A stretch of DNA of 64,000 nucleotides, from contig MPDD01000012.1 of NCBI GenBank assembly GCA_001874265.1, positions 1-64,000 on the forward strand. Direction: 5' to 3'. This document shows positions 1 through 64,000 of this stretch, in pieces. The stretch is from Bacteroidetes bacterium MedPE-SWsnd-G1 (GTDB taxonomy: Bacteria; Bacteroidota; Bacteroidia; Flavobacteriales; Flavobacteriaceae). The notes under the pieces were generated by a model. That model ran no database searches, had not been told where the DNA came from, and saw only the letters and a program-made list of their open reading frames with translations. The translations under genes and the position numbers were made by a program. Positions within the stretch are counted from its first letter, which is position 1, and each line of letters begins with the position of its first letter.

Positions 1-152
1 GTTTTTTAATAAGACGTAACTATGGCTAATAAATTACATATACTAGATTTTTATTTATATAAAATATGACCTTTAAGTCTTTGTTGAATACTCTAAAAAA
101 ACTCATTTGATATAATTCATTGTTTTATATTTGCTCAAAATTAAAATTGAAA

Positions 153-1328
153 ATGAATTATATTCTATTTGATGGTGAAGTTCGTGAAACTTTACTACCG
201 TTTACATATACAAGACCGGTTGCAGATATTAGAATTGGAATTCTTACAATTCGAGAAAAATGGGAGCGCCACCTAGGGCATTCTACTAGTACTTTGACAG
301 AGGAGTATTTAGAATTGAAATTTCCTATGGTGGAAATGGAGCAGAACATTATGATTAACGCTTCGTTTTTGCCTACAGATGCATTGGTTGAAGTTGTTAA
401 AGGTTTAAAAAAGAATGAAGCTGTTGTTCAGAATGACACTATTATTGCTTTTTTTGCAACGGATTCACAAGAGGTTGATAATTTTGACACCTATAATCAG
501 ATTGTTTTTGAAAAAGAGATCTTACAAATAAAGAATACTTGGGATATTTTTTCTAAGAACGCAGAAGCTATTCAATTAGATTTTGATTTAATAACGGAAG
601 GTCGTGATTCTGAAACTGTTCCAGATTCTATCCAGTGTTTTAATAAAGAAAATATTTTTATAGAGGAAGGTGTAGAATTAACCATAGGATCTTTAAATGC
701 TATAGATGGCCCAATTTATATTGGTAAAAACGCCGTAGTTATGGAAGGGTGTAATGTGAGAGGTCCATTTTCGCTTGGAGAGAATTCTGCCCTAAAAATG
801 GGAGCAAAAATTTATCAGGCAACAACAATAGGTCCAAATTGTACCGTTGGAGGAGAAGTAAAGAATTCGGTAATTTTTGGATATTCAAATAAAGGACATG
901 AAGGGTATTTAGGAAATTCAGTAATTGGAGAATGGTGTAATTTAGGAGCAGATACAAATAATTCTAATTTAAAGAATAATTATGCAGAAGTTAGGCTTTG
1001 GAGTTATGAAAGTGATCGATTCGCAAAGACAGGTTTGCAGTTTTGTGGTTTAATGATGGGAGATCATTCTAAATGTGGAATTAATACTATGTTTAATACG
1101 GGAACAGTTGTTGGTGTAAGTGCTAATATTTTTGGAGCAGGCTTTCAACGAAATTTTATTCCATCCTTTGCTTGGGGTGGAACTAAAGGTTTTTCAGTGT
1201 ATCAAATGAATAAGGTAAAAGAGGTTGCAACAGCGGTTATGAAGCGTAAACAACTCGACTTTGATGAAAAAGATGAAACTATTTTACAGCAAGTTTTTGA
1301 TGATACTGAGAAGTATAGAAATTTTTAA
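153..1328 (+). CDS. GlmU-family sugar nucleotidyltransferase-like protein with left-handed beta-helix C-terminus
   Basis: MNYILFDGEVRETLLPFTYTRPVADIRIG N-terminus and hexapeptide-like repeats (IYIGKNAVVMEGCNVRGPFSLGENSALKMG); ATG at 153 preferred over the ORF-track start. Confidence 0.8.
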   Translation: MNYILFDGEVRETLLPFTYTRPVADIRIGILTIREKWERHLGHSTSTLTEEYLELKFPMVEMEQNIMINASFLPTDALVEVVKGLKKNEAVVQNDTIIAFFATDSQEVDNFDTYNQIVFEKEILQIKNTWDIFSKNAEAIQLDFDLITEGRDSETVPDSIQCFNKENIFIEEGVELTIGSLNAIDGPIYIGKNAVVMEGCNVRGPFSLGENSALKMGAKIYQATTIGPNCTVGGEVKNSVIFGYSNKGHEGYLGNSVIGEWCNLGADTNNSNLKNNYAEVRLWSYESDRFAKTGLQFCGLMMGDHSKCGINTMFNTGTVVGVSANIFGAGFQRNFIPSFAWGGTKGFSVYQMNKVKEVATAVMKRKQLDFDEKDETILQQVFDDTEKYRNF

Positions 1329-1331
1329 TAG

Positions 1332-1362
1332 AAAAAGCCAAGTTAAAAACTTGGCTTTTTTT
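1332..1362. terminator. Rho-independent-like hairpin (bidirectional) between convergent genes
   Basis: aaaagccaagtt-aaa-aacttggctttttt. Confidence 0.75.
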
Positions 1363-1386
1363 AGTTTTGGTTAGATCAAAAGCAAT

Positions 1387-2106
1387 TTAATTCTTTTTTG
1401 AGACGCTACCTGAACCCGAGACTTTAACACTCTCTGTAGATGGATTTCCTTTGTAACGCACGTTTCCGGAACCAGAAATTTTGGCATTTAATTTACCATT
1501 AATGGTTGCTGAAACATTACCTGATCCTGAGATAGCTACGTTTGCATCACCTACCTCTAATTCATACCCTCTTATATTTCCAGACCCGGCAATAGCGTAT
1601 TTAATAGAGTCTGTTGATCCTTGAAGATCAATTGAACCAGAACCTGCTAAATTTGCTCCCATTGTATTTGCAGCTACCATTAAGTCCATGTCTCCCGATC
1701 CAGCAAGACTTAGAGCAAGATTGTCAGACTTAATAGGGTCTTTCCCGACCACATTTCCGGAGCCGCCAAAAGCAACTGCATTTATATCTTCAAACGGAAT
1801 TGTTATATAAATGGTTTTTTTATGAGAAATATTCTTCCCTTTTTTCCATTTTATTTTTAATTCTCCTTTTTCAACTTTAGTAATTAAATAAGGTGCTAAA
1901 TTCTCTTCAACTTTTATAGTTATGTTTCCTTCTTTTCCAGAAACTAATTCGACTTCAAAAGATCCTCCAATAGAAATCTTGTCATATTCTCCAGTTGTTC
2001 TGTTTTCGGTTATAACTTTTCCGTTACCTCTAATTTTTTCCTTGGCGTTTGCATTGATAGTTAGCAATGTTGTTAAACAGATTGCAATAATTTTAATGGT
2101 TTTCAT
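1387..2106 (-). CDS. DUF2807 / head-GIN domain putative adhesin-like secreted protein
   Basis: Signal peptide; repeated (A/S)GSG(N/S/D)(V/I) about every 20 aa. Confidence 0.8.
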   Translation of the reverse strand: MKTIKIIAICLTTLLTINANAKEKIRGNGKVITENRTTGEYDKISIGGSFEVELVSGKEGNITIKVEENLAPYLITKVEKGELKIKWKKGKNISHKKTIYITIPFEDINAVAFGGSGNVVGKDPIKSDNLALSLAGSGDMDLMVAANTMGANLAGSGSIDLQGSTDSIKYAIAGSGNIRGYELEVGDANVAISGSGNVSATINGKLNAKISGSGNVRYKGNPSTESVKVSGSGSVSKKN

Positions 2107-2121
2107 ATCTAGTTTTATTTA

Positions 2122-3189
2122 TTAGTTTTTATAAATTTTTACACTTCCATAAGATGTTGTTATGGATACATTTCCTTTTGTACCGTTATACGAACCTTCA
2201 TATTGTTTACTCGTGTTTTTAATGATTTCTCTTGTGTTTGTTACATTATCTGGCAAGGAAATACCTCCATATTTACTACTTATATTATAACTAAATGAAG
2301 CATTAGCATCTACGCCGATTTTAATTCCTATATAGTCAGTATCAATTACTATTTTAGAAAAATTTTGTCCCATTTCTTCTACTTTTAAACTTCCATAATC
2401 AGCAGAAACCTCTAATGATTTTGCAATTTTTCCAAATTTTAAGCTTGCATAGTCACTATCACCACTTATAGAATTTGCGTTTTGTGCTTTAATACTTCCG
2501 TAATCCGTATTGTAAATCAAATCTCCTACGTTTTCGAATGATGTATCACTGTAATCAGTATTTAAATCAATATTACCAGCATTTTGTATGTCAATAGATG
2601 AATAATCAATATTTATAGTTCCATCACCCATCGTTTCAACAGAAGAGCCCCTTGAATAGTCTAAGTTAATGTCTGTATTATTACTTAACAATTCACCAGC
2701 TATTAGTTTGCCATAATCAATATTAATATTTGCTCTACCTTCAAGTTTTTCAATCATAACATTTCCGTAATCCATACTAACATCAAGTTTGTTGCTAACG
2801 GGCATTTTTACAATGTATTTAATATCCATGCTCGAAGAATTATTGTTACCAAATAAATTCCAGTTGCTCTTCTTTTCAAATTTAGTTTGAGCCGATACAG
2901 AACTATTGCTTCCGGAAATGTTTACCGAGATAGAATTTAACCTATCTACGGCCTTAGATTCACTATTACTGCTAGTTGTAATGATAATTTCTAAGGTAAC
3001 CTTGTTTTGGTTAGACGGTTTAATATCGATGCTTCCATACTTATTACTTAATGAAACTAACGCATCAGCGTTTACTGTAAACTCTTTATTAATGGTTTTT
3101 GTTTTTGTGTATTTCCCTTTTAAGTTGTTTGCCAATACAACACTTGGGACAAATAATAATAGTAAAGTAATTTTAACTAAAGTTTTCAT
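2122..3189 (-). CDS. DUF4097-like secreted beta-solenoid protein
   Basis: Signal peptide; about 10 repeats of xDY(G/S) with roughly 20-aa period. Confidence 0.65.
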   Translation of the reverse strand: MKTLVKITLLLLFVPSVVLANNLKGKYTKTKTINKEFTVNADALVSLSNKYGSIDIKPSNQNKVTLEIIITTSSNSESKAVDRLNSISVNISGSNSSVSAQTKFEKKSNWNLFGNNNSSSMDIKYIVKMPVSNKLDVSMDYGNVMIEKLEGRANINIDYGKLIAGELLSNNTDINLDYSRGSSVETMGDGTINIDYSSIDIQNAGNIDLNTDYSDTSFENVGDLIYNTDYGSIKAQNANSISGDSDYASLKFGKIAKSLEVSADYGSLKVEEMGQNFSKIVIDTDYIGIKIGVDANASFSYNISSKYGGISLPDNVTNTREIIKNTSKQYEGSYNGTKGNVSITTSYGSVKIYKN

Positions 3190-3712
3190 ATGTTGTTGTT
3201 TTTAATTGTTTGTTGTTTTCTATTTGTTCTAATAAATTTTGTAAAACTTCTGCGCGTTGCTGAAAATTAGAGATCATTGCAAAAATGATTCGTTTATCAG
3301 CATTGCTATTTTTCAATTCTATGGTTAATTCGTCATAGTGTCTTTCTAGTTTGTCTAGTTGAACAAATGCATCATTAATCATTGTTTGATTGTCTGCATT
3401 TTTTTCTGAGTTTACCTTTTCAATTTCCGATCTAATTAATGAAGTAAAGTAAGTTTGTGTTTCTTCCATTTGAGGTGAAACATCAGCCAATTCTAGACCA
3501 TTACTCGTTGTCGACTGTCCAAACCAAATTCCAAACAACAATGCAATAGAAGCAGCAATCGAAATCCATTTCCAATTAGAGTTTGTGTTCGATTTAGAAA
3601 TGTCTCGTTCTTGTAATCGTTTTTCAAACCTGTTGAAATGACCAATTGTTGGTTCTGAAATATCAAAATCTTGATCGAATAAGTTGTCAAATTTAGATTC
3701 TGGACTATGCAT
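3173..3712 (-). CDS. Single-pass membrane protein, candidate anti-sigma factor
   Basis: TM segment WISIAASIALLFGIWFG; overlaps the upstream sigma gene by 8 nt; C-terminal coiled-coil-like region. Confidence 0.55.
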   Translation of the reverse strand: MHSPESKFDNLFDQDFDISEPTIGHFNRFEKRLQERDISKSNTNSNWKWISIAASIALLFGIWFGQSTTSNGLELADVSPQMEETQTYFTSLIRSEIEKVNSEKNADNQTMINDAFVQLDKLERHYDELTIELKNSNADKRIIFAMISNFQQRAEVLQNLLEQIENNKQLKTTTYENFS

Positions 3713-4247
3713 ATTGTGTTGTTAATGTTGTTCGTAATTTGCTTTTTGCTCTAGAAATTGTGGTTCTACTATTTTCATAAGAGATATCCATTATTTCTGA
3801 AATTTCTTCATAATCATAACCTTCAATGAGGTGTAAATTCAATGCAATTCTATAATTATCTTTTAATCCATTAATAGCATTCAAAATTAATTTTGGTTCT
3901 AAAGATTCTGCTTCAATAACTTCTTCAACAGATTCATTTCTTTTTACTTCTAATTTTACTTCTTCAAAACGATTGTTCTTTTTCAATTGCGTTAAACATT
4001 TGTTTATTACAATTCGCTTTAACCAAGCTCCAAAGGCAACTTCTCCTTTAAAAGTGCCCAATTTTGTGAATGCAATTAAAAACGATTCTTGCATCATATC
4101 TTCAGCTTCAAAACTGTTGTTCAAAATTCTAAGGGCAGTATTATACATTGCTTTATAATACAGCTTATAAATTTCGAATTGGGCACTTTGTTCTTCATTT
4201 TTACAACGAAGTAAAAGTTCACTCGTATGTTGGTTAGTATGTTGCAA
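3705..4247 (-). CDS. ECF-type RNA polymerase sigma factor (sigma-70 family)
   Basis: Region 2 (ALRILNNSFEAEDMMQESFLIAFTKLGTF) and region 4 (EGYDYEEISEIMDISYENSRTTISRAKSKL). Confidence 0.92.
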   Translation of the reverse strand: MQHTNQHTSELLLRCKNEEQSAQFEIYKLYYKAMYNTALRILNNSFEAEDMMQESFLIAFTKLGTFKGEVAFGAWLKRIVINKCLTQLKKNNRFEEVKLEVKRNESVEEVIEAESLEPKLILNAINGLKDNYRIALNLHLIEGYDYEEISEIMDISYENSRTTISRAKSKLRTTLTTQYA

Positions 4248-4474
4248 TTGAATCGTTTCTGTTAAAAAGACAAATTAGAAGTTAAACTGTTACACTTTAG
4301 TGAAAATAAATTTACGTTATTAATTTATTTAATGGCATAACTATTGTCCTTAGTATACCAAATAGGTTGATTGAGAACGGTTAACTTGTTGAATTACAAT
4401 TTAATAATAAGTAAATCAATTTTGTTATTTAATTTTATTAATTTAAGAAATGACAAAATGACTATAATATACAT

Positions 4475-6928
4475 ATGAGCGATTCTAAATTTTTAAAAAT
4501 AGACAATCTGTCATTTCAGAGAATGTTTGATGATGAAGCAGAATTAATTCCATTAATGACGCCAGAGGATGAAGAGAAGATAAATAAAGAGGATATTCCT
4601 GATGAATTACCAATTTTACCGTTAAGAAACACAGTGTTGTTTCCGGGTGTTGTGATTCCAATTACGGCTGGTAGAGATAAATCTATTCAATTGATAAAAG
4701 ATGCCAATAAAGGAAATAAAATTATTGGCGTTGTAGCACAAAAGAACGAAACCGTTGAAAATCCATCTATTGATGATATTCATAAAGTGGGAACGGTAGC
4801 ACGTATTCTGAAAATGTTAAAAATGCCTGATGGAAATACAACAGTTATTATACAAGGTACAAAACGATTTGAGGTAGATGTTATTACCCAGGAAGAACCT
4901 TATTTAAAGGCAACTACTAAAAAAATAGAAGAGGATAGATCTCAAATTAAAGATCCAGAATTTGATGCGATTATAGAATCGATTAAATCGATGGCTTTGA
5001 AGATTATAAAAATAAATCCAAGTTTACCGTCGGAAGCTTCGTTCGCCATTAAAAACATTGAAAGCAGTCCATTTTTAGTGAATTTTGTTTCATCTAATAT
5101 GAACTTGTCGGTTGCAGAGAAACAAGAATTAGTAAACATCAACAATTTACAAGAAAGAGCACTGCGCACATTAAAGTTGATGTCTAAAGAAATGCAGAAG
5201 TTAGAGTTGCGTCAAGATATTCAGTCTAAAACGCGCTCTGATATGGATCAACAGCAACGCGAGTATTATTTAAATCAGCAATTAAAAACAATTCAGGAAG
5301 AATTAGGAGGAGTTTCTTATGAAGAGGAAATTGCTGAGATGAAGGAAAAAGCACTTAAGAAAAAATGGCCTCAAGAAATAGGAGAGAAGTTTGATAAGGA
5401 AATTGGAAGATTGCAACGCATGAATCCTCAAGTAGCAGAGTACTCTGTACAACGTAACTATTTGGATTTAATGTTAGAATTACCGTGGTCTGAATATTCA
5501 ACGGATTTATTCGATTTAAAGCGTGCTCAAAAGATTTTGGATCGAGATCATTTTGGTCTGGAAAAAGTAAAAGATAGAATTATTGAACACTTGGCTGTAT
5601 TAAAGTTGAAGGGTGATATGAAATCACCAATCATTTGTTTATATGGACCTCCGGGAGTTGGTAAAACTTCTTTGGGTAAGTCTATCGCAGAATCTTTAGG
5701 TAGAGAATATGTGCGTATGTCTTTAGGTGGTTTGAGAGATGAAGCAGAGATTCGCGGGCACAGAAAAACGTATATCGGAGCAATGCCAGGTAGATTGTTA
5801 CAAAGTTTGAAGAAGGCGGGTACGTCAAATCCTGTATTTGTTTTAGATGAAATTGACAAGTTAGCAGCAAGTTCTCATAATGGAGACCCATCGGCCGCGA
5901 TGTTAGAGGTGTTAGATCCAGAACAAAATTCTGAATTCTATGACAATTATTTAGAAATTGGATATGATTTGTCAAAGATTTTATTTGTTGCAACTGCTAA
6001 TAGTTTATCTACAATTCCATGGGCGCTAAAGGATAGAATGGAAATTATAAATGTAAGTGGCTATACAATTGAAGAAAAAGTTGAAATAGGGAAAAGACAT
6101 TTGCTACCTAAGCAGATAAAAGAACATGGATTAGAAGCTAAAAATATTCAAATTAAAAAAGCAGAATTAGAGAAGATTGTTGAGGGCTATACGCGAGAGT
6201 CTGGTGTTAGAGGATTAGATAAACAAATAGCTAAAGTTGTAAGGTATGCGGCAAAATCCATCGCAATGGAGGAAGAGTATAACACTGCTATTTCTTCTGA
6301 AGATGTTGAAAAAATATTAGGCGTTTCTCATTTAGAACGTGATAAATATGAAAATAATAATGTTGCTGGTGTTGTAACTGGTCTGGCATGGACAAGGCTA
6401 GGTGGAGATATTTTATTTATAGAGTCCATAATCTCTAAAGGAAAAGGATTGACGATTACTGGAAACCTTGGAACAGTTATGAAAGAGTCTGCGACTATTG
6501 CAATGGAGTATATTCGTGCTAAAGCGGATAGTTTTGGTATCGATTCAAAAATTATTGATGAAAATAAAGTTCATATACATGTTCCTGAAGGAGCAACGCC
6601 TAAAGATGGACCAAGTGCTGGAATTACGATGTTAACATCTTTGGTGTCAGTATTTACACAGAGAAAAGTAAAATCTAGGATTGCAATGTCTGGAGAGATT
6701 ACTTTAAGAGGAAAGGTATTACCAGTAGGAGGTATAAAAGAGAAAATATTGGCTGCGAAACGCGCAAATATTAAAGAGATAATTTTATGTGCCGATAATA
6801 AGAAAGATGTCGATGAAATTAATCAACGTTATTTAAAAGGTGTTACTTTTCATTATGTTCAAGAAATGAGTGAAGTAATAGATATAGCTTTAACAAAACA
6901 AAAAGTTAAAGGAGCAAAAAGGTTATAA
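4475..6928 (+). CDS. lon: ATP-dependent endopeptidase Lon
   Basis: Walker [10 protein letters not shown]; catalytic [11 protein letters not shown]; full-length architecture. Confidence 0.97.
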
Positions 6929-6930
6929 TT

Positions 6931-6970
6931 AAAAAAAAAACCAATTAGTTTACTAATTGGTTTTTTTTTT
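6931..6970. terminator. Bidirectional terminator hairpin after lon
   Basis: aaaaaaaaaccaattag-ttta-ctaattggttttttttt. Confidence 0.85.
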
Positions 6971-6979
6971 AAATCTTAT

Positions 6980-7375
6980 TTATTTAGTCCAATAATCTAC
7001 AACAACTACTTTGTCTAGAATTGGTCCTAAAATTTCGCCAAATGCTTTGTGGTCTGGGTGCGGTAAATAGACGGCAAGGTCTTCCTCAGATTCAAAAGTT
7101 AGGATATAGCAGTGAGTCAGGCCTTGATGATGATTTTCAGGGCTATTATTCAATCCCCATTCAAAATCTTTGATTTCAGCAATTTTATCAGGTAACGCCA
7201 AAAACGCATCATTAGCCACCTTAACCTCTTCTTTTGTTGCCGAATCTTTAAACTTGAAAAGGACGACGTGTCTTAATTTAGTATCATTTATGTTTTTTTC
7301 TTCACTACTAGTGCATCCTGGAATTATTAAGAAGCAAACCAAAATAAGCGTCCCAATTATTGTTGATTTTTTCAT
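6980..7375 (-). CDS. Dabb (stress-responsive A/B barrel) domain lipoprotein
   Basis: Lipobox LIIPGC; LRHVVLFKFKDSATKEEV ... HPDHKAFGEILGPILDKVVVVDYW. Confidence 0.8.
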   Translation of the reverse strand: MKKSTIIGTLILVCFLIIPGCTSSEEKNINDTKLRHVVLFKFKDSATKEEVKVANDAFLALPDKIAEIKDFEWGLNNSPENHHQGLTHCYILTFESEEDLAVYLPHPDHKAFGEILGPILDKVVVVDYWTK

Positions 7376-7432
7376 TTATTTTTCAATTTAGACTTGAAAA
7401 ATAAGAATTTATTTCTTTGAAATAGTTTTTTA

Positions 7433-7960
7433 CTACATAAACTCAGAAGGGTAAACTACCATTCCATAGACATTTTTTAAGGAATCTTTACGTAATTCAA
7501 TTGCCATACAGTTTTCACCTGGAACTTCAAAGGGAACTGAAATATTGTAATCTTTTGCTTTTTTATATCCAAATTTAGGATAATAGTTCTCATGACCTAT
7601 AACGACAACCGATTCAAACCCTAAATTTAAGGCAATTTCATGTGCGACTACTATGAGTTTGCTACCAAGACCTTGGTTTTGAAAATCGGGAGATACCGAA
7701 ACCGGTGCAAGTGCCAAAGATTTAAAATCAGTTGTTTCATTTTTTATCTTTATTGGAGTCAGTAAAATATGACCAACTATTTTATTGCTAGAGACTGCAA
7801 TTAAAGATAGTTCAGGGATAAAAGATGAAGATCTTCTTAATCTATCTACAATATGTTGTTCTTTGTTATCCGAATGCGGATCGTTTTCGAATGCTTTTTT
7901 AATAAGATCAAAAACGAATGGGAAATCTTGTTGTACTTCTTGTCGAATAAAAAAGGCCAT
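7433..7960 (-). CDS. GNAT family N-acetyltransferase (YhbS-like)
   Basis: LALAPVSVSPDFQNQGLGSKLIVVAHEIALNLGFESVVVIGHENYYPKFGY. Confidence 0.88.
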   Translation of the reverse strand: MAFFIRQEVQQDFPFVFDLIKKAFENDPHSDNKEQHIVDRLRRSSSFIPELSLIAVSSNKIVGHILLTPIKIKNETTDFKSLALAPVSVSPDFQNQGLGSKLIVVAHEIALNLGFESVVVIGHENYYPKFGYKKAKDYNISVPFEVPGENCMAIELRKDSLKNVYGMVVYPSEFM

Positions 7961-7962
7961 AT

Positions 7963-8742
7963 TTATTTATGGATTTTTTTAGAAGCATTCCAGTAAACAT
8001 CCATTTCGGCCAATGTCATATCTGAAAGTTCTTTTCCTTCTTTTTTAGCGGCTTCTTCTAAAAATTGAAAACGTTTAATAAACTTTTTATTGGTACGTTC
8101 TAATGCATTTTCAGGGTTTACATTAATAAAGCGGGCATAATTAATCATTGAAAATAACACATCACCAAATTCTGCTTCCATATTATTTTGATGGTCACTT
8201 TTAACTTCTTCATTCAATTCAGAAAGTTCTTCTTGAACTTTTTCCCATACTTGTTCTGGATGTTCCCAATCAAATCCTACACCGGCAACTTTATCTTGAA
8301 TCCTATTTGCTTTTACCATTGCAGGTAAAGAACCAGGAACCCCTTCTAAAACTGAAGTTTTACCCTCTTTAAGTTTTAATTTTTCCCAATTTCGCTTAAC
8401 TTCTTCTTCGTCTTTTACTTCTACATCTCCATATATATGAGGATGACGGTGGATCAATTTTTCTGAAATTTCATGAGCGACATCTGCTATGTCAAAATCA
8501 TTGGTTTCAGAACCTATCTTGGCATAAAAAATAATATGAAGTAATAAATCGCCTAACTCTTTTTTTACCTCGTTAAGGTCATTATCTAAAATTGCGTCAC
8601 CCAACTCATAGGTTTCTTCTATGGTTAAATGACGCAATGATTGTAGTGTTTGTTTTTTGTCCCATGGACATTTTTCACGCAACTCGTCCATTATAGTTAA
8701 TAATCTATCTATGGCCTTTAGTTGTTGCGATCTTGAATTCAT
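7963..8742 (-). CDS. mazG: Nucleoside triphosphate pyrophosphohydrolase MazG
   Basis: CPWDKKQTLQSLRHLTIEETYELGDAI; duplicated MazG domains. Confidence 0.95.
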   Translation of the reverse strand: MNSRSQQLKAIDRLLTIMDELREKCPWDKKQTLQSLRHLTIEETYELGDAILDNDLNEVKKELGDLLLHIIFYAKIGSETNDFDIADVAHEISEKLIHRHPHIYGDVEVKDEEEVKRNWEKLKLKEGKTSVLEGVPGSLPAMVKANRIQDKVAGVGFDWEHPEQVWEKVQEELSELNEEVKSDHQNNMEAEFGDVLFSMINYARFINVNPENALERTNKKFIKRFQFLEEAAKKEGKELSDMTLAEMDVYWNASKKIHK

Positions 8743-9162
8743 CTATGCTTCGGTTTCAGTCTCTTCGTCTTCAGTAATTGTGCTAAAATCGAAATTGTTT
8801 TTTACCAATAAGTTATACCACTGTAATACTTTTTTAATGTTTGATGGATAAACACGCTCATCATCATAATTTGGTAAGACTTCAGAAAAGTATGCCGTTA
8901 ATTTTGCACTACTTTCTTTAGGGCTGATACTTTCCTTTCCTTCCTCTTTGTCAAAAATTGATTTTAAAACAAATTTTAAAGGGATTTCTTCTTCGTAAGT
9001 ATAGATTGCAATATTATCTAATACGCTTACATTGTGCATAGCATTTATTGGAAAACGTTTCTTGTCCAACATTGATTCTACAATAATACCTCCTTTAGAT
9101 TGTGCAATGATTTCATACAACCCTGGTTTTCCTGTAACTGAAATTACTTTTTCTAAACTCAT
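8743..9162 (-). CDS. DUF5606 domain-containing protein
   Basis: MSLEKVISVTGKPGLYEIIAQSKGGIIVESML; adjacent to def and mazG. Confidence 0.8.
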   Translation of the reverse strand: MSLEKVISVTGKPGLYEIIAQSKGGIIVESMLDKKRFPINAMHNVSVLDNIAIYTYEEEIPLKFVLKSIFDKEEGKESISPKESSAKLTAYFSEVLPNYDDERVYPSNIKKVLQWYNLLVKNNFDFSTITEDEETETEA

Positions 9163-9167
9163 ACTTA

Positions 9168-9755
9168 TTATCTTTTCTTAGGATTGTAGAAACGCATTCT
9201 ATAATCCGATTTTATTTTTCCTTTTGATATATTCTCTAATTTCTTCTTTATCAGTCGCTTTTTTAAAGACGATAGTTTGTCGGTGAATAAGATTCCTTCT
9301 ATATGATCGTATTCGTGTTGAACAACTCTTGCTGCCAACCCTTTCAATTCATCTTTTTGAGGTTCAAAGTTCTCATCCAAATACTCAATTGTTAAATTTT
9401 CATGTCTAAAAACATCTTCTCTAACATCAGGAATACTAAGACATCCTTCATTAAAAACCCATTCATCACCGGTTTCACTGGTAATTTTGGCATTGATAAA
9501 TACTTTTTTAAATTCACCTAAAAATGTTCGTTCTTCTTCACTTAAATCTTCATCATCTGCAAACGGAGTAGTATCAACTAAAAAGATACGAATTGCTTTT
9601 CCAATTTGAGGCGCTGCTAATCCAACTCCATGAGCGTTCTCCATTGTTTGCCACATATTTTCAATTAACTCTGACAAATTTGGATAAGATGCATCAATAT
9701 CTGCTCCAACTTTTCTTAAAACAGGATCTCCGTATGCAATTATAGGTAATATCAT
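9168..9755 (-). CDS. def: Peptide deformylase
   Basis: GVGLAAPQIG, EGCLSIP, QHEYDHIEG motifs. Confidence 0.97.
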   Translation of the reverse strand: MILPIIAYGDPVLRKVGADIDASYPNLSELIENMWQTMENAHGVGLAAPQIGKAIRIFLVDTTPFADDEDLSEEERTFLGEFKKVFINAKITSETGDEWVFNEGCLSIPDVREDVFRHENLTIEYLDENFEPQKDELKGLAARVVQHEYDHIEGILFTDKLSSLKKRLIKKKLENISKGKIKSDYRMRFYNPKKR

Positions 9756-9828
9756 TTTTTAAATTTTATCGGTTGCAAAAGTACGATTTTAGATAGAAAC
9801 AATAAGAAGTTTTATATCTAGATTTAGA

Positions 9829-10518
9829 TTAAGATTTAAATCGGGTTCTAACTACTTTTTTGTTTAACAACCATTCTGTTAAATCGAAATACAAGAAGGA
9901 AATTTTGAAAAGTTTTACACCATTTGGCACGGTAGTTTTATAAACCTTATGAGGCTCTACAATACCTACTTGATTTTCTAGTTTATGGTCTTTTTTGTTT
10001 TTAGGAATATATGAAACCTTGTTTTTAAATGGGAGTTTGTGAAAGGCTTCATAGTTCTCTTCAGAGGCTCCCCAAACATCGCTCATTTTAAAAAAGTAGT
10101 TGTCCTTATCAGTTACTTCTAACATTCTTTGTGTGCGTCTTTCCCATTTGGTGCCAGCATCTTCTTTGGTTTTGTAATGCGTAAAATGTAACTCTACATC
10201 ACCTAAAAGCGCCATAGGGTAGTTAAGGGGTCTTTGAGGGTATTTAGTTTCGGTAACAAATTTCAACTCCTTCTTCATGTATTCGTCAAAATCCGATAGC
10301 AATTTAATGAAGCAATCGCCATAAATTCCAACGCCAGCAAAGGGACTGTTGTAAGAACGTCCATACCATTGATATACGGCAGCACCCCAACAATCGTCGG
10401 CAACTATTACAAATTCAGTGTTTTTCAATTGTTCCTTTTCAACTACAACAATCTTATTTTTTGAATAAACCCTGTTTTTACGTTTTATATAAACATATAT
10501 GCTTCTAAATAAATTCAT
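9829..10518 (-). CDS. DUF1919-like (exopolysaccharide biosynthesis-type) protein
   Basis: VIVADDCWGAAVYQWYGRSYNSPFAGVGIYGDCFIKLL ... FTHYKTKEDAGTKWERR. Confidence 0.7.
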   Translation of the reverse strand: MNLFRSIYVYIKRKNRVYSKNKIVVVEKEQLKNTEFVIVADDCWGAAVYQWYGRSYNSPFAGVGIYGDCFIKLLSDFDEYMKKELKFVTETKYPQRPLNYPMALLGDVELHFTHYKTKEDAGTKWERRTQRMLEVTDKDNYFFKMSDVWGASEENYEAFHKLPFKNKVSYIPKNKKDHKLENQVGIVEPHKVYKTTVPNGVKLFKISFLYFDLTEWLLNKKVVRTRFKS

Positions 10519-10520
10519 AA

Positions 10521-10931
10521 TTACTTTTGATCTAAATATGTTTGTAAAATAATTGTAGCACTAATTTCATCAATTAACGCCTTATTTTTTCGCTGTTTTT
10601 TTCCAAGCCCGCTATCAATCATACTTTGAAAAGCTAGTTTTGATGTAAATCTTTCATCGACCCTTTTTACAGGAGTTTTTGGAAACGTTAAATTTAACTT
10701 TTTTAAAAATGGAATAATCAACGCTTCACTTTCACTCGGAGTATTGTTCATTTGCTTGGGTTCTCCAACAATAATTGCGTCAACTTTTTCTTTTGATAAA
10801 TAGGAATTTAAAAACGAAAATAACTCTTTGGTATTTACCGTAGTAAGCCCAGAGGCAATCAGTTTTAATTCGTCCGTAATGGCAATACCCGTTCTTATTT
10901 TTCCGTAATCTATTGCGAGTAATCTTCCCAT
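10521..10931 (-). CDS. ruvX: Holliday junction resolvase RuvX/YqgF
   Basis: LAIDYGKIRTGIAITDE; VDERFTSKLA; DEISATIILQTYL. Confidence 0.94.
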   Translation of the reverse strand: MGRLLAIDYGKIRTGIAITDELKLIASGLTTVNTKELFSFLNSYLSKEKVDAIIVGEPKQMNNTPSESEALIIPFLKKLNLTFPKTPVKRVDERFTSKLAFQSMIDSGLGKKQRKNKALIDEISATIILQTYLDQK

Positions 10932-11037
10932 TTTACCATTTATTTTGATACAAAAATACTACTAATAAATAAAAGTGGTTTTATGAAGAATAATTTATTG
11001 GGGATAATTATCTTTGTATTTCTAATTTTTTAATGGA

Positions 11038-11853
11038 ATGAAAGGAATTCAACAGATTATTGAAAATGCATGGGAAAACCGTGAATTATTAAAAGAAGTG
11101 TCAACTCAAAAAACGATAAGAGAGGTAGTTGATTTATTAGATAAAGGTAGCTTAAGAGTTGCTGAACCAATTGAAGGAGGATGGCAAGTTAATGAATGGG
11201 TAAAAAAAGCTGTTGTAATGTATTTTCCTATTCAGAAAATGGAAACATTAGAAGTTGGGATTTTCGAATTTCATGATAAAATTCCATTAAAAAAGAATTA
11301 TGCTGAAAGAGGAATTAGAGTTGTACCACATGCAGTAGCGAGACATGGATCCTATATTTCTTCAGGTACTATATTAATGCCAAGTTATGTAAATATAGGA
11401 GCTTATGTAGACGAAGGAACTATGGTAGATACTTGGGCAACTGTAGGTAGTTGCGCTCAAATTGGGAAAAATGTACATTTAAGTGGTGGTGTTGGTATTG
11501 GAGGTGTATTAGAGCCATTACAAGCAGCACCAGTAATTATAGAAGATGATGTTTTTGTAGGATCTCGTTGTATTGTTGTTGAAGGAGTGCGAGTAGAAAA
11601 GGAAGCCGTGCTTGGAGCAAATGTTGTTTTAACAATGAGTACAAAAATTATTGATGTTACAGGTGATGAACCTATAGAAATGAAAGGAAGGGTTCCTGCT
11701 AGATCAGTTGTGATTCCGGGATCATATCCAAAGAAGTTTAAATCTGGAACATTTAATGTACCTTGTGCCTTAATTATTGGAAAAAGAAAAGAAAGTACAA
11801 ATAAGAAAACATCATTAAATGATGCACTTCGCGAAAATAATGTAGCGGTTTAA
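11038..11853 (+). CDS. dapD: 2,3,4,5-tetrahydropyridine-2,6-dicarboxylate N-succinyltransferase
   Basis: Full-length DapD-type sequence; RVVPHAVARHGSYI, DTWATVGSCAQIGKNVHLSGGVGIGGVLEP. Confidence 0.96.
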   Translation: MKGIQQIIENAWENRELLKEVSTQKTIREVVDLLDKGSLRVAEPIEGGWQVNEWVKKAVVMYFPIQKMETLEVGIFEFHDKIPLKKNYAERGIRVVPHAVARHGSYISSGTILMPSYVNIGAYVDEGTMVDTWATVGSCAQIGKNVHLSGGVGIGGVLEPLQAAPVIIEDDVFVGSRCIVVEGVRVEKEAVLGANVVLTMSTKIIDVTGDEPIEMKGRVPARSVVIPGSYPKKFKSGTFNVPCALIIGKRKESTNKKTSLNDALRENNVAV

Positions 11854-11875
11854 TTTTATATTTGAAAAAGAACAC

Positions 11876-12625
11876 TTGAAAGTAACTGCTATTATACCAA
11901 CCTTTAACGAGGAAATACATATTGAAGATGCTATAAAGTCCGTTAGTTTTGCTGATGAGATAATTGTTATTGATTCCTTTAGTACTGATAGGACGGTAGA
12001 GTTGGCAGAACAGTATGACATTCGGTTAATTCAGAGAGAATTTGATGATTTTTCTTCACAGAAGAATTTTGCAATAGATCAGGCTGAAAATGATTGGATT
12101 TACCTTTTAGATGCCGATGAACGTGTTACTCCTAATTTAAAAGTTGAAATATTAAATGCTTTAAAAGACCCAAAGGATTTTGTTGGATTTTATGTGTATA
12201 GAACCTTTTATTTTGGCGGAAGAAAAATAAAATATAGTGGTTGGCAACGAGATAAAGTTGCTCGTTTGTTTAACAGGAATTTCTGCAGATATAATGGTAA
12301 CTTAGTTCATGAAGTTATAAAAGCGAACGGTAAATTAGGTTTCTTTAAAAGTAAATTAGAGCATTATTCTTACAGGGGGTTTGATCATTATATCAATAAA
12401 TTAAATCAATATGCTTGGTTGCAAGCCGAGCAATTAAAACGTAAGAATAAGAAGGTAAATGCTTTTCATATTTTTGTAAAACCAATTGCTCGATTTTTTA
12501 TTCATTATTTTATTAGGTTAGGGATTTTAGATGGCTTTCCTGGATTTGTAATTGCCGTTACACAATCCTACGGTGTTCTTACAAGGTTTATTAAGTTGTG
12601 GTTATTAAATCATAATTTGCGCTAG
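11876..12625 (+). CDS. Glycosyltransferase family 2 (WaaE/KdtX-like); TTG start
   Basis: VTAIIPTFNEEIHIEDAIKSV ... YLLDADERVTPNL. Confidence 0.88.
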   Translation: MKVTAIIPTFNEEIHIEDAIKSVSFADEIIVIDSFSTDRTVELAEQYDIRLIQREFDDFSSQKNFAIDQAENDWIYLLDADERVTPNLKVEILNALKDPKDFVGFYVYRTFYFGGRKIKYSGWQRDKVARLFNRNFCRYNGNLVHEVIKANGKLGFFKSKLEHYSYRGFDHYINKLNQYAWLQAEQLKRKNKKVNAFHIFVKPIARFFIHYFIRLGILDGFPGFVIAVTQSYGVLTRFIKLWLLNHNLR

Positions 12626-12673
12626 CAATTCTACACAGCTATAATTCATGTATTGAAACAAAAAAAATGTCCA

Positions 12674-13231
12674 ATGAATGAAGAATTTAAAAAAGCAGTT
12701 TTATTTCTGAACAAAGGCAATACCTTGCTTTATCCTACAGATACTGTTTGGGGTATTGGATGCGACGCTACAAACAAAGTTGTTGTAGAGAAAGTTTTTG
12801 AAATAAAGAAAAGGCCCAGTTCAAAAAGTTTAATCTTATTAGTAGATTCGATAGAAATGCTTCAGGATTATGTGGAAATATCCAATGAGATACATGGTTT
12901 TTTAGCGAATTCTACGCGGCCAACCACCGTTATTTATTCAAACCCTAAGGGAATAGCGAAAAACTGCATCGCAGATGATAATACTGTTGCTATCCGTATT
13001 GTTAAGGATGAATTTTGTCAAGAACTGATTCGTAGATTTGGCAAACCATTGGTTTCGACTTCTGCGAATATTAGCGGTGAGCCAACACCACAATCTTTTC
13101 AAGAAATAGACAAAGCAATTTTGGAGAGCGTAGACTATGTTGTAAATTTGCCGAATCATTCAGGGAGTCAGTTACCTTCAAAAATAGTGAAAGTCTTACC
13201 TTCTGGAGAAATTGAAGTACTAAGAGCTTAG
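12674..13231 (+). CDS. L-threonylcarbamoyladenylate synthase (Sua5/YciO/YrdC family)
   Basis: GNTLLYPTDTVWGIGCDA ... KRPSSKSLILLV; ATG at 12674 preferred to the track's TTG at 12653. Confidence 0.9.
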   Translation: MNEEFKKAVLFLNKGNTLLYPTDTVWGIGCDATNKVVVEKVFEIKKRPSSKSLILLVDSIEMLQDYVEISNEIHGFLANSTRPTTVIYSNPKGIAKNCIADDNTVAIRIVKDEFCQELIRRFGKPLVSTSANISGEPTPQSFQEIDKAILESVDYVVNLPNHSGSQLPSKIVKVLPSGEIEVLRA

Positions 13232-13245
13232 TAAGCCATTTATCT

Positions 13246-14658
13246 ATGAATTATTCTGTAGCTATTACACATCCTATATTTGAATTTATTTCAAAGGCTT
13301 CCTCCAATTTAAGTATAGAATCTTACGTAATTGGTGGGTTTGTTCGCGATTTTATTTTAAAACGAGGAACTGCAAAAGATGTAGATATCGTAGCCGTTGG
13401 AAGTGGAATTGAACTCGCGCAAGAAGTTGCTAAGCTATTGCCAAATCGACCTAAGGTGCAGGTTTTTAAAACCTATGGTACAGCGATGTTACGCTACGAC
13501 GATATTGAAGTTGAATTTGTTGGAGCAAGAAGAGAGTCTTATGCTGAAGATAGTAGAAACCCAATAGTAGAAAATGGAACTTTAGAGGATGATCAAAATC
13601 GCAGAGACTTTACAATTAACGCCTTGGCCATTAGTTTAAACGAGAACTCTCGAGGAGATTTACTTGATCCTTTTGGTGGAATTAAAGATTTAGAAAATAA
13701 AATAATAAGAACACCATTAGAGCCAGGTATTACTTATTCTGATGACCCCTTAAGAATGATGCGAGCAATTAGATTTGCCACACAGTTGAATTTTAGAATT
13801 GAAGAAGATTCTCTTTTGGCAATCTCTGAACATTCTGAACGATTAAAGATTATAACAAGGGAACGAATTGTTGATGAACTGAATAAAATTATTGCTTCAC
13901 CAAAGCCTTCAATAGGATTTTTATTATTGTATAAATGTGATCTATTGAATCAAATCCTTCCTGAAGTTACGGCATTAAAAGGAGTAGAGGATGTCGATGG
14001 GCAAAAACATAAAGATAACTTTTACCACACATTTGAGGTTGTTGATAATATTTCTGAACACACGCAAGATATTTGGCTTCGTTGGGCAGCATTATTGCAT
14101 GATATTGGAAAGGCGCCAACAAAGAAATTTGATAAGAAAGTAGGTTGGACTTTTCATGCGCATGAGTTTGTAGGTTCTAAGATGGTTTATAAATTGTTTA
14201 AACGATTAAGGATGCCTTTGAACAACAAGATGAAATTTGTTCAGAAGATGGTATTGTTAAGTTCTAGACCAATAGTACTAGCATCTGAAGTTACAGATTC
14301 GGCAGTACGTAGACTTATTTTTGATGCAGGTGAAGATATAGATAGTTTAATGACTTTATGCGAAGCGGACATTACTACTAAGAACCCTAAGAAATTCAAG
14401 CGTTATCATAAAAACTTTGAATTGGTCCGTCAAAAGATTAAGGAAGTAGAAGAACGTGATCATGTTCGTAATTTTCAGCCACCAATTTCTGGTGAATTGA
14501 AAATGAAAACTTTCGAATTAAAACCATGTAGGGAAATAGGCCAAATTAAAGATGCTATTAAAGAAGCAATCTTAGAAGGTGAAATAGCAAATGACTACGA
14601 TGAGGCATTTCAATTCATGCTTTCTAAAGCCGATAGCCTTGGTCTGAAAAGGGCTTAG
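13246..14658 (+). CDS. cca: CCA tRNA nucleotidyltransferase / poly(A) polymerase family with HD domain
   Basis: VIGGFVRDFILKRGTAKDVDIV, RRDFTINALA, LLHDIGKAPTK. Confidence 0.92.
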   Translation: MNYSVAITHPIFEFISKASSNLSIESYVIGGFVRDFILKRGTAKDVDIVAVGSGIELAQEVAKLLPNRPKVQVFKTYGTAMLRYDDIEVEFVGARRESYAEDSRNPIVENGTLEDDQNRRDFTINALAISLNENSRGDLLDPFGGIKDLENKIIRTPLEPGITYSDDPLRMMRAIRFATQLNFRIEEDSLLAISEHSERLKIITRERIVDELNKIIASPKPSIGFLLLYKCDLLNQILPEVTALKGVEDVDGQKHKDNFYHTFEVVDNISEHTQDIWLRWAALLHDIGKAPTKKFDKKVGWTFHAHEFVGSKMVYKLFKRLRMPLNNKMKFVQKMVLLSSRPIVLASEVTDSAVRRLIFDAGEDIDSLMTLCEADITTKNPKKFKRYHKNFELVRQKIKEVEERDHVRNFQPPISGELKMKTFELKPCREIGQIKDAIKEAILEGEIANDYDEAFQFMLSKADSLGLKRA

Positions 14659-14689
14659 ATTTTTTTATTATTGTTTAAAAGTTCACTTT

Positions 14690-15373
14690 TTACTCGTAAA
14701 AAACACTAATTTCATCCAGGCCTTTACGGTCGATCTTCGGAACGTAAATAGGCTCTTTTGGGTATCCAACAGGAAGCAAAAGAAACGGTCGCTCGTTAGA
14801 AGGTCTTTCCAATACTTTAGTAAGAAAATTCATTGGGCTAGGGGTATGTGTCAACGTAACTAGTCCTGCATTATGAATAGCCGAGATTAACATACCAGAT
14901 GCAATACCAACAGATTCATTTACATAATAATTATTGTGTTTTTCGCCATTTTCATGCTCATAAACCCTTTTAAATACTACAATAAGCCATGGTGCAATTT
15001 CCAAAAAAGGCTTATTGTCATCTGTTCCTAACGGTTCTAAATCTTTTCTCCAACGATCACTCATTCTTTTAGAATAAGTTTCTTTTTCTTCAGCTTCTGC
15101 TGCTTCTCTAATTTTCGATTTAATTTCAGCACTAGAAATAGCACAAAATGTCCATGGTTGTTTGTGAGCTCCAGAAGGAGCAGTCGATGCACTCATCATA
15201 ATATTCTCGATAACCTCTTTCGAGACTTCTTTATCAGAATATTCTCTAACAGACCTTCTTGAGTCTAGCCATTTGTAAAATTCTTTACTGCGATTCTTCA
15301 TAGTATCGGCATCAAAACTTTCGTGTTGATGTGAAACATGTTTATGTCCGTTTATAAAGATATGTTCCTTCAT
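14690..15373 (-). CDS. Nitroreductase family protein
   Basis: RRSVREYSDKEVSKEVIENIMMSASTAPSGAHKQPW. Confidence 0.9.
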   Translation of the reverse strand: MKEHIFINGHKHVSHQHESFDADTMKNRSKEFYKWLDSRRSVREYSDKEVSKEVIENIMMSASTAPSGAHKQPWTFCAISSAEIKSKIREAAEAEEKETYSKRMSDRWRKDLEPLGTDDNKPFLEIAPWLIVVFKRVYEHENGEKHNNYYVNESVGIASGMLISAIHNAGLVTLTHTPSPMNFLTKVLERPSNERPFLLLPVGYPKEPIYVPKIDRKGLDEISVFYE

Positions 15374-17202
15374 TAGGCTAAAGATTGCATGGTTACTAAT
15401 TTATGATACGTGCCATTTAGGGCTAGTAATTCTTCGTGTTTTCCTTGTTCAACAATTTTACCTTTTTTCAATACAACAATTTTATCTGCTTTCTGAATGG
15501 TAGAAAGTCTGTGAGCAATAACCAACGAAGTTCTGTTTTGCATCATTTTTTCTAAGGCCAATTGAACCAATTGTTCACTTTCAGTATCCAACGCAGAAGT
15601 CGCTTCATCAAGCACCATTATTGGTGGATTTTTCAATACAGCTCTAGCAATAGATAAACGTTGTTTTTGACCTCCCGATAACTTGTTTCCACTGTCTCCA
15701 GTGTTTGTATTGTATTGTTCAGGTAAATCTTTTATAAATTCATGTGCATTCGCAATTGATGACGCTTCTAGTATGTCTTTATCATTAGGATTTTCAACTC
15801 CTAAACTGATATTGTTTTTAATGGTGTCATTAAAAAGGATTGAATCTTGTGTTACAATTCCCATTAAGCCTCTTAAAGATTTCTTGCTAATATCTTTAAT
15901 ATCAATATCATCTATTGTAATAGTTCCTTTATTTACATCATAAAATCGAGTTATAAGATTTGCAATGGTAGATTTACCTCTTCCAGACTGACCAACTAAG
16001 GCAACAGTTTGACCTTTGTTAACTGTTAATGAAAAATCTTTCAACACATATTCGTCTTCATATTTAAAAGAAATATTGTTAAATGAAATTGATTTTTCAA
16101 ACTCAACTTTATCAATAGCATTTTTTGCATCAACAATGGTGTTTTCAGTTTCTAAGACTTCTAAAATACGTTCTGCAGAAGCATCTCCTCGTTGAATATT
16201 AGAATATGCCGTTGCAATTGCCTTGGCAGGATTCAATACTAAATAAAACAAACCTATATATCCAAAAAACTCTTGAGGAGTCATATCGCTATTTTCTCCT
16301 AAAACCAAGCGGCCACCAAACCATAAAATTGCGATAATCGTAGTTGTTCCTAAGAATTCACTCATTGGTGATGCCAATGTTTTTCTATGTAATACACTTG
16401 TCATTAAATTCCGATACTTCTTGGTGGAATTATTGAATTTATTTTCGATTCGTTCCTCTGCATTAAAACCTTTTATGACCCTTAACCCAGTTAGGGTTTC
16501 TTCTATAAAAGACAAGAAATTACCATTTTCTTTTTGTGCTAATAAAGAATTTGCTTTTAGTTTTTTACTTATAGATGATATGATAAAACCAGAAACAGGT
16601 AAAAGAATAAAAACAAATAGCGTTAATTTAACGCTAATAGCAAACATAGATACTAAGGTTAATACAATTGTTAAAGGTTCTCTGACAATGGTTTCTAAAG
16701 AAGTCAAAAAAGAAACTTCAATTTCTTGCACGTCTGAAGTCATTCTGGCAATAACGTCACCTTTTTTCTTTTCTGAAAAATAGGCAATTGGCAATTCTAC
16801 AATTTTTCTATAAAGTTTATCTCTTAAGTCCTTAACAATTCCGTTTCTTAAATAGGCTAGAACAAATGAAGCTAAGTATCTAAAGAAGTTTTTAAAGAAA
16901 AATAAACTGAATGAAAGAATACAAATAAAAAGTAAGGCTTTGTCAATCCCTCCACTTTCCATCATTTCAGTAACCCTATAATTAAGTGAATTTTGAACAA
17001 AATTATAAATGGATTTAATTCCTTCGTAAGTTGGTTTTTCATACACCTTTTCTTCCTGTCCAAATAAAATTCCTAATACCGGAATAAAACCTAAAACTGA
17101 CAGAACATTAAAAATGGCATATAAAATGTTGAAAATTACGTTTAGCCAAATAAATCTTGTATAAGGTTTGGCAAACGCCAATATTTTCTTGAAATAAGTC
17201 AT
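15373..17202 (-). CDS. ABC transporter, fused permease and ATPase (MsbA-like)
   Basis: GQSGRGKSTIANL, LSGGQKQRLSIARAVLKNPPIMVLDEATSALD, six TM segments. Confidence 0.93.
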   Translation of the reverse strand: MTYFKKILAFAKPYTRFIWLNVIFNILYAIFNVLSVLGFIPVLGILFGQEEKVYEKPTYEGIKSIYNFVQNSLNYRVTEMMESGGIDKALLFICILSFSLFFFKNFFRYLASFVLAYLRNGIVKDLRDKLYRKIVELPIAYFSEKKKGDVIARMTSDVQEIEVSFLTSLETIVREPLTIVLTLVSMFAISVKLTLFVFILLPVSGFIISSISKKLKANSLLAQKENGNFLSFIEETLTGLRVIKGFNAEERIENKFNNSTKKYRNLMTSVLHRKTLASPMSEFLGTTTIIAILWFGGRLVLGENSDMTPQEFFGYIGLFYLVLNPAKAIATAYSNIQRGDASAERILEVLETENTIVDAKNAIDKVEFEKSISFNNISFKYEDEYVLKDFSLTVNKGQTVALVGQSGRGKSTIANLITRFYDVNKGTITIDDIDIKDISKKSLRGLMGIVTQDSILFNDTIKNNISLGVENPNDKDILEASSIANAHEFIKDLPEQYNTNTGDSGNKLSGGQKQRLSIARAVLKNPPIMVLDEATSALDTESEQLVQLALEKMMQNRTSLVIAHRLSTIQKADKIVVLKKGKIVEQGKHEELLALNGTYHKLVTMQSLA

Positions 17203-18923
17203 TAAATCAAATTCATTTCTTGAATAATACGTTCTATTTTGGCTGCTAATTCCGCCTCAACTTGAGATGCAATAGCTGTATTTGCTAACTTTGTGTTAAC
17301 ACTAAAATAGAATTTAATTTTAGGCTCTGTACCACTTGGCCTTGCGGCTATACGAGTACCACTTTCAGTTTGGTAAATGAGTACGTTAGATTTTGGAATG
17401 TCCATTGTAATTTCTTCACCTGTGATTAAATTTTTTCGGATAGAAGATTGATAATCACTTAAAGTTTCAATTTTTTCACCATCAATTTCCGTAAGGGGAT
17501 TCTCACGCATACCTTTCACCATATTACTGATTTGCTCAGCGCCATCCATACCTTTTTTAACAATTGAAATTAGGTGTTCTTTATAGAAACCATTTTTGGC
17601 GTAAATATTTAGTAATTCATTATAAAACGAACTTCCATTTTCTTTTGCCCATGCAGCAATTTCACAAGCTAGTAGGGTAGCGGTAACAGCATCTTTATCT
17701 CTTACAAAATCTCCTACCATATATCCGAAACTCTCTTCACCACCACCAATAAAGTCCATTGAATCAAAATCTCGAATCATTTTTGCAATCCATTTAAACC
17801 CTGTCAATCCAACTTTGGTTTCAACACCATAACCTTCAGCAATTCTATTCACCAATTCTGAAGAAACAATGGTAGAGCCTACAAATTGATTTCCGTTTAA
17901 ACGACCTTCGTTTTTCCATTTTTTAATAAGAAAATCGGTCATAACGCTCATGGTTTGATTTCCATTGAGTAAGGTCATATCACCATTTAAATTTCTTACA
18001 GCAACACCTAATCTATCACAATCTGGATCTGTTCCTATTACAATATCTGCTCCAATTTTATCAGCCAAATCTGTAGCCATTTTTAATGCTGCAGGTTCTT
18101 CAGGATTTGGAGATTCTACGGTCGGAAAATCTCCATTAGGTTCTCTCTGCTCTTCAACAATATGAACATCTGTATAACCGGCCCGTTTCAGTGTTTCTGG
18201 CATAGATACTATTGAAGTACCGTGTAATGAAGTAAAAACAATTTTTAAATTATCTCTGTTAGACAATGATGGAATTTTTCCATTTTCCACAGCGCCATTG
18301 ACAAATGCATCATCAACCTCAGGCCCAATTATTTCTATTAGGCTTGTATCTTCTGTATATTTTATTTCAGAAAAATCTAACTTGTTTACTTCAGCAATTA
18401 TTTTATCGTCGTGTGGAGGAACAATTTGACCACCATCTGACCAATATACTTTATACCCATTATATTCTGGAGGATTATGAGATGCTGTTAAAACAATCCC
18501 TGCATCACAACCTAAATGTCTAACCGCAAAAGAAAGTTCTGGAGTTGGCCTTAAGCTATCAAATACAAATGCCTTAATTCCATTGGCAGCAAACACGCTC
18601 GCAACAATATGTGCAAATTTTTGACTGTTATGACGACAATCGTACGCAATGACAACTTTTAGTTCTTTATTAGGAAAATTTTGATTTAAATAATTTGACA
18701 AGCCTTGCGTAGCTCTTCCCAATGTATATTTATTTATACGATTGGTTCCTGCTCCCATCATACCACGCATACCACCAGTTCCGAATTCTGTGTTTTTATA
18801 AAAACGATCCGCCAATTCATCCGGATTGTTATCAATTAAGTTTTGAATTTCTTGCTGCGTTTCTGCATCAAATGTAGCAGATAACCAACTTTGAGCTTTT
18901 GATAATATTTCTTGAGTAATCAT
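17202..18923 (-). CDS. Phospho-sugar mutase (phosphoglucomutase/phosphomannomutase family)
   Basis: TASHNPPEYNGYKVYW, GTDPDCDRLGVAV, RPSGTEPKIKFY. Confidence 0.95.
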   Translation of the reverse strand: MITQEILSKAQSWLSATFDAETQQEIQNLIDNNPDELADRFYKNTEFGTGGMRGMMGAGTNRINKYTLGRATQGLSNYLNQNFPNKELKVVIAYDCRHNSQKFAHIVASVFAANGIKAFVFDSLRPTPELSFAVRHLGCDAGIVLTASHNPPEYNGYKVYWSDGGQIVPPHDDKIIAEVNKLDFSEIKYTEDTSLIEIIGPEVDDAFVNGAVENGKIPSLSNRDNLKIVFTSLHGTSIVSMPETLKRAGYTDVHIVEEQREPNGDFPTVESPNPEEPAALKMATDLADKIGADIVIGTDPDCDRLGVAVRNLNGDMTLLNGNQTMSVMTDFLIKKWKNEGRLNGNQFVGSTIVSSELVNRIAEGYGVETKVGLTGFKWIAKMIRDFDSMDFIGGGEESFGYMVGDFVRDKDAVTATLLACEIAAWAKENGSSFYNELLNIYAKNGFYKEHLISIVKKGMDGAEQISNMVKGMRENPLTEIDGEKIETLSDYQSSIRKNLITGEEITMDIPKSNVLIYQTESGTRIAARPSGTEPKIKFYFSVNTKLANTAIASQVEAELAAKIERIIQEMNLI

Positions 18924-18976
18924 AGGAATGTAGAACTTCTTAAGTTTAAAGACAAATATAGAGATTTATGAAAAGA

Positions 18977-19936
18977 TTATAAGTGTAACTTTTCACTAAT
19001 CTTATAAAGACTTTCATCTCTTTTAGATCGCAATATCAGTTCTCCAATAAATCCTGATAAAAAGAAAAGCGTACCGATAACCATAGTGGTTAAAGCGATA
19101 TAAAACCAAGGGTTTTCAGTTACTAACTTAGTAGGCGTATGAAAAACGAACAAACGCAATAATTTCATAACACCAATATAAACTGCCGAAAAGAAACCAA
19201 CTGCGAACATTAGACTTCCTAATAATCCAAATAAGTGCATTGGTCGTTTGCCGAATTTGGATAAAAACCAAATGGTAATTAAATCTAAGAACCCATTGAT
19301 AAAACGGTCCATACCAAATTTTGTTTCTCCGTATTTTCTAGCTTGATGTTGAACAACCTTTTCATCGATTTTATTGAAACCAGCATTTTTAGCCAATACC
19401 GGAATATAACGATGCATTTCTCCATATACATCAACATTCTTTACTACCTCATTGCTATAAGCCTTCAATCCACAATTAAAATCATGTAGTTTTAATCCAG
19501 ATGTTTTTCTAGCAGCCCAATTAAATAATTTTGATGGAATATTTTTACGAATTTTAGAATCGTAGCGTTTTTTCTTCCAACCAGAGATGAGGTCGTAACC
19601 TTCTTTAGTTATGAGGTTATACAATTCAGGAATCTCGTCTGGACTGTCTTGTAAATCAGCGTCCATGGTAATGACAACATTACCCTGTGCAATTTTAAAT
19701 CCCGCATTTAAGGCCTGTGACTTGCCGTAATTTGTTTGGAATTTAATTCCTTTAACATGGCGATCTTTTTTAGATAATTCTTGAATTACCTTCCAAGAGT
19801 TGTCGGTTGAACCGTCATCTATAAACAGGATTTCGTAAGAATAACGATTGGATTGCACAACATGTACAATCCAATCGTATAATTCATTTAAAGATTCGTC
19901 TTCATTCAACAAAGGAATGACTACAGATATATTCAT
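18977..19936 (-). CDS. Glycosyltransferase family 2 (DPM1/ArnC-like, two C-terminal TMs)
   Basis: ISVVIPLLNEDESLNELYDWI, DADLQDSPDEIP, C-terminal hydrophobic helices. Confidence 0.92.
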   Translation of the reverse strand: MNISVVIPLLNEDESLNELYDWIVHVVQSNRYSYEILFIDDGSTDNSWKVIQELSKKDRHVKGIKFQTNYGKSQALNAGFKIAQGNVVITMDADLQDSPDEIPELYNLITKEGYDLISGWKKKRYDSKIRKNIPSKLFNWAARKTSGLKLHDFNCGLKAYSNEVVKNVDVYGEMHRYIPVLAKNAGFNKIDEKVVQHQARKYGETKFGMDRFINGFLDLITIWFLSKFGKRPMHLFGLLGSLMFAVGFFSAVYIGVMKLLRLFVFHTPTKLVTENPWFYIALTTMVIGTLFFLSGFIGELILRSKRDESLYKISEKLHL

Positions 19937-19949
19937 TTAATATTTTTTT

Positions 19950-20480
19950 CTAGATACTAGTAACTTCTTCGTTAGACTTTTTCATAATTAAACCTACAAT
20001 CAGCGAAGTAATAAACCCAAAAAACAAACTAGAAATTAGCACAATTCCAGAAGTAACCATTGGATTTGCCATTGTCTCAAACATAGATTTAGCACCATCT
20101 ATTTGTTCATCAGTCATCCCTGCATCAATCCAGGCTGATTCTTGAACCGCATACATATTTTCATAAAAGTTTGGCTCTATAAAATTGATGAATACCATAA
20201 AGTAAATTACATAAACGATAGCTGAAATAAGAGATATTCCGAGACCAATTTTTAATGCTTCACCTAGTTTTAAGAACCCACCATTTCCACCTTTAAACTC
20301 TTTTAACCCCATTGCTATTACAACAATAGTTAAAACTATACTTACCAATGTAGCCCAAAAAGGTTGGTCGTAAGACTGACCTAAGGCATAGACTGTAACC
20401 GCTAGTAGAATTGAAGCAATTCCAAGCATAACACCTTTACTAAGCATAATTGATTTTGAAGAGACTGTTTGATTTTCCAT
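19950..20480 (-). CDS. DUF4199 family membrane protein
   Basis: Four TM pattern; GGFLKLGEALKIGLGISLISAIVYVIYFMVF. Confidence 0.78.
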   Translation of the reverse strand: MENQTVSSKSIMLSKGVMLGIASILLAVTVYALGQSYDQPFWATLVSIVLTIVVIAMGLKEFKGGNGGFLKLGEALKIGLGISLISAIVYVIYFMVFINFIEPNFYENMYAVQESAWIDAGMTDEQIDGAKSMFETMANPMVTSGIVLISSLFFGFITSLIVGLIMKKSNEEVTSI

Positions 20481-20613
20481 TTTTTTAAGTAGTTTAATTA
20501 GTTGAACAAATATACTAAAAACTATAAGTATTTGAGTTTGAAGTATTTTTTATTTATAAAATGATTAGTAGTTAGTTTCTTACAAATGTTACACAAAAAA
20601 GAATAAAAATTGG

Positions 20614-20644
20614 TTGTGCATTGCCAAAATTGATTGTAAATTTG
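20614..20644 (+). promoter_or_regulatory. Bacteroidota-type promoter for the SRP RNA (TTG-N20-TAAATTTG)
   Basis: TTG at 20614-20616, 20-nt spacer, TAAATTTG at 20637-20644, ending 4 nt before the RNA's 5' closing stem at 20649. Confidence 0.75.
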
Positions 20645-20647
20645 CAG

Positions 20648-20743
20648 CGGCAAGTCCTACACAACTAGCTCCCTTTGAATCCCCCAGGGCGGGAACGCAG
20701 CAAGGGTATTAGGTTGTAGCAGTGTGATGTAGGTCGCTTGCCA
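20648..20743 (+). ncRNA. ffs: Bacterial small signal recognition particle RNA (4.5S-like)
   Basis: Conserved apical segment CCAGGGCGGGAACGCAGCAAGGGTA; closing stem GGCAAG(20649-20654)/CTTGCC(20737-20742); T-run follows. Confidence 0.93.
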
Positions 20744-20812
20744 TTTTTTGTACCCGAAACTTTCTTCTTTTTCTCATTTTTTTATTGATCAAAACCACTT
20801 ATTTTTACCCTT

Positions 20813-21616
20813 ATGAGTAAAGTTATATTTATAACCGGAGGTTCATCTGGTATTGGAAAATCTATTGGAGAATTTTTATCTGAAAAAGGATATATAGTTT
20901 ATGGAACTAGTAGAAATCCTGATAATATTAAAAATCATCCTTTTAATTTAGTTGCTTTGGATGTTAACAATCCAAAATCTATATCTAATGCAATTGCCGA
21001 AGTTATGACTAAAGAAGGTAGATTAGATGTGTTGGTAAATAATGCCGGAATGGGTATTACTGGCCCCATTGAAGATACACCGACAGATGAAATGCGTAAA
21101 GTATTTGATACGAATTTATTCGGAGCAATTGATGTTGCTAAGGCGGTTTTGCCAATTATGAGAAATCAGAAATCTGGATTGATCATTAATGTTACTTCAA
21201 TTGCTGGTTATATGGGCTTACCTTATCGTGGGATTTACTCTGCGACTAAAGGTGCTTTAGAATTGGTTACAGAAGCCATAAGTATGGAGACGAAAAGGTT
21301 TGGAATAAATGTTACCAATGTAGCACCAGGCGATTTTGCGACAAGTATTGCAAGCGGTCGCTATCATACCCCGGTTTTCAAGAATTCTGCTTATAAAGAA
21401 AACTACCAATTGAACCTTGACCTTATGGATGCACATGTAGATGAAGGCGGAGATCCAATTGAAATGGCGAAAACTGTTTATAAGATTATCAATACTAAAA
21501 AACCAAAACTACACTATAAGGTAGGGGATTTTATGCAGAAGTTTTCCATAGTTTTAAAGCGAATATTACCGGATAGGATGTATGAAAAATTATTGATGAA
21601 TCATTATAAATTGTAG
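20813..21616 (+). CDS. SDR family oxidoreductase
   Basis: ITGGSSGIGKSIGE, NNAGMG, YSATKGALE. Confidence 0.93.
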   Translation: MSKVIFITGGSSGIGKSIGEFLSEKGYIVYGTSRNPDNIKNHPFNLVALDVNNPKSISNAIAEVMTKEGRLDVLVNNAGMGITGPIEDTPTDEMRKVFDTNLFGAIDVAKAVLPIMRNQKSGLIINVTSIAGYMGLPYRGIYSATKGALELVTEAISMETKRFGINVTNVAPGDFATSIASGRYHTPVFKNSAYKENYQLNLDLMDAHVDEGGDPIEMAKTVYKIINTKKPKLHYKVGDFMQKFSIVLKRILPDRMYEKLLMNHYKL

Positions 21617-21720
21617 TTCGAAACATTTTAGTAAATCTTTACTTATTTGTTTAAACATCAAGTGGCAAAGTGTTAGTTTTTCATATCTTTGCATCATAAA
21701 ATTTAACTCAAAATATACTC

Positions 21721-22374
21721 ATGAAGTTTTTTATTGACACAGCGAATTTAGATCAAATTAGAGAGGCTCAAGCCTTAGGGATTTTAGATGGTGTTACGAC
21801 CAACCCATCATTAATGGCTAAGGAAGGTATTACCGGCCAAGAAAATATTTTAAAGCATTACGTAGACATCTGTAATATTGTTGAAGGTGATGTGAGTGCT
21901 GAAGTAATTTCAACTGATTTTGAGGGAATGATTAAAGAAGGTGAAGCCTTGGCTGCTTTACATCCACAAATTGTAGTGAAGATTCCTATGATTAAAGATG
22001 GGGTGAAAGCATGTAAGTATTTTTCTGAAAAAGGAATCAAAACAAACGTAACCTTGATTTTTTCTGCTGGACAAGCATTGTTAGCGGCAAAAGCAGGAGC
22101 AACATATATGTCACCATTTATTGGTCGTTTAGATGATATTTCTACAGATGGATTGAATTTAATTTCTGAGATTAGATTAATTTATGACAACTATGGTTTT
22201 GATACGCAAATTTTAGCGGCTTCTGTAAGACATACAATGCATATTATGGATTGTGCTAAGATTGGTGCAGATGTGATGACAGGGCCTTTAAGTGCTATTG
22301 AAGGTTTATTAAAACATCCATTGACTGATATTGGATTGGCTAAGTTTTTAGCAGACTATAATAAAGGAAACTAA
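21721..22374 (+). CDS. fsa: Fructose-6-phosphate aldolase / transaldolase-like
   Basis: [78 protein letters not shown]. Confidence 0.94.
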
Positions 22375-22393
22375 TTCCTTAAAACATAAATTT

Positions 22394-22421
22394 AAAAAAG
22401 CCGTGATTTTCGCGGCTTTTT
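22394..22421 (+). terminator. Terminator hairpin after fsa
   Basis: aaaaaagccgtgattttcgcggctttttg followed by T-rich run. Confidence 0.8.
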
Positions 22422-22496
22422 GTTTTTTTAACATTTATTTTTTTGAGTCTAAATGGATTAGAATTAAATTTAAAATCTAATCATTATACTTTAAAG

Positions 22497-23288
22497 ATGA
22501 AAAATATTTGGTATTGTCTTGTATTATGCTCTATAATTTCAATTGCCAGTTGTAGTTCTGATGACGACACTCCGCCAAAAGAACCCAGAACTGCTGCAGA
22601 TGTTAGAGAGGATTTTAATAATTTAGTGATAAATGACGGTGCGAATGACTTAACATTAGAATCTTTAGTAGAAGGTGTTTTTTGGAATTTTAGAATTGTT
22701 CAACCAGTCGATGCTAGTGCCAATAATAAAAGGCCTTTAATATTGGATTTGCATGGAGGGGCAAGAAATATTCTCGCTGATGCGCATAAAACTACAAGCT
22801 GTTTGATTATTCCGGGAATGGAAAATATTAAGCCGTATATAATTAGGCCTAATAGTAGTGGATACCAATGGTATGATGAGTTTAATCAAGTACAAGTTTT
22901 GGCTTTGGTAGATATGGTATCTCAATTTTTACATGTTGATACTTCAAAAATCGTCGTAATGGGGTATAGTGATGGCGGTAATGGGAGTTTTTTCTTCGCA
23001 CAATATTATGCTGATATATTTTCTGCTGCAATTCCTTTGGCGACGTCATATGACACATCAACTGCAAATGGTTATACAAAATTTGATATCCCAATTTATG
23101 CATTTCATGGAGAGGATGATGAGTTATTTGATGTTGAATTAACACAGGGGTTTATTGATGGTTCTATTGACGCAGGGTCAGATATTACATTTGTCCGTAT
23201 TGCTGGTTTAGACCATTTTGCGGGATGTCAATATGAAACATATATGCCAGATGTAGAAGATTGGTTGTTGAATCATGTTTGGAATTAA
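22497..23288 (+). CDS. Esterase-like alpha/beta hydrolase lipoprotein (PHB depolymerase/feruloyl-esterase-like)
   Basis: Lipobox SIASC then SSDDD; nucleophile elbow GYSDGG; terminal GLDHFAG; ATG at 22497 gives the signal peptide. Confidence 0.8.
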   Translation: MKNIWYCLVLCSIISIASCSSDDDTPPKEPRTAADVREDFNNLVINDGANDLTLESLVEGVFWNFRIVQPVDASANNKRPLILDLHGGARNILADAHKTTSCLIIPGMENIKPYIIRPNSSGYQWYDEFNQVQVLALVDMVSQFLHVDTSKIVVMGYSDGGNGSFFFAQYYADIFSAAIPLATSYDTSTANGYTKFDIPIYAFHGEDDELFDVELTQGFIDGSIDAGSDITFVRIAGLDHFAGCQYETYMPDVEDWLLNHVWN

Positions 23289-23324
23289 GAATTTAAAAGC
23301 CCCTTAATTATTGAATGACTTTTC

Positions 23325-25310
23325 TTATAAGTGTGTTTGTAATTCTTTTATTTCATCTCGTAATTGAGCAGCGACTAGAAAATCTAATGCCTTAGCGGCT
23401 TCTTCCATTAATTTGCGCTTGTCTCTAATACGTTGTTCAATTTCTCCTTTAGATAAATATTGAGCTTCTTCTTCTGCAGCCTTATTAGAATTATCATAGT
23501 GGAATGAAGAAACATTGGTTTTAATCAATGAATTGTCAATGGCCTTCTTAATTTGTTTAGGTGTAATGTTGTTAGCAGTATTGTAAGCAATTTGCTTTTC
23601 TCTTCTCCGTGTTGTTTCATCAATAGTCAATTGCATGCTGTTGGTAATTTTATCAGCATATAAAATAGCTTTGCCTTCAACGTTTCTTGCAGCACGACCA
23701 ATGGTTTGTGTTAAAGATCTATGACTTCTTAGAAACCCTTCTTTATCTGCATCTAAAATTGCCACCAAAGAAACTTCTGGTAAATCCAATCCTTCTCTTA
23801 ACAGGTTTACACCAATTAAAACATCGAATAAACCTTTTCTTAAATCTTGCATTATTTCAACACGTTCCAAAGTGTCAACATCAGAATGAATATAACGACA
23901 GCGAATTTGGATTCGACTTAAATATTTTGTTAACTCTTCAGCCATTCTCTTAGTCAGCGTTGTAACTAAAGTTCGTTCATCTTTTTCAACTCTTATTTGA
24001 ATTTCCTCAATTAAATCATCAATTTGATTTAAACTAGGTCTTACATCAATTATTGGGTCTAAAAGCCCGGTAGGTCTAATTACTTGTTCAACAAAAAGAC
24101 CTTCTGTTTTCTGTAGTTCGTAATCTGCAGGTGTAGCGCTCACATATATTGTTTGATTTTGAATGGCTTCAAACTCTTCAAATTTTAGAGGTCTATTATC
24201 CATAGCTGCAGGCAGTCTAAACCCAAATTCTACCAAATTTTCTTTTCTACTTCTGTCACCACCATACATGGCATGTGTTTGTGGAATGGTAACATGACTT
24301 TCATCTATAATCATTAAATAATCATCAGGAAAATAATCTAGAAGACAGAACGGTCTTGTACCTGCTTCTCTACCATCTAAATATCTAGAATAGTTTTCTA
24401 TTCCTGAACAATAACCCAATTCACGAATCATTTCTAAATCGAATTCTGTCCGTTCTTTTAATCTTTTTGCTTCTAAATGTTTACCGATTTCTTTAAAATA
24501 GTCATGCTGTTTCATCAGATCTTCTTGAATTTGATGAATGGCATTCTGCATCACATCTGGCGAAGTCACAAAAAGATTGGCAGGGTAAATGGTTAAGTTT
24601 TCAAACTTTTCTACTACTTCGTTGTTTTGTAAATCAAAACTTTCGATTTCTTCAATTTCATCACCAAAGAAATGTATGCGATAAGCGTAATCTCCATAAG
24701 ATGGATATACAGTAACAATATCTCCCTTTACTTTAAAAGTACCACTGCTAATTTCCATTTCTGTTCTTGAGTATAAACTTTGAACGAGTTGATGTAAGAA
24801 TTTAGTCCTGGATATTTGCATATCCTCTTCAATTTCAATTACATTCTTTTTAAATTCAATCGGGTTTCCAATCCCATATAAACAAGATACTGAAGCAACT
24901 ACTAAAACATCTCTACGACCAGATAATAGGGCAGAGGAGGTGCTAATTCTCATGCGTTCTATATCATCGTTTATTGATAGATCTTTTTCAATAAACGTTC
25001 CTGTAACAGGTATGTACGCTTCTGGTTGGTAGTAATCGTAATAAGAAACGAAATACTCGACGGCATTGTTCGGAAAGAACTGCTTAAACTCAGAATATAA
25101 TTGGGCGGCTAATGTTTTGTTGTGTGCCAAAACCAAAGTAGGTCTATCCACTTTTTCAATCACATTGGCAACGGTAAACGTTTTACCAGACCCAGTAACA
25201 CCAAGCAAAACTTGACTATCGTCTCCATTATTCAATCCATCTACTAATTGAGCAATTGCTTCGGGTTGATCACCCGTTGGTTTAAATTCTGATTTTAGTT
25301 TAAATTCCAT
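23325..25310 (-). CDS. uvrB: Excinuclease ABC subunit UvrB
   Basis: GVTGSGKTFT, YYDYYQPEAYIP, C-terminal UVR domain. Confidence 0.98.
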   Translation of the reverse strand: MEFKLKSEFKPTGDQPEAIAQLVDGLNNGDDSQVLLGVTGSGKTFTVANVIEKVDRPTLVLAHNKTLAAQLYSEFKQFFPNNAVEYFVSYYDYYQPEAYIPVTGTFIEKDLSINDDIERMRISTSSALLSGRRDVLVVASVSCLYGIGNPIEFKKNVIEIEEDMQISRTKFLHQLVQSLYSRTEMEISSGTFKVKGDIVTVYPSYGDYAYRIHFFGDEIEEIESFDLQNNEVVEKFENLTIYPANLFVTSPDVMQNAIHQIQEDLMKQHDYFKEIGKHLEAKRLKERTEFDLEMIRELGYCSGIENYSRYLDGREAGTRPFCLLDYFPDDYLMIIDESHVTIPQTHAMYGGDRSRKENLVEFGFRLPAAMDNRPLKFEEFEAIQNQTIYVSATPADYELQKTEGLFVEQVIRPTGLLDPIIDVRPSLNQIDDLIEEIQIRVEKDERTLVTTLTKRMAEELTKYLSRIQIRCRYIHSDVDTLERVEIMQDLRKGLFDVLIGVNLLREGLDLPEVSLVAILDADKEGFLRSHRSLTQTIGRAARNVEGKAILYADKITNSMQLTIDETTRRREKQIAYNTANNITPKQIKKAIDNSLIKTNVSSFHYDNSNKAAEEEAQYLSKGEIEQRIRDKRKLMEEAAKALDFLVAAQLRDEIKELQTHL

Positions 25311-25360
25311 GCAGTAAATCTACTATTCTAAATAATGATAGCCATTAAAATTATAAAATA

Positions 25361-28162
25361 TTAACGTCGGATGAGACTGAAATGTCCTTTGTAATTTTTT
25401 GTAATATTTTCTTTGTCGGTTACATTGAATGAAAACCAATAATCTGAAGAAGGCAGTTCAATATCATTGTATATACCAGACCAATGTCCATTTGGAGCAA
25501 TGGATTTTAAATGTTTGCCAAAACGATCAAAAATTTGAATGTCTGAAAAAGAAAAATTTATCTGATCTAAACCAATTAGTTGCCAATGGTCGTTATATCC
25601 ATCATCATTTGGCGTAAAGAATTTAGGAAATCCAAGTACATATATTTTCTTAGATACCGTGCTGCATTCATACTTGTTTTTAACAAAAACATCATATACT
25701 CCAGGTACTAAATTTTCAAATGAGTTTATTGATTTATATGGGTTTAGCGGACTTCCAATAGCATATAGGTTCTCAAAATCTGTATCAGTAATAATGTGAA
25801 TAGTGTTTCCAGAAGTGTTAGAAACAACCTCATAATCTACTATGGAAGGAATTGGGGCGTTTTGGATTTCAAATGTTTTAATAAACTCACAAGCATTTAA
25901 TTTGGCTCTAATAATTAGCGATATATCCGCTTCAGATTTAACTTCAATTTCATGTGTTAATGCTCCTGTACTCCATATATACTCGTAATTGTGTTGAATA
26001 TCTATTGGTACTCCCGCGTTAATTTTTATTGGATAATCAGACTTACATAAAATATAGTTTTCTTCTAGGTCTAAATCTGGAAATGTACTTACAATTAAAT
26101 TAAATTCTCCAGAACCATAACAAATACCGTTCTGTGTAATATTAAAATAGATAGTTTCACCGGCTGAATTCTTAAAATCTCCTAAAACATTCGTTTCATT
26201 CAAAGCATTTTCTATGGAATCATAAAAGTAAACGGCAACATTATTCCCGATGTTAAGAGCATTTATAATTTCTGTTTTTTTTGTTTTTAAATCAAAAGAA
26301 GCTTCGTCATTTTCAATTTCGCACTCAATTAAGTCAGTGGTGGTTTCAACAATGCTGACATTCGCGATCAATTCTACTTTACTTAAACTATAACATTTTG
26401 AGTTTTGATAAAAAAGTTTAGCAGTTATAGTTTGGTTTGGAATTGTGCTTGAAAACACATTGGGTAGCGCATTTTGATTGAATTGATCATTTTTCGCATC
26501 AGAATCGGTTAAATAGTAATGAACACTGAAATTTTCCGAATCATTATAAGTGAGCTCATCCAAACTTTCTTTCAAATTAAAAAAGGTCAATCCATCACTA
26601 GGGTTTGAATCGAATAGGTCACATTTAATTAAAGTTGCTAATGGTTTGGTGTTTGGAGGGTTTATGAAAGAAAGATTTGCTTCTCCTTTAAGAATTAAAT
26701 TGCATTTATCATTTGTTTCTATAGTCAATGTGTATTTACCAATGTTTGATGGAGAATTGGAACTGATTGTTAATTGATGTCGCGGTGTAGGTAGTGGTAT
26801 TGGAATTTCTCCCGATCCATTGTTAAAGGACCAACTGTAATCGCCGTCTGGAATATCTGGCCCTGAGAGCGTGTATTCTGAGTTTTCACAAATAGCCAAT
26901 TCGCTACTTGTAAGATCTACTTCTTCAAAAGGGTTTACAATATTAATCTCATCTTCGGCAAAAATGGATTGAATAAATGGCGGGAGACCCTGCATCGAAA
27001 ATTTTCCACCTAAATAAATATACCCTTTTCTAAATCTGCAAGCACTTCCTTTTTTTTCAGGTTCATGAATTACATCTAAAAATGTAGTTCCTTTAAAATA
27101 AGTTTCCGGAATTGTTGCGTATATTTTTTTGTCAGGACCCAATTGAAGAGCACCTCTAAAGGCTTCTTTTTCAGTGTAAATTAATGTTTTGGTCCTTGAA
27201 ATTGATGGTTTGTCCAATTCAAATTGATATAATCTATAAGTTCCGTTTTGTGGAGCGTCAGAGTCTTCATCTTCAGTTGTACTACCGACAAAATCTGTTG
27301 TGGTCATATAAAGCATCTTGGTTTCGGCAGAGAACTCTAAACCATAAGGTTGTTCATCATTTTGACTTTGATAGATTATGTTTTCATTGGTTGCTTCTCC
27401 AGTATCTCTGTTAAAGTCATATAGGATAACTTTTCGATCATCTTGCACGATTCCTTGATGAGCAATGGCTAACTTTTTGCCATTTGGAGATACTTTTAAA
27501 TAACCTCTAGTGTTATAAGCAAAGAAACTTCCACTAGAACTTACGGGGTCGGTATTTACACCATTTTCATCGACTCTATAGGCTAATATTTTGTTTTCGA
27601 CCACCGAGATAACCCAATAATCACAATCATTAGATTTCACCGCAGTAATTTTTTCTGTCCAAGTTTTGGTATATGTTCCGTCCGTTGGATCTAAATTTAC
27701 TTCGTCTCCAACAACAGCGCCTTCTCCGTTGTTTTTAGATAAATCTATAGTGTAATAATGAAAACCGGCATCTCTAAATTGACCAACTGTAAATAAATAG
27801 TAAATATTCTCATCTAGGGGGTTGGGAACAATTATGGCAGATTGCGTACTAGAACTATGCCCTTTTAGATCCGTTCCGTTTTCCATAATTTGATGCGTTT
27901 TAGTGTACACAGTTGTGCCATCGGAATAAAATAAAAGATTGCCGTTTGAGTCTGATATTGATGCGCATCCTTCTAAAGTATTTAGTGTACCACTTTGAGC
28001 CGAAGGAGTCCCACTATTGCTAAATTTTAAACCAGCGTTTTCACCAAAAAACCAATTATTGGCTTCGCCTTGTGAAAAGGATAAGATCCCAATCGAAAAA
28101 AATAATATGAATAGTTTTAACCTCACATCCAAAATTAATGAATTTAATTGAATGAAAATCAA
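25361..28162 (-). CDS. Secreted protein with T9SS type-B (gliding motility-associated) C-terminal domain; N-terminal propeller-like region
   Basis: C-terminus FPKFFTPNDDGYNDHWQLIG ... IQIFDRFGKHL ... GHWSGIYNDIELPSSDYWF; start codon uncertain (internal GTG at 28126 possible). Confidence 0.85.
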   Translation of the reverse strand: MIFIQLNSLILDVRLKLFILFFSIGILSFSQGEANNWFFGENAGLKFSNSGTPSAQSGTLNTLEGCASISDSNGNLLFYSDGTTVYTKTHQIMENGTDLKGHSSSTQSAIIVPNPLDENIYYLFTVGQFRDAGFHYYTIDLSKNNGEGAVVGDEVNLDPTDGTYTKTWTEKITAVKSNDCDYWVISVVENKILAYRVDENGVNTDPVSSSGSFFAYNTRGYLKVSPNGKKLAIAHQGIVQDDRKVILYDFNRDTGEATNENIIYQSQNDEQPYGLEFSAETKMLYMTTTDFVGSTTEDEDSDAPQNGTYRLYQFELDKPSISRTKTLIYTEKEAFRGALQLGPDKKIYATIPETYFKGTTFLDVIHEPEKKGSACRFRKGYIYLGGKFSMQGLPPFIQSIFAEDEINIVNPFEEVDLTSSELAICENSEYTLSGPDIPDGDYSWSFNNGSGEIPIPLPTPRHQLTISSNSPSNIGKYTLTIETNDKCNLILKGEANLSFINPPNTKPLATLIKCDLFDSNPSDGLTFFNLKESLDELTYNDSENFSVHYYLTDSDAKNDQFNQNALPNVFSSTIPNQTITAKLFYQNSKCYSLSKVELIANVSIVETTTDLIECEIENDEASFDLKTKKTEIINALNIGNNVAVYFYDSIENALNETNVLGDFKNSAGETIYFNITQNGICYGSGEFNLIVSTFPDLDLEENYILCKSDYPIKINAGVPIDIQHNYEYIWSTGALTHEIEVKSEADISLIIRAKLNACEFIKTFEIQNAPIPSIVDYEVVSNTSGNTIHIITDTDFENLYAIGSPLNPYKSINSFENLVPGVYDVFVKNKYECSTVSKKIYVLGFPKFFTPNDDGYNDHWQLIGLDQINFSFSDIQIFDRFGKHLKSIAPNGHWSGIYNDIELPSSDYWFSFNVTDKENITKNYKGHFSLIRR

Positions 28163-28182
28163 TACGATATTCCCTCGTTTTG

Positions 28183-28410
28183 TTAATTGTATGGGTCTAA
28201 TTCTTTTACGAGTTTTTTTATCTTAACGGCTTTTTCGAAGTGATCTAGTTTTTCTTTTTTTATCCACCATTTGGCAACTTTAAACAAGGCTTCAGGATTG
28301 TTGTTTTTGTTTTCAAAAAACGCATAAAATGAGACGCCAACTCCATCTCCTTTTTTATCGATTTTTGCATCGCAAATAGCGATTATTCTTTCACATATAG
28401 TTTTATCCAT
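28183..28410 (-). CDS. DUF6500-like small protein
   Basis: 75-aa ORF in an operon-like arrangement, 3 nt after the WYL gene; sequence resembles the DUF6500 family from memory. Confidence 0.55.
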   Translation of the reverse strand: MDKTICERIIAICDAKIDKKGDGVGVSFYAFFENKNNNPEALFKVAKWWIKKEKLDHFEKAVKIKKLVKELDPYN

Positions 28411-28413
28411 TTT

Positions 28414-29106
28414 TTATGTATCTGGGTAATTTTCATTTTTATGAAAATCGATTAGACTAAACTTTCGGTCTTCAAATTTTTCTTGTAGAATTTTAAAATG
28501 TTGAATTCTATCCAATCTAAACGCTCTGTAATCCTTTCTTAAATGACACCAAGCAATTAAAATCCATTTATTCTGCGTGGAGTATAGGGCACAAGGTTCA
28601 ATCTTTCGAAATGATTTTTCATCGGTATACACTTTTGAATAATGTATTTCTACGAAATTAAAGTTGGTAATCGCTAATTGAAATTCAGACAAAGCATTGC
28701 TACTAATCGTTTCATTTTTTGTGTTGAATACATGAATGTTTTCATTAAGTAATTCACTCTTTTCTTGAATGGAACTTCTAAATACAGATTTGATTTTAGT
28801 CAGGGCTTCTTCAAAATCTTTTATAAAAGATTGATCATTACTTTGTTTGATTAAATGCTGAGCAGTGATTAGTGCGTTTGCTTGTTTTTCTGTGAATTGA
28901 ACTGGAGCGACGGTATATCCATCCATCAATGCGTAACCTTTACCCTCAATGGTTATTACCGGTATACCCGCTTCCTCTAATTTTCGAATATCTCTATAAA
29001 TAGTTCGAATGCTCACATCAAAACGATTTGACAATTCAGTTGCCGTTAACAATCGCTTCGATTTTAATAAAGTAAGAATAGATATGAGTCTCGAAAGTTG
29101 TGTCAT
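28414..29106 (-). CDS. YafY/WYL family transcriptional regulator (HTH_11 + WYL)
   Basis: SRLISILTLLKSKRLLTATELSNRFDVSIRTIYRDIRKLEEAGIPV; ATG at 29106 preferred because the 29127 start lies in the palindrome. Confidence 0.9.
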   Translation of the reverse strand: MTQLSRLISILTLLKSKRLLTATELSNRFDVSIRTIYRDIRKLEEAGIPVITIEGKGYALMDGYTVAPVQFTEKQANALITAQHLIKQSNDQSFIKDFEEALTKIKSVFRSSIQEKSELLNENIHVFNTKNETISSNALSEFQLAITNFNFVEIHYSKVYTDEKSFRKIEPCALYSTQNKWILIAWCHLRKDYRAFRLDRIQHFKILQEKFEDRKFSLIDFHKNENYPDT

Positions 29107-29111
29107 AAACC

Positions 29112-29142
29112 AAAGATAGTGAACCATCGGTTCACTATCTTT
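29112..29142. promoter_or_regulatory. Perfect inverted repeat (14-bp arms, 3-nt centre), candidate WYL-regulator operator or attenuator
   Basis: AAAGATAGTGAACC-ATC-GGTTCACTATCTTT; overlaps minus-strand TATCTTTG (29118..29111). Confidence 0.7.
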
Positions 29143-29152
29143 CTAATAAATT

Positions 29153-29530
29153 TTAATTCATTGAATGTAAGGCAACACGATTTCCTTCAGTATCTATAAA
29201 CTGGGCAATAAATCCGTTTTCATCAATATCCATTTTTGGCAAAATTATAGTGCCTCCAGCAGATTCAACCTTTTCTAATGCAACGCTTAAATCATCTCCA
29301 CCATTTAAATAAACAGTTGATCCATCTGAAGATGGATTAAGACCTTCCATTTTTACAATGGCTCCTCCAACGCCATTACCTTGCATGTCATACGGAAACA
29401 TGCCATATTCCATATTTTTTTCTGGCATATGGTAATCTTGGATTACCAGATTTAAAATAGTGTTGTAAAATGTTTTTGCTCTTTCGTAATTTGTAACTGG
29501 AATTTCGAACCAATTCACTGTGTTTTTCAT
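29153..29530 (-). CDS. VOC (glyoxalase/bleomycin resistance-like) family protein
   Basis: VNWFEIPVTNYERAKTFYNTILN ... IDTEGNRVALHSMN. Confidence 0.9.
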   Translation of the reverse strand: MKNTVNWFEIPVTNYERAKTFYNTILNLVIQDYHMPEKNMEYGMFPYDMQGNGVGGAIVKMEGLNPSSDGSTVYLNGGDDLSVALEKVESAGGTIILPKMDIDENGFIAQFIDTEGNRVALHSMN

Positions 29531-29579
29531 GATTTTTTGATTTTAAAGTTTAAATATACCACAAAATTAAAGTGAGCAG

Positions 29580-29594
29580 TGACAAATTATGTCA
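29580..29594. promoter_or_regulatory. Short inverted repeat TGACA-N5-TGTCA upstream of the VOC gene
   Basis: TGACAAATTATGTCA, 50 bp upstream of the VOC ATG. Confidence 0.4.
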
Positions 29595-29611
29595 GGGGTA
29601 GTAAATTAATT

Positions 29612-31387
29612 TTAGCGACTTACATAAACGGATCCTTGAACGGTTTTGTAATTTGAGTCGTTCGGATATAAGATGTAATAATAAACTCCGGTAGGTACGA
29701 GTTCTTTTGTGTTATATAAACGACCATTCCAAGGTTCTTTGTTTTGATTGGTATCATAAACCAATGTACCCCAACGATTATATATTTCTAGATTAAAGGA
29801 TGTGAAAATATCATACAATCCACTAATATTAAATTCATCATTGATTCCATCACCATTTGGAGAGAAACCATCTGGGATAAATGGCGGACAATTATATACA
29901 GATATTGGAAGTGTTACATAAGAGTAGCACCCTGTTAAATCGTTTGTTGCTTTAATATAAATTGTTTGTGGATTTGAGATGTTCTCGTAGTCAAAATTGG
30001 GATTAATTGGTGCAGTATCATTTAAATAATCCTCTTCGGTTGGGTAAAACGTTATGGTTACGTCTGATCCTACTGTAGTTATTATTTCGGTGTAAATATC
30101 AGAGAAGTCAAAAATTCCTTTTTCAAACCCTAAGTTGCAGTTTTCAATTGGGCTTTGGACCTCTAAAACTGGTGGTAAAGGATAATTAATAAAGAGAAAA
30201 TCTTCATTGTTGTCAGTTCTAATTTCTAGAACTGGATTTATTTCATTTACAACTGCTTTCAATTCAAAATCTTGTAAAATACTTTCTGGAATTATAAGGG
30301 GAATTTCAATGGATTCTGAGCCATTGATTGGTATGATTGAAGTAGTAAATGTAGTAGCTAACAAATTCTCGTCACCATATATAGTTATTGATGTATTTAC
30401 AGGGAGTTCTTTGGTGCTGTTATTATTGTAAACTGTTACATAGCATTGCGTTTCTCTATTGTTGCAAGAGGTAATTTGAAAATTGTCAATACTTATTGTT
30501 GCATCTGGCAATTGACTATTGAGTTTTGTAATGATAGTATTGATCATCACAAAATCTTGCCCAGATGTCAATTGAATATTTACAGTGTCATCGCCGATTG
30601 CAATATTGTTTTGAATGCTGTACTCATCCAAATCCATATTGTAGAGTTCATCAGAATTTGTATAAGTATTGGTACCATTAAATGCGTTATCATTTGGGTT
30701 TAATGGCGGGTTTCCTATAAGGTTTCCGTTAATATAAAGTGACTCATTTACACTTAGAAAAGCGTCCCCTTCCCAAGCAATAAATCCAATTTTAGAATCA
30801 ATGGTGTCAATTACATCAATATTATTTAATGAAATTGAAAGTTCATTAGGTACGTACTCTAAGCCATCATAAATATTAATTTGATTTAGAGGTAGGTTTG
30901 GGTTTTCATAAATTACCAAAATTGCCCACCCGGCAAAATTAGTTCCGTTAGGGCAATAAGCCGAAATGATATCAGTAAGATCTAGCTCGCTTAAAGTGTA
31001 TTCTGTATTTCTTTCAGATATGATTTGTGCCGTAACATCATAAAAAGCACTAAAATATGGAAGGTTAACTGTTTCTAAAACAGCACTAAAATTTCGTTGT
31101 GAAGTAATACTTTCATTATTTAATTGAACCCCAAAATCTCCCGGTCCAGAACCAGCCCAATACAAGTATGCTCCTTTAATTGTTTCATCATCGGTTAAAT
31201 TCAAAGTCGCACTAGAAGATGTATTTATAACACAATTAGAAAATGCGCCATTCTCATCTAGATTCATGGTATTTCCAATTATGGTAAAATCTATGTGACC
31301 ACCAAATTGCTTGTATAAGGTAACTTCTTGCGAATAGGAATTCAACAAGTTTAGAAAGCAGAAAATAAAAATGAATTGCTTTATCAT
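29612..31387 (-). CDS. Secreted protein with T9SS type-B (gliding motility-associated) C-terminal domain
   Basis: Signal peptide; C-terminus CPPFIPDGFSPNGDGINDEFNISG ... LEIYNRWGTLVYDTNQNKEPWNGRLYN. Confidence 0.9.
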   Translation of the reverse strand: MIKQFIFIFCFLNLLNSYSQEVTLYKQFGGHIDFTIIGNTMNLDENGAFSNCVINTSSSATLNLTDDETIKGAYLYWAGSGPGDFGVQLNNESITSQRNFSAVLETVNLPYFSAFYDVTAQIISERNTEYTLSELDLTDIISAYCPNGTNFAGWAILVIYENPNLPLNQINIYDGLEYVPNELSISLNNIDVIDTIDSKIGFIAWEGDAFLSVNESLYINGNLIGNPPLNPNDNAFNGTNTYTNSDELYNMDLDEYSIQNNIAIGDDTVNIQLTSGQDFVMINTIITKLNSQLPDATISIDNFQITSCNNRETQCYVTVYNNNSTKELPVNTSITIYGDENLLATTFTTSIIPINGSESIEIPLIIPESILQDFELKAVVNEINPVLEIRTDNNEDFLFINYPLPPVLEVQSPIENCNLGFEKGIFDFSDIYTEIITTVGSDVTITFYPTEEDYLNDTAPINPNFDYENISNPQTIYIKATNDLTGCYSYVTLPISVYNCPPFIPDGFSPNGDGINDEFNISGLYDIFTSFNLEIYNRWGTLVYDTNQNKEPWNGRLYNTKELVPTGVYYYILYPNDSNYKTVQGSVYVSR

Positions 31388-31438
31388 TACAAATAAATTC
31401 TAATCACAAGGTAAAAAGAATAAATGAAGAAAGCCTAA

Positions 31439-32119
31439 TTAATTGACCGTCGAAATATTGGAAAGTTGATTTATATCTTTATTTTCTAAGTGCTTTAATT
31501 CAATTGGATGAATTATTGAATTAATCATTGCTTGTCCTAATCGGGTAGTGGTAGTAATGTTTTTTGACTTTTTTAATAACGGAAAGAATGGACGCAATAG
31601 AACATAGATACTATTGTACCAACCAGTTTTAGACTTAATGCCTTTTTCGGGAATAATCATATTTGGTCTAAAAGCGTATGCATCTTTAAAACCTTTATTT
31701 AAAATATAATTTTCCGTCTTTCCCTTAACCCTCGCCCACATGGTTTTACTTGTCTCAGAACTGTCTGTTCCGGTACCTGAAACATAATTGAAAACTAGTT
31801 TAGGGTTTACAGTATACAATACATCAGTGAACGCTTTAACAGGTTCGAATGTAATTGCGTTAAAGTCAGTCTCACTTATTCCTATTGAAGAAATTCCCAT
31901 ACAGAAAAAGCAAGCATCATATCCGTTTAAGGTCTTCTTAATGTCTTGAACCTTAGTAAAATCTTTTAATAGTACTTCTTTTAGTTTGGAATGTTTAAGA
32001 TTTAAAGGGTTTCGGTTAATGACTAAAACAGAATCAATTAAATCGGATTCTAAACACTCTAATAAAACACCTTTACCAACCATACCACTGGCACCAGTAA
32101 TAATCACTTTCTTTCCCAT
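31439..32119 (-). CDS. NAD(P)-binding epimerase/dehydratase-like protein
   Basis: KVIITGASGMVGKGVLLECL; FNYVSGTGTDS. Confidence 0.82.
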   Translation of the reverse strand: MGKKVIITGASGMVGKGVLLECLESDLIDSVLVINRNPLNLKHSKLKEVLLKDFTKVQDIKKTLNGYDACFFCMGISSIGISETDFNAITFEPVKAFTDVLYTVNPKLVFNYVSGTGTDSSETSKTMWARVKGKTENYILNKGFKDAYAFRPNMIIPEKGIKSKTGWYNSIYVLLRPFFPLLKKSKNITTTTRLGQAMINSIIHPIELKHLENKDINQLSNISTVN

Positions 32120-32123
32120 TCTG

Positions 32124-33563
32124 TTATGCTTTAACTGGAATATTCTTTAAAATTTCAATTAAGAATTTCCAGAATTTTTTAGTGGAACTGATTTGTGCTC
32201 TTTCATCAGGTGAATGTGCGCCTCTAATATTCGGACCAAAAGAAATCATATCCATTTCTGGATAATGCGTTCCCAATAAGCCACATTCTAAGCCAGCATG
32301 GCAAGCCAAAATGTTTGCTTTTGAGTTAAACAAGTTTTCATATAAAGGTTTCATTACTTTTAAAATAGCAGAGTCTGGGTTCGGTTTCCAACCAGGATAA
32401 GATCCCGAGTACTCTACATTAAAACCACCAAGATTAAAGGTGCTTTCTAAAGTTTTAGCCATATCCCATTTGCCAGTTTCAACAGAAGAACGTGTTAAAC
32501 ATAAGATTTGGATTTCACCATCCTTAACAATTACTCTCGCAATGTTATTTGAAGTCTCTACTAAATCTTCAATATCTGGGCTCATTCTGTATACACCATT
32601 ATGCAAAGCGTACATAGTTTGAATAATTATATCTTGATCTTTTGAAGATAAAACAAATCCAGCGGCATCTGAAATACTATAACTGATAACTAAATCTTTT
32701 TCAATTGAACTGTACTCGTTGTAAATTTCAGATGAAGTGGTTTTAAATATTTGTTCGAATTCTGCGGTATCTTTTACAACTACTACAGCATTGCTCTCTC
32801 TTGGAATGGCATTTCTTAAACTTCCTCCGTCAATTTCAGAGATTTGAATAAAATCTTTGGTAGCATCCAAAAGACGGTTCATCAACTTATTTGAATTTCC
32901 AAAACCTTTATGAATATCCATTCCGGAATGGCCTCCTTGCAAACCTTTTACAGTAATTTTATACGTAACGCCTTCAGATACTTTTTGCTGTTCGTATTTT
33001 TTAGATGCAGTTACATCAACTCCTCCAGCACAACCTACACCAATTTCATCATCTTCTTCTGTGTCTAGGTTTAATAAAATGTCACCACTTAAAAAACCGG
33101 GTTCTAATCCCATAGCACCAGTCATTCCAGTCTCTTCATCAATAGTAAATAATGCTTCAATTGCTGGGTGGGCGATATCGGTAGATTCTAAGACCCCCAT
33201 AATCGCAGCAACACCAAGACCGTTGTCCGCCCCTAAAGTTGTTCCTTCAGCTTTTACCCAATCTCCGTCAACAAACATTTTAATACCTTCTGTATCAAAA
33301 TCGAAATCAGTGTCATTATTTTTTTGATGCACCATGTCTAAATGACTTTGCAATACCACAGACTTACGGTTTTCCATGCCTTGGGTTGCAGGTTTTTTAA
33401 TTAAAACATTTTGAACTTTATCTATGGTTGTTTCCAATCCTAATTTTTTTCCAAAATCAAGCATAAAGGCTCTCACTTGTTCTTCCTTTTTAGAAGCACG
33501 AGGAATGGCGTTTAAATCAGCAAAGTTTTTCCAAACTTGTTTAGGTTCAATAGTTCTAATCAT
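32124..33563 (-). CDS. pepD: Aminoacyl-histidine dipeptidase (M20 family)
   Basis: VVLQSHLDMVHQKN, GADNGLGVAA, TIDEETGMTGAMGL, FGPNIRGAHSPDER. Confidence 0.95.
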   Translation of the reverse strand: MIRTIEPKQVWKNFADLNAIPRASKKEEQVRAFMLDFGKKLGLETTIDKVQNVLIKKPATQGMENRKSVVLQSHLDMVHQKNNDTDFDFDTEGIKMFVDGDWVKAEGTTLGADNGLGVAAIMGVLESTDIAHPAIEALFTIDEETGMTGAMGLEPGFLSGDILLNLDTEEDDEIGVGCAGGVDVTASKKYEQQKVSEGVTYKITVKGLQGGHSGMDIHKGFGNSNKLMNRLLDATKDFIQISEIDGGSLRNAIPRESNAVVVVKDTAEFEQIFKTTSSEIYNEYSSIEKDLVISYSISDAAGFVLSSKDQDIIIQTMYALHNGVYRMSPDIEDLVETSNNIARVIVKDGEIQILCLTRSSVETGKWDMAKTLESTFNLGGFNVEYSGSYPGWKPNPDSAILKVMKPLYENLFNSKANILACHAGLECGLLGTHYPEMDMISFGPNIRGAHSPDERAQISSTKKFWKFLIEILKNIPVKA

Positions 33564-33626
33564 GGTAATAAGTTAAGTATTTGAATATGTTGCGAAGATA
33601 CTTATAAGAATCTTAAAATTGAATTA

Positions 33627-34280
33627 TTAATCGATTGTAATAATTGATTCTTCAATTGGCAGTCTAACTTTTTTAAGAGAACTCATAAAGTCGTCTTCCG
33701 CTCTAAATCCAGCGGGTAATAAAAGTACTGATTTAAGATTTTTATCCTTTAGATTAAGGGCTTCATCAAATTTGTGAGGTAAAAAACCTTCCATTGGACA
33801 AGAGTCAATTTCTTCAAGTGCACAAACGGTCATTAAATTACCTAAGGCAATATATGCCTGGTTTTTTGCAGCATTATCTTTATCTTCTTGTGATTGATTT
33901 TCGATCGTTTTCTTTAAATAGGCTCTAAAATCAGATAGCACTTCAGGTTCTAGTCCACGCTCCTTTATTTCGAGATTAAATTTTCTATCGACATAATTAC
34001 TATCAATATCTGTTTTTATGCAAATAACCAAGAGATGAGAACAGTCTGCAACTTGCGATTGGTTAAAGGCGTGTTCAACCAAATTATCTTTAACTTCTTG
34101 GTTTGAAATCACTAATAATTTAAGAGGTTGCAGTCCATAAGAAGTTGCCGTTAAATTGAATGCGTTTTTGAGAACATCTAATTGTTCATTAGATAACTTT
34201 TTATCACGATTAAATTTTTTCGTGGCATAACGCCATTTTAATTTTTCTATACTATCCATTGTTCTATAATAATTATGCAA
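33627..34280 (-). CDS. NAD(P)H-dependent oxidoreductase, nitroreductase family
   Basis: KWRYATKKFNRDKKLS ... NLTATSYGLQPLKLLVI ... CPMEGF; ATG at 34259 is an alternative start. Confidence 0.88.
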   Translation of the reverse strand: MHNYYRTMDSIEKLKWRYATKKFNRDKKLSNEQLDVLKNAFNLTATSYGLQPLKLLVISNQEVKDNLVEHAFNQSQVADCSHLLVICIKTDIDSNYVDRKFNLEIKERGLEPEVLSDFRAYLKKTIENQSQEDKDNAAKNQAYIALGNLMTVCALEEIDSCPMEGFLPHKFDEALNLKDKNLKSVLLLPAGFRAEDDFMSSLKKVRLPIEESIITID

Positions 34281-34375
34281 AGGAAAGGTAAAAATGAAAA
34301 CTTAAAGCGGTAATCTGATTAGAATAATCAATCGATGTATAAAATTTGTATATTTAATGAATCCTTTTGTTTGCT

Positions 34376-35644
34376 ATGAAAGAAGAATTACTCCATTTTA
34401 TTTGGAAGCACAAGTTGTTTTATACGTCTAGTATGAAAACGGTCTCAGGTAAGCCAATTTCTGTAGTTTCTGTTGGCACACACAATTTGCATACAGGTCC
34501 TGATTTCTTGAATGCAAGAATTAGAATAGACGATCAATTGTGGGCCGGAAATATTGAAATTCATGTAAATGCATCAGATTGGTATGTCCATGGGCATGAG
34601 AATGACAGTAATTATGATGCCTTGATTTTACATGTTGTTTGGAACAATGATGTTGCAGTTTTTGACAAAGCGAATAATGTTTTGCCTACCATCGAATTAA
34701 ATAAAATTGTTTCGAAGGAATTGTTGAACAACTACCAGAAGTTGTTTTCAAAATCAAAAAGTTTTATCAACTGCGAAAAGTCATTAGATTTATTAGATGA
34801 TTTTACCATTAACAATTGGTTAGAGCGTTTATATATAGAGCGAATTGAGAGAAAGGCTTTAGAAGTAAATAAATTACTGAATAAAAGCGAGTTTAATTGG
34901 GAGCAGGTATTGTTTCAATTATTGGCTAAGAATTTTGGTTTAAAAGTGAATGCTGAACCCTTTTTTAAAATGGCCGATGCATTAGACTTTGCAATTGTTA
35001 GAAAGGAATCTCAAAGTCTAACACGATTGGAAAGTTTGTTTTTTGGACAATTAGGATTACTAAATGAAATTGTAGAAAACGATTATTACTTGAATTTGAA
35101 AAAGGAGTATGAGTATCAGGTTAAAAAATACAAGTTAGGCCTACCGATAACCAAAGTGCAGTATTTTAGATTGCGACCCACCAATTTTCCAACCATTAGA
35201 GCAGCGCAATTAGCCAACTTATTTTTTGAAAAAAAGCAACTATTTGCCGATGTAATGAAATTAAATTCTTTAAGTGATTTCTATACTTATTTTAAAGTTG
35301 CGACTTCTAAGTATTGGGAAACACATTATACATTTGAAACTGATTCCAAAAAAAGTAACAAAAACCTCACAAAATCATTTGTAGATTTACTGTTAATCAA
35401 CACTATAATTCCGCTGAGGTTTGTCTATTTTAAGCATGTAGGTAAATTTGAACCTGTTCCGTTTTTAAGATTGATTCAAGAAGTGAAGCCTGAAAAGAAT
35501 AGTATAATTAACAATTTTAAAATACTGTCTTTCCCAACATCAAGCGCATTTGAAACACAGGCTTTACTAGAGTTAAAAAACAACTATTGCGCACCACAAA
35601 AATGTTTGCAATGCGCAATAGGACTTAAGTTGTTAAGAAATTAA
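34376..35644 (+). CDS. DUF2851 family protein
   Basis: MKEELLHFIWKHKLFYTSSMKTVSGKPISVVSVGTHNLHTGPDFLNARI. Confidence 0.88.
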   Translation: MKEELLHFIWKHKLFYTSSMKTVSGKPISVVSVGTHNLHTGPDFLNARIRIDDQLWAGNIEIHVNASDWYVHGHENDSNYDALILHVVWNNDVAVFDKANNVLPTIELNKIVSKELLNNYQKLFSKSKSFINCEKSLDLLDDFTINNWLERLYIERIERKALEVNKLLNKSEFNWEQVLFQLLAKNFGLKVNAEPFFKMADALDFAIVRKESQSLTRLESLFFGQLGLLNEIVENDYYLNLKKEYEYQVKKYKLGLPITKVQYFRLRPTNFPTIRAAQLANLFFEKKQLFADVMKLNSLSDFYTYFKVATSKYWETHYTFETDSKKSNKNLTKSFVDLLLINTIIPLRFVYFKHVGKFEPVPFLRLIQEVKPEKNSIINNFKILSFPTSSAFETQALLELKNNYCAPQKCLQCAIGLKLLRN

Positions 35645-37131
35645 TATTTAGCAGGTACGCCTTCTTTTGGAATTGTATTAAGAATAAATTCTCTTAAATG
35701 TTTGTTAGAGGCTTCCAAATCTTCTTTTCTCAGATACATCATATGGCCACTTCTGTAACCTTTAAACGAAAGTCTGTCTTTCATTTTGCCACTTGGATCT
35801 AATTGCCACATAGAATATTTTGCATTAAAATAAGTTGTTGCACCATCGTAATAGCCAGATTGATACAATACATGTAAGTTAGGATTCTCTGCCATAGCCT
35901 GACGCAAGTTTTCTCTTGTATTATCATTACTGTTATCCCAAGGACGCACACTTCCAAACATGTTGTATTTTAAATCTGTTTTATAATTTAGTTCTTCACG
36001 TAAATAATAATTAATGGCTGGAGTAAAGGAATGTAGCCACGAAGTAATTTCAGAATTGTAATCTGGGCTATCCCCAGCATTTTTTTTATCAATCCCTAAA
36101 TATCTAGAATCCAATCGACCCACTGTAAATCCTTTATCTCGCTTCAATTCTTTCCAAAAATAGGAGGTAGGTACCGCTAAATTATTATCTAGTACGGCTT
36201 GTTTTGAGAGTCCTGAATAGCGTGCGACTTCTGTTGCTATTGCATCTTTGTCGGCAGCACTTAATGAGCCTCCTTTTGATAATGCGGGAATCAATTCATT
36301 AATTGCGTATGCTTCAACTTCAGGCAAAATTTCTAATAAATCTTTGTTTTGTAAATCTGCACTTAATGCCTTTTGATGCCAAGCTGCAGCAGTAAAATAA
36401 GGTAGATTTATTCCATTAGAAACAGGATTGTCTTGACGCAACACTTTATAATCTGCAGGAGAAACCATAATAACACCGTTTAAATACATCCATTGCGAAC
36501 CTTGTAGTGCTTTTGCTAAACCAGCAACTCTTGTTCCTCCATAACTTTCACCGATAATATATTTAGGTGATCTCCACCTGTTATTTCTTGTCACAAAGGT
36601 GTTTATCCATTCTGCTAAATATTGGATATCCGCGTTCACACCAAAAAATTGTTTTCGGTCTGGGTAATTTCCTTCTTGGTCTTTTACCATTCTAGAATAG
36701 CCCGTATTTACAGGGTTTACATATAATATGTCTGCAACATCTAATACTGAATACGGATTCGATTTTACACCATAAGGTTGAACTGGGTAACCTTCATCGT
36801 CAATTTTTAAAATTTTTGGCCCTGTATATGCAACATGCATCCAAACAGAAGCAGAACCAGGCCCTCCATTAAACGAAATTAATAACGGCCTGCTTGTGTC
36901 ATCTTTAATATCTGTTCGTTTGTAATACGTATAAAATAACGAAGCAACGACGTCTCCGTCATTATTCCAAACAGGCTGCGTTCCGATAGTGGCAGTATAT
37001 GGAAATGATACTCCGTTTGCAGTTGTTTCATGTTTTGTAATAACGGTGGAATCTACAGTTATTGTACGAGATTGTCCGTATGTAATTGCGCTAACAAGGA
37101 CAGAACAAAATAGAAGGATAGTTTTTTTCAT
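35641..37131 (-). CDS. S10 family serine carboxypeptidase-like peptidase, secreted
   Basis: LLISFNGGPGSASVW, IIGESYGG, SGYYDGATTYFNAKY, YRSGHMMYL. Confidence 0.9.
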   Translation of the reverse strand: MKKTILLFCSVLVSAITYGQSRTITVDSTVITKHETTANGVSFPYTATIGTQPVWNNDGDVVASLFYTYYKRTDIKDDTSRPLLISFNGGPGSASVWMHVAYTGPKILKIDDEGYPVQPYGVKSNPYSVLDVADILYVNPVNTGYSRMVKDQEGNYPDRKQFFGVNADIQYLAEWINTFVTRNNRWRSPKYIIGESYGGTRVAGLAKALQGSQWMYLNGVIMVSPADYKVLRQDNPVSNGINLPYFTAAAWHQKALSADLQNKDLLEILPEVEAYAINELIPALSKGGSLSAADKDAIATEVARYSGLSKQAVLDNNLAVPTSYFWKELKRDKGFTVGRLDSRYLGIDKKNAGDSPDYNSEITSWLHSFTPAINYYLREELNYKTDLKYNMFGSVRPWDNSNDNTRENLRQAMAENPNLHVLYQSGYYDGATTYFNAKYSMWQLDPSGKMKDRLSFKGYRSGHMMYLRKEDLEASNKHLREFILNTIPKEGVPAKY

Positions 37132-37187
37132 TTGAAATAAAAATTTGATGGATAAAAATAGTGAAAATAAAGTAGGAAGAAATTTAT

Positions 37188-37676
37188 TTAACTTTTTATG
37201 AGAATAGCCTGTTCCAGTTCTTTTTGTGTTGGTTTTTCAAACCATGTTTCCATAAAATCAAAATTCTCTTGTGTAACTTCAAATTCAAAAGTGTCTCCCT
37301 TTTCAGAGTTTCTTTTTAAAACTCGTTGAAGTCGAGTTTCTTTGGGAATGTCGAGATAATGAAGTTTGATTTCATATCCATTCGTATTTGCAAAATTTCG
37401 AAATTTTTGACGATGTTCCACCTTTGATAACCCTAAGTCTAAAATTGAATCAGTTCCAGATTGTTCTAATTGATTAACTAAATCTAGAATCAATTTTTCA
37501 GATCTTCCAATACGTTCTAGAAACCATTCCAAGCCATCTTTATCAGTCTTGTCAGGTAAGAATAAGGTGTTGTTCCACTTATCTATAGAAAAGATAATCC
37601 CTTTGACCTTTTCTTTTAATTGATTGGAGTAGGTTGTCTTTCCAGAGCCAGTATTGCCAACAATGAGATGAATCAT
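37188..37676 (-). CDS. AAA family ATPase / zeta-toxin-like P-loop kinase
   Basis: LIVGNTGSGKTTYSNQL Walker A; small kinase-like ORF. Confidence 0.78.
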   Translation of the reverse strand: MIHLIVGNTGSGKTTYSNQLKEKVKGIIFSIDKWNNTLFLPDKTDKDGLEWFLERIGRSEKLILDLVNQLEQSGTDSILDLGLSKVEHRQKFRNFANTNGYEIKLHYLDIPKETRLQRVLKRNSEKGDTFEFEVTQENFDFMETWFEKPTQKELEQAILIKS

Positions 37677-37801
37677 GAATTTTCAAAGTTTATTGTAAAT
37701 GTACCAAAAAGTTGACTCAACAAACTTTATTTTAATACATAAAATTTAACTTTTGGTACGATTATTTCTTGCTACTTTTGATCAACATTAAAACCAACTT
37801 G

Positions 37802-39448
37802 ATGCACTTTATTAAAATGCTATCTAGAGTAACTTTGATTTTTTCATTTGTTATCTCTTGTTCACATGTCCCTGATTCGGCCAAAACTAGAATTCTTTTT
37901 ATTGGAAATAGTTATACTTATTACAATAGCTCTCCAGAATTATTAAAGTCAATGGTCAAAGAAAAATTTCCAAACCATGAAATTGAAATAAAATTAGTAA
38001 GTCAAGGCGGAATGACATTGAAAAGACATTGGGAAGAAGGACATGCCTTGGAAACTATTAAATCGAAAGATTGGGATTATGTGGTTTTGCAGGAACAGAG
38101 TAAACTAGGCATGGGACTTATTATTGATAATGATATATATTTTGGGAATACTGATAATTTTTTTGAATACGCTAGAAAATTCAATACTGAAATTAAAAAT
38201 ATAGGAGCAAAAACTGTTTTTTTTATGACATGGTCTACTAAAAACAAACCAAATGAACAGGTGATTCTGACACATGCATATAACCAAATAGCAAGTGAAT
38301 TAGATGCAATTCTTGCGCCCGTAGGGTTAGTTTGGGATAAATTAAGAGTAAATAATTCTCTTAGTTTATACGACCCGGACGGCTCGCACCCATCTGAATA
38401 TGGCTCGTTTTTAGTTGCCTCGACCATATTTTCAACAATTTTTAAAGAATCAACAGAAGGGCTTTCAAATAAAATATCAGGTTTTCGATTGTCAAGTAGA
38501 GGTGAGCCTTCTGAAGAGGAAGAAATCTTATTGCAATTAAATCAAAAGAATATAGAATTCATTCAAAAATCAAGTTGGAATGTTGTGAGTAAATTGGCAA
38601 AGAAGGGTGGCTATTTAAAATTAAATGAGCCTACGACAACGTACTCAATTCCTGAAATCATTATTGGAGATGAGATTAATTCGGAAAAGATTGACGGACG
38701 TTGGTATGGAACTTCAACCTATAATAATGTTTATCTGGGGTTAATTTTAGACATAACTTCTCAGTCAACAGGTATGGAAGCCGAAATTTCTTTTTTTACT
38801 CCTGATAGAACTGATATGTTAAAAGTTAAGAAGGTTGTTGTTGAAGATGATCTTTTAAAAGTGATTATTTCGGATTCTATTAGAAATATGAATTCTAAAA
38901 TAAGATTTACATTAAAAAATGGAGTGCTAGAAGGGGTCTCAGAATCTTTTGGAGGGAATATAAAAAATTATAAAAATTGGAACCTCTCGAGGGATAATAT
39001 TAAAGGAGGTGTTGACTTGGAACAGTTGCTTAATATGATATCCGATTTTAATGTAGATATAAAGAATAGAAATTATATAGAGGCTTCTTTAAGGCATTAT
39101 AATAAATATAGTAAACTGGTCGGAGAAGAATACAAGCCATCAGAAAACTACTTAAATGCGCAGGCATACAACTATTTTCAGAGCGGTGAAAACGAATTAG
39201 GAATGGATGTTTTATCTTTGGTGCTTGAATTTTACCCTAACTCAATAAACACTTATATCAGTTATGGCGAAGCTTTAAATAGACTTGGAAAGCAAAAGGA
39301 GGCTATTGATATATTTAAAAAAGGAATTGAAATTGCCTTGAAAAATGAAGATCCATTATTACCGGTAATTCAATCAAATTTAGATGATTTAAATGAAAAC
39401 AAAGCGTTAGATGAAATTCCACCACCACCTCCGCCTCCAAATAGATAG
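37802..39448 (+). CDS. SGNH/DUF4886-like esterase lipoprotein with C-terminal TPR and polyproline tail
   Basis: Lipobox VISC; GNSYTYYN block; DGSHPSEYG; TPR-like C-terminus; terminal IPPPPPPPNR. Confidence 0.75.
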   Translation: MHFIKMLSRVTLIFSFVISCSHVPDSAKTRILFIGNSYTYYNSSPELLKSMVKEKFPNHEIEIKLVSQGGMTLKRHWEEGHALETIKSKDWDYVVLQEQSKLGMGLIIDNDIYFGNTDNFFEYARKFNTEIKNIGAKTVFFMTWSTKNKPNEQVILTHAYNQIASELDAILAPVGLVWDKLRVNNSLSLYDPDGSHPSEYGSFLVASTIFSTIFKESTEGLSNKISGFRLSSRGEPSEEEEILLQLNQKNIEFIQKSSWNVVSKLAKKGGYLKLNEPTTTYSIPEIIIGDEINSEKIDGRWYGTSTYNNVYLGLILDITSQSTGMEAEISFFTPDRTDMLKVKKVVVEDDLLKVIISDSIRNMNSKIRFTLKNGVLEGVSESFGGNIKNYKNWNLSRDNIKGGVDLEQLLNMISDFNVDIKNRNYIEASLRHYNKYSKLVGEEYKPSENYLNAQAYNYFQSGENELGMDVLSLVLEFYPNSINTYISYGEALNRLGKQKEAIDIFKKGIEIALKNEDPLLPVIQSNLDDLNENKALDEIPPPPPPPNR

Positions 39449-39450
39449 TA

Positions 39451-39487
39451 TAAAAAAACTCCTTCTATTTTTAGAAGGAGTTTTTTT
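39451..39487. terminator. Bidirectional terminator hairpin
   Basis: aaaaaaactccttctatttttagaaggagttttttt. Confidence 0.85.
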
Positions 39488-39505
39488 ATATAGAATTCAA
39501 TATTT

Positions 39506-41959
39506 TTAAATTAAAGCAGGGTATGCTTTAGGATTCGCTTCGTGCATAATTTTATATGCGGCTTCAAAGATGTCGTTTTCATTTGGTTTAGAATAATAGT
39601 CACCATCAGTACCATAAGCAGGTCTGTGAGCCTTAGCACTTAAGGTTGCCGGTTTAGCATCTAAGTATTCGTATCCATTCTGGTTTTCGAGTACTTCTTG
39701 CAGGATATATGCAGAACCTCCACCTGGAACATCCTCGTCAACAATCAATAACCGGTTAGTTTTTTGTAAACTTTTAACAATATCATGTTTAATGTCAAAT
39801 GGTAAGAGAGATTGTACATCAATTACTTCAACATTTATATTTACATGTAACAAATCTTTCGCTACTTGTTCTACAATGCGTAAAGTAGATCCGTAAGAAA
39901 CTATAGTAATATCATCTCCTTCTTTTAACGTTTCTACAACTCCAAGCGGAGTAGTAAATTCTCCAAGATTGGTTGGCAACTCTTCTTTTAGTCGATATCC
40001 ATTTAAACATTCAATTACTACTGCAGGTTCATTAGCTTGTAAGAGCGTATTATAAAAGCCTGCCGCTTTTGTCATGTTTCTAGGGACCAATAAGTGTATG
40101 CCTCTAAATGCACCAAGCATCATAGCCATTGGTGATCCAGAATGCCAAATTCCTTCAAGTCTATGTCCTCTAGTTCTAATAATTACAGGAGCAACTTGTT
40201 GGCCAAAAGTTCTATAACGCAAGGTTGCAATATCATCACTCATTATTTGGAGTGCATAGATTAGATAATCTAAATACTGAATTTCTACAATTGGTCGAAG
40301 TCCTCTTAAAGAAAGACCAATACCTTGTCCCATTATTGATGCTTCTCTAATACCAGTATCTGCAATCCGAATCGCTCCAAACTTTTCTTGTAATCCTTCT
40401 AAACCTTGATTTACATCTCCAATAAACCCAACATCTTCTCCGAAGGTCATTAATTGAGGATATTTATTGAATAAGGCGTCAAAATTATCACGAATTACAA
40501 TTCTTGCATCGACATGGTTAGACGTTTCACTATAAGAAGGTTGAATGCCTTCAATTGCCGTCGTAGCATTTAAACTGTCATCGTATAATTCAGAACTATA
40601 TTTTTCTTGAATGTTGCGTTGCTTCGTTTTTAACCAATGTAAAAACTGATTTTTCTCATCAGAAGTATCATTGGCTAAGAATGGTAAAGCTTTTCTAAGA
40701 AGCGTAAAAATATCTTTTCTTAAAGGCTCATGTAATGATTTTAAATCATTTACGGTTTTTTGTAAAAACTGTTTGTTAGAACTTTTAAACGCTGCTTTTT
40801 CTAAATAAGGTATTGCTTCATGTAAATCTGCATAGATGGATTCCGTATAAGATTTCCAAGCGTTTCTTTTTGCAATACTCACTTCTTTTTTAGCTGCTTT
40901 TTCAATAGCAATTAAATCGTCTTCTGAGTCTATAAATCTTAAGATTTCTCCATTCGATTCCAATTCAAAATCAAGAATCCATTCGCGCATTTTTAAATTA
41001 CAATCGTGGTCTCTTTCCCATTGCAAGCGTTCTTTAGATTTATAACGCTCATGAGACCCAGAGGTCGAATGACCTTGTGGCTGTGTTACCTCTGTAACAT
41101 GAATTAAAGCAGGGACATGTTCTTTACGCGCTAATTCTGCAATTTTATTATAGGTGTCAATTAATTGTACGTAATCCCATCCCTTAACTGTTACTATTTC
41201 GTAACCTTTATTCTTAGAGTCTCTTTGAAATCCTTTTAAAACTTCAGAAATGTTTTCTTTTGTTGTGTGATGTTTTGCATGTACCGAAATACCATATTCG
41301 TCGTCCCAAACACTTATAACCATAGGAACTTGTAATACTCCTGCTGCATTAAACGTTTCAAAAAACAATCCTTCACTAGTGCTGGCGTTTCCAATAGTAC
41401 CCCAAGCAATTTCATTTCCTTTTTTAGAAAAGTTCTTACTGTGTTCTTTTACGGTATCTAATTCTCTATAAACTTTAGAAGCTTGTGCTAAACCGAGCAG
41501 TCTTGGCATTTGACCAGCGGTTGAAGATATATCGGCAGAAGTATTGTATTGTTCTGTAAGATTGTTCCATGTGCCATCGGGCTTTATGCTTTGAGTTGCA
41601 AAATGTCCTCCCATTTGTCTTCCAGCTGAAAAAGGTTCAGCATTTACATCAGGATGTGCATACAGGCCAGCAAAAAACTGTTGTGGTGTTAATTCACCCA
41701 GAGCAAACATAAAAGTTTGATCTCTATAATAGCCAGATCTGAAGTCCCCTTTTTTAAAGGCTTTGGCCATAGCTAATTGCGGAATTTCTTTTCCGTCACC
41801 AAATATTCCAAATTTTGCTTTTCCGGTCAACACCTCTTTTCTCCCTAGCAAACTACATTCTCTACTCAATACTGCAATCCGATAATCATTTAAGATTTCT
41901 TCTCTAAATTGCTGGAATGAAAGTTGTTCGGTGTTTTTAGAAGTTTTTTCAGAGACCAT
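39506..41959 (-). CDS. Thiamine-diphosphate-dependent dehydrogenase, E1 alpha-beta fusion (2-oxoisovalerate dehydrogenase-like)
   Basis: E1-alpha-like N-terminus and E1-beta-like C-terminus (MTFGEDVGFIGDVNQGL ... DEDVPGGGSAYI) in one 817-aa ORF. Confidence 0.92.
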   Translation of the reverse strand: MVSEKTSKNTEQLSFQQFREEILNDYRIAVLSRECSLLGRKEVLTGKAKFGIFGDGKEIPQLAMAKAFKKGDFRSGYYRDQTFMFALGELTPQQFFAGLYAHPDVNAEPFSAGRQMGGHFATQSIKPDGTWNNLTEQYNTSADISSTAGQMPRLLGLAQASKVYRELDTVKEHSKNFSKKGNEIAWGTIGNASTSEGLFFETFNAAGVLQVPMVISVWDDEYGISVHAKHHTTKENISEVLKGFQRDSKNKGYEIVTVKGWDYVQLIDTYNKIAELARKEHVPALIHVTEVTQPQGHSTSGSHERYKSKERLQWERDHDCNLKMREWILDFELESNGEILRFIDSEDDLIAIEKAAKKEVSIAKRNAWKSYTESIYADLHEAIPYLEKAAFKSSNKQFLQKTVNDLKSLHEPLRKDIFTLLRKALPFLANDTSDEKNQFLHWLKTKQRNIQEKYSSELYDDSLNATTAIEGIQPSYSETSNHVDARIVIRDNFDALFNKYPQLMTFGEDVGFIGDVNQGLEGLQEKFGAIRIADTGIREASIMGQGIGLSLRGLRPIVEIQYLDYLIYALQIMSDDIATLRYRTFGQQVAPVIIRTRGHRLEGIWHSGSPMAMMLGAFRGIHLLVPRNMTKAAGFYNTLLQANEPAVVIECLNGYRLKEELPTNLGEFTTPLGVVETLKEGDDITIVSYGSTLRIVEQVAKDLLHVNINVEVIDVQSLLPFDIKHDIVKSLQKTNRLLIVDEDVPGGGSAYILQEVLENQNGYEYLDAKPATLSAKAHRPAYGTDGDYYSKPNENDIFEAAYKIMHEANPKAYPALI

Positions 41960-42037
41960 GGGATGATTTTATGGACTGCAAATTTAAGAATATTTAATGA
42001 ATTATCAAAATGAGGCGTATTATTTAAATTATTTTCA

Positions 42038-44854
42038 CTAAAAAAAGCCTCTTCTAGCGAAATTAATAATTTTTTTAGGATTTATTGATAATACGAATCT
42101 TATCCTTGTTGGATAGGCCTCTTGAGTGATTTCCCAACCATTATTGGAATACACTGGAAAATAGACTTCTAGGATTTCATGTACAAAATTTAACCGTATT
42201 CCATTCTCATAGGCAAAAAATGTGGACTCATTTTTACTTTTCAATAAAGCCACATCATTGTACACCTCAATCCATCGCCATAATCCAATACTAGAGTTAA
42301 AGGAAACCATCCATTGATTTGCAAAGTTTTTTTCAACATGTGATTTAAAACCTCCTTCACTAGTAATGTACTGTTGGCTAAAAAAACCAGATTCTTCTGA
42401 ACGACCGAAGAAATTTAATCGGAAGAGGTAATCGTTTTGCTTAGATAAACCATAACTAAAAAAGTCAGATTCAGTTTTGTTACGTAAAAATACACCTGCA
42501 AACAATCTAAAATCAAATTGTCTTAAGTTATCCGTTAATCTTCGATATCTGAGATCGTATGATAGTTTGGTAAAATCACTTTCAAATTCCAAATTTGTGG
42601 CATGTCTAAAATCTTCAATAAGTGCAGGTTTCGAATACACATAACTCAAACTGAAAATGTTGTATTTATACTCTTCTGGGTTTGGTGCTATCTCATTAGG
42701 ATCAATATCTCTTTGTATCGCCGATAAACTAGCAATTAATGCGCTACCTCCAACATCTCTTAAACTCTTTCGTTTAAAATTAAGAACTGCATAGGGTGAG
42801 AATGTTTGATATGACAAATCGGTATCGTAGTGGAAATAACTACCGGCAAAACCCAATTGTAGTCTGTCTATAACTGTTTCCTCAGGTGTATATTCATAAA
42901 GCAAAGAAAATGAACCAGTTAAACTTTGAGATTTTATTCCATAAAAAGGTTGAAGCCTGTAAGAGAATGGTTTGTTTAATAGTGATTTGTTTGAGAAGTT
43001 TAACCCAATTTGCAAACCATCATAGTAGTTGTATTTTCCCTTGGCATCATAAAAGATTTGATTGTAATATGGGTTTTCAATATCCTTAAATAATTTAAAT
43101 TTAACTGGGCGGTCGAATAGTCTTTTTTTAACACTCTTCCAGTTGTCTCTTAGGTTTAATTCTGGATACTTAAACTCATAATTTAATGCGAGTCTATCAA
43201 TGCTGTCTTTAGGTATTCTTACAGTGGCCGTAGAGTCTATATTTGAATACCATTTTTTATATTTAATTTCGTTATTGTTGACACCATAAAGCATTACTGG
43301 AACTGTAATGTTTCGCTTGTTTTTTATCACTACATCGATAGAATCTCCTACGACGTTAATCTTTTTGATGGTATAGTCTATTTTCTTTTTTGATTGTACA
43401 TAGTCTCCAAAAAACCATGAAAGATCTTTACCTGTGCTATTAATCAAGTTGTTTTTAAACGATTTACTTGAACTATTTTTGAGAACATTCTCATTATAAA
43501 ATTCTTTTATGTTTTCTGAAATAAGATCTTTACCTATATAGGCATCTAAGTATTCTAGCCCAAGACCTGCTTTGTATTTGTTTACAAGTTTACGATTGAA
43601 ATTAGAAAGGGAATCGGCACTTTTGCTCAATGCTTGATCTACATTTTTTCGGGCAGCGAATTGATATACAAAAGGGTATTTATCATTAAAATCTAGTTTG
43701 GCCAAATTAAAAGTTCTGATACCCCACACTTTTGATATGTTTCCAATAGCCTTTATTTCTGGGTAATAGGTTTCAACATATTTCATCATTAAATAATGCT
43801 GAATTCCATCTGCTAGCCACATATCTTCTCTACGATTTATTAATAACGTATTGTCTATATATGTTTTAGATAAAATTTTAAACATTTTAATGTCCCATTC
43901 AAAAGCATCAGAAAAAGGTTGAATAAAAGAAGGTAGTTGGTTTAATCCATATACTGGATTTTTTAAATAAGCAATCCTGTCAACAAATAGTTTTTTATGA
44001 GGGTATTTTCCGAGTTGCTCTTCTAAAAACGCCATTTCTCTCCCTAATATATCGCGTCTAACATTTAGATCTAAATTTACCGACTTCATATTAGATTCTA
44101 TGATAACATTGTCCGTTTCGTAATTGGTATAATCAACTATTGGACTGATCGATAGTTCTATATCTACACGTTTTTTTCCTTTTAAATGATAAATTCTATC
44201 ATTATTATTTGTTTCGGTAGTACCGATTAAACTAGAGCTTAATCTGTAAAACTTCGGAACGGCAATTTTGATGTCATAATCTGCAATATCCATATACAAA
44301 TCATCCATGTTTAAATTGCTCATTAACTCCCATTTATCCGTATAATTTGCAGGAACTAGATACCAATATCTTAAATTAAAAAATTCTCGATTTCGGCCAT
44401 AGCTGGTATACTTATCAGATGGGATTCTAACTGTGTAGGTAAGATTTAACTGAGTTGAACCCCTAGGTTGAATTGTTTCATTAAGTGGAATTGCAATTAT
44501 ATCAGCAATTCCATTATATTCAATAAAATTGATTGATTGAAAATCAATTGAAATGTTTTTTATGGTTGTTTCTCCACGGTGTTTGTCTTTTGCAAAATAT
44601 AGTGTTTTGTTATAATCTTCAATTAGTCTTTTTGCCAGTGGTGTTTCATTATCTCTATACCCATTCATCCAATTATGAAGGAAAATTGTATCTAATGGTT
44701 TTTCAGAGTTATTATTAAAAATAATTTGCTGTTGTATATGAAGAGCGTAATTTTCAATATCTAAAGATGCATCAATCTTTATTTCATTGGTTTGTGCTTG
44801 GATAAAAAACGTCCAAAGCAATAGAAAACCGACAAGAATTTTTTGAATCTTCAC
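42038..44854 (-). CDS. M1 aminopeptidase-like protein (apparently zinc-site-less) fused to predicted outer-membrane beta-barrel
   Basis: Signal peptide; M1-like domain with MWLADGIQHYLMMKY; barrel-like aromatic/alternating C-terminal third ending in F; no HExxH found. Confidence 0.7.
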   Translation of the reverse strand: MKIQKILVGFLLLWTFFIQAQTNEIKIDASLDIENYALHIQQQIIFNNNSEKPLDTIFLHNWMNGYRDNETPLAKRLIEDYNKTLYFAKDKHRGETTIKNISIDFQSINFIEYNGIADIIAIPLNETIQPRGSTQLNLTYTVRIPSDKYTSYGRNREFFNLRYWYLVPANYTDKWELMSNLNMDDLYMDIADYDIKIAVPKFYRLSSSLIGTTETNNNDRIYHLKGKKRVDIELSISPIVDYTNYETDNVIIESNMKSVNLDLNVRRDILGREMAFLEEQLGKYPHKKLFVDRIAYLKNPVYGLNQLPSFIQPFSDAFEWDIKMFKILSKTYIDNTLLINRREDMWLADGIQHYLMMKYVETYYPEIKAIGNISKVWGIRTFNLAKLDFNDKYPFVYQFAARKNVDQALSKSADSLSNFNRKLVNKYKAGLGLEYLDAYIGKDLISENIKEFYNENVLKNSSSKSFKNNLINSTGKDLSWFFGDYVQSKKKIDYTIKKINVVGDSIDVVIKNKRNITVPVMLYGVNNNEIKYKKWYSNIDSTATVRIPKDSIDRLALNYEFKYPELNLRDNWKSVKKRLFDRPVKFKLFKDIENPYYNQIFYDAKGKYNYYDGLQIGLNFSNKSLLNKPFSYRLQPFYGIKSQSLTGSFSLLYEYTPEETVIDRLQLGFAGSYFHYDTDLSYQTFSPYAVLNFKRKSLRDVGGSALIASLSAIQRDIDPNEIAPNPEEYKYNIFSLSYVYSKPALIEDFRHATNLEFESDFTKLSYDLRYRRLTDNLRQFDFRLFAGVFLRNKTESDFFSYGLSKQNDYLFRLNFFGRSEESGFFSQQYITSEGGFKSHVEKNFANQWMVSFNSSIGLWRWIEVYNDVALLKSKNESTFFAYENGIRLNFVHEILEVYFPVYSNNGWEITQEAYPTRIRFVLSINPKKIINFARRGFF

Positions 44855-44955
44855 AACAATTTGGTAGGATTAAATCTCTATAACTTACTAACGCATTAAA
44901 TGTACCGTTTTGGTATAAATAATGCGTTAAAATAAAGAAATTTATAAATTGAATT

Positions 44956-45675
44956 TTAAAAGTTTGGACTCAAACTATATTTTTTGTAGAATTCATTTAT
45001 CACATCAATTACTTCATCTTCGGTATCAACTAATGAAATAAGGTCTAAATCCGTTTCACTAATGCTGCTATATTTTTTGAGCAGCGTGTCTTTAACCCAG
45101 TCTAATAATCCACTCCAAAACTCGGTGCCAACTAATATAATAGGGAACGCGCCAATTTTTTTTGTTTGAATTAAAGTAAGTGCTTCAAACATTTCATCTA
45201 AGGTTCCGAAACCTCCTGGCATTACAACAAATCCTTGCGAGTATTTTACAAACATTACTTTACGAACAAAGAAATAATCGAAATCTAGATTTTTATCTTT
45301 ATCGATCCATGGATTGTCGTGTTGTTCAAATGGCAATTCAATATTTAATCCAACCGAAACACCTTTTCCTCTATGAGCACCTTTATTACCAGCCTCCATA
45401 ATTCCAGGTCCTCCACCGGTAACTACTCCATATCCATTTTGTGATAATTTATATGCGGTACGTTCTGCTAATTCGTAATATTCATGACCAGGTCGTAATC
45501 TGGCAGAACCAAAAATACTAACGCAAGGACCTATTTTACTAAGTTTTTCATAGCCCTCAACAAATTCTGCCATAATTTTAAAAATGGCCCAAGAATCATT
45601 GGTTTTAACTTCGTTCCATGTTTTGTGCTTGAATTTTTCTTTTATTTTTCTATCTTCATTTGGACTCATAATCAT
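44956..45675 (-). CDS. TIGR00730/LOG family Rossmann-fold protein
   Basis: VVTGGGPGIMEAGNKGA and VVMPGGFGTLDEMFEALT. Confidence 0.94.
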   Translation of the reverse strand: MIMSPNEDRKIKEKFKHKTWNEVKTNDSWAIFKIMAEFVEGYEKLSKIGPCVSIFGSARLRPGHEYYELAERTAYKLSQNGYGVVTGGGPGIMEAGNKGAHRGKGVSVGLNIELPFEQHDNPWIDKDKNLDFDYFFVRKVMFVKYSQGFVVMPGGFGTLDEMFEALTLIQTKKIGAFPIILVGTEFWSGLLDWVKDTLLKKYSSISETDLDLISLVDTEDEVIDVINEFYKKYSLSPNF

Positions 45676-45709
45676 TTATTTTTTTGCAATTTCTAAAAAA
45701 GTGAGCCTG

Positions 45710-48535
45710 CTAAGATAGTTCTTTTATTAGGAATTTAGAGGTGTAACTTTTTTTGTTTTTAACAATTGATTCTGGGGTTCCAGTGCATAGAATTTCGCCT
45801 CCTTTTTTACCGCCTTCGAGTCCTATATCAATAATATGATCTGCGAGTTTTATAACATCCATATTATGCTCAATTACCAATACTGTATTTCCTTTATCGG
45901 TAAGTTTATTCAATACTTCCATTAGTACGCGAATATCTTCAAAATGTAAGCCAGTAGTGGGTTCGTCTAAAATATAGAATGTATTTCCAGTATCTCTTTT
46001 GGAAAGTTCAGACGCTAATTTTATTCGTTGTGCTTCACCACCAGATAATGTTGTAGACTGTTGCCCTAAAGTGATATAACCCAAACCAACATCTTTGATT
46101 GTCTTTAATTTCTTGTAAATCTTCGGGTATTTTTCGAAGAAATCAGCCGATTCATTTATGGTCATATTTAGAACATCAGATATAGATTTTCCTTTATGCC
46201 TAATCTCTAAGGTTTCTCTGTTAAATCTTTTTCCTTGACATGTTTCGCATTCAACTTCTACATCTGGTAAAAAATTCATTTCAATAATCCTAACACCACC
46301 TCCTTGGCAAGTTTCACAACGACCGCCCTTGACATTAAAAGAAAAACGACCAGGTTTATAACCTCTAATCTGAGATTCAGGAATCTTTGTAAAAATACTT
46401 CTAATATCACTAAAAACACCCGTATATGTTGCAGGGTTAGATCGAGGCGTTCTTCCTATAGGAGATTGATCTATGGCAATAATTTTATCTATATGCTCTA
46501 GACCTTTTATGGATTTATAAGGCATCGGTTTTTTTACACCGCGGTAAACATGATGATTTAAAATAGGGTAGAGGGTTCCGTTTATTAAGGTTGATTTTCC
46601 ACTTCCAGATACCCCTGTTACACAGATTAATTTACCAAGAGGGAATTCGGCTGTAACATTTTTTAAATTATTACCACTTGCTCCTTTTAGAACTATTTTA
46701 TTGCCATTTCCTTTTCTTCGTTGCTTTGGAATTTCTATTTTTTTTCGCTCGGTTAAATAGTCAGATGTTAGTGTTTTATGCAACTTTAATTCTTCGAAAG
46801 AACCTTCACTCACAATTTCACCGCCATGTCTGCCGGCACCAGGACCAATATCTAAAACATAATCAGCTTTTTCAATCATGTCCTTATCATGTTCAACGAC
46901 TAATACCGAATTGCCAACATCTCTTAACTTAACCAAAGAATCGATTAATTTTTGATTATCTCGTTGATGAAGTCCGATACTAGGTTCGTCCAAAATATAT
47001 AGAACTCCAACTAATTGAGATCCTATTTGAGTGGCTAATCTAATTCGTTGTGCTTCTCCGCCAGATAGTGATTTCGAAGTTCTGTCAATGGTTAGATAAT
47101 CCAATCCAACATCCACTAAAAACTGAATACGTGTTCGTATCTCTTTTATTATTTCTGAACCAATTGTTAATTGACGTTCTGTTAGATTTTGTGAAATATC
47201 TTTGAACCAATTTGCCATTTCAATCACATCCATTTGTGCTAAGTCGGCAATGTTATTACCATCTATTTTAAAATGAAGCGCTTCTTTTTTAAGGCGTTTA
47301 CCATGGCAGGTTGTGCAATTAACTTCATTCATAAAACCTTTAGCCCATCTTTTAATAGAAGTAGATTCAGAAGTATTGTATTGGCTTTGAATAAAATTGA
47401 TGATTCCTTCAAAGTCTATTTCATAATTTCGGGTTATCCCCATGGTTTTTGAGGCAACCTTAAATTTCTCGTTTCCTCCATTCAAAATAATATCTAAAGC
47501 TTCTTTAGGAATTTTGGATATAGGATCTGTTAATTTAAAATTATAACGTTCTCCAATTAATTCTAATTGTTTAAAAATCCAACTGCTTTTTTGTTCACCA
47601 ATTGGCGCAATTGCTCCATTCTTAATAGACATAGAATTATCCGGAATAATCTTGGTCTCGTTAACAATGTTTATTTTTCCTAATCCATTACAAGTTTGGC
47701 AAGCCCCTTTAGGCGAGTTGAATGAGAAAGTATTTGGTTCAGGATTTTGATAGGCAATTCCCGTTGTTGGACACATCAATTCTCTACTAAAGTAGCGAGG
47801 TTTTTCAGCGTCATGCTCTAACACCATCATTACATTGTTTCCAGAGTATAATGCTGTTACAATAGATTCAGATAAACGTTTTTCGATGGATTCATTTATT
47901 TGTAAACGATCAATTACAATTTCAATATCATGGTTTTTGTAACGGTCTAATCGCATTCCTTTTTCGATGTCTACAATCTCGCCATCAACACGAACCTTTA
48001 CAAAACCTTGCTTGGCAATTTGCTCAAATAACTCTCTATAATGCCCTTTTCTAGATTTTACTACCGGGGCAAGGATATTTACTCTTTTTCCATCAAAATC
48101 ATTTAAAATAAGTTGGCGAATATGCTCATCGCTATAACTCACCATTTTTTCTCCAGTATTGTATGAATATGCATCTGATGCTCTGGCAAAGAGTAATCGC
48201 ATAAAATCATAGATTTCGGTTACGGTTCCTACCGTTGATCTAGGGCTTTTATTTGTTGTTTTCTGTTCAATAGCAATTACAGGAGATAAACCGTCAATTT
48301 TGTCAACATCCGGTCGTTCTAATCCGCCTAAGAATTGACGTGCATATGCAGAAAAAGTTTCTATATATCTTCGTTGTCCTTCAGCATAGATAGTATCAAA
48401 GGCTAATGAGGATTTTCCACTACCACTTAGACCGGTTATAACCACCAATTTTTCACGTGGTATACGAACATCAATATTCTTTAAGTTGTGAACCCTCGCT
48501 CCTAAAACATCTATATATTCTTGCTGATTTTTCAT
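45710..48535 (-). CDS. uvrA: Excinuclease ABC subunit UvrA
   Basis: [23 protein letters not shown]; zinc-finger CxxC pairs; two LSGGEAQRI signatures. Confidence 0.98.
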
Positions 48536-48689
48536 GTAAAATATTGGAAAAACGCAAAGTTACAGAAATGTTATTAGAAAATTATATAATGTGAGTTTAT
48601 ACTTGTCAGTTACTTTTTGATAATTATTATAAATTCGATAGGCAATAGTGTTTTCACTTTACTATTTTTAGCACTTAAAATTTATTTAC

Positions 48690-50066
48690 ATGGAATTATT
48701 AGATAGTTGGATAGCATCGTTTGCTTCTTTTGTATGGGGATTGCCCTTATTAGTGTTGTTAATAGGAGGAGGGTTGTATCTTTTAATTCTGTCAAAATTT
48801 TTGCCTTTTCGCTATTTAGGACACGCTATCCAAGTATTACGTGGAAAGTATGATGACCCTAATGATCCTGGACAAATTAGTCATTTTCAGGCCTTAGCAA
48901 CTGCTTTATCTGCTACTGTAGGTATGGGTAATATTGCTGGAGTTGCAGTAGCAATATCAATTGGTGGTCCTGGGGCAGTATTTTGGATGTGGATTAGTGC
49001 AATTGTAGGGATGTCTACAAAATTTTTCACGTCTACACTGGCTATTATGTATCGAGGGAAAGATAGTGCAGGTGAACTACAAGGAGGACCGATGTATTTT
49101 ATAAGAGAAGGATTAGGGGCCAAATGGAAACCTTTAGCCGTTATGTTTAGTATTTGTGGTTTAATTGGAGCCTTTCCAATTTTTAATGTAAATCAACTAA
49201 CACAAGCTATTAATGATATTTTATTAAAACCAAATGGAGTAGATGTTGGCTTAGGTTCTAATATTATTATCGCGTTAATTCTTGTTGCGCTTACTTCTGT
49301 GGTTATTTTAGGAGGCTTGAAAAGAATAGGTAAAACGGCTTCTAGATTAGTACCATCTATGGTGGTGTTATATTTTGTGTTGGTCGTTATCATTTTGGTG
49401 GTAAATATGAATGAAGTTCCAAAATACTTTTTAATGATTTTTACAGATGCATTTGAAGCGAACCATATGAAAGGTGATGCTGTTTTTGGAGGAGTTTTAG
49501 GAGCATTAATTATCCATGGAATTCGAAGAGGAGCATTTTCTAATGAGGCCGGAATAGGAACAGCGCCAATGGCGCATGGAGCGGCAAAAACGGATGAGCC
49601 AGTAAGAGAAGGTTTAGTTGCAATGTTAGGCCCAGCAATTGATACACTCGTTGTATGTACTTTAACCGCTTTAGCAATTTTAGTAACTGGTGTTTGGCAA
49701 ACAACAGAAGCAAATGGAGTAAGTTTAACAGCTTCGGCGTTTAATAATGCCATTCCGTCGATTGGAAGTTATTTACTCTTGTTGTGCATTGCTATTTTTA
49801 GTATTTCTTCCTTGTTCTCCTATTCGTATTACGGAACAAAATGTATGTCGTACTTGTTTGGTGCAGATAAAAAACATTATTACAACTATTTTTACATCGC
49901 TAGTATCGTTATTGGAGCAACAACATCATTAAGTATGATGATTAATTTGATTGATGGCGTATTTGCATTAATGGCTATACCAACAATGACAGCGACTATT
50001 ATTTTAGCACCAAAGGTTGTTAAAGAGATTAAGAGTTATACTTCAAGATTGAAGTCAGGAAATTAA
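48690..50066 (+). CDS. Alanine/glycine:cation symporter family (AGCS)
   Basis: FQALATALSATVGMGNIAGVAVAI; RGAFSNEAGIGTAPMAHGAA. Confidence 0.95.
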   Translation: MELLDSWIASFASFVWGLPLLVLLIGGGLYLLILSKFLPFRYLGHAIQVLRGKYDDPNDPGQISHFQALATALSATVGMGNIAGVAVAISIGGPGAVFWMWISAIVGMSTKFFTSTLAIMYRGKDSAGELQGGPMYFIREGLGAKWKPLAVMFSICGLIGAFPIFNVNQLTQAINDILLKPNGVDVGLGSNIIIALILVALTSVVILGGLKRIGKTASRLVPSMVVLYFVLVVIILVVNMNEVPKYFLMIFTDAFEANHMKGDAVFGGVLGALIIHGIRRGAFSNEAGIGTAPMAHGAAKTDEPVREGLVAMLGPAIDTLVVCTLTALAILVTGVWQTTEANGVSLTASAFNNAIPSIGSYLLLLCIAIFSISSLFSYSYYGTKCMSYLFGADKKHYYNYFYIASIVIGATTSLSMMINLIDGVFALMAIPTMTATIILAPKVVKEIKSYTSRLKSGN

Positions 50067-50554
50067 TCAGTAGAAAAAGTAGTTTCTAGAAAAACTTTTT
50101 GCCATTCATCATTTACTAAAATGCCGACTTTATAGTTGTATTTTGTTTGGTTTACATATTCCCATAAATCGGTAACTATACTTTCACCATATTGGTAGGT
50201 GTAATAAATGTCATTTTCAATAAAGGTTATGTCGCCAGTAGTTACACCACCAAAAACATCAAATTCCCAAAATTTGTAGGTGCTAGAAGAGGTGTCATAC
50301 ATTCGTACACCATGGTTGCGATTTCCGTATTTTTCTTTAGTTTCATCTATAGACCCTTTCGTTTTTGAAATAATAATGGATTCATTTAAATCCAATGAAA
50401 AAGAAATTTCCTGCTTAAAAGGGCTGCCATCTCCCCAATTCCCATTTGCTTTCCAAACTTTGTTTACTAAATGTTTTAAAGGAGTTGTATTTACAGATTG
50501 AGAAAAACTCAAAAGAGGAATTAGGACAAATAAAAGTGAGAAATGAATTTTCAT
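50063..50554 (-). CDS. Hypothetical secreted protein
   Basis: Signal peptide MKIHFSLLFVLIPLLSFSQ; ATG at 50554 preferred; CAAAGATA (minus-strand TATCTTTG) at 50573-50580. Confidence 0.6.
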   Translation of the reverse strand: MKIHFSLLFVLIPLLSFSQSVNTTPLKHLVNKVWKANGNWGDGSPFKQEISFSLDLNESIIISKTKGSIDETKEKYGNRNHGVRMYDTSSSTYKFWEFDVFGGVTTGDITFIENDIYYTYQYGESIVTDLWEYVNQTKYNYKVGILVNDEWQKVFLETTFSTD

Positions 50555-50592
50555 GATATCAAATTTTATTCTCAAAGATAAGAATACAAAAC

Positions 50593-50624
50593 AAAAAAAA
50601 GGCTGCTCTTCAGAGCAGCCTTTT
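50593..50624 (-). terminator. Terminator hairpin for the DUF2911 gene
   Basis: aaaaggctgctct-tc-agagcagcctttt. Confidence 0.85.
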
Positions 50625-50643
50625 CATATATAATTCGTGTGAA

Positions 50644-51135
50644 TTATTTTACTTTCATCATGAACCCTTTATCAGCCCAAACAAATTTGACACCTTTTTC
50701 GGTTACTTTATAAGTCAAGTTTTCTGATGATTCTTTTAGAGATTTTGCCTTAACTTCTACTCTTAAAGCATCATCTGCTTCCTTATAAGAAGACGAACCC
50801 CAAGCATCATTTTTATTACTAAAAATTGCTGTCCAGTTATCATTTTCATTGGGAATAATAAAGAAACCATATGTTCCTGCAGCCAAATCTTGGCCATTTA
50901 CTTTCACTGCTTTGTCAAATGAAATTGTAGTATTTTCGTTTGCACCAGCTCTCCATACTTTAGCATAAGGAACTAAATTTCCATAGATTGTTCTTTCCTT
51001 AACTCTCGGCGAACTGTATTTAATTTCAACGTTCGCTTCTGCGATTGTTCCTGTTACTGTTTCAGCCGGACTTTTTTGTCCAAAAGTTACAGCAGACACT
51101 AACATAATAAGAGATAGGATTAGTTTAGATTTCAT
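50644..51135 (-). CDS. DUF2911 domain-containing secreted protein
   Basis: VEIKYSSPRVKERTIYGNLVPYAKVWRAGANENTTISF. Confidence 0.88.
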   Translation of the reverse strand: MKSKLILSLIMLVSAVTFGQKSPAETVTGTIAEANVEIKYSSPRVKERTIYGNLVPYAKVWRAGANENTTISFDKAVKVNGQDLAAGTYGFFIIPNENDNWTAIFSNKNDAWGSSSYKEADDALRVEVKAKSLKESSENLTYKVTEKGVKFVWADKGFMMKVK

Positions 51136-51168
51136 AATTGTTTTGATTTTAATTAGTTATTGTAATAA

Positions 51169-52017
51169 TTATTTAGACCATTCTGCAATGGATTCTTTAT
51201 TCATTTTAACGTAGTCTGCGTTTTTGTATTTTTCAGCAAGTTTCAAAGATTTTTCAGCGATGGCAACTGCTTCTTTCTTTTTATTCAAACCTGCATAAAT
51301 TAAAGATTGCTGACGTAGAACCCAGAATTTTTGATTTTCACCATCCATTTCAACAGCTTTATCTATCCAAGTTTTTGCTTGATTTAAATCTTTGCCTGAT
51401 GATAAGTAATAAACCGCCGCTTGAAAGTAGTCATCTCCCTTAGGTCCTGCCATTGTAGTTTCAATACTTTTCATTGCTATTGCATCTGAAGGAACTCCAA
51501 CGTTTAATCTAACCATTGTTTTTTCCCAAGCAATATAAAGGTTAGCAGAATCATTAGTAAAATCACCAAATGCAATAGTAAAGGACTCCCAAGCATTTGT
51601 CATTTGTCCAGTTTTTACATTAACTTTTAATGCTACTTTAGAATTGTCTAATTCCTGTGGTGCTCCACCTGCATTATATTCTGTGTAAAATATCACATCC
51701 CAAGAATCTTCAGATGGGATAGAAAATATTGCGTATGTACCTTTCTTCAATTCTTGACCTTCGATAGTAACGTCATCTCCAAAAGATATAGAAGTTCTCA
51801 TATTGGCTCCAGTTCTCCAAAGTTTTCCGTAAGGCACTAAATCGCCAAAAACAACTCTTCCTCGCATAGAAGGACGTGAGTAGTCAACCTTTATTGTTGT
51901 CATTCCAACAGTTTGCTCAATTTTTGCACCTGGACTCGGTTGAGGTGTTTGTATTTGGGCATTTAGCGCAAAAGTAACACTCAAAATACTTAGTAGTGTA
52001 GTAAATTTTTTGATCAT
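51169..52017 (-). CDS. DUF2911 domain-containing secreted protein with C-terminal TPR-like extension
   Basis: IKVDYSRPSMRGRVVFGDLVPYGKLWRTGANMRTSISF plus TPR-like C-terminus. Confidence 0.88.
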   Translation of the reverse strand: MIKKFTTLLSILSVTFALNAQIQTPQPSPGAKIEQTVGMTTIKVDYSRPSMRGRVVFGDLVPYGKLWRTGANMRTSISFGDDVTIEGQELKKGTYAIFSIPSEDSWDVIFYTEYNAGGAPQELDNSKVALKVNVKTGQMTNAWESFTIAFGDFTNDSANLYIAWEKTMVRLNVGVPSDAIAMKSIETTMAGPKGDDYFQAAVYYLSSGKDLNQAKTWIDKAVEMDGENQKFWVLRQQSLIYAGLNKKKEAVAIAEKSLKLAEKYKNADYVKMNKESIAEWSK

Positions 52018-52105
52018 AATATTTCGTTTTTAGTTACACAAATATAAACATAAACCAAATCAAAAAATGGAGAGGAAGTAGTTTAACAAAAAATTATGAG
52101 TGTGC

Positions 52106-53755
52106 TTAGGTATACTTTTTCTTTCGAATGAAATTAAAAATAAGTCCAAATAATGCAATAATGAACAGAGGTAAAGCAATATTTAGAAACTGGTAAAAAG
52201 TACGAGACTGATACGCTTTTTCTCTATCTAACATTTTTAGTTCTATAGTTTTAGAGCGAATTTGTACCAAGCCTGTATCGTCTAATAGATAGTTTACACA
52301 ATTCAATAAAAACTCTTTGTTTCCAAATTGTTGCCCAGTGTATTTATCAACACCTAGCGGCTCAGGAACCCCTCTAGTTACTTGGTTGGCAATAACATCT
52401 CCATCGGCAACAACGATCATTTTATTCTCTTCGGAAATGGGTTGCTGAAGTGATGTGCTAAAAGGTTGCACTCTGTTTTTATAGGCTGAATTAAATTTAC
52501 CTTCTAAAAGCACCGCCAATGGGATATTTCCGTTATTAAATAATTTAGGATCTGGTTTTTCTGTAATCGTTTTTAAACTTATGATGGATGGTGTCCCTAC
52601 AGTTTTTGATAGCGGCGAACTTTGCAATAAGACCGTTTTGTTAATATCATTGTTTAAAATATCTAAAGCGTTAGTAAATTTAAAATTGACTGGTTCTATG
52701 TGTTTGTTTATAGGGTGGTTATTTTTAGAAATGGCAACAGGGTAATATTTCCACAATAACTGATTGTATTGTGTTTGATTGCCGATTCTACCAGTGGCCA
52801 AAGGAATTTTGGCACTGTATAAATCTTGTACAAGAACAGGGTTAATTCGAACGCCATAACTAAATAATTGATCAGTCAGGTTTAAATCTCTAGGAAATGC
52901 TAATGATTCTCCCGTATCCATTAAGCTATCTAATTCGGCATGTGTTTTATCAAGTAACCATAATGATTTCCCTCCGTTGGTTATGAATTGATCCAGCGTA
53001 TATTTTTCATTTTCGGTAAATTTCTCTGTGGGTTTTGCAATAATTGCTAAATCGAAATTAGTTAATTGCGATAGTGTTTTTTCCGGGTTGCTTTTAACAG
53101 AGTCTAGTGTAAAAGGAGCCAAATGATAATATTCTCCAATCTTCCTTAAAAAATCAGCAATGTAAATATCATCGAGTTCACCATTTCCTTTTATAATGGC
53201 AATTTTCTTTTCTTTTTTAGCAGTTATTTTATGAATAGCATCTGCAAAGGCATATTCTAAATTCTGTATTGCATTCTGTAATTGCTCGTCTTGACTTTGT
53301 GCATTGGTATCTTTTAATAAAGAAACCAATTCAATTTTTTTGCCTTTTTGTACTGTTGCCCAAGGGAAAATAATAACTTCCGAAGTCTGTCCATTCTTTT
53401 CGATAGTTAATTGACTCGGTTGAAGTCCACTTTCAATTAAGGCTTCGGTATCTGTATCTAATGGATTAATAAAGCGGAATCGTATATTAGGATTTTCAAC
53501 CTTTAATTCCTCTAATAGTTGTCGTGTTTCATCAGATAAACGCTTAAATTCAGAAGGGAATTCTCCTTCTAGGTATACTTTTATAGTAATTTGAGAATTT
53601 ACATTTTCCAAAATTATTTTGGCTGGGTTTGATAGCGTGTATCGACCATCTTCTGTTAAATCAAAACGATGGTAAAAATTATTCGAAATGAAATTTATTC
53701 CCAATACGCACACGATTAGAATTCCAATTCTCTTTATGTTTTTTGAATTAAGCAC
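52106..53755 (-). CDS. gldG: Gliding motility-associated ABC transporter substrate-binding protein GldG
   Basis: NFYHRFDLTEDGRYTLSNPAK; C-terminal TM; follows gldF. Confidence 0.93.
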   Translation of the reverse strand: MLNSKNIKRIGILIVCVLGINFISNNFYHRFDLTEDGRYTLSNPAKIILENVNSQITIKVYLEGEFPSEFKRLSDETRQLLEELKVENPNIRFRFINPLDTDTEALIESGLQPSQLTIEKNGQTSEVIIFPWATVQKGKKIELVSLLKDTNAQSQDEQLQNAIQNLEYAFADAIHKITAKKEKKIAIIKGNGELDDIYIADFLRKIGEYYHLAPFTLDSVKSNPEKTLSQLTNFDLAIIAKPTEKFTENEKYTLDQFITNGGKSLWLLDKTHAELDSLMDTGESLAFPRDLNLTDQLFSYGVRINPVLVQDLYSAKIPLATGRIGNQTQYNQLLWKYYPVAISKNNHPINKHIEPVNFKFTNALDILNNDINKTVLLQSSPLSKTVGTPSIISLKTITEKPDPKLFNNGNIPLAVLLEGKFNSAYKNRVQPFSTSLQQPISEENKMIVVADGDVIANQVTRGVPEPLGVDKYTGQQFGNKEFLLNCVNYLLDDTGLVQIRSKTIELKMLDREKAYQSRTFYQFLNIALPLFIIALFGLIFNFIRKKKYT

Positions 53756-54467
53756 GTTCTAATCTAAATTTGGTTAGTACAAGAAAGAATCCTGAGATAC
53801 TTAAAAAATAGATCAAATCTCTAGTGTCAATTACACCACGAGCCAAACTTTTAAAATGCGCTGACATGCCTGTTTTTTGAACGGTGTATTCTAAATTTCC
53901 AAATAAGGAATCCATAGCTTCAAAGCCAGCATACAAAAACAATGACAAGCAAACACCAATAATAAAGGTTGTAATCTGATTTTTAGAAAGAGTAGAGGTA
54001 TATAATCCAATAGATATATATGTGCTTGCCAAAAACAAGAGTCCAATATATGAACCTAAAAGGCTTCCTAAATCAAAATTATTTGCAGAGTTCCCAAGCG
54101 CCCCAATGGAGTATACGTAAACCAAAGTTGGTACGATCGCAAATATAATGAGTATTAAGGCTGCAAAGTATTTACCAAATATTATTTGCCAAAGGCTTAA
54201 AGGTTTTGTCTTTAATATTTCTATGGTGCCTATGGCATATTCGTCAGAAAACATGCGCATGGTAATTGCTGGAATTAGAAATATGAAAATCCAAGGTGCT
54301 AAATAAAAGAATCCGTTTAAATCAGCAAATCCAGTATTTAAGATGTTAAAATCGCCATCAAAAACCCAAAGAAATAGACCATTTAACCCTAAGAATACCG
54401 CAATGACTAAATAACCAATGGGAGTAGAGAAAAATGCATTTAATTCTTTTTTTAAAATGGCAATCAT
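53748..54467 (-). CDS. gldF: Gliding motility-associated ABC transporter permease GldF
   Basis: KKELNAFFSTPIGYLVIAVFL ... TMRMFSDEYAIGTIEILKTKPLS; overlaps gldG by 8 nt. Confidence 0.93.
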   Translation of the reverse strand: MIAILKKELNAFFSTPIGYLVIAVFLGLNGLFLWVFDGDFNILNTGFADLNGFFYLAPWIFIFLIPAITMRMFSDEYAIGTIEILKTKPLSLWQIIFGKYFAALILIIFAIVPTLVYVYSIGALGNSANNFDLGSLLGSYIGLLFLASTYISIGLYTSTLSKNQITTFIIGVCLSLFLYAGFEAMDSLFGNLEYTVQKTGMSAHFKSLARGVIDTRDLIYFLSISGFFLVLTKFRLERA

Positions 54468-54519
54468 ATGTGTATTCGTAATTCTTTAAACAAACGCTCT
54501 ATTTTTACGTTTGGTATTT

Positions 54520-55350
54520 TTATTCAAAAGTTATAGTTAATTGATCTCTGTAATCAAGTCCCAGTAAACTAGATGCACCTCCAACGGTTTTCATATTACT
54601 TCTGTAAATAGAAACTTCAATAAAATCAGAAGAATTGAAAATAATTAATTTTTGACCATCTTGATTCCGTTGTTCTTCAGGTAAATCAAAGTTGACAATG
54701 TCGCTATATTTTTCAAATATTTTATTGAATTTATAGCGGCCAGCATGCATTGTAAAAGGGCGTCCTTTTCCAATTTCATTAAACAATTTTCTATTAATAT
54801 TTGTAATTACATTTCCGTAATTATCTATGTAAATTACACATCCAGTAATTTTAGTATTGTCAGACGAAATTACAGGCTGGATATCAATTAATCGTTTAAA
54901 ATCTTCTATTACTCTACCAATAATTTCTAATGTGCCACCTCTTTTAATATGGCAAGCCACTTTAACGAAAACATCTAATACCGGAAAACTACTTTCTACA
55001 CGATCATGAATATTAATCTCTACAATTTTCTCCGGTTTAAAATCAGACGCAATCATTGATATTACACCATTATTCGGACAGATAAAGAAGTGGTTGTCTA
55101 GTTTTAAGGCGATGTGATTCGTATCTTGATTTAATTCTGAATCTACACCAATAATATGAATACTCCCTTCAGGAAAACTCCTATAAGAGTTTTTCATAAC
55201 ATACGCAGTTTCAGCTATATTAAATGGTGAAATATCGTGCGAAATATCAACTATGGTGACATCAGGAAGTTCAGTGTAAATCGCTCCTTTTACTGCCCCA
55301 ACAAAGTGGTCTTTCAATCCGAAATCGGTAGTTAAAGTTATTAAAGACAT
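54520..55350 (-). CDS. SAM hydroxide adenosyltransferase (DUF62) family
   Basis: LITLTTDFGLKDHFVGAVKGAIY; DISHDI; GVISMI; YIDNYGNVITNI. Confidence 0.9.
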   Translation of the reverse strand: MSLITLTTDFGLKDHFVGAVKGAIYTELPDVTIVDISHDISPFNIAETAYVMKNSYRSFPEGSIHIIGVDSELNQDTNHIALKLDNHFFICPNNGVISMIASDFKPEKIVEINIHDRVESSFPVLDVFVKVACHIKRGGTLEIIGRVIEDFKRLIDIQPVISSDNTKITGCVIYIDNYGNVITNINRKLFNEIGKGRPFTMHAGRYKFNKIFEKYSDIVNFDLPEEQRNQDGQKLIIFNSSDFIEVSIYRSNMKTVGGASSLLGLDYRDQLTITFE

Positions 55351-55489
55351 TTGTTAATTACTTCCTGCGGTTAATTGTTGGTTGCAATAATAAATTTATA
55401 AATTTGTTTACAAATCTAATCAATATTCAACTATTATTGATTCGTTTTTACAAGCAATTTTCTAACAAAAAACCAAAAACAATAATCAT

Positions 55490-56437
55490 TTGAACGAGCG
55501 CCTAATAGAACTTACCGATATCAACCCAAATGATTTGTTTGGGCCAAGAAATAGTAATGTAGACATTTTAAAAAAGTACTACCCAAAACTAAAAATTGTT
55601 GCCAGAGGAACAAAGTTAAAAGCATTTGGAGAACCTGAAATTTTGGATGTTTTTGAAAAAAAGGTGCAACGGCTAATTATTCATTTTAATAAGTATAATA
55701 AGTTAGACGAAAACAGTATTGAACGTATTGTCGCTTCTGATGATGTTGCTCCGAAAAACCATGCAAAATCTGATGGTGTATTAGTACATGGTGTAGGCGG
55801 GAAATTAATTAAACCACAAAGTCCGAACCAGCAAAAGATGGTAGATAACATGCAAAAGAATGACATGCTGTTTGCTGTTGGCCCTGCCGGAACAGGGAAA
55901 ACTTACACTGCGGTTGCTTTAGCTGTTAGAGCTTTAAAAGAAAAAGAAGTTAAACGAATTATTCTAACGCGACCTGCTGTGGAGTCTGGTGAAAAATTAG
56001 GTTTTTTACCAGGTGATATGAAAGAGAAGTTAGATCCATATATGCAGCCTTTATATGATGCCCTTAGAGATATGATTCCGTTTGAAAGATTGGATTCTTA
56101 TTTAGAAAAAGGAGTAATTCAAATAGCGCCATTGGCATTTATGAGAGGTAGAACTTTAGATAATGCTTTTGTTATTTTAGATGAAGGGCAGAACACCACA
56201 CATAGTCAAATGAAAATGTTTTTGACTCGTATGGGAAAAAGTGCCAAGTTTATAATAACGGGTGATCCAGGTCAGATAGATTTACCGCATCGACAAGTTT
56301 CTGGTTTAAAAGAAGCCTTGCTGGCTTTAAAAGATGTTAAGGGAATTTCAATGGTTTATTTAGATGATAAAGATGTAGTTCGTCATAGGTTAGTTACACA
56401 TATTATTAAAGCATTTAAAAGTATAGAATCTGAATAG
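55490..56437 (+). CDS. PhoH family protein; TTG start
   Basis: GPAGTGKTYTAVALAVRALKEKEVKRIILTRPAVESGEKLGFLPGD. Confidence 0.95.
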   Translation: MNERLIELTDINPNDLFGPRNSNVDILKKYYPKLKIVARGTKLKAFGEPEILDVFEKKVQRLIIHFNKYNKLDENSIERIVASDDVAPKNHAKSDGVLVHGVGGKLIKPQSPNQQKMVDNMQKNDMLFAVGPAGTGKTYTAVALAVRALKEKEVKRIILTRPAVESGEKLGFLPGDMKEKLDPYMQPLYDALRDMIPFERLDSYLEKGVIQIAPLAFMRGRTLDNAFVILDEGQNTTHSQMKMFLTRMGKSAKFIITGDPGQIDLPHRQVSGLKEALLALKDVKGISMVYLDDKDVVRHRLVTHIIKAFKSIESE

Positions 56438-56521
56438 CGGGTTGTATCTTTGCAATTGAATATTAAAATTTAAGAATTGTCACCTTTTGTTCAAATGAAA
56501 GGTCTGTTTTATAACACAACA

Positions 56522-57469
56522 ATGAATACAATTAACGATACGAATTATAATTTTCCGAATCAAAAATCTATTTATAAAGGAAAAGTAAGAGAGGTTTATA
56601 ATATTAATGATGAGGTTTTAGTGATGATTGCTACCGATAGGTTATCCGCTTTTGATGTAATTATGCCAAGACAAATTCCTTTTAAAGGACAAATTTTGAA
56701 TCAGATTGCCGCCAAAATGATGGATGCAACTTCAGATTTGGTTCCAAACTGGATTGTTGATATTCCAGATCCAAATGTTGCTGTTGGTCATTTATGTGAG
56801 CCGTTTAAGGTAGAAATGGTAATTCGTGGATATTTAAGTGGACACGCAGCAAGAGAGTATAAAATTGGTAAAAGATTGTTGTGTGGAATGCCTATGCCTG
56901 AAGGGATGAAAGAGAATGATAAATTCCCTGAACCAATTATTACACCTTCAACAAAGGCTGACAACGGTGAACATGACGAAGATATTTCTAGAGAGGATAT
57001 TTTAACAAATGGAATCGTTTCTGAAGAAGATTATTTGGTATTGGAAGATTATACTAGAAAACTGTTTCAACGTGGTAGTGAAATAGCAAACGAACGTGGA
57101 CTAATTTTGGTTGATACTAAATATGAGTTTGGAAAAACTAAAGAGGGTAAAATTGTATTGATTGATGAAATTCACACACCTGATTCTTCTCGTTATTTTT
57201 ACAAAGATGGATATCAAGAAAGACAAGAAAGAGGAGAGGCTCAAAAACAATTATCTAAAGAGTTTGTGCGCCAATGGTTAATAGAAAATGGTTTTCAAGG
57301 AAAGGAAGGGCAGCAAATACCGGAAATGTCTGATGAAAAATTAATTGAGATTTCAAATAGGTATATTGAGTTATATGAGCAGATAACAGGTGAAAACTTT
57401 GTTAAAGCTGACGTTTCGGATGTTGAAAACAGAATCAATACTAATGTTAATGCTTTTTTAACTAAATAA
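56522..57469 (+). CDS. purC: Phosphoribosylaminoimidazolesuccinocarboxamide synthase
   Basis: [57 protein letters not shown] at 56522 preferred. Confidence 0.96.
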
Positions 57470-57474
57470 TATTT

Positions 57475-58182
57475 ATGAAATCAAAATCATTGAAAATATA
57501 TAAGAAACTCCTGTATTTGGGAGTTTTTCTTGTTTATATAGTAGGTATGGAAAATTTAAACGCACAGGACTGGGCAAATTTAGAAAGTTTCAAAGAGGCC
57601 AATACACCGTTTTTAAACGGAGATGAAGATGATCCCGAAGTTGTCTTTATGGGGAATTCTATAACAATAGGTTGGTACAATACCAATCCTGATTTTTTCA
57701 ATACAAACAATTATGTAAATAGAGGTATTGGCGGACAAACAACTCCGCAGATGCTTGTTCGGTTCCGTCCAGATGTGATAGATTTAAAACCGAAAGTGGT
57801 CGTTATTTTGGCAGGAACAAATGATATTGCTGGTAATACGGGGCCTTCTACAATAAAAATGATCGCCGATAATATTTTTTCGATGTGTGAAATTGCCGAA
57901 GCAAATAATATTAAAGTTGTAATTTCTTCTGTTCTGCCGGTTTATGATTATCCATGGAAGCCTGGATTGGAGCCTGCTCAAAAAATTATTGATTTAAATC
58001 TTTTGCTAAAAGAATATGCCGCAAAAAATGGCCATGAATATTTGGATTATTTTTCATCAATGGTCGATGAAAGAAATGGGTTAATTACAGAATATGGTTA
58101 TGACGGTGTCCATCCGAATGATGAAGGCTACAAAGTAATGACAGAATTGGTTCAGAAAAGTTTGAAGAAAGTTATCAAATAA
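57475..58182 (+). CDS. SGNH/GDSL hydrolase, secreted
   Basis: FMGNSITIGW, GGQTTPQ, AGTNDIAGNTG, DGVHPNDEGY. Confidence 0.9.
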   Translation: MKSKSLKIYKKLLYLGVFLVYIVGMENLNAQDWANLESFKEANTPFLNGDEDDPEVVFMGNSITIGWYNTNPDFFNTNNYVNRGIGGQTTPQMLVRFRPDVIDLKPKVVVILAGTNDIAGNTGPSTIKMIADNIFSMCEIAEANNIKVVISSVLPVYDYPWKPGLEPAQKIIDLNLLLKEYAAKNGHEYLDYFSSMVDERNGLITEYGYDGVHPNDEGYKVMTELVQKSLKKVIK

Positions 58183-58184
58183 GA

Positions 58185-58673
58185 ATGCATTTAAAAGTTG
58201 TCGAAACGAGAGAAGATATTTTGATGGTTGAAAAACTAGCAAAAGAAGTTTGGGAGCAGCATTATACACCAATTATTGGTGAAGAACAAGTTGCTTACAT
58301 GCTTAAAAAGTTTCAGTCGGCAAATACAATGACTGAACAATTACATGCTGGTTATTTGTATTATATCATAAATTTTAAAAATGAACCTGTAGGTTATTTA
58401 TCTATTTTACCTAAAAAAAACGAATTGTTTCTAAGTAAAATTTATGTGTTGCAACGATTTCAAGGAAAAGGATTAGGTAAGTTTATGATGAATTTTGTAT
58501 TTGAAATGGCCGTTGAATTGAAAAAGGATAAAGTAGCCCTTACCGTTAATAAGTACAATGATAATGCAATTAGGGCCTATGAAAAAATGGGTTTTATTAA
58601 TATTGATGCCGTTGTTACTAATATAGGATCTGGTTACGTAATGGATGATTTTATCATGGAAAAGTCCGTTTAA
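58185..58673 (+). CDS. GNAT family N-acetyltransferase
   Basis: LSKIYVLQRFQGKGLGKFMMNFVFEMA ... LTVNKYNDNAIRAYEKMGF. Confidence 0.9.
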   Translation: MHLKVVETREDILMVEKLAKEVWEQHYTPIIGEEQVAYMLKKFQSANTMTEQLHAGYLYYIINFKNEPVGYLSILPKKNELFLSKIYVLQRFQGKGLGKFMMNFVFEMAVELKKDKVALTVNKYNDNAIRAYEKMGFINIDAVVTNIGSGYVMDDFIMEKSV

Positions 58674-58678
58674 AATTT

Positions 58679-59203
58679 ATGAAATCTAGGCTTATTGTAA
58701 TTTCTGATTTATTTGGTTTTAAAGAGAATAATTGGATTCAGAATTATGAGGCTATTCTAAATGATTACTTCGAGGTTGTATTCTATGATGCTTTAGTCCT
58801 TGCCGAAATTAAAAAGGCAGGTAAAACTGAAAGTGAATTGCATAATGTGTTTGTCAATGGAGGATTAGAAATTGCAATAAATAACCTTTTAAACTTAGAG
58901 AATGAATTAGTTAATGTTTTAGGTTTTAGTATTGGTGGAACTATTGGCTGGAAGGCGGGCTTAAAAGGGCTGCCAATTAAAAGGTTGTTGACAGTATCCT
59001 CGACCAGAATCAGAAAGGAAACAAGTCAACCGAATTGTGAGTTGAACTTGATTTTTGGAGAAAAGGACTCCAATGCTCCATCGAATAATTGGTTTCAACT
59101 AATGGAACTGAATTATACAAGAATTCGAAATGCTGCACATACTTTTTATAAAGAAAAAGAGCACGTAGAAATAATTATAAACCGTTTAATTAAAGAGAAT
59201 TGA
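58679..59203 (+). CDS. Small alpha/beta hydrolase
   Basis: VLGFSIGGTIGWK nucleophile elbow; LIFGEKDSNAP; AAHTFYKEKEH. Confidence 0.7.
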   Translation: MKSRLIVISDLFGFKENNWIQNYEAILNDYFEVVFYDALVLAEIKKAGKTESELHNVFVNGGLEIAINNLLNLENELVNVLGFSIGGTIGWKAGLKGLPIKRLLTVSSTRIRKETSQPNCELNLIFGEKDSNAPSNNWFQLMELNYTRIRNAAHTFYKEKEHVEIIINRLIKEN

Positions 59204-59865
59204 TTGAATCTTTATTAAAAACAATACCTATGTTAATAGGGCTAGCTCTTAGTCCGCTGCCTTTAATAGCAATGTTTATGCTTTTGCTTACGCCAAAAGC
59301 GAAACAAAACAGTTTTGCATTTTTAATTGGATGGTTAGTCGGGGTTTATTTAATTGCAGGTGCTGTTTTATTGTTACCAATTCCGTTGGAGGCAACATGG
59401 AAATCGATGGGTTCTTCAAAAAATGTACAAATAATAATTGGTGTCACAATGTTGTTGGCTGCTGTTATTGTTAAGATAAAGGGAACTAAAAAAACAGATC
59501 CAATTAAAATCCCGAAACTATTTGTTCATATAGATAAATTTGGATTTAAAAGATCTATTTCGCTTGGTTTTTTAATGTGTACTATAAATGTAAAAAACTT
59601 AGCCCTTGTTGTTGCCGGTGCAGTTCAAATAAAAACAGCGCTAACTTCTGATTTGTTAGATAGAGGTATTGCTTCTTTATTGTTCACAGTATTGGCGAGT
59701 AGTAGTATGATTACTCCGGTAATTATTTATAATTTATCACAAGAAAAATTAGATACATTGTTCTTAAAATGGCGGAATTTTCTAATTAGAAATCAAACGA
59801 GTATTTTAATGTTGGTGCTTTCCTTTTTCGGTGTTTTGTTGATATATATGGGGCTCTCATCGTAA
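59200..59865 (+). CDS. GAP (Sap, sulfolipid-1-addressing-like) family membrane protein
   Basis: MLIGLALSPLPLIAMFMLLLTPKAKQNSFAFLIGWLVG; six-TM pattern; TTG start overlapping the preceding stop, or ATG at 59230. Confidence 0.72.
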   Translation: MIESLLKTIPMLIGLALSPLPLIAMFMLLLTPKAKQNSFAFLIGWLVGVYLIAGAVLLLPIPLEATWKSMGSSKNVQIIIGVTMLLAAVIVKIKGTKKTDPIKIPKLFVHIDKFGFKRSISLGFLMCTINVKNLALVVAGAVQIKTALTSDLLDRGIASLLFTVLASSSMITPVIIYNLSQEKLDTLFLKWRNFLIRNQTSILMLVLSFFGVLLIYMGLSS

Positions 59866-59872
59866 TAGTGTA

Positions 59873-60658
59873 TTAAATTACATACTTCCAAAGAATTCGT
59901 AATCCAACAATTGCGATAAGCACAGCTGTTAATTTTTTTAATAGAAAAGGAGAGATTGTTTTAGCACTTAATCTTGACCCTATTTGTCCTCCAATAAATA
60001 CCGAAATCAATAGTATTAAGGTTAGATTCCATTCTATTGTAAATTTATTATGTTGCATTTGCCCTACCAATCCGGCAATAGAGTTTACTAAAATAAATAA
60101 ACTGGTCGTAGCAGCAATTCTTTTAGTCGTATCCCAATTGGTTAAATGAAGTAATGGTGCTAAAAAAATGCCACCACCAATACCAACCATTCCAGAAATA
60201 AAACCTATAATTCCGCCATAAGATGCATCTTTACTTAAAGAAGACTTATAAATTTTACCACTTGATTTTTCCGAAACGTATCTCGACATCCACATAAATA
60301 ATGCAGCAATAATTAAGGTAATTCCCAATAGAATAAAAAAGAATGATTGATTGATTTTTAAATAACCACCAATAAATGCTAGGGGAATTGAAAAAGAAAT
60401 TAGTGGAATTACTTTTCTCCAATTATAAAGACCGTGTTTGGCATATATTAATGTGCCACTTGTAACAACTACAATATTGCACAATAAGGCTGTTGCTCTA
60501 ATTTGTGTAAATGCTAAGCTAGTGAGTGCAAGTATAGCTAAGTAACTAGAACCACCCCCAAATCCTACAGATGAATATAAAATTGCAATTGAAAAAAACA
60601 GCAAAACAATTCCCCAGTTTTCGACTAACGATGTTATAATTTCAGAGAATTCAATCAT
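59873..60658 (-). CDS. TSUP / sulfite exporter TauE/SafE family permease
   Basis: YSSVGFGGGSSYLAILAL and GGIIGFISGMVGIGGGIFLAPLL duplicated motifs. Confidence 0.92.
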   Translation of the reverse strand: MIEFSEIITSLVENWGIVLLFFSIAILYSSVGFGGGSSYLAILALTSLAFTQIRATALLCNIVVVTSGTLIYAKHGLYNWRKVIPLISFSIPLAFIGGYLKINQSFFFILLGITLIIAALFMWMSRYVSEKSSGKIYKSSLSKDASYGGIIGFISGMVGIGGGIFLAPLLHLTNWDTTKRIAATTSLFILVNSIAGLVGQMQHNKFTIEWNLTLILLISVFIGGQIGSRLSAKTISPFLLKKLTAVLIAIVGLRILWKYVI

Positions 60659-60783
60659 AGAGCGAAAATACTAAAGCAATTATCAATTTACAATGTGTTC
60701 AAAAGAAGATTTGATTGTAATGATTAAATGAGTGGTGAGTTAAATTAAAAAAGATGTATTTTTAGAAACAAAACTAACCTAAC

Positions 60784-61038
60784 ATGTCTACACCCAATCA
60801 TAAAGCTTATTGGAAAACAAACCTGAGATATCTGGCCATTCTTTTATCCATTTGGTTTATTGTCTCTTATCTCTTCGGAATTGTATTTGTTGGAGAATTG
60901 AATACTATTAGAATTGGCGGCTTTAAACTTGGGTTTTGGTTCGCTCAACAAGGATCTATTTATGTATTCGTAATACTTATATTCGTATACATTCGCTTAA
61001 TGAACAAACTAGACAAAAAACACAACCTCGATAAATAA
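60784..61038 (+). CDS. DUF4212 domain-containing protein (symporter small subunit)
   Basis: YWKTNLRYLAILLSIWFIVSYLFGIVF ... FKLGFWFAQQGSIYVFV; 2 nt upstream of the SSS symporter. Confidence 0.93.
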   Translation: MSTPNHKAYWKTNLRYLAILLSIWFIVSYLFGIVFVGELNTIRIGGFKLGFWFAQQGSIYVFVILIFVYIRLMNKLDKKHNLDK

Positions 61039-61040
61039 TT

Positions 61041-62726
61041 ATGGACTTACAAACTTGGACTTGGGTTTTGGTAGGAATTACCTTTGCGCTTTATATTGGT
61101 ATTGCAATTTGGTCACGGGCCGGATCTACAAAAGAATTTTATGTTGCAGGAGGAGGTGTTTCTCCCTTGGCGAATGGTTTGGCGACTGCGGCAGATTGGA
61201 TGTCTGCAGCATCTTTTATTTCAATGGCAGGTATTATTTCCTTCTCAGGATATGATGGTTCTGTTTATCTAATGGGCTGGACCGGAGGTTATGTATTGTT
61301 AGCATTATTGTTGGCACCTTATCTAAGAAAATTCGGAAAATTTACGGTGCCTGATTTTATCGGAGATCGGTATTATTCAAATGTTGCTAGAACAGTTGCC
61401 GTATTTTGCGCGCTCCTTGTTTCATTTACCTATGTGGCTGGACAGATGCGTGGTGTAGGATTGGTGTTCTCTCGTTTTTTAGAAGTTGATATAAATACGG
61501 GTGTTATTATTGGAATGATTATCGTTTTATTTTATGCCGTTTTAGGTGGCATGAAAGGAATTACGTACACGCAAGTAGCTCAATACTGTGTGTTGATTTT
61601 TGCTTTTATGGTTCCAGCTATTTTTATTTCTATACAAATGACAGGAAATCCAATTCCACAATTAGGCTTTGGAGGAACTGATGAAACAGGAATGTATTTG
61701 TTAGATAAATTAGATGGTTTGCATAGAGATTTAGGTTTTGCAGAATATACTTCGGGTTCGAAATCGACTTTAGATGTGTTCTTTATAACAGCAGCCTTAA
61801 TGGTTGGAACAGCAGGATTACCTCATGTTATTGTTAGATTCTTTACAGTAAAAAAAGTTGCCGACGCACGTGTATCTGCTGGATGGGCTTTATTATTTAT
61901 TGCAATTCTTTATACAACTGCTCCAGCAATTGCTGTGTTTTCTAGAACCAATATGATCGAAACAGTTCATAATGTTGAGTATGATCAGTTGCCAGAGTGG
62001 TTCGGGAATTGGGAAACTACAGGATTGATCGCTTTTGAAGACAAGAATGGAGACGGTAAAGTTCAGTATGTTGGGGATGAGAGTTTAAACGAATTAACGG
62101 TTGATAGAGATATTATGGTTCTGGCGAATCCTGAAATTGCGAAACTTCCAAATTGGGTAATTGCCCTTGTAGCGGCAGGCGGATTAGCTGCTGCATTATC
62201 TACTGCGGCGGGATTATTACTCGTAATATCAGCCTCAGTTTCGCATGATTTAATTAAAAAAATGATGAAGCCAGATATTTCTGAGAAAGGAGAATTGGTA
62301 GCTGCGCGTTTGTCTGCAGTTGCGGCTGTTTGTGTTGCTGGATATTTTGGTATTAATCCACCCGATTTTGTCGCCGCAACAGTTGCTTTAGCCTTTGGTT
62401 TGGCGGCGGCCTCGTTTTTTCCTGCAATAGTTTTAGGGATATTTAGTAAACGAATGAATAAAGAAGGAGCCATTGCCGGAATGGTTGTGGGTATCTTATC
62501 CATGTTATTTTATATGCTCAAATTCAAATTCGATTGGTTTGGAGGAGGGACTAAAGAAGATTGGTGGTTTGGAATTTCTCCAGAAGGGTTTGGAACTGTT
62601 GCAATGATTTCAAACTTTGTTGTTTCAATGGTAATTTCGAAATTTACACCAGCACCTCCAAAAGAAGTGCAAGAAATTGTTGAGAATATAAGAATTCCGA
62701 GTGGAGCGGGGGAAGCAACACATTAA
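61041..62726 (+). CDS. Sodium:solute symporter family protein (VC_2705/ActP-like)
   Basis: EFYVAGGGVSPLANGLATAADWMSAASFISMAG; GLPHVIVRFFTVKKVADARVSAGWAL. Confidence 0.94.
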   Translation: MDLQTWTWVLVGITFALYIGIAIWSRAGSTKEFYVAGGGVSPLANGLATAADWMSAASFISMAGIISFSGYDGSVYLMGWTGGYVLLALLLAPYLRKFGKFTVPDFIGDRYYSNVARTVAVFCALLVSFTYVAGQMRGVGLVFSRFLEVDINTGVIIGMIIVLFYAVLGGMKGITYTQVAQYCVLIFAFMVPAIFISIQMTGNPIPQLGFGGTDETGMYLLDKLDGLHRDLGFAEYTSGSKSTLDVFFITAALMVGTAGLPHVIVRFFTVKKVADARVSAGWALLFIAILYTTAPAIAVFSRTNMIETVHNVEYDQLPEWFGNWETTGLIAFEDKNGDGKVQYVGDESLNELTVDRDIMVLANPEIAKLPNWVIALVAAGGLAAALSTAAGLLLVISASVSHDLIKKMMKPDISEKGELVAARLSAVAAVCVAGYFGINPPDFVAATVALAFGLAAASFFPAIVLGIFSKRMNKEGAIAGMVVGILSMLFYMLKFKFDWFGGGTKEDWWFGISPEGFGTVAMISNFVVSMVISKFTPAPPKEVQEIVENIRIPSGAGEATH

Positions 62727-62861
62727 TATTTTATTTTCAAAGTTTAGTTGGTCGATAAAATCACGTCATCAATAGAAAAAAGTAATTTTCAAATTGCTAA
62801 TTTTATTATTTTCGGATTCGATTTTAGAAATCGCTTTTAACCTAATAAACACTACTACTAA

Positions 62862-64000
62862 TGAGTAATTATCATATAAAACATCTTGAAGAATATTACA
62901 AGGTGTATCGTAAATCCGTTAGAGAGCCTAAAGTATTTTGGGAGGAGATTGCAGAAGAACACTTTGTTTGGCGTAAACGTTGGGACAAAGTTTTGTCGTG
63001 GGATTTTAAGAAACCTGAAATTAAATGGTATGAAGGTGCCAAATTAAACATAACGGAGAATTGTATTGATCGTCATTTGCGAACAAATGGAAATAAAACG
63101 GCAATTCTTTTCGAGCCTAATAACCCGGATGAGGAAGCACAACATATTACGTATAATCGTTTGTACGAAAGAGTAAATCAATTTGCAAATGTGTTGAAAT
63201 CTGAAGGAATTAAAAAAGGCGATCGTGTCTGCATTTATTTACCGATGATACCTGAATTAGCAATCTCATTATTAGCTTGTGCTCGTATTGGGGCTATCCA
63301 TTCCGTAGTATTTGCAGGTTTCTCAGCAACAGCATTATCATCTAGAATTAATGATTCGGATTGTAAAATGGTCATTACTTCCGATGGGTCCTACAGAGGT
63401 AAAAAGACAATTGATTTAAAAGGAATAGTTGATGAAGGTTTAGAAGAATGTCCAAACGTAGAAACTGTTTTGGTTGTAAATAGAATCAATTCAGAAATCA
63501 ATATGAAAGAAGGTAGGGATAAATGGTTGCAGCCTTTATTAGATGATGCTTCTAAAGAGTGTGAGCCAGAAATAATGGATGCAGAAGATCCATTATTTAT
63601 TTTATATACTTCCGGATCAACTGGGCAACCAAAAGGTATGGTGCATACAACTGCTGGTTATATGGTTTACACGGCATACACCTTTAAAAATGTATTTAAT
63701 TACCGTGCTAACGACGTGTATTGGTGTACTGCAGATATTGGGTGGATTACTGGACATAGTTATATTGTATATGGCCCCTTGGCAAATGGAGCAACAACAG
63801 TAATGTTTGAAGGCGTTCCAAGTTATCCGGATTATGGTAGATTTTGGGAAGTTGTTGAAAAGCATAAAATCACGCAATTTTATACAGCACCTACAGCAAT
63901 TAGAGCCTTGGCAAAAGAAAAATTAGATTATGTAGATAAGTATGATTTGTCTTCATTAAAAGTATTGGGCTCTGTAGGCGAACCAATAAATGAAGAAGCA
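62862..64000 (+). CDS. acs: Acetate--CoA ligase (acetyl-CoA synthetase), truncated by the window end
   Basis: My translation from ATG 62862: MSNYHIKHLEEYYKVYRKSVREPKVFWEEIAEEHFVWRKRW ...; YTSGSTGQPKGMVHTTAGY; open to the window end, absent from the ORF track. Confidence 0.94.

Follow-up and report, generated by a model that had tools for sequence, protein, structure and literature searches.

What does an M1-peptidase-like protein do when it has lost its zinc site and is joined to an outer-membrane barrel? This question is raised by a gene on the minus strand of the window, the 64,000-nucleotide stretch of DNA analysed here. The earlier note had given an ORF at 42038-44854, minus strand, 938 aa long and ending in Phe. 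The ORF was recovered as described, with GTG as the start codon and ...RRGFF as the C-terminus, and its parts are listed below with the evidence for each.

42038..44854, minus strand: whole gene, pseudo-M1 peptidase / Omp85-like barrel protein of 938 aa (ORF list, AF2 model, orthologues)
44795..44854, minus strand: signal peptide, residues 1-20, ...FFIQA before Q21 (sequence and Q21 column)
44090..44791, minus strand: M1 domain I (beta saddle), residues 22-255 (model DSSP; Foldseek to IRAP/ERAP)
43385..44089, minus strand: residues 256-490, M1 domain II, which is thermolysin-like and the catalytic domain of M1 enzymes but has no catalytic residues here (Pfam, model, Foldseek, alignment)
43931..43948, minus strand: former GxMEN exopeptidase motif, now G303-L-N-Q-L-P308 (alignment)
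43865..43879, minus strand: former HExxH, now K326-I-L-S-K330 (alignment)
43808..43810, minus strand: former third zinc ligand Glu, now D349 (alignment)
43577..43579, minus strand: former catalytic Tyr, now K426, followed by the invariant Y427-K428 (alignment)
43175..43384, minus strand: M1 domain III (beta sandwich), residues 491-560 (model DSSP)
42041..43066, minus strand: residues about 597-938, a predicted outer-membrane beta-barrel of 15-16 strands, Omp85-like (barrel-only model; Foldseek)
42335..42439, minus strand: long loop between strands 11 and 12 (Omp85 loop 6 position), residues 806-840, GRSExxGxxSQQ...EGGFKS (alignments, barrel model)
42254..42256, minus strand: D867 in a strand-13 Y-x-D-x-G motif, at the position of the conserved Omp85 strand-13 acid (alignments)

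Q21, the predicted mature N-terminus, was invariant among 40 orthologues, and a lipobox Cys was absent from the signal peptide of the 938-aa protein. Since the Bacteroidetes Q-rule, as set out in the accessible part of PMC10653852, makes Gln the mature N-terminus after SPase I cleavage, the invariant Q21 is as expected of such cleavage.

As a single sequence, the protein matched Pfam Peptidase_M1 with an E value of 0.0013 and 18.9 bits, below the cut-off of 27.7. Some degenerate orthologues exceeded this cut-off (32.9 and 28.1 bits), and the site-keeping orthologues scored 54-77 bits. None of the NCBIfam profiles matched the 938-aa protein, and PDB sequence searches with the protein and with profile A1 gave no real match, the weak annexin hits being chance. 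A comparison of an AlphaFold model with M1 structures, which the earlier note had proposed, was then informative. The AF2 model of the whole protein, built from 40 sequences (the query window and related loci), had a pLDDT of 78 and a pTM of 0.72, and Foldseek matched it to IRAP, ERAP1 and ERAP2 with E about 1e-19 over approximately 600 alignment columns, as expected of an M1 fold. The single sequence gives only a weak sign of M1 kinship, which the orthologue scores and the model together make secure.

Active M1 gluzincins carry an HExxH-(18)-E zinc site. This site is not present in the 938-aa protein, as judged from the alignment columns and from a motif scan of the whole ORF. On the minus strand, K-I-L-S-K is encoded from 43879 onwards and the codon of D349 runs to 43808, as given in the earlier note. 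Its proposal, made by spacing, that the two His are replaced by K326 and K330, the Glu of HE by I327 and the third-ligand Glu by D349 holds in gapless columns against the intact-site orthologues L093, L096, L097 and L098; H-E-V-G-H of L097, for example, aligns gapless onto K326-I-L-S-K330. A second HExxH had also been denied for the ORF, and none was found there or in 84 near homologues. Moreover, GxMEN and the catalytic Tyr are not present, the aligned columns holding GLNQLP and K426. HExxH, the third Glu and the Tyr were found in all 31 site-bearing homologues, in which the GxMEN Glu was likewise complete (31/31) and the Met nearly so (29/31); in all 35 other homologues the three were absent as a set and the GxMEN Glu was lost together with them. 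Both the M1 fold and the loss of the catalytic elements are thus well supported. The protein is like the M1 aminopeptidases (gluzincins; IRAP, ERAP1/2, APN, LTA4H) in domains I, II and III and in the position of every motif, whereas it differs from them in having no zinc ligands, GxMEN or catalytic Tyr, in the barrel that replaces helical domain IV, and in the presence of a signal peptide.

The residues that took over are themselves conserved: in the Flavobacteriaceae set, G303, Q306, L307, P308, K326, Y427 and K428 were found in 40/40 sequences and D349 in 39/40. Since Q306, K326, D349, Y427 and K428 lie at or adjoining former catalytic positions, the M1-fold domain might be a cryptic enzyme that hydrolyses something via other residues. 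However, HExxH, the third Glu, GxMEN and the catalytic Tyr were lost together and no other HExxH set exists, and we consider hidden catalysis quite improbable.

The C-terminal barrel, which had been expected from about residue 580, was predicted by the models and by Foldseek and begins near residue 597. The barrel-only model (residues 555-938; pLDDT 75, pTM 0.74) contains 15-16 strands by DSSP. Strands 11 and 12 are joined by a single long loop that the model resolves poorly but that is highly conserved; the best-conserved segment of the whole protein, compared across the order, lies in this loop. The best 50 PDB matches of this model in Foldseek all belonged to the Omp85 superfamily (TamA, BamA, Sam50, FhaC, CdiB, including F. 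johnsoniae BamA); among these 50 the best E value was 1.6e-6 and the TM-scores were moderate, 0.20-0.55. The model is that of a predicted 16-stranded barrel of Omp85 shape. Neither an alternative HExxH...E site nor a missing barrel was encountered, and the evidence supports the earlier reading, an outer-membrane barrel bearing a degenerate M1 fold.

With the Omp85 superfamily (BamA, TamA/TamL, Sam50, FhaC) the query shares the predicted 15-16-strand barrel, the long conserved loop that links strands 11 and 12, and the strand-13 Y-x-D-x-G, in which D867 may be the functional equivalent of the conserved strand-13 acid. Unlike these proteins, it has no POTRA domain and no RGF/Y motif, and it escapes detection by Pfam and hhalign. 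In loop 6 of the query family, GRSE stands in place of (V/L)RG(F/Y), with the Arg and the strand-13 acid nearly always kept. As for POTRA, residues 491-596 are modelled as beta strands and coil with a single 4-residue helix, and domain III has no beta-alpha-alpha-beta-beta pattern; Omp85 proteins without POTRA do exist, according to the part of PMC4104836 that was available. Pfam PF01103 does not detect the query barrel sequence, and hhalign of the barrel against BamA, TamL and small Omp85 paralogues of the sampled genomes was not significant. Since these profile comparisons were not significant, the case for Omp85 is built on structure and on a sister family with an intact site, whose members (1055-1145 aa) are the following.

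L237, 2089-5289, minus strand: M1 sister family member
L240, 3174-6608, minus strand: M1 sister family member
L241, 1592-4756, plus strand: M1 sister family member
L242, 1886-5098, plus strand: M1 sister family member
L243, 1156-4587, plus strand: M1 sister family member

These proteins, from small-genome Flavobacteriales (families f6, f8 and f11), combine an intact HEIxH...E site with a loop 6 of canonical sequence, GGGLNLRGY, and with a strand 13 of the F-A-D-A-G type. L237 matched TIGR03303 BamA with an E value of 1.1e-7; against PF01103, its ORF was above the cut-off in the genome search, yet it was unlisted by hmmscan at E<=1. In the sister family, an Omp85 barrel is joined to an M1 enzyme. 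In a local profile-profile comparison, the start of the query-family barrel scored 38 against the sister family, and the best of 20 block shuffles scored 25.7. A sequence link from the query to Omp85 runs only indirectly, through the sister family, and is supported but not clean.

A separate observation concerns L202-L203 on contig C5 of the window's own genome, where three tandem short ORFs of 365-374 aa gave weak PF01103 matches. They are apparently a row of POTRA-less barrel proteins.

The barrel-bearing homologues were found throughout the class Bacteroidia. An orthologue alignment had been suggested in the earlier note as a check on whether the ligand loss is conserved, and a tree of 66 homologues was built with the active-site columns left out. 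The HExxH-E site was kept in 31 of the 66, namely all sampled members outside Flavobacteriales and members of four families within the order (f4, f6, f11, f14). The 35 homologues without the site all lie on one side of one branch, which has a support of only 55. One loss branch suffices to explain this distribution; shuffled labels require about 22 changes. A single loss of the active site, in the common ancestor of most Flavobacteriales, is probable; given the branch support of 55 and the long branch of L099 in this tree, there may have been a second independent loss. Automatic annotation as an M1 metallopeptidase would be wrong for most of the order. Four points go beyond the earlier note: the Omp85-like character of the barrel, the existence of intact orthologues, a loss common to most of the order, and the accompanying loss of GxMEN and the catalytic Tyr.

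Pairwise dN/dS was 0.02-0.11 for domain II (only pairs with unsaturated dS) and 0.00-0.21 for residues 316-365, similar to the barrel. Since the substitute residues are conserved and dN/dS is 0.00-0.21, the former site is not decaying. The loss is shared and the gene is under purifying selection; it encodes a pseudoenzyme under selection. In one sample, the gene was present in 63/64 Flavobacteriaceae genomes. It was missing beside E1, the downstream neighbour described below, in G036 and G263 (99% complete) and in G029 (91%), and since a few Flavobacteriaceae genomes lack it there, it is not strictly essential. The loss of all catalytic residues and the few genomes that dropped the gene could be taken as signs of a decaying, functionless gene; full-length open frames in almost all genomes, dN/dS well below 1 and conserved synteny contradict this, and the idea deserves practically no credence. 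A mobile-element origin was also considered and rejected, as no phage match was obtained and four Riemerella plasmids hold ordinary M1 enzymes only. In genome G036, a direct-repeat tract at L280:8492-9098 was read as overlapping low-complexity ORFs (FVRLLFVICSS repeats).

The surroundings of the gene were compared over 166 loci, with unequal flank lengths, so that the neighbour counts are lower bounds. The neighbours, whose family names we take from recognition of their sequences, and a nearby site are as follows.

45710..48535, minus strand: upstream, UvrA-type ABC protein, found in at least 86/166 loci
44956..45675, minus strand: upstream, LOG / TIGR00730-type Rossmann protein, conserved in at least 115/166 loci
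39506..41959, minus strand: downstream, fused 2-oxoacid dehydrogenase E1 alpha/beta, conserved in at least 133/166 loci
39449..39490, minus strand: intrinsic-terminator-like site after E1, a consensus match only and the sole one on either strand in 39400-48700

Where E1 was found, it was nearly always directly downstream. In the intact-site orthologue L093 it lies 70 nt downstream, and therefore the dead and intact forms share the same locus. The sequence is consistent with one co-directional unit of uvrA, LOG, the pseudo-M1 gene and E1. Convergent with E1, a 559-aa ORF at 37769-39448 on the plus strand of the window begins like a lipoprotein, contains an SGNH-hydrolase-like segment (GNSYTYYN) and has a TPR-like C-terminal part ending in PPPPPPPNR.

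These neighbours bear on a role in peptide capture or uptake, in which the pseudo-peptidase would bind peptides and hand them through the barrel, or act as a surface-exposed receptor. The M1 cleft of active enzymes binds peptide N-termini, and a barrel is at hand. However, loop 6 usually plugs barrels of the Omp85 type, and the conserved UvrA, LOG and E1 are no uptake genes; we regard uptake as unlikely. As for the side of the membrane, both termini of an even-stranded barrel are periplasmic. Since the predicted barrel would be of this kind, the M1 part is most likely periplasmic. The earlier note had left it as periplasmic or surface; barrel topology would leave the periplasmic option.

PlpD offers a comparison, as its patatin domain has been shown to be periplasmic (PMC11116518). 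PlpD-type patatin-Omp85 proteins likewise have an N-terminal enzyme fold attached to an Omp85 barrel (PMC11116518), whereas the enzyme fold of PlpD is patatin, PlpD has a POTRA, and the query has an M1 fold with a lost active site. The 'Metallo' subfamily of Omp85 (PF00149 + Omp85) also has a non-POTRA N-terminal enzyme domain, as far as the available text of Heinz and Lithgow 2014 (PMC4104836) describes it; theirs is PF00149, unlike the M1 fold here. The same portion of that paper gives no M1 form among its ten Omp85 subfamilies (PMC4104836), and the word 'peptidase' is absent from the paper (PMC4104836). Like the Bacteroidota BAM subunits BamG/H/M/P/I/J/K, the query would be a Bacteroidota-specific outer-membrane biogenesis factor; unlike it, they have FadL-like, carbohydrate-binding or PPI folds, and none is described as M1-like in the accessible parts of PMC12611786 and PMC12578637. 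In the sections consulted of the TamL paper and of two BAM papers of 2025 on Bacteroidota, the query protein is not among the subunits named from F. johnsoniae or Bacteroides, nor does it appear in the TamL paper. BamM of F. johnsoniae, whose name refers to metal ions, was ruled out as its identity because BamM has a PPI fold in the same sections. A search of the open literature, with few subscription journals and preprints among it, returned no published description of an M1-Omp85 fusion.

From the strong conservation and the conserved neighbourhood we infer a non-enzymatic role, likely protein or peptide binding at the outer membrane. The earlier note had proposed a binding domain, and the strong purifying selection over the former active-site region fits this proposal. 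Constraint on the former cleft is no weaker than on the residues around it, which suggests ligand binding without cutting, and since this dead cleft is combined with an Omp85-type barrel, a receptor or chaperone role in outer-membrane assembly, translocation or homeostasis is proposed. We tentatively favour, at a little short of an even chance, an outer-membrane protein of Omp85 type that has, instead of POTRA domains, a pseudo-aminopeptidase in the periplasm, kept as a binding module. M1 domains I-III would have lost zinc and catalysis and then been retained for binding, with the M1 part hanging in the periplasm. The former peptide cleft would be lined by the conserved substitutes, with a possible K326-D349 salt bridge replacing zinc and GLNQLP replacing GxMEN, and might hold polypeptide segments or ends without cutting them. 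With this M1 receptor, the barrel and its conserved loop 6 would take part in the assembly of outer-membrane proteins, in translocation or in envelope homeostasis.

The main rival is a PlpD-like arrangement, possible though clearly the less probable, in which the barrel is an anchor, perhaps dimeric, and the M1 remnant, instead of receiving polypeptides, serves lipid or envelope homeostasis in a structural or regulatory capacity. PlpD is an Omp85 protein with a periplasmic N-terminal enzyme domain, it is homodimeric, and the lipid composition of the membrane changes when it is lost (PMC11116518); furthermore, the loop-6 RGF/Y of assembly-active Omp85 proteins is replaced in the query family. 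Against this, conservation in the former peptide cleft matches or exceeds that of the remainder, suggesting that a ligand or an internal contact is important at this place. Returning to the binding-module reading, a more speculative and rather doubtful extension is that the M1 module in place of POTRA marks an undescribed Bacteroidota Omp85 branch. Its ancestral form would act at the outer membrane by trimming or checking N-termini, and the form in most Flavobacteriales would have become a non-cutting receptor feeding clients to the barrel. If true, a new N-terminal module would be added to the short list of Omp85-type architectures. Since intact and dead orthologues both exist, one intact form with the same downstream neighbour, the role of an outer-membrane pseudo-peptidase is directly testable.

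In family f7 (L177-L188, L251, L253), the former active-site and GxMEN regions were far more variable than in Flavobacteriaceae, and the barrel was well conserved. The pseudo-peptidase and the barrel may be under different constraint in this family.
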